Translations under genes and position numbers: made by a program
IMG/VR virus record: IMGVR_UViG_3300030104_002529
Span: 1-25,826 of that record
Length of the DNA: 25,826 nucleotides
Reading direction: 5' to 3' (one strand)
DNA from: a virus
Shown: in pieces, positions 1 through 25,826 of the stretch
Layout of the letters: every line of letters starts with the position of its first letter
Position numbering within the stretch: position 1 is the first letter of the stretch
Notes under the pieces: model-generated
Seen by the model: the letters and a program-made list of their open reading frames with translations, nothing else
Databases searched by the model: none
What the model was told of the DNA's origin: nothing

Positions 1-39
1 ATTTGGAGAATTTTTGCTTTTAAGATTTTAATAGCCCCC

Positions 40-402
40 CTAATCATTATTTTTATTTTTTTTATATATACCCTCTCTTTTATAAATTTTTATTCCTTTT
101 CTATATTCTACACCCTCTTGTGCTGATTTTTTTGCATGACACTTGTTGCATAATGTTTGCAAATTACTTTCGTGTAAATTATGACCACCCTTTGAAATTG
201 GCTTTATGTGATCAACGCAATTACCAGAGGCTATTTTTCCTTCTCTCTCACATTGTTCGCATAATGGATTGTGTTGTATATACCATTTGCGAGTTGCTCT
301 CCATTGTTTAGATTGATAGAATGAACTATTGTCAGTTTGTCCATATCTTTTTTCTCTTTTAGGAATCCATGACCTTTTCTTTGCTTTTGGTAGCTTAGGC
401 AT
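40..402 (-). CDS. HNH endonuclease
   Basis: A 120-residue HNH nuclease. The N-terminus is basic (residues 1-20). Next comes the FYQSKQWR stretch (28-35) typical of phage HNH proteins that help terminase or cut DNA. The zinc and active-site motifs are CEQC (48-51), the catalytic pair D64-H65, N80, and CNKCH (85-89). The gene starts in a TAATG overlap with the stop of the preceding gene, so the two are translationally coupled. It is the last complete gene before the left edge. HNH proteins of this type usually lie beside the small terminase gene. Here terminase is at the opposite end of the window, which would fit a circular map. The family call is secure; the role in packaging is inference. 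Confidence 0.9.
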   Translation of the reverse strand: MPKLPKAKKRSWIPKREKRYGQTDNSSFYQSKQWRATRKWYIQHNPLCEQCEREGKIASGNCVDHIKPISKGGHNLHESNLQTLCNKCHAKKSAQEGVEYRKGIKIYKREGIYKKNKNND

Positions 403-665
403 TATAGTAGTTTTTTTGCTTGATTAATTATATCATCTTCCTCATCTTCTCTTTGAAGTGCAGCTAAGTCTTGCAATACTTCTAATAGATATGCCTTATC
501 CTTTTCTGTTGTTATTGCATTACCTATCATTCCAAGCATAAACATATTATTGTTAAAATCAATATCATGGCTCTTATAGTGAGCATTCGCCACATCTTCT
601 AAGTTTTCCATTGCATTATTAATAATCAATGTTGTAATGGCTTTTATAAATAGTTTATCTTCCAT
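402..665 (-). CDS. hypothetical acidic helical protein
   Basis: An 87-residue protein that I do not recognise. It appears mostly helical, with a hydrophobic N-terminal half (methionine-rich around 43-50) and a strongly acidic patch, REDEEDD, near residues 72-78. It has no cysteine cluster, signal peptide or clear membrane helix. Its ATG overlaps the end of the upstream HNH/NinG-like gene by 11 bases. Its own stop forms TAATG with the next HNH gene. It therefore lies in a compact recombination/nuclease segment of the early operon and is probably co-translated with the two nucleases that flank it. A DNA-mimic or small accessory role is possible, but nothing in the sequence proves it. Confidence 0.75.
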   Translation of the reverse strand: MEDKLFIKAITTLIINNAMENLEDVANAHYKSHDIDFNNNMFMLGMIGNAITTEKDKAYLLEVLQDLAALQREDEEDDIINQAKKLL

Positions 666-996
666 TGTTCTCAGTTATTAAAAAATAGTATTCAGTATCG
701 TTCTCTAATATATATTCCATGTTTCTTGTATAATCTAACAACTTATCTCTTTCTATTCCTTCCCACATTGTATGACATCCTTTCCTTCCATTAGTATCTA
801 AGCAATGATATGTAATATTATTCTTATCTGTTACTAAGTCAGGTCTCCTACTTCTTGGAATTATATGACTATGACTTAGAGGAACATCACTTCTCCCACA
901 TCCTGAACAATAATGCCCTCTCTCATTAGCAATCTCTTTATAAACTTTGTTAAGCTCTCTATTAATTACTGATTGTTTTTTGCTTACTTGTTTCAT
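655..996 (-). CDS. HNH-type zinc nuclease, NinG-like position
   Basis: A 113-residue protein when started at the ATG at 996, which forms TAATG with the stop of the NinB-like gene. The frame stays open upstream to a TTG at 1041, but that start would overlap the neighbour by 46 bases and is less likely. Motifs are CSGC (30-33), HSHIIPRS (42-49) as the HNH-type metal/catalytic element, then C65 and CH (74-75). The family cuts or resolves DNA with one metal. In lambdoid phages NinB is followed by the NinG Holliday-junction nuclease; here an HNH-like protein follows a NinB-like protein, so a recombination role is likely. NinG identity itself is not shown. Confidence 0.8.
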   Translation of the reverse strand: MKQVSKKQSVINRELNKVYKEIANERGHYCSGCGRSDVPLSHSHIIPRSRRPDLVTDKNNITYHCLDTNGRKGCHTMWEGIERDKLLDYTRNMEYILENDTEYYFLITENNGR

Positions 997-1379
997 TATT
1001 CGTATGTAGGGAGATTTATATTTAATGTGTTGTTGCTCCAATATAAAACATCATCCATCAATTTTGTAAATTCTTTAACAGTTAGAGTTGTAGTGCTTTT
1101 CAGCTTAACTTCTTCAATTCCATTATTATTAATAGATGTTCTTTTTAAAAATTTATACTTAACTAATTCGTGCATTTCTTCTTTTGTAAATCCTATCTCC
1201 TCACTCATAATATTAATCCATTTCCAATATAAACTATTTTGCTCATTTGATCTGTTGTTTGTTCTTACTTTAATTCTTATCTCTATTTCTTCTCCTTCAA
1301 ATATATTCAAATTATCATTGAACCTTCTTTCATTATTAAGAATTAATTTTCCATTCTTTACTGTGCCAAATGCCTTCAT
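996..1379 (-). CDS. NinB/Orf-like recombination protein
   Basis: A 127-residue protein resembling the NinB (lambda Orf) recombination mediator family. The family hallmarks are visible in order: a basic, glutamine/asparagine-containing RSNEQN stretch (about 43-48), the LYWKW aromatic segment, the helix EEMHELVKYKFL (about 67-78), then the ST..LTVKEFTKLMDDV segment (about 94-110) and a C-terminal INLPTYE like the family's usual LP ending. Lambda Orf helps load recombinase on SSB-coated DNA. The gene is followed, with a TAATG overlap, by an HNH nuclease, recalling the ninB-ninG pairing. The start ATG at 1379 lies inside the preceding small membrane-protein gene. Confidence 0.75.
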   Translation of the reverse strand: MKAFGTVKNGKLILNNERRFNDNLNIFEGEEIEIRIKVRTNNRSNEQNSLYWKWINIMSEEIGFTKEEMHELVKYKFLKRTSINNNGIEEVKLKSTTTLTVKEFTKLMDDVLYWSNNTLNINLPTYE

Positions 1380-1470
1380 GTATTGCTATAAATGTTATGC
1401 CTATCAAAAATATAATCATTATTGGTAGTAGGCAAGTTGTTATCATTAATTTTAATAGTTCTTTAATCAT
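1336..1470 (-). CDS. small one-helix membrane protein
   Basis: A 44-residue reading frame starting with ATG at 1470. It begins within the last codons of the upstream gene (8-base overlap) and ends 44 bases inside the NinB-like gene. A short basic/polar N-terminus is followed by a long hydrophobic segment at about residues 9-30 (ITTCLLPIMIIFLIGITFIA), then a polar tail. It fills a gap that would otherwise be the only sizable one in this stretch of the operon, and a membrane helix of this quality is unlikely by chance. No family is recognised. It could be a small early membrane effector. It is real only if expressed, hence moderate confidence. Confidence 0.55.
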   Translation of the reverse strand: MIKELLKLMITTCLLPIMIIFLIGITFIAIHEGIWHSKEWKINS

Positions 1471-1669
1471 TTTTCTTTTCTTTTATTAGTTTTTCTAATA
1501 TTTGCGAATCATTATATACTGGGCGGCTTCCATTATAAGCTGTTGGATCATATAAGTTTTTAATCTCTTTTATCTTATCATTATCATCATAGTAAACGAT
1601 CCATCCTCTTTTAATTCCATTTGAATCAACACAGTTAAATGTTTTTTTAATTGATTTAATAGTTTCCAT
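1463..1669 (-). CDS. hypothetical protein
   Basis: A 68-residue protein started at the ATG at 1669, which gives a 14-base overlap with the upstream gene. The frame is open further to a TTG at 1732, but that start would overlap by 77 bases and is rejected. The protein has a lysine-rich N-terminus, a RGWIVYYDDND stretch that looks like a beta hairpin (about residues 21-31), and a charged C-terminus ending in KEKKND. Aromatic and tyrosine-containing segments suggest a small beta-rich fold. No function is recognised. It lies between two small membrane-protein genes in the early operon. Confidence 0.65.
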   Translation of the reverse strand: METIKSIKKTFNCVDSNGIKRGWIVYYDDNDKIKEIKNLYDPTAYNGSRPVYNDSQILEKLIKEKKND

Positions 1670-1856
1670 AGTTGGTATATTTATTTTTCCATCTATCCAG
1701 CAAATCAAAATAAAGCTCTCTAAACTTATCAAGCTCTTTCTCTAATTCTTTGCTTTCATGTTTCATTACATACATACAAGACAAACTCCCTATTATAAAA
1801 CCTATTAGCATACTAAAACATATTGCTATTAAAAATAATATTTGTTCTTCTGTCAT
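1656..1856 (-). CDS. small membrane protein with coiled-coil tail
   Basis: A 66-residue protein with one confident membrane helix at residues 6-30, containing the small-residue pattern GFIIGSLS. A charged helical tail follows (about 33-60, KELEKELDKFRELYFDLLDRW) with heptad-like leucine/phenylalanine spacing. The expected topology is N-out with the coiled coil in the cytoplasm, judging by the lysines after the helix, but this is inference. The start forms an ATGA overlap with the upstream cysteine-rich gene. It belongs to the set of tiny early-operon proteins, three of which are membrane proteins. No family is recognised. Confidence 0.7.
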   Translation of the reverse strand: MTEEQILFLIAICFSMLIGFIIGSLSCMYVMKHESKELEKELDKFRELYFDLLDRWKNKYTNYGNY

Positions 1857-2062
1857 TTCCCTAAAATTATATTAATATTATTTGTGTCTATACAGCTGCA
1901 TTGTTCTAAGTATTCTTGACACCATAAACATTTCTCACACCAGAAACAGTAATCATATCCATCAGAATCTTTTTGCTTGTCAGTACCGCAACATGAACAA
2001 AGATTAAGTTCTTCTTTGCAATTTATAGGATTATTAGGGTCGTTTGCTATATGCTTATCCAT
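1853..2062 (-). CDS. cysteine-rich small protein, probable metal binder
   Basis: A 69-residue protein with ten cysteines: C15, C22, C24, C25, C39, C42, C45, C48, C55 and C57. The run C39-x2-C-x2-C-x2-C is unusual for a simple zinc ribbon and could hold more than one zinc, or an iron-sulfur cluster. Aromatic residues (F40, W41, W47, Y51) surround the cysteines. There is no signal peptide, so it should act in the cytoplasm. The gene ends in an ATGA overlap with the membrane-protein gene downstream. No family is recognised. Small zinc proteins of early phage operons often bind nucleic acid or host enzymes, but that is only an analogy. Confidence 0.75.
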   Translation of the reverse strand: MDKHIANDPNNPINCKEELNLCSCCGTDKQKDSDGYDYCFWCEKCLWCQEYLEQCSCIDTNNINIILGK

Positions 2063-2081
2063 AGTTTTAAACTTTTAATTG

Positions 2082-2477
2082 TTAATTAATTAATCTCTTT
2101 TTATTATACTCAACTAATAATGTTGATTGTTGTCTCATTATATCTCTAATATGGGGTTGTATTACATGATGATTACCACATTCAAAATTATACCATCCTT
2201 CCCAAATCTCAGATTTCATCTTATTTAACCACTTGCACCAATTAGCAGCACTCAAAACAAAAAGCTCTGAATCTCTTATGCCATTATCAAAAGCTATTTT
2301 CACAGCTTCCATTGGAAAAAAAGCATATCTGTTTTTTAAGTCCTTTGCTAATGATTGAGCTAACATTACTTTATGCTCAGGATCATTGTCTTTTTGTCCT
2401 AAGTCAGCTAAGGCTTGAGTAATTATATCAACGCATAATAATTCCAGATCGTTCTTGTTAATGTTTCTAATTTCCAT
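2082..2477 (-). CDS. conserved replication-region protein, possible helicase-loader-like
   Basis: A 131-residue protein of a type I associate with the replication block of Bacteroidetes phages. An N-terminal helical region is followed by a segment near residues 46-90 (AFFPMEAVKIAFDNGIRD, then WCKWLNKMK). This corresponds to the conserved 'A..NG.RG......T..KWL' pattern seen in those phage proteins. It overlaps the upstream replisome-organiser-like gene by 11 bases, so the two are probably co-translated. No Walker motif is present, so it is not an AAA+ loader. A role in recruiting or regulating the host helicase is a guess from position. Conserved-hypothetical is the safe label. Confidence 0.6.
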   Translation of the reverse strand: MEIRNINKNDLELLCVDIITQALADLGQKDNDPEHKVMLAQSLAKDLKNRYAFFPMEAVKIAFDNGIRDSELFVLSAANWCKWLNKMKSEIWEGWYNFECGNHHVIQPHIRDIMRQQSTLLVEYNKKRLIN

Positions 2478-3120
2478 TTTGTATATTCTTTAATATTTGT
2501 TTAGCTGCATTATGACTTGAAAGCCTTTGCATTACTTTTGATTCTATTTGTCCTTTTTCTTTTCTCATGTTTTCCCAATTACGAACAGCTGCCTTCCAGT
2601 TTTTCATTTTGTTTTTTCCTACCATCCAGCCTTTGCTTTCGTAATAATTAAAAAATCTTTCAGCATTAATTTTATTTTTTCTTTCTAAGCAATAACTCTC
2701 AATATCTTCAATTTTTGGCTTTTTAAACCTATTATTATTATTATCTGTATTATTATATATTGTATTATTATCTTCATCATTTTTTATATACCCCCCTTTA
2801 TTTTTTTTAATAGGTAAAACATCATCATTATATACCCTGTTTAATTTTTTAACTACCTTAATGATTCTTGATACAATTACTTTTCCTTCTCTTTCAAATT
2901 TAATATTAATCAATCCTTTTTCATTTAGTTTAGTAATTACTTGACTGCATCTGCCTTTAGTTATTCCAAAGAACTCTGAAAAGTATTTATTAGAAGCATA
3001 GCAACCATGCTCATTGTCTAATGAATCAATCTCAACTAAAAAAAGTTTTTCAATTAATTTAAGGCTTTTATTAAGCCAAACCTCTTTCGGAATCCATATA
3101 CCTTTGAAATCTCTCTCCAT
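2467..3120 (-). CDS. phage replisome organiser / replication initiator-like protein
   Basis: A 217-residue, two-part protein. Residues 1-95 form a winged-helix domain of the kind found in phage replication proteins (GIWIPKEVW start, then an HTH around YFSEFFGITKGRCSQVITKL and a wing). A low-complexity asparagine/aspartate linker runs from about 112 to 130 (DEDNNTIYNNTDNNNN). Residues 135-185 carry the DnaD/DnaT-like C-terminal motif, with AERFFNYYESKGWMVGKNKM and WKAAVRNWE. Such proteins bind the phage origin and recruit host helicase. The gene starts in a TAATG overlap with the winged-helix gene upstream. The DNA encoding the linker is extremely AT-rich and may double as the unwinding part of an origin. 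Confidence 0.75.
   Translation of the reverse strand: MERDFKGIWIPKEVWLNKSLKLIEKLFLVEIDSLDNEHGCYASNKYFSEFFGITKGRCSQVITKLNEKGLINIKFEREGKVIVSRIIKVVKKLNRVYNDDVLPIKKNKGGYIKNDEDNNTIYNNTDNNNNRFKKPKIEDIESYCLERKNKINAERFFNYYESKGWMVGKNKMKNWKAAVRNWENMRKEKGQIESKVMQRLSSHNAAKQILKNIQNGN
2731..2790. other. very AT-rich tract, candidate DNA-unwinding element
   Basis: Only 6 of 60 bases are G or C, with ATT-type triplet repeats, inside the replisome-organiser-like gene. It encodes that protein's asparagine-rich linker. Many phages keep their origin within the initiator gene, often in the linker-coding part, so this could be the melting site. I see no clear set of iterons next to it. The composition may simply reflect the amino acids. 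Confidence 0.3.
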
Positions 3121-3491
3121 TATTCAAATAGTGTTGTTTGACCAGTACCTCCAAAAAGAATTGTTTGCTGCTCTAATGCGTTTAAAACATCAACCTGAGC
3201 TTTTATTCTTTGTTTTAAGCTAATGATATAATCTTGCATCTCATATATATTAGTAGCCACAAAATATCCATTTGAAGATGAACATAAGGCTGGAAGCTGG
3301 TTTGTTATTCTAATATGATTAATTATTTTTCTAAGTCTTGGAGCAGATATATTAAGTGCTTTGCAAATTTTTGTGCTTGAAACAGCACTATCTTTTCCTT
3401 GTTTTGTTTGTAGTCCTCTTATAACAACTGGGACTAATTCTAATTCTTGCTGATTTAATTCAGCTGTAATTTTCTCAAATCCTTTTATCAT
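3120..3491 (-). CDS. winged-helix protein with two C-terminal clamp-binding-type motifs
   Basis: A 123-residue protein of a family frequent in Bacteroidetes phages: an FEKITAELNQQELELVPVVI start, a winged-helix region at about residues 30-80 (KICKALNISAPRLRKIINHIR, then a wing GYFVATN), and a coiled helix at 84-107. The C-terminus holds QTILF (109-113) and QTTLF (118-122), both matching the QxxLF bacterial sliding-clamp-binding pattern. It lies between the DnaA-domain gene (17-base overlap) and the replisome-organiser gene (TAATG). It probably binds DNA and may tie the phage replication complex to the host clamp. The winged helix is well supported; clamp binding is a hypothesis from the motif and its terminal position. 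Confidence 0.7.
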   Translation of the reverse strand: MIKGFEKITAELNQQELELVPVVIRGLQTKQGKDSAVSSTKICKALNISAPRLRKIINHIRITNQLPALCSSSNGYFVATNIYEMQDYIISLKQRIKAQVDVLNALEQQTILFGGTGQTTLFE

Positions 3492-3891
3492 TGTTTTTAT
3501 AATAAGTATTTATTTGTGCTTGTAATTCAATCATCTGCTCTTTCATGGCTAATATGACAGCATTGCCAGAATCAAATTCCTTCATTCTTAACTTGAACTC
3601 TTTATATTCCTCAGAGTATATACGATATGCTTTTTTCTCTGCCATGCTTAAGAGAAACTCCATCTTATTGCAATGATGAATACAAGTTGCATGGTTTACT
3701 CCTTTAATATATTTTTTCATATGAGCATATTTAATTCCAAGATGTCTATTTAAGTAGAACATAAACATCCTTCTTGCTCCCATTATTACTCTTGTTCTTT
3801 TTCCAACAGTCGTTAATTCTGTAATAGGGATTTCATACATCTCAGATAATATCTTAGCAGCAGTATCAATTAATTTTACTTTATAACTCAT
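3475..3891 (-). CDS. DnaA domain IV-like DNA-binding protein
   Basis: A 138-residue protein started at the ATG at 3891, which makes an ATGA overlap with the nuclease gene. The frame is open to a TTG at 3936, which would only add 15 basic residues. The region corresponding to TVGKRTRVIMGARRMFMFYL, followed by HMKKYIKGVNHATCIHHCNKM, matches the DnaA C-terminal domain: a basic loop, then a helix-turn-helix ending in the DHTTVxHAxxKI-type signature (here NHATCIHHCNKM). No AAA+ ATPase domain is present, so it can bind but not build an ATP-driven filament. A helical C-terminal third (about 85-138) has no match I know. It likely marks the phage origin or competes with host DnaA. Confidence 0.8.
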   Translation of the reverse strand: MSYKVKLIDTAAKILSEMYEIPITELTTVGKRTRVIMGARRMFMFYLNRHLGIKYAHMKKYIKGVNHATCIHHCNKMEFLLSMAEKKAYRIYSEEYKEFKLRMKEFDSGNAVILAMKEQMIELQAQINTYYKNNDKRI

Positions 3892-4619
3892 ATTTCTATA
3901 TTTATAACATTTGGTTTTTCTGTCCTTTTTGTGCAATTTAATTCACATTTTCTGCAAATTGAGTAGTTTTTTATCGGTTTTGGTTCAAAATCTTGCAAAT
4001 CTTTTGAAAAGGTATTTAATAACATTCTGTAATCTTCCATAGCATTTGAAGTAATATCTACACTAATAAACTTTACCCATCCACTCTTTCCAAAAACTAA
4101 ATAGAAAAATGGTAAATAGACATCATAAAGCTGATAATACATTTCTACATAATGTAGAGCTTGTCTGAAATCTTTATACTTTAGATCACTCCACGCATAA
4201 GGATTCCATTTGCAAGATTCATCTTCCCTGATAGCTGTATATTTCAAGTCCATTATTGCCAGATTTCCTTTATAAGTAATTAAAGCATCTGGATGTCCTA
4301 TTAAAGTATCAGTTTCCCATTCTGGCTGAACTTCTAATATTTTAATTTCTAAATCTTTCATTGTTTTTTTAGCAAACTCACTTAAATAAACTAAGTCAGC
4401 TTCTCTTTTAGATACGTTTCCATTTTTTAATCTTGGAATCATACCAATAAAACTTTCATTGTCTCTTGTGCTTCCAATAGTTAGCTCCTCAAAAACTAAG
4501 CCATCAATCATTGCATTAGTTGGCCTACTTCTATATCCTTCAATAAAAAACTTTTCCCATTTTAACTCGCAAAAGTTCTCATCATAAAATGATTTCAATG
4601 CTGATTGACTTATCTTCAT
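3888..4619 (-). CDS. PD-(D/E)XK nuclease, Cas4/RecB-like with four-cysteine pattern
   Basis: A 243-residue nuclease of the RecB/Cas4 superfamily. Visible motifs are GHPD (D111), MDLK (D124, K126) as the DxK core, and QALHY (Q153, Y157) as the QxxxY motif. One N-terminal cysteine (C17) plus C222, C225 and C229 near the C-terminus give the four-cysteine arrangement that holds an iron-sulfur cluster in Cas4 and AddB. Here the last three are spaced CxxCxxxC. It probably degrades DNA ends for recombination. It is preceded, with a 4-base overlap, by a candidate annealing-type protein, so the pair resembles phage exonuclease/annealing modules. The fold is secure; the cluster and polarity are inferred. 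Confidence 0.85.
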   Translation of the reverse strand: MKISQSALKSFYDENFCELKWEKFFIEGYRSRPTNAMIDGLVFEELTIGSTRDNESFIGMIPRLKNGNVSKREADLVYLSEFAKKTMKDLEIKILEVQPEWETDTLIGHPDALITYKGNLAIMDLKYTAIREDESCKWNPYAWSDLKYKDFRQALHYVEMYYQLYDVYLPFFYLVFGKSGWVKFISVDITSNAMEDYRMLLNTFSKDLQDFEPKPIKNYSICRKCELNCTKRTEKPNVINIEI

Positions 4620-5020
4620 TTTATTTTATTAAGTGTTTCATTAGGCTGATTTTCTATTTCATCTTCTCCCATCATGTTTGTCCATTTCATAGTTTTGATA
4701 ATACAACGTGCCATAGCTCTCTTTTCTGCGATTTCAACTAAAAAATGTTGTTTGCAATTATTTATAGAAGCACTCCCAAAAGTTTCAATAATAGGAATAA
4801 ACTCCTGAGCATTGCTATCATATCTCATGCTAACTGCTTTTAATACTACATTTTCTAAATGACAAACGATAACCTCATAAGCAACTTTAATATTATTCTG
4901 ATTCTGAATTTGCTCAATTCCTGATTTTGTTATAACAAAAAAACCTCTTTTGTCTTTGTACACATCTTTTTCAGTTAGATTATGTAGTTTGTAAAATTTT
5001 AATAATTCTTGTCTGTCCAT
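4616..5020 (-). CDS. conserved early protein, candidate single-strand annealing/ssDNA-binding partner
   Basis: A 134-residue protein. Residues 8-60 look like an alpha/beta domain (KFYKLHNLTEKDVY, then FFVITKSGIEQI). A segment near 92-112, with ETFGSASINNC, then HFLVEIAEKRAMARCIIKTM, resembles the 'T.GEAS..N.....AEKRA..R..LK' signature that I associate with phage proteins encoded beside RecB-like nucleases. Erf/Rad52-type annealing proteins contain a similar 'AETRA.GRAL' helix. The stop overlaps the nuclease start by 4 bases. Annealing or ssDNA binding is inferred from this resemblance and from position; the fold is not proven. Confidence 0.6.
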   Translation of the reverse strand: MDRQELLKFYKLHNLTEKDVYKDKRGFFVITKSGIEQIQNQNNIKVAYEVIVCHLENVVLKAVSMRYDSNAQEFIPIIETFGSASINNCKQHFLVEIAEKRAMARCIIKTMKWTNMMGEDEIENQPNETLNKIK

Positions 5021-5169
5021 TTTTTTATTAGGTTTTTAATTTTAGGATAAGCTCCTTGTAGTCTATAAGTATAACCTTTTCCTTTGTTCATGTCTTTAAA
5101 TCTTTGCATCTCACAAATTGTCAAGTTCTTTTGAACAATGTCTCCGTATATATTTCTTATTTCCCACAT
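4999..5169 (-). CDS. small basic hypothetical protein
   Basis: A 56-residue frame with ATG at 5169 that starts within the last codons of the small membrane-protein gene. It runs 22 bases into the annealing-like gene. It is rich in lysine, arginine and aromatic residues: MWEIRNIYGDIVQ, then MQRFKDMNKGKGYTYRL, then KIKNLIKKW. It has no cysteine pair or membrane helix. The overlapping, ordered packing with both neighbours argues for a real gene. No family is recognised; nucleic-acid binding would fit the charge but is only a guess. Confidence 0.6.
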   Translation of the reverse strand: MWEIRNIYGDIVQKNLTICEMQRFKDMNKGKGYTYRLQGAYPKIKNLIKKWTDKNY

Positions 5170-5273
5170 AGCATCAACATGTCAACAAGTTGGCAAAGTC
5201 CTAAAAAGAAATACAAAAAGCCAAAGATTAAAGCCATTCCAGTTAAGTCCGATATAATATTATTTAATTTCAT
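5157..5273 (-). CDS. small one-helix membrane protein
   Basis: A 38-residue frame with ATG at 5273, overlapping the upstream gene by 14 bases and the downstream gene by 13. Residues 10-34 are strongly hydrophobic and aromatic (TGMALIFGFLYFFLGLCQLV), so nearly the whole protein is one membrane helix. It is the second gene of the early operon, which favours early expression at the host membrane. No homologue is recognised. Confidence 0.5.
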   Translation of the reverse strand: MKLNNIISDLTGMALIFGFLYFFLGLCQLVDMLMLCGK

Positions 5274-5409
5274 TTGTCTGAGTTTTTATTTGTCTTATTA
5301 CTTTTTTTAATTTAATTAGTTCCATCTTCAAATCAAGATTATAAGCTCTTAATCTATCAATATCTCTCAAAGCCTTGTTTAATTCTAAGCCTTTATTATA
5401 TGTTTCCAT
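5260..5409 (-). CDS. first gene of the early operon, small coiled-coil protein
   Basis: A 49-residue frame with ATG at 5409, preceded by an A-rich run as is usual for Flavobacteriia starts. It lies about 27 bases downstream of a TATGTTTG promoter-like element. The sequence is almost entirely helical with regular leucine/isoleucine spacing: LELNKALRDIDRLRAYNLDL, then KMELIKLKKVIRQIKTQ. This suggests a short parallel coiled coil. It opens the leftward replication operon. No family is recognised. A small dimeric regulator is one possibility. Confidence 0.6.
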   Translation of the reverse strand: METYNKGLELNKALRDIDRLRAYNLDLKMELIKLKKVIRQIKTQTNEIK

Positions 5410-5435
5410 TTTTTTATTTATTGATTATTACAGCA

Positions 5436-5443
5436 CAAACATA
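5436..5443 (-). promoter_or_regulatory. promoter -7-like element TATGTTTG of the early operon
   Basis: Read on the minus strand, TATGTTTG fits the Bacteroidetes sigma consensus TAnnTTTG. It is about 27 bases upstream of the first early ATG and directly downstream of the late-operon terminator, where a promoter is expected. No convincing -33 TTG element is visible. Three ATGTT repeats just upstream (5438-5459) could be an operator or simply AT-rich sequence. Confidence 0.45.
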
Positions 5444-5509
5444 AAAACATTTTAACATTTGTTTAGAATTATAAGGCTTTACTTATAAACAACTTAATGT
5501 TAATAATAG

Positions 5510-5532
5510 AAAAACCCCTACGAACATAGGGG
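5510..5532 (-). terminator. intrinsic terminator of the late operon
   Basis: On the minus strand CCCCTA and TAGGGG form a 6-bp GC-rich stem with a 6-base loop, followed directly by TTTTT. It lies 55 bases past the stop of the metallophosphoesterase gene and 67 bases before the early promoter-like element. It thus insulates the two operons. The G/C island is striking in such AT-rich surroundings. Confidence 0.8.
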
Positions 5533-5587
5533 CTGATCTTTAGAAAATAACTTTAAACAAGTATTGTATTACGACAAGGCAAATATA

Positions 5588-6769
5588 TTAAAAATAATGA
5601 ACCAGCCTTGCAACTTGCCCACTTTCTTTTTCATGTATAAAACCCTCTACTGCTTTGTGAACTCCAGTATATCCTTTCCTACTATGCCAACTATCTGTTC
5701 CACTTGGAGATCGCATATATTCCACAGTAACTCCAATGAAATCTTTTGCATCTCTCCATTTGTGCTTAATTTTATGATGTAAATGATGTAAATACCAATA
5801 TCTGTATTTTGTTTCACTCCACATTGTGGGTTTTTCTTGAGCCATTAAAAGGGGTAAATTATCCATCTTAGCTCCATCTCCATGCTCTAAGCCTATTAAG
5901 TTTAAGCCATACTGATAATATTTTCTGTGAGCCACGCTAATATCAAAAGACACTTCTTCATCTTTTCTAAACCAGCTTTTTAAAGCATGAGCTAAATGGA
6001 ATCCACTTTGATAATCATGATTGCTCATTGAATGTAAAACATCAATAGGAGCAATGATTCTAAGTCTTTCAATACATTTAACATATAACTCCAACGCTAA
6101 CTCAAAATGTTCCCACCACTTGCCATCCGATTCTACATACGTACCCTTAGTGGTAGTTGAATACACATTATCGATATGCAGAATATCATTCCCTACACAA
6201 AAAAGAATCCTATCTATGCTGAATCCTTTAGCTTTGTTTATAAGTCCCTCAATTCCTTCTAATACTCTCTCATAAGCAATGTCATTATTATAAGCCTCTC
6301 CAGTTTCTATCTCATTAGCATATTTACCGATATGAATGTCAGCTGGATTGATAACTAATAAATGATTAGCCTCTTTCTCTCTTTTAATAGGAGCATAATA
6401 ATGATTATGTTTTTCTATTAAGTCGGTAATCTTTTCAAGAAGTTCATTCTCTCTAAGTCTTTGCGTTTCTTTGGTAACAATAGAGAAACGTAAATCTCCT
6501 CCCATGCTTTGCCAATGTTTGACACTTATTACATCTTCTTTATTTATTCCTCTCTCAAGTAAATGTTCATCAAGAGCTGAATTATTATTAATATTAGAAA
6601 AGTTAGGGATTGAGTCTTTGATGATAGCTGTTACAGTTCTTCTGAGATAACGACTTTTGACTTTTAAATCATATTTTTCAATTAAGATTTCTGCTATGGC
6701 TGTATATCCAGTCCCTGAGTTCCAGAGAGCCAACATCTCATCTGTATAAATCGAATATTTACTTTGCAT
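5588..6769 (-). CDS. HTH plus calcineurin-like metallophosphoesterase
   Basis: A 393-residue protein. Residues 10-48 look like an HTH of the terminase/transposase type (ALWNSGTGYTAIAEILIEKY). Residues 130-350 are a metallophosphoesterase with all metal-binding blocks: D144xH146, GND (193-195), NHD (250-252), H296 in LEHGDG, and a histidine block 328-332 in place of the usual GHxH. The fold covers Mre11/SbcD-like nucleases and phosphodiesterases, so DNA or nucleotide phosphoester cleavage is likely. It stands alone between two strong terminators. The upstream one has a T-tract running straight into the ATG, so the gene's expression may be separately controlled. The substrate is unknown. Confidence 0.85.
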   Translation of the reverse strand: MQSKYSIYTDEMLALWNSGTGYTAIAEILIEKYDLKVKSRYLRRTVTAIIKDSIPNFSNINNNSALDEHLLERGINKEDVISVKHWQSMGGDLRFSIVTKETQRLRENELLEKITDLIEKHNHYYAPIKREKEANHLLVINPADIHIGKYANEIETGEAYNNDIAYERVLEGIEGLINKAKGFSIDRILFCVGNDILHIDNVYSTTTKGTYVESDGKWWEHFELALELYVKCIERLRIIAPIDVLHSMSNHDYQSGFHLAHALKSWFRKDEEVSFDISVAHRKYYQYGLNLIGLEHGDGAKMDNLPLLMAQEKPTMWSETKYRYWYLHHLHHKIKHKWRDAKDFIGVTVEYMRSPSGTDSWHSRKGYTGVHKAVEGFIHEKESGQVARLVHYF

Positions 6770-6800
6770 AAAAAAAACAAAGGGGGATTTTATTCCCCCT
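6770..6800 (-). terminator. intrinsic terminator abutting the next start codon
   Basis: On the minus strand AGGGGGA pairs with TCCCCCT (7 bp, loop ATAAAA), followed by TTTGTTTTTTTT. The next three bases are the ATG of the metallophosphoesterase gene. It ends the transcript of the lysis block. The immediate contact with a start codon is unusual. Confidence 0.85.
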
Positions 6801-6816
6801 CTGCATTATATAGAAA

Positions 6817-7041
6817 CTACTTTTTTTCCAACAGTTGATATAATATCACTAAAGCTATCAACCCAACTACACCATTTCCTCCAAGCATGTTGATGACCTC
6901 AATAATGTTATCCATTACACTCATCCCTAAAACTGGGCTTCCATATAATATCTCCGCAACAATACCAAGTGAAAGCATTGCCACAATTAAATTAGTTAAT
7001 TTTCCTATAAAACCTACTGTTATGTTAAATATATTATCCAT
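6817..7041 (-). CDS. two-helix membrane protein, holin candidate
   Basis: A 74-residue protein with two hydrophobic segments, about 8-34 (FIGKLTNLIVAMLSLGIVAEIL) and about 50-71 (MLGGNGVVGLIALVILYQLL), ending in EKK. A glycine-rich turn precedes the second helix. Similar small two-helix proteins are common in Flavobacteriia phages near the lysis genes. A class II holin topology fits the size and charged C-terminus. It is not certain, because a GTA-type holin lies 1 kb upstream. It is the last gene before the terminator at 6770-6800. Confidence 0.65.
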   Translation of the reverse strand: MDNIFNITVGFIGKLTNLIVAMLSLGIVAEILYGSPVLGMSVMDNIIEVINMLGGNGVVGLIALVILYQLLEKK

Positions 7042-7065
7042 TTTTTTTATTTTTTTAAATTATTA

Positions 7066-7485
7066 TTAAAGTTTATACAATAGTCCGAATCTAAATTCTC
7101 CAGAACGTTCTCCATTCTCATCCTCTTTTAAAGGCATTAAATAGTTAGGCTGGATATACAAGTTTTTCATAATCTCGTATGAATAACCTACACCCATGCT
7201 CATATCTAATGAGTCAGCTGATGAGCCATTTGTTGATTCTAAAGATAAATAGATATCTTCTTTTAGATTATATCTGGCAAAGACATTATATATGTCAGCA
7301 GCTTTCATTCCACCGATCATAAATTTGTCATTGAGATTATATCCAATTCCTATATTGTTAGTAACACTCTCAACACCCCATGTCTCCTCATCATTTGGCA
7401 TATCAACATTTGATAATATACTAAACTGAGCAGAGGCAAAAAGTCCTGAGAATAATAATGATATTATAATTAAAGATTTTTTCAT
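7066..7485 (-). CDS. secreted small outer-membrane beta-barrel-like protein
   Basis: A 139-residue protein with a clear signal peptide: MKKS, a hydrophobic core, and a cleavage site after ASA (about residue 19) giving mature Gln at the N-terminus. The mature part has alternating beta strands with aromatic girdles, for example NIGIGYNLNDKFMIGG, NVFARYNLKEDIYLSLES, MGVGYSYEIMKNLYIQP, and a last strand FRFGLLYKL. It resembles a short outer-membrane barrel of the kind encoded by Bacteroidetes. It could be a lysis accessory that disrupts the outer membrane, or a superinfection-exclusion protein. It lies next to the endolysin gene (16 bases apart). No family is recognised beyond the architecture. 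Confidence 0.7.
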   Translation of the reverse strand: MKKSLIIISLLFSGLFASAQFSILSNVDMPNDEETWGVESVTNNIGIGYNLNDKFMIGGMKAADIYNVFARYNLKEDIYLSLESTNGSSADSLDMSMGVGYSYEIMKNLYIQPNYLMPLKEDENGERSGEFRFGLLYKL

Positions 7486-7501
7486 TTTTCTGATTTTTAA
7501 A

Positions 7502-7870
7502 TTAATAGAGCCAGATTACTGGATTGGCTTTTTCCAATACATCTATGTCTGTATGCAGAAAGTTGCCTTTATTTTTTCCAGCCAATCCGAATCTTCGGAA
7601 ACCAACTTGAGCAAGAGCATCTAACATGATAGCTCTTGGCTTACTTTCTGAACATTTAATGTCCACAGCTAAGCCTTTAATATGTGAGCTTGTTGGATTC
7701 TTGATTGATTCTGGATGTTTAGGGCAACGATATCCACTTGTAATGACAAAGGGTATGTCTGCGATTGCTCTCGCTTCATCTAACATCTCTATCAATGTAG
7801 GGTCAATCCTATTGTCCCCACAACCACACTTGCAATCAAATTCTTTTATTGTGAAATATTTATATGTCAT
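7502..7870 (-). CDS. peptidase M15 endolysin
   Basis: A 122-residue peptidase of the M15 (VanY/Ply type, Hedgehog/DD-peptidase) fold. The family pattern is complete: SGYRCP (45-50), SSHIKGLAVDI with zinc ligands H63 and D70, and FLHTDI with H106. Near the N-terminus, CKCGC (13-17) is the usual CxCGC element of Gram-negative phage versions. It should cleave peptide cross-links in host peptidoglycan at lysis. It has no signal peptide, so it needs a holin to reach the wall. The ATG forms an ATGA overlap with a small basic gene upstream. Confidence 0.93.
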   Translation of the reverse strand: MTYKYFTIKEFDCKCGCGDNRIDPTLIEMLDEARAIADIPFVITSGYRCPKHPESIKNPTSSHIKGLAVDIKCSESKPRAIMLDALAQVGFRRFGLAGKNKGNFLHTDIDVLEKANPVIWLY

Positions 7871-7998
7871 AAAAAATATACTTTATAAATTTTAACTCCT
7901 TTTACTTCTGAAACAAATTCTTTTCTTGTTTCTATTTTGTCTTGCTTAGTTTGATTGTATTTAGGGTTTGAACTTCCTAACTTTCTTTTTTTAGCCAC
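7867..7998 (-). CDS. small basic protein upstream of endolysin
   Basis: A 43-residue frame starting at GTG (7998). Its stop overlaps the endolysin start by 4 bases, and the frame has no ATG. The sequence is lysine-rich: VAKKRKLGSSNPKYNQTKQD, then a hydrophobic/basic end KGVKIYKVYFL. The tight coupling to the endolysin, and the LGSSNPKY core that looks conserved-like, argue for translation. The non-ATG start and short length keep confidence modest. Function unknown. Confidence 0.45.
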   Translation of the reverse strand: MAKKRKLGSSNPKYNQTKQDKIETRKEFVSEVKGVKIYKVYFL

Positions 7999-8107
7999 AG
8001 TTCTTTTTTTTACACCAATTAAAACAAATAATTTTATTAGTTAGTTTATAAATCCAAGTACAAATCAATTTTTTCATTTATTTAAGTATTAATAGTTAGC
8101 AATTATA

Positions 8108-8503
8108 TTATTTTTTCTTTACCTTTTCATAGCTCCTTCCACCAAAATATGCACCAATGACTGTTAATAACGTAATTTGAAGAAGGTTAATCCAACTTGG
8201 CTCAACTATAAAACTAATCACTCCTCCATCAATAAAGATTAGAATAATAGTAGAAACCACTAAGAAAATAAGCACCATTGGTCGAATGTTTTTACTTAGC
8301 CATGAATCACTTTGCATATCAAACTTCCATCTTTCCGTTACTTCTTTTTGCATTTGAGCCTCATAGCCCATAATCATATCCTTTAGCTTCTGCTTCGCTT
8401 CTAATCTTTCTTCATCTGTTGTTGTTAGGTTATCAACTACATCCCCCACATTTTTAATAAGCTCTCCAGTTCCTGAACTAAATATTTTTCCAAGTATTGA
8501 CAT
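8108..8503 (-). CDS. holin of the three-helix GTA type
   Basis: A 131-residue protein matching the 3TM holin family first named from gene transfer agent release. The N-terminus has an amphipathic helix and a charged coiled region (DEERLEAKQKLKDMIMGYEAQ, about 30-50). The hallmark RWKFDMQSDSWLSKNIRP (58-75) comes next. Two or three hydrophobic helices follow at about 75-93, 97-107 and 108-121, with an FGGRSYEKV ending. It should form membrane lesions that release the M15 endolysin encoded about 240 bases downstream. It is the best holin candidate in the window. Confidence 0.85.
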   Translation of the reverse strand: MSILGKIFSSGTGELIKNVGDVVDNLTTTDEERLEAKQKLKDMIMGYEAQMQKEVTERWKFDMQSDSWLSKNIRPMVLIFLVVSTIILIFIDGGVISFIVEPSWINLLQITLLTVIGAYFGGRSYEKVKKK

Positions 8504-8504
8504 A

Positions 8505-8912
8505 TTAAAATTTATTTATCATTAAACCATCTATCACTTTTTGCACTTTTTTTGGAGTTCTTCTGGGACATAATTGAAAACTTATATTCCCCTCAAACCT
8601 TTCAACTTCTTCTCCATTATTGAAAACAATTAATGTCGGCAACACTTTGATTTCGTAATTCTCAGCTGTTTCACTTTCTAAATCTATTCGGTAGGTTTTA
8701 GCATTTGAAATTTCTTCCAGCCAAAAGCATTCATTTTCCTTATTCCAATCTGACCAAAACTCAACAACTGTTATTCCTGATTGGCTTTTATTAAAAGTTT
8801 TATCAGTTATTAAAGCCTGACCATTACAAGTAATAGAAACTAAAATAAGCAGAATTATAAACCCTACATACATTAAAAAAACTTTCTTTTTTATTTTATT
8901 TTTATCTACCAT
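8505..8912 (-). CDS. membrane-anchored thioredoxin-like protein lacking the CxxC site
   Basis: A 135-residue protein with a lysine-rich start, a hydrophobic segment at 11-28 (signal anchor or signal peptide with C29), then a thioredoxin fold. VVEFWSDW (49-56) equals the strand before the active site, and VLPTLIVFNNG (90-100) contains the cis-proline P92. The canonical WCxxC is replaced by W56-N-K-E-N, so both redox cysteines are lost. C62 lies two residues further and C115 is in the last third. It therefore should not act as an ordinary disulfide reductase. A periplasmic chaperone or binding role is possible. It overlaps the upstream gene by 11 bases and abuts the holin gene. Confidence 0.75.
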   Translation of the reverse strand: MVDKNKIKKKVFLMYVGFIILLILVSITCNGQALITDKTFNKSQSGITVVEFWSDWNKENECFWLEEISNAKTYRIDLESETAENYEIKVLPTLIVFNNGEEVERFEGNISFQLCPRRTPKKVQKVIDGLMINKF

Positions 8913-9174
8913 AAACCCTATCCTCTATCCTCTCCAATGTTTCTTGCATATCATTAATATCTTCCTGAGTTTGTAGAATTGTATTTCTAATCAATTCATC
9001 TTTTAACTCATATTCTTTTTCTGTTATTATTGGCTTTGGTAATTCCTTTGCCTCAGCAATATCTGCTTGAAGAGTAAAATACATTGTTGTAACTGCCACA
9101 ATAGTAGCTCCAACAGTAACCAATGTCTCTAATGTTAATTTAATCTTTGTCCCTTTTCCAATTTCTGTTGCCAT
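8902..9174 (-). CDS. one-helix membrane protein with coiled coil, spanin/holin candidate
   Basis: A 90-residue protein with a basic N-terminus (GKGTKIKL), a membrane helix at about 12-33 (LETLVTVGATIVAVTTMYFTLQ), a proline-containing linker (PKPIITEKEYELKDELI), and a helical coiled coil to the end (NDMQETLERIEDRVYGR). The likely topology is N-in/C-out with a periplasmic coiled coil, which is the layout of an inner-membrane spanin such as Rz. Similar proteins occur in Cellulophaga-type phages in my memory, with no proven role. No lipoprotein partner is evident; the nearby barrel-like secreted proteins might substitute. Confidence 0.65.
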   Translation of the reverse strand: MATEIGKGTKIKLTLETLVTVGATIVAVTTMYFTLQADIAEAKELPKPIITEKEYELKDELIRNTILQTQEDINDMQETLERIEDRVYGR

Positions 9175-9177
9175 TTT

Positions 9178-10248
9178 TTATAAAAATAAATAATTTATAC
9201 CACTTTTTAATTCATAGTTTTTTATGTTCCAATATCTTTGATATCTTCCTTCAATAAATAAACCTACTCTCTTATTTAATTTTGTTCCTAAAATCATACC
9301 ATAGTCAAAGTCTAAGATTTGATTGCTCTCCTCTATATTGACATAAGAATATTCGCTAAGTCCATGATGATAAGGCATAATGTCCCCCCAAGTATGCAGC
9401 CAAAAATTCTTATTATAGTGATAAAAAGCTATTCCCATCACAGCTGACAATTCTTGTTGCAATCCTAATCTTTTTAATTCGTTTCTATTATACTCATCAA
9501 CAGCCCTTCCAAAATGATACTTCATAAACTCCTCATCAGTTTCAGCAATCATAGTTCCATCAGGAGCAAACCATCGCCAATTATAGTAATCGTAAAAATC
9601 ATCAACTCCATTTTGCTCTCCATCATAATACCAGTATTGATCTACATATCCTAAGTCATAAGCTATTGCCCACCAAGAATCATCAGGAGAAAAATTTTCT
9701 TCAAAAGGATTAATCCCATAGACTGGATGTGTTCTATGTTTCACACCAGCTGTAAAATCAAACTTCCATGCCTTAGCTCTTATTCTAAACTCTCCTCCAA
9801 AATGTTTTAGATTAATTTCTTGCTTATCTTGATAATCTCCTTTAATTAAAAAATAATCAGAAACATATCTGAGCCAATAATTTTGGTTCATAAATTCATT
9901 CCCTCTATCTCTTATTAATGAAAGTGTTGCATTGTACTCAAAACCATCAACAGCTCCAATAGTAGCGGCATGGCTTATATTGTTTTCAGTTCCATCATAA
10001 AATCTTTTAGCCTTATTCTCATAATCAAATCTGGCAATTTTTCTAATCCCAAAATTTAATTTATAATTAAAAGGATTGACAATAGTTATGTCAGTCAATT
10101 CTCCAGTCATTCTATCAATCATATAATGATTCTGCTCTGCTAATGGCGAATTAATTTGAGAAGAAATATAGAAAGTTGAATATTTAAAAAACTGAGCTGA
10201 GGCAGTTGTTGTAAATAGTATCAAGAAAAGTAGTATTATTTTTTTCAT
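9178..10248 (-). CDS. large secreted outer-membrane barrel-like protein
   Basis: A 356-residue protein with a textbook signal peptide: MKK, a hydrophobic stretch, and ASA|Q at about residue 18. The mature part is rich in aromatic, alternating strands such as FNYKLNFGIRKIARFDYEN, FGGEFRIRAKAWKFDFTAGV, MGIAFYHYNKNFWLHTWGD and VGLFIEGRYQRYW. It ends in YLFL, a hydrophobic C-terminus like that of outer-membrane barrels. A mid-region of acidic, tyrosine/tryptophan-rich sequence (about 205-240) may be a loop. Phage tail proteins are not secreted, so this acts in the host envelope, perhaps in receptor masking, superinfection exclusion or outer-membrane lysis. It sits between the tail-tip gene and the lysis genes. 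Confidence 0.7.
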   Translation of the reverse strand: MKKIILLFLILFTTTASAQFFKYSTFYISSQINSPLAEQNHYMIDRMTGELTDITIVNPFNYKLNFGIRKIARFDYENKAKRFYDGTENNISHAATIGAVDGFEYNATLSLIRDRGNEFMNQNYWLRYVSDYFLIKGDYQDKQEINLKHFGGEFRIRAKAWKFDFTAGVKHRTHPVYGINPFEENFSPDDSWWAIAYDLGYVDQYWYYDGEQNGVDDFYDYYNWRWFAPDGTMIAETDEEFMKYHFGRAVDEYNRNELKRLGLQQELSAVMGIAFYHYNKNFWLHTWGDIMPYHHGLSEYSYVNIEESNQILDFDYGMILGTKLNKRVGLFIEGRYQRYWNIKNYELKSGINYLFL

Positions 10249-10249
10249 A

Positions 10250-13200
10250 TTAGGAACGTATTAAAGTAAAACTAATCACACCTCTTAAATCAAAAGTCCC
10301 TCCAGCTTCTCCTCCACAATATATGTGAGGAATAATAACATCATTTGCACTTATAGTGTCCGTAGAGATATGTTCAAGAATATCAACTTGAGTTCTTGAG
10401 TCTGTATTTAAAGCAACTGTAAATCTACCCATTGCAGTCATTGCTGTTGCAGCAGTAGCTCCATCCACTGGGGTTGTTTTATAAAGAATTATTGTAACTG
10501 TATAGCCAGTTGTCCCAGAAGCAACACATTTTCCCCCTTCCATCTTATAATCAACATCAGCCACAAACCTTCCTGATTTTATTGCTCTCTGTGTTCCGAT
10601 AGTAGAAGGAGCATTAGTGTTTGTGCTTCCCCATCTTCCAGCCTTATTATTATCTTCTCCATTTGAAACATAATAAGTGGTTTCACTCAAATTGTCTCCT
10701 TCAAATCTAAAGAAAACAGTTTGCCGCCCTACGCTTGTTGCTTTTCCAATAGATGTAGCAGTAACAGCCATTCCTCCTATTGTTCCTTTTGTTTTGTGTT
10801 GATATTGAGCAATCAAGTCAAGAGTATTTAAATATATTATTCCAGCTCCTGATTCAATATCTGGATAATCTGAAAAATCATATGAGCTAATAGTTAGTGA
10901 AGTATCAGAAGCTGCTTGATCAGCTGCCATTGTTAAGCTGAAAACATTACCATTTCTTGCATCAATTAAAGTAAAACTGTCTCCATTTTTTAAAACAGCA
11001 GTTCCTATTTCATTAATTGAGATAGAAGTAACTCCAGCTCCAGAAACTCTTGCAGATGTTGCTGTGATACCTTGCTCATTACTCATTCCATCAGTTAGTG
11101 AATATGGAGCAGCTAATCTTGCATTATTACCTCCACCATAATTCGTGCCATAATAACCAGTTTTCCAGATGTCTCTGGTTGTTGTTGTTAAAGTGTTAGT
11201 AATATCTTTAATCACCCAGCCCTCATAATCCCATTCATCCATTGCAGTATGGAAAGCTCCCCTCCTAAACACATAGTAGTCAGTTCCATGTTTCAATCTT
11301 CCAATAGGATTAATGTAATTCATATATTCTGTTCCTGAATAAGTAGTAGTTTTCCCATTTACACTTAACGCAAGTCGCCCATTAAATATCTGTATATTTT
11401 CTGTTTGCCCTGAGAAAAATTCTTGAACTAAAAGCTGACTAAATTTAGTCGTTCCTGAAATAGTGTTTTGTCCCCATTGCCCAGAAAAAGCTGACTTTAC
11501 ATAAGTTGTTCCTCCATCATCTGTTACCATTAAATTTCCTCCATCTGTTGTTTCTTGGCAATCCCCCCACATTAATTCCTCAAAATCATATCTGGCGGAA
11601 TCAGTAGTGGCAACAGTATTTGTTAATACTATTGCGCTTGCTCCTTGCCCTCCAGTAGAGTTCAAGATTTCTATATTCCCAGAAAAAGGATTACCTAAAG
11701 TTCCAGTATATACAGTTGCTCCAGCTGCATTCGTGCTTACTGTATAACCTCCTCCAGCAGTAACTCCAGTATTTGGAGTATTTCTCCATTTCACCTTACT
11801 ATGATTCCATGGATTGGACCAAGTAGGATTAGAAGCACTATAAGGAGAAGGTCTTGCAAAAAATCCAGTTGTATTATATGAGCCACTCGCCCAAGCATCT
11901 CTGATTTTTATTTCAAAATGCCAAACTCCAGTAAAAGCAGCATCAGTAGGAATAGTCGAATTAATCATGTCAGGCGTTGTGTACCATTGATATCGAGTAG
12001 GAATTTGAAAATTATTAGTCTGCTTTTTATCTACTGTATTTGGCTCAGTATTTACCCATGAATAAGTGGATGAAGTATATTTTAACCATTTCTCGCTTCC
12101 AGCATCATTATAAGCTCGTATAGTCCATCTTATATTTCCGTATAGATAGTCATAAGTAGTGTTATAATGAATAAAATCCAAATCACATTGAACTCTAAAC
12201 TCAGTTGCGGTAGCCAAATCAATCATGCTTCCTTGAGCAACTGGAGAAGAAGATTGTCCAGCTGTTGATGTGAATGATGCTGGTACATACTCAGGAAAAC
12301 CACCGAAATAATTTGTATCTCCCCCATATACTAAAGTCGCATTGACTTCTTGGATTCGTGGATAGTGAGTATATTTTGTTCCTTTTAAAGCTACAATTCC
12401 CTCTGGTATTCCATCTGTTAAATTTGAATTTATCTCAAGTTCATATCTTGCTAATTGCAATTCTCCCATATAATTAAATCCCCCTACATCTGCTGCTGCA
12501 TAAGTGTATCTTCTTGTCATTATATTAACTGGAGCTGCTAAGTTTCCACTTTCTGCGGTAGTATATCCATCTATCTGGATAATATAAAAACAATGATTCC
12601 AATATACCAATCGACATCCCCATGATTTTAAGACTTCTTTTAAAGCATCATAACAATTAATCACAGAATAAACACCAGAACTATCAAAACTCCAAGTCCA
12701 GCTCATTTTTCCAGTTGTATTTTTCAGGGGATCAGTATTTACAGCAATAGCTGGATGTCCTTGATTATACCAATTTACAGAGCTTGAATATTCCCAACTC
12801 TCAGAAGCTCCTTCGGCAGTCGTTGCCATGTAGGTTCTTCTTAATAAGTTTCTTATCCAATAATCAAAAGTAGCTGGGCCATAATTTACATCTCCACTCC
12901 CATAAGGTAAAGTGGCTGGAGAACCAGCTAACCAATCATCAACATTAGTCCAATCCTCATCTTTTAATAAAGAAAGTCCATCTGTTGCTGTAATTTCTAT
13001 ATCAAAAGGATAACCAACATCTTCTCTAAATGATAAGTCCATTAATACAAATCCACTCCATAGAGGAGGGGTTGATGCATAAGTTGATGAAGTAGCTTGA
13101 TATAAATGAATGTAAACTTGTCTCTCTTGCCATACCTCATAGAGTTTATCTAATAAGTTTGTTTCATACCACGCATTAGTAATAATAAGAGGCATTTTTA

Positions 13201-13396
13201 ATGTAGATGATAATATTGGATTATATCTATCTTCTGAATCTGTATCGTAATTTATTACTGGGCCACCCTCTCCCACTTTCAGCTCAAATGTTGAGCCTCC
13301 ATGTGTTGAATCAAAATCTTCAATCCAAATTTCAAAATAATAATCAGTTAGATTATAACTTTGATAGCTTCCGTAAAATGCTTTATTTAAAGCCAT
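10250..13396 (-). CDS. large tail-tip / receptor-binding region protein
   Basis: A 1048-residue protein directly after the tape measure (TAATG overlap), the place of distal tail and tail-spike genes. Residues 1-150 look like a distal-tail/baseplate domain (YFEIWIEDFD, then LWSGFVLMDLSFRED). The middle (about 230-420) resembles the tail-hub region found in Bacteroidetes phages, with VLKSWGCRLVYWNHCFYIIQ. The remainder is beta-rich, threonine/glycine/asparagine-rich sequence typical of fibre or carbohydrate-binding tip domains. There is no signal peptide or catalytic triad that I can see. It probably combines tail-hub and host-recognition functions in one chain. The hub assignment is by position and overall likeness. 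Confidence 0.75.
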   Translation of the reverse strand: MALNKAFYGSYQSYNLTDYYFEIWIEDFDSTHGGSTFELKVGEGGPVINYDTDSEDRYNPILSSTLKMPLIITNAWYETNLLDKLYEVWQERQVYIHLYQATSSTYASTPPLWSGFVLMDLSFREDVGYPFDIEITATDGLSLLKDEDWTNVDDWLAGSPATLPYGSGDVNYGPATFDYWIRNLLRRTYMATTAEGASESWEYSSSVNWYNQGHPAIAVNTDPLKNTTGKMSWTWSFDSSGVYSVINCYDALKEVLKSWGCRLVYWNHCFYIIQIDGYTTAESGNLAAPVNIMTRRYTYAAADVGGFNYMGELQLARYELEINSNLTDGIPEGIVALKGTKYTHYPRIQEVNATLVYGGDTNYFGGFPEYVPASFTSTAGQSSSPVAQGSMIDLATATEFRVQCDLDFIHYNTTYDYLYGNIRWTIRAYNDAGSEKWLKYTSSTYSWVNTEPNTVDKKQTNNFQIPTRYQWYTTPDMINSTIPTDAAFTGVWHFEIKIRDAWASGSYNTTGFFARPSPYSASNPTWSNPWNHSKVKWRNTPNTGVTAGGGYTVSTNAAGATVYTGTLGNPFSGNIEILNSTGGQGASAIVLTNTVATTDSARYDFEELMWGDCQETTDGGNLMVTDDGGTTYVKSAFSGQWGQNTISGTTKFSQLLVQEFFSGQTENIQIFNGRLALSVNGKTTTYSGTEYMNYINPIGRLKHGTDYYVFRRGAFHTAMDEWDYEGWVIKDITNTLTTTTRDIWKTGYYGTNYGGGNNARLAAPYSLTDGMSNEQGITATSARVSGAGVTSISINEIGTAVLKNGDSFTLIDARNGNVFSLTMAADQAASDTSLTISSYDFSDYPDIESGAGIIYLNTLDLIAQYQHKTKGTIGGMAVTATSIGKATSVGRQTVFFRFEGDNLSETTYYVSNGEDNNKAGRWGSTNTNAPSTIGTQRAIKSGRFVADVDYKMEGGKCVASGTTGYTVTIILYKTTPVDGATAATAMTAMGRFTVALNTDSRTQVDILEHISTDTISANDVIIPHIYCGGEAGGTFDLRGVISFTLIRS

Positions 13397-15645
13397 TAAT
13401 ATCCTCTGTTTCTGTTAATTCCAGTTTTGCTGTTTGTTAGCCATATATCGTTTCCGCTTATTCTTCCAAATACTTCCACTTGTTGAACACCTCCTCCCAT
13501 CAGGCTTTTTAACTTATCAAGAGGAGCAACAATTTCCGGATTTGTATTTGCTCCAGCATACTCTCCCATCAATCCAACAGTTGGCCCACTAATAATCCCC
13601 CCATCTGCAAAGGAAGGAATTAAACTATTAAGAGCAGTTCTTGCAAGTCCAGCAGCAGCTCCAGCAAGAGCTGGAATTAAAAATACTGAGCCTGGAAATG
13701 GAGGGATTGAGCTAAGAGCTTTTGTGACAGCTGTTGCCACCCCCTCAGCAATTAAAGCTCCGATTATATCTCTGATTGTGTTTTTAACTACCTTTCCATA
13801 GTCCTCAAAAGAAGAAGCTCCTTGCATTAATGTTTGTTTAGCTTGTTGAGCATATTCCATTAATACTTTTTTTGTAATCCCAAATTTCTCTGCTAACATC
13901 TCCATCACAGAAGCTGTTCCTTCCATTGACTCTTGAGCAGCTAATTGGTCAGTAATAAAGTCCTTACCAAACATTCCAAAGCCTCCAGTTTGTTTTTCAG
14001 GCTTATCTGTTTTTGTAGTTGGTTTTCCTCCTCCTCCTGAACCTCCTCCTAATTCAAAAGGATTGCCTAAAAGCCCTAAAGCCTCAGCCAATTCTGTTGC
14101 TTGGTTTTTCATTGCATCTGCAAAACTTCCGAACTCATTTTCATATTCAACAGTTTCATCCTTTAAACTATCAAGACCTTCTCTCATCATTTCAAATGGA
14201 TCAGGAATAGGATTCCCTCCTAAATAGGTAATCAATCCATTTACCGATTCAATAAGCATAGCAATCGGATTGAACTTTATTACCCATCCAACAGCTGTTA
14301 ATAAAGCATTTCGCCACCATGACCAATCACTTAATCTCTCTTTAAATGCTTCCCAGTTTTCTCTAACATAAGCAAAACCAACAGCAAAGGCAGATATTGC
14401 TGCAACAGCTAATCCAACTGGAGTTAGTAAAGCAGAAAAGGCAACTGTTAAACTTCCAATAACTGAAACAATAGGGCCAATAGAAGCAGCAACTAAAGCC
14501 ATAGTAGTGATAAGATTTTTCATGTCTTGGTCTAAAGAACTCCACCAATTCATAGCTCCTTGTAATTTTTCAAGTCCTTTTAATACTAAAGGCATAACTT
14601 GATTACCAATATCTATTAATACAAGTTTAACTTGATTCAGAGCTTTTTGGAATTTAAAACCAGCATCAGTTCCTAAAATATCAAAACCTTCTGCAACATT
14701 CCCCATTGAGTTGTTCATTCCATCAAGAACATCAGTATAAGTTTCTGATTGTAGTCCCATTGTAGAAAGAGCAGCTGTTACAGCTTTTGATGAGCCGAAC
14801 ATTTTTAAAAGCATATCATCTGTGCCTTCAAGTTCTGTGAATAAGAATTGAAGTGTCCCCATTAAAGATTCATCTAACATTGCAGCTAAATCTCCATAAG
14901 ACATTCCAAGTGTGTCTAATATTTCAACTTGTTCAGCTGATGGATTCAGGAGTTTCATCATTAATTGATTCAAGCCAGTCAATGTAGAAGCAGCATCTCC
15001 AGATAACTTAGACATAGTAGCAGCAGCAGCTCCTAATTCCTCGAACTCAATACCAGCAGCAGCAGCTGTTGGAATAACTCTACCAAGTCTGGACATAAAC
15101 TCTCCAGCCTCAAATTTTCCTTGTTTTAATGTTTCATGTAATAAATCTCCAGCTCTTGCAGCATCCATTCCATCTGACTCATAAGCCTTCATGACAGATG
15201 TCAAAGCCGAACCAATATCAGTCATGTCTCCCATTCCCATTGCGGCAGCCTTTGCTGAAACAGCTAAGGCATCAATCGCTTCTTGTCCTGATAATCCAGC
15301 AGATGTAATAAAGAATAATCCTTCTGCTAATTGGTCGGCAGCAATACCAGTAGTTGATGATAATGACAGAACATCTTTCTCATAAGATTTTAATTCCTCA
15401 GCACTTGCTCCAACAAGAGTTCTTATTTTTGTCATTGATGAACCAAAGTCAGCTGCCATTTTAATTCCAGCTGCTCCAATTCCAAGAATAGGCATTGTGA
15501 TATTAGTAGTCAATGAGCTACCAATGTTTTTCATAGTTTTTCCGAATCTTCTAACTTTGGTCTGAGCTTTTTTCATAGCTCTATCAAAGCCTTGCATATT
15601 AGCTCCGAAATTAAATGTTAAATAACCAATCGCCTTATTTGCCAT
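13396..15645 (-). CDS. tail tape measure protein
   Basis: A 749-residue protein of the phage tail tape measure family. The N-terminus has the RAMKKAQTKVRRFGKTM motif and a glycine-rich segment. It then shows the characteristic 'TKIRTLVGAS...LSSTTGIAADQLAEGLFFITSAGLSG' block (about 75-125). A hydrophobic mid-region with several membrane-like helices follows (about 380-430), and a glycine-rich linker at about 535-545 (GGGSGGGG). A C-terminal part contains SFADGGIISGPTVGLMGEY, typical of tape measures. It sets tail length and enters the host envelope. It overlaps the frameshifted chaperone gene by 11 bases. Confidence 0.93.
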   Translation of the reverse strand: MANKAIGYLTFNFGANMQGFDRAMKKAQTKVRRFGKTMKNIGSSLTTNITMPILGIGAAGIKMAADFGSSMTKIRTLVGASAEELKSYEKDVLSLSSTTGIAADQLAEGLFFITSAGLSGQEAIDALAVSAKAAAMGMGDMTDIGSALTSVMKAYESDGMDAARAGDLLHETLKQGKFEAGEFMSRLGRVIPTAAAAGIEFEELGAAAATMSKLSGDAASTLTGLNQLMMKLLNPSAEQVEILDTLGMSYGDLAAMLDESLMGTLQFLFTELEGTDDMLLKMFGSSKAVTAALSTMGLQSETYTDVLDGMNNSMGNVAEGFDILGTDAGFKFQKALNQVKLVLIDIGNQVMPLVLKGLEKLQGAMNWWSSLDQDMKNLITTMALVAASIGPIVSVIGSLTVAFSALLTPVGLAVAAISAFAVGFAYVRENWEAFKERLSDWSWWRNALLTAVGWVIKFNPIAMLIESVNGLITYLGGNPIPDPFEMMREGLDSLKDETVEYENEFGSFADAMKNQATELAEALGLLGNPFELGGGSGGGGKPTTKTDKPEKQTGGFGMFGKDFITDQLAAQESMEGTASVMEMLAEKFGITKKVLMEYAQQAKQTLMQGASSFEDYGKVVKNTIRDIIGALIAEGVATAVTKALSSIPPFPGSVFLIPALAGAAAGLARTALNSLIPSFADGGIISGPTVGLMGEYAGANTNPEIVAPLDKLKSLMGGGVQQVEVFGRISGNDIWLTNSKTGINRNRGY

Positions 15646-15988
15646 GTTCTTCCATCTTTTTAATGTATTCTGCTCTTGCCTTTAATTTTTCAAAATCAAC
15701 CTCACTTTTTTTCTTATCCCAGTCAAACTCAATTAAGTCTTTTGGTTTTAGAGTTTTCGCTTTTGGCAACTGAATGTTGAGTAAATAAGTAGTTTGCCAT
15801 CTTATCCTTTCCCATTCTTGTTTTTGCCTTTGGTTTTCCAACTCATAAAACCCATCCATCTTAATCCAAAAGTGCTTAGGCAAATAATCATAAAACTCCT
15901 CAACTCCCATTCCTAACTGCCCAAGCGCTATGCTTTCCAATTCACGCCAACTAAAAGATTTTTTTATTTCTTCTTGTTGGCCTTCTGC
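15635..15988 (-). CDS. tail assembly chaperone, T-like part made by -1 frameshift
   Basis: The frame before the tape measure has no ATG; its first possible start is TTG at 15940 without a visible ribosome site. It is joined to the G-like gene by a -1 shift at A AAA AAG (15988-15994). From there it adds 117 residues, giving a fusion of about 220 residues. The first part of the extension, SFSWRELESIALGQLGMGVEEF, matches the T region of GT-type chaperones, where a W-[RK]-E-[IL] segment followed by LG..GL is conserved. The fusion recruits the tape measure and tube subunits. The position and heptamer make the assignment strong. Confidence 0.85.
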   Translation of the reverse strand, partial: AEGQQEEIKKSFSWRELESIALGQLGMGVEEFYDYLPKHFWIKMDGFYELENQRQKQEWERIRWQTTYLLNIQLPKAKTLKPKDLIEFDWDKKKSEVDFEKLKARAEYIKKMEEHGK

Positions 15989-16296
15989 TTTTTTTCCTTA
16001 CCTCCCATTTGCTCTGACAAAACCTCCATACATCTTCCGATTGAATCAAAGTCCTCATCAATTAAGTCAGCCAAATCATCAATCGTTAATTCGCAATGTT
16101 GTTTCGCTGCCCTATACCCATCTTCAATTCCACAATGGATTAAAGTTAAAGCTCCATCTAAACTCATTTCTTGTCCCAGTTTGTCCAAGTCTTGCAGACT
16201 TGTATCTGTTTTTGCACTATATTTTCTAAGTGCATTAAAACCAAATTTGATAGGATGTTTTTGTTGTCCTATTTCTACAAATGTATATTTCTTCAT
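15964..16296 (-). CDS. tail assembly chaperone, G-like protein
   Basis: A 110-residue protein encoded between tail tube and tape measure, the invariable place of G-type chaperones. It is helical (FGFNALRKYSAKTDTSLQDL, then LTIDDLADLIDEDFDSIGRC) and ends in a basic, lysine-rich tail after residue 97. The frame ends in TAA at 15964, just after the slippery heptamer. Most ribosomes make this short form and a minority make the longer fusion. Such a ratio controls tail assembly in lambda-like phages. The hairpin at 16325-16356 lies just upstream of its ATG. Confidence 0.85.
   Translation of the reverse strand: MKKYTFVEIGQQKHPIKFGFNALRKYSAKTDTSLQDLDKLGQEMSLDGALTLIHCGIEDGYRAAKQHCELTIDDLADLIDEDFDSIGRCMEVLSEQMGGKEKKQKANKKK
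15988..15994 (-). promoter_or_regulatory. slippery heptamer A AAA AAG for -1 frameshifting
   Basis: Read on the minus strand, the bases sit in the exact zero-frame phase NNA AAA AAG of the G-like gene, six codons before the end of its lysine-rich tail region. A -1 slip continues into the open T-like frame without a stop. No simple strong hairpin is obvious just downstream, but many phage GT sites lack one. Confidence 0.85.
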
Positions 16297-16310
16297 TTTG
16301 TTTGTTTTTT

Positions 16311-16356
16311 AAAAAGGTTTGCGAGGGAGCAAAACAAACTAAACAAGATTGCTCCC
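16311..16356 (-). terminator. hairpin after the tail tube gene, probable terminator
   Basis: GGGAGCAA (16325-16332) pairs with TTGCTCCC (16349-16356), an 8-bp stem with a 16-base loop. On the minus strand a TTTTT run (16311-16315) follows about ten bases past the stem. The spacing is longer than in a classic terminator, so partial termination or a processing/stability element is equally possible. It lies between the tail tube and chaperone genes. Confidence 0.55.
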
Positions 16357-16376
16357 CCACTCTCCTTAAGTTATTA

Positions 16377-16823
16377 CTAAGATATTGTCTGAGTTAATCC
16401 TCCAGTCCCTTCAAGACTAATTGAATAAGTAGCTGTATCTTCTGTTCCCCCAGTAAAAGAAACGCTTGTTAAAAAAGCACTCCCTTCATAATAAGTGTCG
16501 CCAGTAGCTCCTCCAGTATCTCCGAATCTTATTGTAAACGCTTCTCTTGTATTTGAGCCAGCATCTAATAAGTATTTAAGAAATAAGTCATCAGCTCCAT
16601 CTGCTATTGCAGCTCCAGCTGGATTAGTCCAAGCATAAGCTCCATCCATATCCACACTCCATTCTCTCAATCCCTCTAAAGACTCTTTAAAGCCTCCAGA
16701 CTGTTTGTTTGTGATATCCCTTGTACTCATTGAAAAATTTAATGTTCCACTCTGAGCATAAGCTATCAAATCATTTGTTGAACCATCATAAACTCTGATG
16801 TCCGTTCCATTTAATATTGCCAT
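16377..16823 (-). CDS. major tail tube protein
   Basis: A 148-residue protein of the siphophage tail tube type (TP901-1/phi13-like). Signature segments are MAILNGTDIRVYD at the start, the STRDITNKQSGGFKESLEGLREWSVDMDG block (about 33-61), and beta strands through FLTSVSFTGGTEDTATYSISLEGTG to the C-terminus. The protein polymerises into the tail tube. Its position just before the chaperone and tape measure genes agrees. A hairpin follows the gene, as expected for a gene made in great excess. Confidence 0.9.
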   Translation of the reverse strand: MAILNGTDIRVYDGSTNDLIAYAQSGTLNFSMSTRDITNKQSGGFKESLEGLREWSVDMDGAYAWTNPAGAAIADGADDLFLKYLLDAGSNTREAFTIRFGDTGGATGDTYYEGSAFLTSVSFTGGTEDTATYSISLEGTGGLTQTIS

Positions 16824-16849
16824 TTTTTTACTTTTTTATTAATTAATAT

Positions 16850-17026
16850 TTATTCTTTTTTTTTCTTTTTTTTCTTTTCCTTCTTTGGTTCTACTATTTT
16901 CTCAATACATTCAAGCTCAATTAATTCATCTAATTCACTTTGTATTGTAATAATAACATTTACTCCTTTTGGAAATGTCTTACCATGTCTTTGAGAAAAC
17001 CATTCTTTCAATAATGTATATTCCAT
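16850..17026 (-). CDS. small lysine-tailed protein upstream of the tail tube
   Basis: A 58-residue frame with ATG at 17026, occupying the otherwise empty gap between the beta-rich hypothetical and the tail tube genes. Residues 1-45 form a mixed helix/strand domain (LLKEWFSQRHGKTFPKGVN, then VIITIQSELDELIELE). Residues 46-58 are nearly all lysine and glutamate (EPKKE followed by seven lysines and E). The length of the open frame, its start context and its exact fit in the gap support it. No family is recognised. A basic tail may bind the acidic inside of the tail or DNA, but this is a guess. Confidence 0.7.
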   Translation of the reverse strand: MEYTLLKEWFSQRHGKTFPKGVNVIITIQSELDELIELECIEKIVEPKKEKKKKKKKE

Positions 17027-17037
17027 TTTCTTTTTTT

Positions 17038-17397
17038 TTAAATATCTAATTTTACACTACACATCCCTTTAATATTACTCAAAGAGCTTTCAGATGTTAA
17101 TTTTATTATTGCTTGTGTATCATTAGAAAAGTTTGTACTAATATTGTCAAAACAGACTTCGCTGTCTGTTCTTATGTTTGCTTCTGTTATATCTAAATTG
17201 TTGCAGTTTGTTTTTAATTGAACACTCCATAATGAGTCAGATGGAACATTGTTTCCAGAATCTACTCTAACTCCAAGAGAGCTAATGCTTATGCCATTAG
17301 TAGCTTTGTTGAATAGCTCTATCTCAACTGAGTTTCCAGTTAAGTTAAAATCATGTATATGTATTTCTGTTGCCAAATCTCTATATCTAAAAATCAT
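17038..17397 (-). CDS. beta-rich tail-region hypothetical protein
   Basis: A 119-residue protein in the head-tail joining block. It starts in an ATGA overlap with the tail-completion gene. It has alternating strands such as EIHIHDFNLTGNSVEIELF, GVRVDSGNN and IIKLTSESSL, with no long helices, consistent with a beta sandwich. It has three cysteines (mid and C-terminal part) and no signal peptide. Position suggests a head-tail or tail accessory protein. No family is recognised. Confidence 0.7.
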   Translation of the reverse strand: MIFRYRDLATEIHIHDFNLTGNSVEIELFNKATNGISISSLGVRVDSGNNVPSDSLWSVQLKTNCNNLDITEANIRTDSEVCFDNISTNFSNDTQAIIKLTSESSLSNIKGMCSVKLDI

Positions 17398-17813
17398 GTA
17401 TTTACTATTCTCACATCAAAATCTAAAGCCTTACGAAAAACTCCCTTTCCATTTGTTGCTGAATTATCATAAGAATCAACATCAAAGAAATCATTATATC
17501 CATCATACTTAATAGATTGAACCACTACTCCATTAAAAGTCCCACTCTTTCTATCTAAGGCAGTTCTCACTTTATCAGCCAAATCACAGGCCTCTGAATA
17601 AGTTTCAGAATAACAGCTTATCATAACTGCTGTCGTGTCTAAACTTGAAACTCCTTGCTTGTAATCAGTTGGGGTTTGCCCAGTAACATCATAAATCACA
17701 AAAGGAAAAGCAGTCTCTACTCTTGCAACCATAGGAAAAATCCTTGTTGAAGTCAAAGCTGTAACGTTTGAATCGTTGCTTAAAATGTTAAATATTGCTT
17801 TCCCTACATCCAT
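17394..17813 (-). CDS. tail completion / terminator protein (DUF3168-like)
   Basis: A 139-residue protein with the pattern of siphophage tail-completion proteins: VGKAIFNILSNDSNVTALTS at the N-terminus, IFPMVARVETAFPFVIYDV (about 25-43), a 'V.ISCYSETYSEACDLADKVRTAL' block (about 63-86), and a C-terminal strand with DVRIV. It should cap the tail at the head-proximal end. Located between the gp10-like protein and the beta-rich hypothetical, in the usual order for HK97-type phages. Confidence 0.82.
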   Translation of the reverse strand: MDVGKAIFNILSNDSNVTALTSTRIFPMVARVETAFPFVIYDVTGQTPTDYKQGVSSLDTTAVMISCYSETYSEACDLADKVRTALDRKSGTFNGVVVQSIKYDGYNDFFDVDSYDNSATNGKGVFRKALDFDVRIVNT

Positions 17814-17815
17814 AA

Positions 17816-18397
17816 TTAATATCCTAATCCATATTTTTTTAATCTTCTCTCATGTATCTTTAAGGCTCTTTCAAAGATAACCTGAGCATCTTTCATTCCA
17901 TTTACTAAAACCATTTTGTGGTCTGAATCCCAAGCCTTCTTCATAAATGGCTGGTCTTTTTTTCCATAACCTTTTCCTCCGAATTTCACTTCACTTCCAT
18001 ACTCAACCCAAGCTCCATAAAATCCTGACTTTGTATATTGTTTCACTCCTTTTAATTTTTTACCAGTTGAGGTTTCAGTTTGTTTTGTTGCAAAAGAACC
18101 TTTTACTCTTGGGCCAACATATCCTCCATGATATCTTTTACTGGCTTTTGTTCTGAAATATCCTATACTTTTTGCAAGTTGCCCACTCCCTTTTAATTGT
18201 TTAGCATTAGCTTGAGCAGCCTTAACTAAAGGCTTTGACACTCTCCTCCAAAATTTATTCCATACTGAATCTTGAGAAACTTGCTTAGGTAGTTGCCTAA
18301 ACATCAAATCAATATCAGTTAGATTTTTAGTGTCTATCTCAACCCATGACTTTGCAGCTTGTCTTGATTGACCATCAATATTTGGTATTATAGCCAT
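17816..18397 (-). CDS. HK97 gp10-like head-tail joining protein
   Basis: A 193-residue protein of the gp10/minor-tail-like group. A basic core holds KPLVKAAQANAKQLKGSGQLAKSIG (about 51-75), then RYHGGYVGPRVKG and GFYGAWVEYGS (about 124-135), with a C-terminal GKKDQPFMKKAWDS. The W.E.GT/S-type segment followed by PF...A is the family hallmark. It acts at the head-tail interface. It starts with TAATG after the head-closure gene. Confidence 0.85.
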   Translation of the reverse strand: MAIIPNIDGQSRQAAKSWVEIDTKNLTDIDLMFRQLPKQVSQDSVWNKFWRRVSKPLVKAAQANAKQLKGSGQLAKSIGYFRTKASKRYHGGYVGPRVKGSFATKQTETSTGKKLKGVKQYTKSGFYGAWVEYGSEVKFGGKGYGKKDQPFMKKAWDSDHKMVLVNGMKDAQVIFERALKIHERRLKKYGLGY

Positions 18398-18738
18398 TAT
18401 TCTTTTTGTTCAGTTTCCAGTTCTAAAAAACCATCTCTCCCATCAATTTCATTTATTACGTTTATATAGTAATATTTAGGCACTCCTCTATCTCTATATT
18501 GAACTCTCATTGATTCATTAATAGTATCAACAGTTGAGCCATAATTTCTTATAGTAAAAATAACTTTGCTTGTTGCTGTAACTCTTTCTGCAATATCCTT
18601 TGTGCTTCCTCCTTTAAAATTTACATTAGCCCACACTGTGATTAATGCACTCCATGTCTTAATCGCTTCTCCATAAGCATCAGCTTCGGCAGTAAAAGTT
18701 TGAATAGTTATTCTTCTATCTAATTCTCCTATCTGCAT
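18397..18738 (-). CDS. head closure / head-tail adaptor protein
   Basis: A 113-residue protein of the SPP1 gp16 / phage head-tail adaptor type. The diagnostic N-terminus MQIGELDRRITIQ is present, followed by DAYGEAIKTWS (about 22-32), WANVNFKGGSTKDIAERV (about 37-54), FTIRNYG, and MRVQYRDRGVPKYYYINVINEID. It plugs the portal channel after packaging. It overlaps the connector gene by 10 bases and ends in a TAATG with the gp10-like gene. Confidence 0.9.
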   Translation of the reverse strand: MQIGELDRRITIQTFTAEADAYGEAIKTWSALITVWANVNFKGGSTKDIAERVTATSKVIFTIRNYGSTVDTINESMRVQYRDRGVPKYYYINVINEIDGRDGFLELETEQKE

Positions 18739-19307
18739 ACTTGAACTTTATATTGGTCTAATAAATATTTTGCTCCCATAGGAATCTCAGTTGCTATTCT
18801 ACCAACTACCACCTCTTGTCTGTTTTGATACCAATGTCCGATAGTTAAATATACAGCTTGTATAATTGCATAAGGAACATCAGTTGTTGCTGTCCCATAA
18901 CCAACCTTATATTTTACTAAAACAGCATCTTCTCTGTCTGCCACATCTGGATAAGATTGGTCTACTTTAAGCATAAGAGTTGATGGCTCGATTGCTGGTG
19001 TTACTTGATAAACAGATGTTGATAATGTTTGCTGAGTATTATCAGTATCATAATATTTTACATGAGTTATGTCTGACACTGGACTTTTGAAAAGGCTTCT
19101 AATATCTGCAAAAGTTGTTCCATATTGCTCAAGCGTTGTTTCTAAAAAGAATCTATTTGTGTAGTCTTGAGCAGATTCAGTAGCTGCTTTCACTAATGAA
19201 TTAATGACATCATCATCATCAGTAATATCAACTTTTAAAAATAGCTTTGCATCTGCTGTTGATATTAATTGTGTAGTGTTTGCAACTAAAACTTTATATG
19301 CTCTCAT
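18729..19307 (-). CDS. gp6-like head-tail connector protein
   Basis: A 192-residue connector of the HK97 gp6/SPP1 gp15 family. It begins with a LISTADAKLFLKVDITDDDD motif, followed by LVKAATESAQDYTNRFF (about 42-58), typical of these helical connectors, with a beta insert (STLMLKV, VLVKYKVGYG) and a C-terminal helix IQAVYLTIGHWYQNR (about 147-161). It docks below the portal. It is the first gene after the hairpin terminator that follows the capsid gene. Confidence 0.88.
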   Translation of the reverse strand: MRAYKVLVANTTQLISTADAKLFLKVDITDDDDVINSLVKAATESAQDYTNRFFLETTLEQYGTTFADIRSLFKSPVSDITHVKYYDTDNTQQTLSTSVYQVTPAIEPSTLMLKVDQSYPDVADREDAVLVKYKVGYGTATTDVPYAIIQAVYLTIGHWYQNRQEVVVGRIATEIPMGAKYLLDQYKVQVCR

Positions 19308-19325
19308 TTTCTTTTATATTTTTTT

Positions 19326-19362
19326 AAAAAAAAGGGATGGCAGCCATTCTACCACCCCTTTT
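19326..19362 (-). terminator. hairpin terminator after the major capsid gene
   Basis: AAAAGGG (19330-19336) pairs with CCCTTTT (19356-19362), extended by TGG/CCA after one mismatch, with an 11-base loop. On the minus strand a T8 run (19326-19333) ends the element. It lies 18 bases past the capsid stop. It probably gives partial termination, leaving connector genes at lower level than capsid. Confidence 0.7.
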
Positions 19363-19379
19363 CTGAATTAAGTATTTTA

Positions 19380-20597
19380 CTATGCTTCCACGTTTTTCTG
19401 GAATGTAGTAGCTTGTACAGCACCAGCATCAACAAGAGATGTTAGTACATAACGAGGCTCACCAGTTCCAGCTCCAGAATAGATGTCATAAATTACATCA
19501 AGACCTCCAAACTGAGCAATGTGTACTTTAGAGAAATCTCCAAATAAAGCAGCAGTTTTTGAAGCAGTACCTCCAGAGTTTAAGTTAGATGTTACAAATG
19601 AGAAATATCCATTTAATCTCTTATCAGCATGGTCATATAAAGCTGAAACATTAGAAACTTGAACTAAAGATTTCACATCAGCGTAAGCAGCTGGATTAAG
19701 AATGTATGCCATTCTTGCTCCTTCTAATTGAACATCAGCAGCCAATAAATCAGTTTCCATTAATTCAACGTTAGCAGTTGATATTACAGATGTAGCAACA
19801 GAAGTTGCATCAGCCAATAAAGAAGTTGGAGCATTAGATACATCAGAAGCTGCTAAGAATGCAGATTCCATTGTAGAAGCAACTGACATAGCCATGTTTC
19901 TTCTTAATGCAGCTTCAATAGAAGCGTTTTGAGTAACAGCCTCAGCTGATACATTTACTATTGAGATACATTTCTTTGGGCTTAACGTTAAAGATGTTGC
20001 AGTTCCATTTGCAGCTGGAGCTGATCCACCAGTTTCAGCAACGAACCCTGAATTGATACTTGAGAATACTGGGAATTTCATGTTGTTAATTCCTGAGTAG
20101 AAGTTACTTCCGGCAGAACTCAACACGAGATTTGCTTCTAATTGGTCAGTCCAAGCCATTGTTGAAGTTTCATTTGCAGCAGAAGTTGCAATAGCAGCTC
20201 TTGTTAATATAGAAGATGGTATCCCTATTCCTTTATAAGATTGGCCAGTATATCTTGACTCATTTCTTGCTTCTTCATCCATTTCTTTTACAAGTCCAGA
20301 AATTCTACCATTAGCAGCTTGTGCTAAAGCATCTTGGAAAGAATAATCTCTAACTTCTTTATCTACTTTTGTAGCTGTAACTCCAGACACAACAGCAGCA
20401 TTTCGCTTGATTGTTTCCATTTTTTCAGCTCTTTCAATCTTAGCATCAAGATTATCAACCTCTGTCAATAATCCATCAACTTGTTCATTTTCTTCTTGCG
20501 TTAAATCTCTTTCTTCAGTAGAAGCAACATCTTTGATGTTTTCTAAAGAATCAATAATGTCTGAACGCATTTCTTTTAATTCTATTGATGTTTTCAT
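19380..20597 (-). CDS. HK97-fold major capsid protein
   Basis: A 405-residue capsid protein. Residues 1-75 form a helical, charged delta/scaffold region (LKEMRSDIIDSLENIKDVAS and EVDNLDAKIERAEKMETIKR). This is probably removed by the adjacent protease, as in HK97. The body follows with a G-loop-like alanine/serine-rich part, PSSILTRAAIATSAANETS (about 126-144), and an E-loop/P-domain region (NMKFPVFSSINSGFVAETG), then ISIVNVSAEAVTQNASIEAALRR, ending in GLDVIYDIYSGAG and a C-terminal strand. Position after the portal and protease is canonical. Confidence 0.95.
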   Translation of the reverse strand: MKTSIELKEMRSDIIDSLENIKDVASTEERDLTQEENEQVDGLLTEVDNLDAKIERAEKMETIKRNAAVVSGVTATKVDKEVRDYSFQDALAQAANGRISGLVKEMDEEARNESRYTGQSYKGIGIPSSILTRAAIATSAANETSTMAWTDQLEANLVLSSAGSNFYSGINNMKFPVFSSINSGFVAETGGSAPAANGTATSLTLSPKKCISIVNVSAEAVTQNASIEAALRRNMAMSVASTMESAFLAASDVSNAPTSLLADATSVATSVISTANVELMETDLLAADVQLEGARMAYILNPAAYADVKSLVQVSNVSALYDHADKRLNGYFSFVTSNLNSGGTASKTAALFGDFSKVHIAQFGGLDVIYDIYSGAGTGEPRYVLTSLVDAGAVQATTFQKNVEA

Positions 20598-20615
20598 TTT
20601 TATTTTTTTTATTTA

Positions 20616-21389
20616 TTATTTTCTCTTTTTTAATTCTATCTTCAATGAAACAAGAGAACGCTTCACTAAATCTTTTTCTTCATTTTCTTTTTCTACTTTT
20701 TCCTTATAAGTAGCTAAACCTCTTTGAGCAACGATTAAATCATTTGCCTCTGGATAAGCTGGATAAGTCACTGGAGATACATCATAAAGCCTTTCAATCT
20801 TTTTGATTGTTCTTATGTTGTTGCCATCCTCATCAGTAGTCCAGTCATCTTCTGCCACAGTAAAAGCAAAAGAGCTTTGAGTTATATCTCCTCTTTGCAT
20901 AGAGACAACTAAGTCTTTTCCATAAGAAGTTTGCGGTACATCAAACTCATATCTTAATCCTTTATCATCTGCATTAAGTCTTAATGTCCCTGATGTTGTT
21001 CTTCCTAAGATTAAATTTTGATCATGATTAATTAATGCTCTTGTGTCTGACTTTGCAATTAATTCTGATGTGAAAGCTCCAGCTTCAATGTACTCATAAA
21101 AATTTCCTAAGTTTTCGCTTCTTGTGTCATACATAGAAGCATGACCAGTTATTATTGTATTCCCTTCTTCCGTTTCTTCGGCTCTGGTTTCTATATTGAA
21201 TATTCTTTTTTCCATAATGTTATTATATTTTTTATCCCAAATGTTTTTTCTATTCTCTTCAAGTTGCGTATTACATACAGCCAACCTTTGTTTCTCATCT
21301 TCAAAGTCCTCTACCATAATATCATCTGACATACATCTGTCAATGAAGTCCTTATCGTTTTCGTATTGATTAGGCTTCGGTAGTGGCAT
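20616..21389 (-). CDS. prohead protease (S78) with extra N-terminal segment
   Basis: A 257-residue protein. From M59 onward it is a standard HK97-type prohead protease: GHASMYDTRSENLG (82-95), YIEAGAF (100-106), catalytic H122 in INHDQNLILGR, and S172/S173 in ITQSSFAF. The first 58 residues hold a separate conserved piece with FIDRCMSDD (15-23) and QRLAVC (34-39), known as a leader in other phages. Starting at M59 would give a normal-size protease, so two products are possible. It matures the capsid and presumably removes the capsid delta region. It overlaps the portal gene by 20 bases. Confidence 0.92.
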   Translation of the reverse strand: MPLPKPNQYENDKDFIDRCMSDDIMVEDFEDEKQRLAVCNTQLEENRKNIWDKKYNNIMEKRIFNIETRAEETEEGNTIITGHASMYDTRSENLGNFYEYIEAGAFTSELIAKSDTRALINHDQNLILGRTTSGTLRLNADDKGLRYEFDVPQTSYGKDLVVSMQRGDITQSSFAFTVAEDDWTTDEDGNNIRTIKKIERLYDVSPVTYPAYPEANDLIVAQRGLATYKEKVEKENEEKDLVKRSLVSLKIELKKRK

Positions 21390-22569
21390 CTTCTCCTATT
21401 TTTTCTATTGTTGTCATATTCATTTGCATGAAATGTTTGTCTCCCCCTTCGATTGAATTTAAATTTTCTTTTTGTCTTACTTCGTTTATACTCATGTAGC
21501 CATTTGTAATAGCTGTCTTGTATGCTTCATTTCTTGATTTAACATCTCCTCTCAATAAGCCATTCACATTAAACTCAATAAATTTATATCCTAATTCATT
21601 AGTTCTGAATAACTTAAGGTTCATCTCATTTTCGATTCTTGTTATATAAGGCATCAAAGTATAAGTAACAAATTCCTGAGATTGCATTTCAATATTATTG
21701 AAACTTGACTTTGTTAAATCTTTAAGCATGTGAGGAGGGACATTAAATATACGAGCCACTTCTTCAATTGAGAATTGCCTACTGGCTAAGAACTGAGCTT
21801 GTTCTGGAGAAATAGAAATCGGTTTAAATGATAATCCCTCCTCTAATATTATTGTAGAATTACTTTGACTAAGTTTTGCATAACTACTATTGAAAGAATT
21901 TTTTAATCTTTGAATTGCTGTCTCACTCAAAGCTCTATCAGTTGAAAGAACTGAACTCGGCTTAGCTCCATTCTTAAAAAATGTGCTTCCAAACTCCTCA
22001 ACATTTATTCCCCAGTTTATAGCTTTTGCACATTGGTCAATCGGAGAAAGTCCAACAATTCCATCATCTGTTAATGTTTTGAAATGTAAAATGTCAGAAC
22101 TATCTAAGACACCACCCCCATCAACTTGATAAAACAACTCCCCTTCATTAATGAAAACATCTACAAGAGAAGAATCTATCGGCATTAATTGAACTGGATT
22201 ACCAGAATTATCTCTCACTATTTGAACATAAGAGTTTCCAGTCATGCAGATTGACATCATGACATATTCAAAAAATGTGATTTTATTTTGATAATTATTC
22301 GGCTTGTATTTTATTAGATTGTAAATCCTATCATTTACAGCCTCCACTTTATCGCCATTTGCTTCTTTAGTATATACCCCACAAGGTAAAGATGAAACGC
22401 TTTCTGATAATAAGCGAACTGCACACCATACTGAGCTTAAGGTCAATGCCTTATCGCTGTCATAAACATTCGCTTCTGGGAATAATGTTTGAAGTCCTAT
22501 GCTTCTTTGTTCTGTTTGTTCAGGCTTCCCAAATGTAAAGAAGTCCCTGATGTCTGTAATTATGCTCAA
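21370..22569 (-). CDS. portal protein, HK97 family
   Basis: A 399-residue portal. Motifs of the family in order: LSSVWCAVRLLSESVSSLP (44-62), FFEYVMMSICMTGNSYVQIVRD (around 98-119), the beta segment ending HFKTLTDDGIVGLSPI (162-177), FFKNGAKPSSVLS, and ARIFNVPPHMLKDL followed by FNNIEMQSQEFV (about 272-300). The C-terminal helix contains NEAYKTAITNGYMSINEVR, typical of HK97 portals. It forms the ring for DNA entry. It follows the terminase and a small conserved gene. Confidence 0.93.
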   Translation of the reverse strand: MSIITDIRDFFTFGKPEQTEQRSIGLQTLFPEANVYDSDKALTLSSVWCAVRLLSESVSSLPCGVYTKEANGDKVEAVNDRIYNLIKYKPNNYQNKITFFEYVMMSICMTGNSYVQIVRDNSGNPVQLMPIDSSLVDVFINEGELFYQVDGGGVLDSSDILHFKTLTDDGIVGLSPIDQCAKAINWGINVEEFGSTFFKNGAKPSSVLSTDRALSETAIQRLKNSFNSSYAKLSQSNSTIILEEGLSFKPISISPEQAQFLASRQFSIEEVARIFNVPPHMLKDLTKSSFNNIEMQSQEFVTYTLMPYITRIENEMNLKLFRTNELGYKFIEFNVNGLLRGDVKSRNEAYKTAITNGYMSINEVRQKENLNSIEGGDKHFMQMNMTTIEKIGEDATTEA

Positions 22570-22623
22570 ATCTTATAAGAATTTTCACAATAATACGACT
22601 ATCTTTTATTAATGTTATGCAAC

Positions 22624-22824
22624 TTAGTTGCCTTTCTTTAATCTTCTATCTCTGCAATTTCTAAAAGAATTATAATCTGAGTATCTCCTTTGTCTGAAAT
22701 TTGCTTCATATTCTTTTTCTACTAACTCATAAGCCTCCTTATAAGTTTTTGTTTCAGAAGCAACCTCCCAAAATCTTTGGTCAAATCCTTCTGGGGTTAA
22801 TAAAGCAATAATTTTTATGTCCAT
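22624..22824 (-). CDS. small conserved hypothetical between terminase and portal
   Basis: A 66-residue protein. The C-terminal half carries YSDYNSFRNCRDRRLKK (49-65), which looks like the S-Y-x-SFR.....R pattern found in small phage proteins between terminase and portal. The middle is a charged helix (KEAYELVEKEYEANFRQRR). Its ATG overlaps the terminase stop by one base (TAATG). It has no membrane helix or zinc site. A regulatory or packaging-associated role is conceivable, but no function is known to me. Confidence 0.7.
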   Translation of the reverse strand: MDIKIIALLTPEGFDQRFWEVASETKTYKEAYELVEKEYEANFRQRRYSDYNSFRNCRDRRLKKGN

Positions 22825-24362
22825 TATAATACTAATAAATCTCTTTCATCATAAACACTTGTGCCATCATCTTCTGAATAGTAACCACCAAGAGCCATAA
22901 TCAAAGCAACAATAGGGTCAATCCTATCAACTGATTTGCTTTTGTTTGGCTTGATATTCCCAGCTGGGTCTTCTTGAATTGTTATATTTGAAAGACACCA
23001 ATTGAGACATGGATTGTTATCATGAATAATATTCTTTGCAATTATCTCAACCTCCAAAGATTTCGTTGGCATACTCATGCTAACAAAACCCTGTCCGAAT
23101 GGGTCAAGATTAGCTCCATCATTTTGAAGGTCAATCACAATTTGTGAAGCATTCCATCTATCATAACAGATAGATTGTATTCTATATTTTTTGCTTAACT
23201 CATTTATCTTGGCTCTAATGAAATGATAATCTTGAACATCTCCCTCAGTTCCAAAGACATGGCCATCCCTCAACCATTCTACATAATTAACTCCATCTCT
23301 ATCACTTCTTTTCTTTGCATTTTCTTTTGGAATAAATATATAAGGCCTAACAATAAACTTTCCATTTACATTGAACACTAAAACGAAAGCACTTAAATCT
23401 CTTGTAGAAGCTAAGTCCAAACCACCCCAACACTCTTTGCCCTCTAATGTTGAGTAGTCAAATTCTTTATGACACTCCATCCATTCATCATGTCCAATCC
23501 ATTTTGTCTGACTCTCTGTCCAGATGTTAAGCATTAATCTTTTGAAAGTGTTTTGATAAGATGGTAACTCAACAGCTCTTTTAGATTCTCTTTCCATGTA
23601 ATCTTTTCTAAGAGAAATTGCATAATTAGGATTCGCTTTTTTCCATACCTCCTCACTTGTAATATCATCTTCTGCTTCTGCTTCATAGATTACTGGATAA
23701 AAACTTTCATCTGAAATACTTTTATCTAAAACTCTCTTTGCGTAATTATATAACTCATAGCATATTGATTGCCTATCATAACCAGCAGTAGTGATTGCAA
23801 TGGTTAATGGTTCTCTCCTTGCTCCAGTTGATGTTGTTAATGTATCCCATAAATCTCTATTAGGCTGAGTATGTAGCTCATCAAATATAATACAGTTTGC
23901 ATTGAAACCGTGTTTGGTTTTTGAATCAGAAGAAATAGCTTGGAAAAAATTTCCTTTGCTTTCATTTGTGATTGAGTTTCTAAACACTTTCCCTCGACTA
24001 CTAAGCTCAACATTATTTGCAATCATTCCTTTTGCAATCTCAAAAACTATACCAGCCTGATTCCTATCTCCAGCAGCAGCGTAAATTTCAGCTCCTCTTT
24101 CTCTATCAGCAAAAAGCATATAGATTCCAATAGCTGCACAAAGAGTAGTCTTCCCATTTTTTCTCGGCACTTCAATAAAAACAGTTCTATATTTTCTCAA
24201 ATCTGTTTCCTTATTTTTCCAGCCAAAGATATTTCCGACTATTTCTTTTTGCCAGTCCTCTAATATAAAACGCTTTCCAGCCAACTCTCCTTTGGTATGA
24301 GTAATAAAAGTTTCTATAAAACTGATTGCCTTGTCTGCTGCTTGTTTGTCAAAATAATACAT
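22824..24362 (-). CDS. terL: terminase large subunit
   Basis: A 512-residue terminase, the DNA packaging motor and nuclease. The ATPase domain has a Walker A-like VPRKNGKT (65-72), a Walker B IIFDE (158-162) and a coupling TTSTG (176-180). The RNase H-like nuclease domain shows GGLDLAS with D316, YDRW with D401, and RIDPIVAL with D482, so all three metal-binding acidic positions are kept. Size is normal for HK97-type TerL. It follows the methyltransferase gene by three bases, not the small terminase directly, which is an unusual insertion. Confidence 0.95.
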   Translation of the reverse strand: MYYFDKQAADKAISFIETFITHTKGELAGKRFILEDWQKEIVGNIFGWKNKETDLRKYRTVFIEVPRKNGKTTLCAAIGIYMLFADRERGAEIYAAAGDRNQAGIVFEIAKGMIANNVELSSRGKVFRNSITNESKGNFFQAISSDSKTKHGFNANCIIFDELHTQPNRDLWDTLTTSTGARREPLTIAITTAGYDRQSICYELYNYAKRVLDKSISDESFYPVIYEAEAEDDITSEEVWKKANPNYAISLRKDYMERESKRAVELPSYQNTFKRLMLNIWTESQTKWIGHDEWMECHKEFDYSTLEGKECWGGLDLASTRDLSAFVLVFNVNGKFIVRPYIFIPKENAKKRSDRDGVNYVEWLRDGHVFGTEGDVQDYHFIRAKINELSKKYRIQSICYDRWNASQIVIDLQNDGANLDPFGQGFVSMSMPTKSLEVEIIAKNIIHDNNPCLNWCLSNITIQEDPAGNIKPNKSKSVDRIDPIVALIMALGGYYSEDDGTSVYDERDLLVL

Positions 24363-24365
24363 TAA

Positions 24366-25085
24366 TCAAAATAATCTTTTTTGTTGTTTGTGTTGTTCAA
24401 TTCTTTTCATAGAATTATCATAATTTATTTTATTTAATTCACTACCTATATAATTTATATTATTTTTTAAGCAAACAACAGCAGTCGTACCGCTACCCAT
24501 AAAGCTATCATATACTATATAATCTGGTTTGGAAGCAATTTTTAATATTCTTTCTACTAAGGCTTTTGGCATTTGAGTAGGATGTATTCTTTCGCTGCTC
24601 TTTATATTGTGAGGAACATACCATACTGAACTTAATGGATCATGTATGCCACAATTTTCATTTAAATAAATATCATCTCCTTTACTCAAATGATAAATTA
24701 TTTCATAATCTAAATGAAATCTTTTTTTTGTACTATCAAAACTTCCAGCATATTTCCATATAATAAAACTTTTAAATTTTAATTTTTTAAAACTATCAAC
24801 AAACTCAATCCAATGCGGAGTGTTTAAAGTTTTATTAAATGTTTTACTTTTTATATTAAAAAAAATCTGTCCAGTTGGTTTTAAAATTCTTTCAAACTCG
24901 TTAAATAATTTTTCTAAATAATCAGAATAAAATTTTAAAAATAAAATGTCTTTGCTTTTTGCTCCATATCCAGCACCATTAACATCCTCATAGGGAGGAC
25001 TCGTAATTATTAAATCAATATAGTTGTTTGGCATTTTTGCCATTGTTATCAAATTATCCTCATTGTATATTTTATTTAATTCCAT
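24366..25085 (-). CDS. DNA methyltransferase, beta-type (m4C or m6A)
   Basis: A 239-residue amino-methyltransferase. The catalytic motif IV is TSPPY (28-32), nearest the N-terminus. Motif I is FMGSGTT (195-201) near the C-terminus, so the circularly permuted beta order is present. HPTQMP (168-173) precedes motif I as usual. SPPY is most often seen in N4-cytosine enzymes, but N6-adenine is not excluded. There is no adjacent restriction gene, so it is an orphan, likely protecting phage DNA from host restriction. The gene is unusually AT-rich, with poly-A/T runs, compared with its terminase neighbours, which suggests later acquisition. It starts with TAATG after the small terminase. Confidence 0.9.
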   Translation of the reverse strand: MELNKIYNEDNLITMAKMPNNYIDLIITSPPYEDVNGAGYGAKSKDILFLKFYSDYLEKLFNEFERILKPTGQIFFNIKSKTFNKTLNTPHWIEFVDSFKKLKFKSFIIWKYAGSFDSTKKRFHLDYEIIYHLSKGDDIYLNENCGIHDPLSSVWYVPHNIKSSERIHPTQMPKALVERILKIASKPDYIVYDSFMGSGTTAVVCLKNNINYIGSELNKINYDNSMKRIEQHKQQKRLF

Positions 25086-25561
25086 TAGTCAAAGTAATTA
25101 TTTATTTGTGTATTGTTTGTTATCTTAGGAGCTGAAATAGAAGCTCTTGCAACTGGGGTTAATCCAAATTGTGTAGCCAGTTTCATTGCATTATTCAAAG
25201 CATCATTTTTAATTTTAAGATAAGGCTTGGCTTGACTTCTAACTAAATCTCCATTAGTGTTTCTGAAATTATCAACTCTCCCATTTTTTCTCAGTTCAAT
25301 TTCACATTCAATATATAAAGCAATCTCATTGCAGTATGCCTCAACCAATCTAAGATCAACTATATGCAACATCTGTAAATTAAAAAGCTGGGTTGTAACT
25401 TTCACCCATTCCTCTTTTCCAATTTTACTTAATAAGGGAGGAGCTTCTGGTAAAGTTGAACACAAATCAACTTTCATTTCATTATCAACCATCCTTGATG
25501 GAGCAGATGTTTTCTGCATTTCTTTTATCTTGCTCGGAAGTTTCTTTCTGCCTTTTGCCAT
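25085..25561 (-). CDS. terS: terminase small subunit, P27-like
   Basis: A 158-residue protein of the P27 small-terminase type. A basic N-terminus (MAKGRKKLPSKIKEMQ) is followed by a helical body: PEAPPLLSKIGKEEWVKVTTQL (about 37-58), MLHIVDLRLVEAYCNEIALY (about 64-83), and a C-terminal region KPYLKIKNDALNNAMKLATQFGLTPVAR (about 113-140), which is the family's characteristic end. It recognises the packaging site and guides TerL. It follows the zinc-ribbon gene without a gap. Symbol by family, not proven orthology. Confidence 0.9.
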   Translation of the reverse strand: MAKGRKKLPSKIKEMQKTSAPSRMVDNEMKVDLCSTLPEAPPLLSKIGKEEWVKVTTQLFNLQMLHIVDLRLVEAYCNEIALYIECEIELRKNGRVDNFRNTNGDLVRSQAKPYLKIKNDALNNAMKLATQFGLTPVARASISAPKITNNTQINNYFD

Positions 25562-25753
25562 CTATTTTTTTCTTAGTGTTGGTTCAGTCCTTATTAAACA
25601 AGGGAAGCCATCAAATTGTTTTTTTACCTCTTGCATGTAATTTCCGCATTTACACTTCGCTTCTCTTGTTCGAATTTTTCCATCAACAATTTCTAAAGTT
25701 GCTTTGTTTAAAATTTTTTGTTCATGACATTTATTACATTGATATATCATCAT
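25562..25753 (-). CDS. zinc-ribbon protein upstream of small terminase
   Basis: A 63-residue protein with four cysteines arranged as a zinc ribbon: C6-x2-C9 and C34-x-C36, in YQCNKCHE and AKCKCGNY. The ATG doublet at 25753/25750 gives two nearly equal starts. The rest is basic, with FDGFPCLIRTEPTL near the end. Small zinc-ribbon proteins encoded next to terminase genes are common in Bacteroidetes phages and may help DNA binding. Its stop directly precedes the small terminase ATG. Confidence 0.75.
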   Translation of the reverse strand: MMIYQCNKCHEQKILNKATLEIVDGKIRTREAKCKCGNYMQEVKKQFDGFPCLIRTEPTLRKK

Positions 25754-25781
25754 ATTATTGGTTTTAGTTTGAACTTAAACT

Positions 25782-25826
25782 GTATCGATACCTATATCTC
25801 CAATTTTGCATATAAAATATCGATAT
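25782..25826. promoter_or_regulatory. two 10-bp palindromes upstream of the terminase genes
   Basis: GTATCGATAC (25782-25791) and ATATCGATAT (25817-25826) are perfect palindromes sharing the TATCGATA core, spaced exactly 35 bases apart (core to core). They precede the first late gene. They may be operator sites for late transcription or part of the packaging site. The right one touches the window edge. Confidence 0.4.

What the first reader, a model, noticed from the sequence alone, without database searches (positions are those of the whole stretch)
2082..5020. Replication/recombination module consisting only of recruiter proteins
In order: annealing-like protein, Cas4/RecB-like nuclease, DnaA domain IV protein, winged helix with clamp motifs, DnaD-like organiser with AT-rich linker DNA, and a possible helicase-loading partner. 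All are coupled by 4-17 base overlaps. None is an enzyme of DNA synthesis. The set reads as an integrated system for moving host initiator, clamp and helicase to phage DNA, with recombination at the same site.
Basis: inference. Interest (0 to 1): 0.65.

Follow-up and report, generated by a model that had tools for sequence, protein, structure and literature searches.

The report
Phage replication origin and recombination operon
A 25.8-kb virus of Bacteroidota-type bacteria carries a compact operon that most likely starts DNA copying from an origin hidden inside its own initiator gene, as phage lambda does, and borrows all copying enzymes from the host; the plan is known, but several of the parts are new.

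Summary
The six genes are real, collinear and translationally coupled (overlaps 4, 4, 17, 1 and 11 bases). The record looks like a complete linear genome: three relatives of 25.2-26.6 kb end within a few bases of the same two points. No polymerase, DnaB-type helicase or primase was found. The order annealase > Cas4-like nuclease > DnaA-domain-IV > winged helix > initiator > 131-aa protein holds in most close relatives, with insertions and one loss of the first two genes. A second phage group replaces the nuclease and winged helix. "Only recruiter proteins" is wrong: the operon holds a nuclease and a probable annealase. The main new result is that the "AT-rich linker DNA" of the initiator gene is a lambda-type origin. 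In relatives it holds four iterons 21-22-22 or 22-23-24 bp apart, in shifting reading frames and with forced rare codons (lambda: 20-24-23). Where the initiator's DNA-binding domain is swapped, the iterons are swapped too. The 131-aa gene sits where other phages place DnaC-like or lambda-P-like loaders or a helicase, so it is probably a loader, without detectable homology. Clamp binding rests on a conserved C-terminal motif; "moving host DnaA" has no support. Verdict: a variant of the lambda O-P plus Red plan.

The parts
2467..3120 (-). Initiator (RepO): N-terminal helix-turn-helix domain, linker, C-terminal domain with GW..GKNKMKNWKAAVRNW
   Evidence: phrog_270 replication initiation 7.1e-14, O-like phrog_678 4e-11, HTH_36 3.9e-5; N- and C-terminal halves match different phages separately
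2849..2862 (-). Iteron 1 (degenerate) of the proposed origin
   Evidence: core at gene position 261 on the family lattice
2828..2844 (-). Iteron 2, TTAAACAGGGTATATAA, near-palindromic; best site of this kind in the genome
2806..2822 (-). Lattice position 3; degenerate in this genome (TTACCTATTAAA), intact in relatives
   Evidence: relatives have a core here at spacing 22; in the window read by eye
2784..2801 (-). Iteron 4, ATAAAGGGGGGTATATAA
   Evidence: direct repeat of iteron 2 at spacing 44, in another reading frame
2722..2783 (-). AT-rich tract next to iteron 4, proposed unwinding element
   Evidence: A+T about 0.80 at 2701-2900, the highest of 1500-7000
2082..2477 (-). 131-aa all-helical protein, proposed helicase loader
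   Evidence: follows RepO within 1.2 kb in 29 of 38 near relatives, directly in 23; the same slot holds loaders or helicases in other phages
3120..3491 (-). Winged-helix-type protein of phrog_2113
   Evidence: 2.8e-26; alignment of 8
3126..3140 (-). C-terminal motif QTTLF (clamp-binding-like; QLSIF in a distant relative)
3475..3891 (-). DnaA-domain-IV protein, 138 aa from the likely ATG (upstream TTG at 3936)
   Evidence: Bac_DnaA_C 5.5e-8; 1j1v 4.9e-12; start codons
3888..4619 (-). Cas4/RecB-like PD-(D/E)XK nuclease with four invariant Cys (17, 222, 225, 229)
4616..5020 (-). Probable single-strand annealing protein of the Rad52/ERF/RecT kind
4999..5169 (-). 56-aa ORF overlapping the annealase start
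   Evidence: present in some close relatives
5513..5534 (-). Intrinsic terminator that separates the exonuclease gene from the operon
5588..6769 (-). SbcD-like DNA repair exonuclease, functional neighbour
   Evidence: phrog_704 1.1e-68; upstream of the annealase in nearly all related loci
996..1379 (-). NinB/Orf recombination mediator
   Evidence: phrog_72 3.2e-22

Best explanation
A lambda-type 'initiator plus loader' replication module joined to a lambda-Red-type recombination set. Inferred mechanism: RepO binds as dimers, through its N-terminal domain, to iterons spaced about two helical turns apart in the middle of its own gene and opens the adjacent AT-rich tract. The 131-aa protein, translationally coupled to RepO, delivers the host DnaB helicase to the bubble through the RepO C-terminal domain. 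The host supplies primase, polymerase III and clamp. The winged-helix protein probably tethers host sliding clamp (DnaN) to the forming complex through its C-terminal Q..LF motif. The DnaA-domain-IV protein is a sequence-specific DNA-binding protein with altered specificity, probably regulatory. The annealase and the Cas4-like nuclease, with SbcD-like exonuclease and NinB, make concatemers for packaging from the cos-like ends. Shown by sequence: gene content and order, completeness (strongly suggested), absence of the tested replication enzymes, iterons in relatives. Inferred: all biochemical functions.
For: Fixed ends shared by G000-G003, about 25-27 kb; no polymerase, DnaB, ResIII helicase, VapE-type or Toprim hits, with positive controls, none in scans of all main window ORFs. 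Four iteron cores at 21-22-22 in G001, G005-G008 and 22-23-24 in the second group, in different reading frames. Codon-preserving shuffles reach such chains in 0-50 of 5000 in 11 relatives, and no other chain of three or more exists in any tested genome. Rare codons: Gly GGG 17/23 (3.5 expected) and Arg AGG 12/20 (3.5), second group 20/20 (2.0) and 29/35 (6.9). Strongest repeats lie in the linker in 46 of 54 initiator genes. Annotated lambda iterons show the same geometry, 20-24-23, in the middle of O, and the repeat measure peaks there. Domain swap with iteron swap in G003, G014 and L230. In Cruim01 a RepO homologue with 22-bp repeats in its linker is followed, with 4-base overlap, by a lambda-P-like gene. 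DnaC-like loaders follow in Porphyromonas phage005b and Skulduggery, helicases in Vibrio 1.061.O and Chenonceau. Annealase fold.
Against: The window's own iterons are weak: codon-shuffle P about 0.07, chain of only 2, reached by 416 of 5000 shuffles; G002 and G009 are also weaker. The core pattern was chosen after viewing these sequences. The 131-aa protein shows no homology to lambda P (PF06992 none; profile comparison 3.5% probability) and no PDB fold match. Annealase fold matches in PDB are below confidence (best E 0.015). The clamp motif is absent from the Fpv5 relative.
Confidence: 0.72

Rival explanations
1. The DnaA-domain-IV protein is the true origin-binding protein, recruiting host DnaA machinery, and the RepO repeats are only operators for autoregulation.
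For: DnaA-IV is conserved in 26 of 33 near loci and occurs in mumin/hattifnatt phages without RepO; it keeps the equivalents of R399, R407 and H434.
Against: Only one perfect TTATNCACA site in the window, far from the operon, and no cluster. K415, P423, D433 and T435 are changed. Iterons follow the RepO DNA-binding domain when it is swapped. Some related loci appear to lack DnaA-IV.
Confidence: 0.12
2. The set is mainly a recombination-dependent replication system: annealase and nucleases start copying at ends, and RepO/p131 act as a restart primosome without a fixed origin.
For: Annealase, Cas4-like nuclease, SbcD-like exonuclease and NinB are all present; in phage 80alpha, Sak and Ssb strongly affect replication and concatemer formation (PMC5499656).
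Against: G006 lacks annealase and Cas4 but keeps DnaA-IV, winged helix, RepO and p131; phased iterons imply a site-specific start.
Confidence: 0.1
3. The linker repeats are not functional DNA but a by-product of low-complexity, AT-rich coding for an unstructured linker.
For: Linkers are AT-rich and asparagine-rich; single-genome repeat tests with preserved protein mostly give P 0.05-0.6.
Against: The same core in different reading frames at fixed spacing, unique in each genome, and forced rare GGG/AGG codons.
Confidence: 0.07

Closest known systems
Phage lambda O-P module with ori in gene O, plus Red recombination
   Same: Initiator gene with central iterons (20-24-23 bp in lambda) and AT-rich tract, overlapping downstream loader gene, no phage polymerase or helicase, annealase plus exonuclease nearby
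   Different: Initiator and loader unrelated by sequence; adds a DnaA-domain-IV protein and a clamp-motif protein; the genome is half the size
Staphylococcus phage 80alpha ORF16-21 (Sak, Ssb, initiator ORF20 with embedded origin, DnaC-like ORF21)
   Same: Annealase beside initiator and loader, no phage helicase, origin thought to lie in the initiator gene (PMC5499656)
   Different: 80alpha has an AAA+ DnaC-type loader and an Ssb; the window has a 131-aa protein without AAA+ match and no recognised SSB
Pseudomonas phage Cruim01 genes 70-71
   Same: RepO N-terminal homologue (38% over 136 aa) with three 22-bp repeats in the linker and an overlapping downstream gene
   Different: The downstream gene is lambda-P-like, 243 aa
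Baltic Sea Flavobacterium phages mumin/hattifnatt (PMC7077304)
   Same: Annealase homologue and DnaA-HTH gene in the replication region
   Different: Own helicase and primase; no RepO/p131 pair found
RK2 plasmid initiator TrfA
   Same: An initiation protein carrying a clamp-binding motif (PMC4980987)
   Different: Here the motif is on a separate small protein, not on the initiator

Membership tests
Initiator-helicase loader replication module (lambda O-P type) | Initiator with N-terminal helix-turn-helix domain | tested here: met
   phrog_270 7.1e-14, phrog_678 4e-11, HTH_36 3.9e-5
Initiator-helicase loader replication module (lambda O-P type) | Phased iterons inside the initiator gene | tested here: met
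   Met in most relatives; in the window only three of four sites recognisable and not significant alone
Initiator-helicase loader replication module (lambda O-P type) | AT-rich tract next to the iterons | tested here: met
   About 0.80 A+T at 2701-2900
Initiator-helicase loader replication module (lambda O-P type) | No phage-encoded replicative helicase or polymerase | tested here: met
Lambda P helicase loader family (PF06992) | Sequence homology of the 131-aa protein to lambda P | tested here: not met
   No hit in 16 genomes; profile comparison 3.5% probability. It may work like, but is not filed as, a lambda P.
Helicase loader (function) | Binds DnaB and loads it at the origin | not testable with these tools
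   Inferred from gene slot
DnaA domain IV (Bac_DnaA_C) | Profile match above curated cut-off | tested here: met
   33.2 bits against 31.5
Full DnaA initiator | AAA+ domain III present | tested here: not met
   138 aa, domain IV only
Full DnaA initiator | DnaA boxes clustered in the genome | tested here: not met
   One perfect TTATNCACA, at 14836
Rad52/ERF/RecT single-strand annealing proteins | Rad52-type fold | tested here: inconclusive
   Model pLDDT 80.5; RAD52 top PDB hit E 0.015; named BFVD hits Rad52, ERF, RecT at E 0.002-0.01, TM 0.4-0.6
Cas4/RecB PD-(D/E)XK nucleases | PD...(D/E)XK core and four Cys for an Fe-S cluster | tested here: met
   PD at 110-111 and D124-L-K126 invariant, C17, C222, C225, C229 invariant; Pfam match below cut-off
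Beta-clamp binding proteins | Conserved Q-x-x-(L/I)-F motif | tested here: met
   QTTLF/QTSLF in 8 of 8, QLSIF in L230; binding itself not testable; absent in Fpv5

The most novel reading that the evidence does not exclude
A minimal replisome-capture operon for Bacteroidota phages: origin embedded in the initiator gene, a new non-AAA+ helicase-loader family (the 131-aa protein) and a separate phage protein that brings the host sliding clamp to the origin, with a re-specified DnaA domain IV as regulator.
Probability: 0.25. Interest if true: 0.68.

Novelty: new variant of a known kind. Interest (0 to 1): 0.47.

Why it matters
It gives a concrete, testable origin of replication and a candidate helicase-loader family for a widespread group of aquatic phages whose replication genes are mostly annotated as hypothetical. 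The co-swapping of initiator domain and iterons is a natural experiment that lets origins be read directly from initiator genes. If the clamp motif works, it would extend to phages the plasmid-type (TrfA) principle of clamp capture at initiation.

Tried and rejected
Direct DNA similarity to annotated phages: nothing useful. Family scans of the annealase and the 131-aa protein: only unknown families or marginal hits. PDB sequence searches for annealase, 131-aa protein, RepO and Cas4-like protein: no convincing hit. PDB fold search of the 131-aa model: nothing. Self-repeat test with codon shuffles on single genomes: mostly not significant, so the argument was moved to fixed spacing, reading-frame shift and rare codons across relatives. 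Lambda P and DnaC-like homology of the 131-aa protein: not found. RepO against lambda O: no homology. DnaA-box cluster: none. SPP1 record not held under the accession tried, so G38P/G39P were not compared. Literature search for a phage DnaA-domain-IV protein gave nothing direct.
Full report
1. What is there. All six ORFs exist on the minus strand in the stated order, with overlaps of 4, 4, 17, 1 and 11 bases if the DnaA-domain-IV gene starts at the ATG at 3891. They form a longer transcription unit than described: a 56-aa ORF (5169-4999) overlaps the annealase gene, smaller ORFs reach back to about 5410, and an intrinsic terminator at 5534-5513 separates the unit from an SbcD-like exonuclease gene (6769-5588) that has another terminator on its other side.

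2. The genome is probably complete. The window is a virus record of 25,826 bases. Three relatives of 25,187, 25,294 and 26,634 bases have the same HNH gene at the left end and the same small-terminase gene at the right end, and their first and last bases align to within one or two bases of the window's. Further relatives (G005, G006, G007, G014) have the small terminase 250-310 bases from an end. Fixed ends with HNH next to terminase are what cos-type linear genomes look like; this is an inference. Pfam and PHROG scans of all main window ORFs find packaging, head, tail, lysis and methylase genes but no polymerase, helicase or primase. The PHROG list for the non-replication genes shows only its first 25 families. 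Family searches for DnaB_C, DNA_pol_A, ResIII, VapE-like and Toprim_4 find nothing in the window or its close relatives, with controls ringing.

3. Conservation of the set. Profiles made from the window genes were run over all fetched loci. The order SbcD > annealase > Cas4 > DnaA-IV > winged helix > RepO > p131 is found in G000, G001, G002, G003, G005, G007 and G014; G009 has the same order from annealase on; G008 has it with an inversion that may be an assembly fault; G006 lacks annealase and Cas4 together. L230, a contig of a Flavobacteriales metagenome-assembled genome, has the same order up to its end in RepO. Methyltransferase, Mom or SSB genes are inserted between members in several. 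A second group, with other structural genes, keeps SbcD > annealase > DnaA-IV > RepO > p131 and has small ORFs, an SSB-like protein ending in DDLPF and, in several, a 169-aa protein in place of Cas4 and winged helix. Counted on non-redundant near relatives of RepO, annealase is upstream in 30 of 33, DnaA-IV in 26 of 33, and p131 downstream in 29 of 38 (23 of them adjacent or overlapping); among distant relatives the figures are about 1 in 12-15. These near relatives were partly chosen by RepO similarity and come largely from two searches, so they are not independent samples.

4. The linker DNA is an origin. In RepO genes of relatives the linker between the DNA-binding domain and the C-terminal domain carries four copies of a near-palindromic element, about TTAAATA-GGG-TATTTAA, with core spacings of 21-22-22 in G001, G005, G006, G007 and G008, and 22-23-24 in the second group. 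As 22 and 23 are not multiples of three, the same DNA word is read in different frames, which a protein repeat cannot cause. It also forces rare codons: GGG for glycine 17 of 23 against 3.5 expected and AGG for arginine 12 of 20 against 3.5; in the second group 20 of 20 against 2.0 and 29 of 35 against 6.9. Shuffles that keep the protein and codon usage reach four phased cores in 0-50 of 5000 in the relatives that have four or more, and no other chain of three or more cores exists in any of ten genomes. Over 54 initiator genes the strongest repeats lie in the linker in 46 (Wilcoxon P 2.8e-7). Lambda serves as a positive control: its annotated iterons in gene O lie at spacings 20, 24 and 23, and the same measure peaks there. 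The lambdoid origin, iterons plus AT-rich tract in the middle of O, is described in PMC7466680.

5. A natural experiment. G003, G014 and L230 have a different N-terminal domain on RepO, and their linkers carry other repeats: four 15-bp units in G003, related ones in G014 and a GAAAAACCGATTACG array in L230. Cruim01, whose N-terminal domain is a relative (38% over 136 aa), has three 22-bp repeats at spacing 22 and 23 in its linker. Iterons thus travel with the DNA-binding domain. In the window itself only three of four sites are recognisable and they are not significant on their own; the claim for the window rests on its relatives.

6. The 131-aa protein. It has no family, no match in the annotated phages and a confident all-helical model (pLDDT 86.6) without PDB match. 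Its slot is telling: the gene directly after a RepO relative is a DnaC-like loader in Porphyromonas phage005b and Skulduggery, a DNA helicase in Vibrio 1.061.O, a primase/helicase in Chenonceau, an AAA ATPase in GJ44 and a lambda-P-like gene in Cruim01. Homology to lambda P was tested and not found. So: probably a loader (about 0.6), not a lambda P.

7. Winged helix with clamp motif. The C-terminus GQT[T/S]LFE is invariant in eight relatives, and in L230 it reads GQLSIFE: Q, L/I and F are kept while the positions between change, as expected for a clamp-binding motif. The F. psychrophilum phage homologue lacks it. Clamp capture by an initiator is known for TrfA of RK2 (PMC4980987). Confidence in clamp binding is about 0.45.

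8. DnaA-domain-IV protein. The fold assignment is firm. Aligned to E. coli DnaA, it keeps R399, R401, R407, H434 and T436 but changes K415, P423, D433 and T435 (which of these touch the DnaA box is from memory of the 1J1V structure). No DnaA-box cluster is present. It therefore probably binds another site. It also occurs in phages with their own helicase and primase, so it is not tied to capture of the host helicase. Its role is the least certain part; a regulator of the phage replication region or of host oriC is the favoured guess.

9. Recombination part. The annealase model has a helix, three long strands and a helix, with RAD52 as best PDB match (E 0.015) and viral Rad52, ERF and RecT proteins among the named matches. 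The Cas4-like protein has the nuclease core and four invariant cysteines. Their joint loss in G006 fits a functional pair. In phage 80alpha a Sak annealase and an Ssb in the same region are needed for normal replication and concatemers, and the origin is thought to lie in the initiator gene (PMC5499656).

10. Verdict. What it works like is a lambda-type module; by sequence it is not a member of the lambda O or P families. Novel elements are the embedded origin in this phage group, the p131 family and the clamp-motif and DnaA-IV accessories. Host: annealase relatives lie in Flavobacterium and Tenacibaculum phages and mostly in Bacteroidota genomes, so a Bacteroidota host is likely but not shown.

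Noticed in passing
window 1-30 and 25700-25826: Ends coincide with those of three other records; the right end holds a conserved block GTTTTAGTTTGAACTTAAACTG and CCAATTTTGC...ATCGAT shared by relatives of about 80% protein identity, a likely cos/packaging site.
   Followed up: partly
window 24366-25085: A DNA methylase gene sits between the terminase genes; it is absent in G001, G002 and G005, and methylase genes are inserted at several other points in relatives.
   Followed up: no
L188 2810-3754: A Mom-family protein (PF25680, 1.6e-30) lies between RepO and p131 in relative G008, suggesting DNA modification by cargo genes.
   Followed up: no
L187 6394-6708; L188 113-427; L190 5701-6000; L230 5612-5887: Relatives carry a DUF3127 or similar SSB-like gene in the same module; the window has no recognisable SSB.
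   Followed up: partly
G008 (L188/L189): Part of the module is inverted and a terminase fragment lies at the contig end, possibly an assembly fault.
   Followed up: no
window 8505-8912: A thioredoxin-like protein (Pfam Thioredoxin 1e-6 in the scan of the window's other ORFs) with an N-terminal hydrophobic segment lies between lysis-type genes.
   Followed up: no
L222 869-1711: In Porphyromonas phage005b an annotated Apyc1-like anti-Pycsar nuclease lies between a RecT-like gene and the RepO homologue.
   Followed up: no
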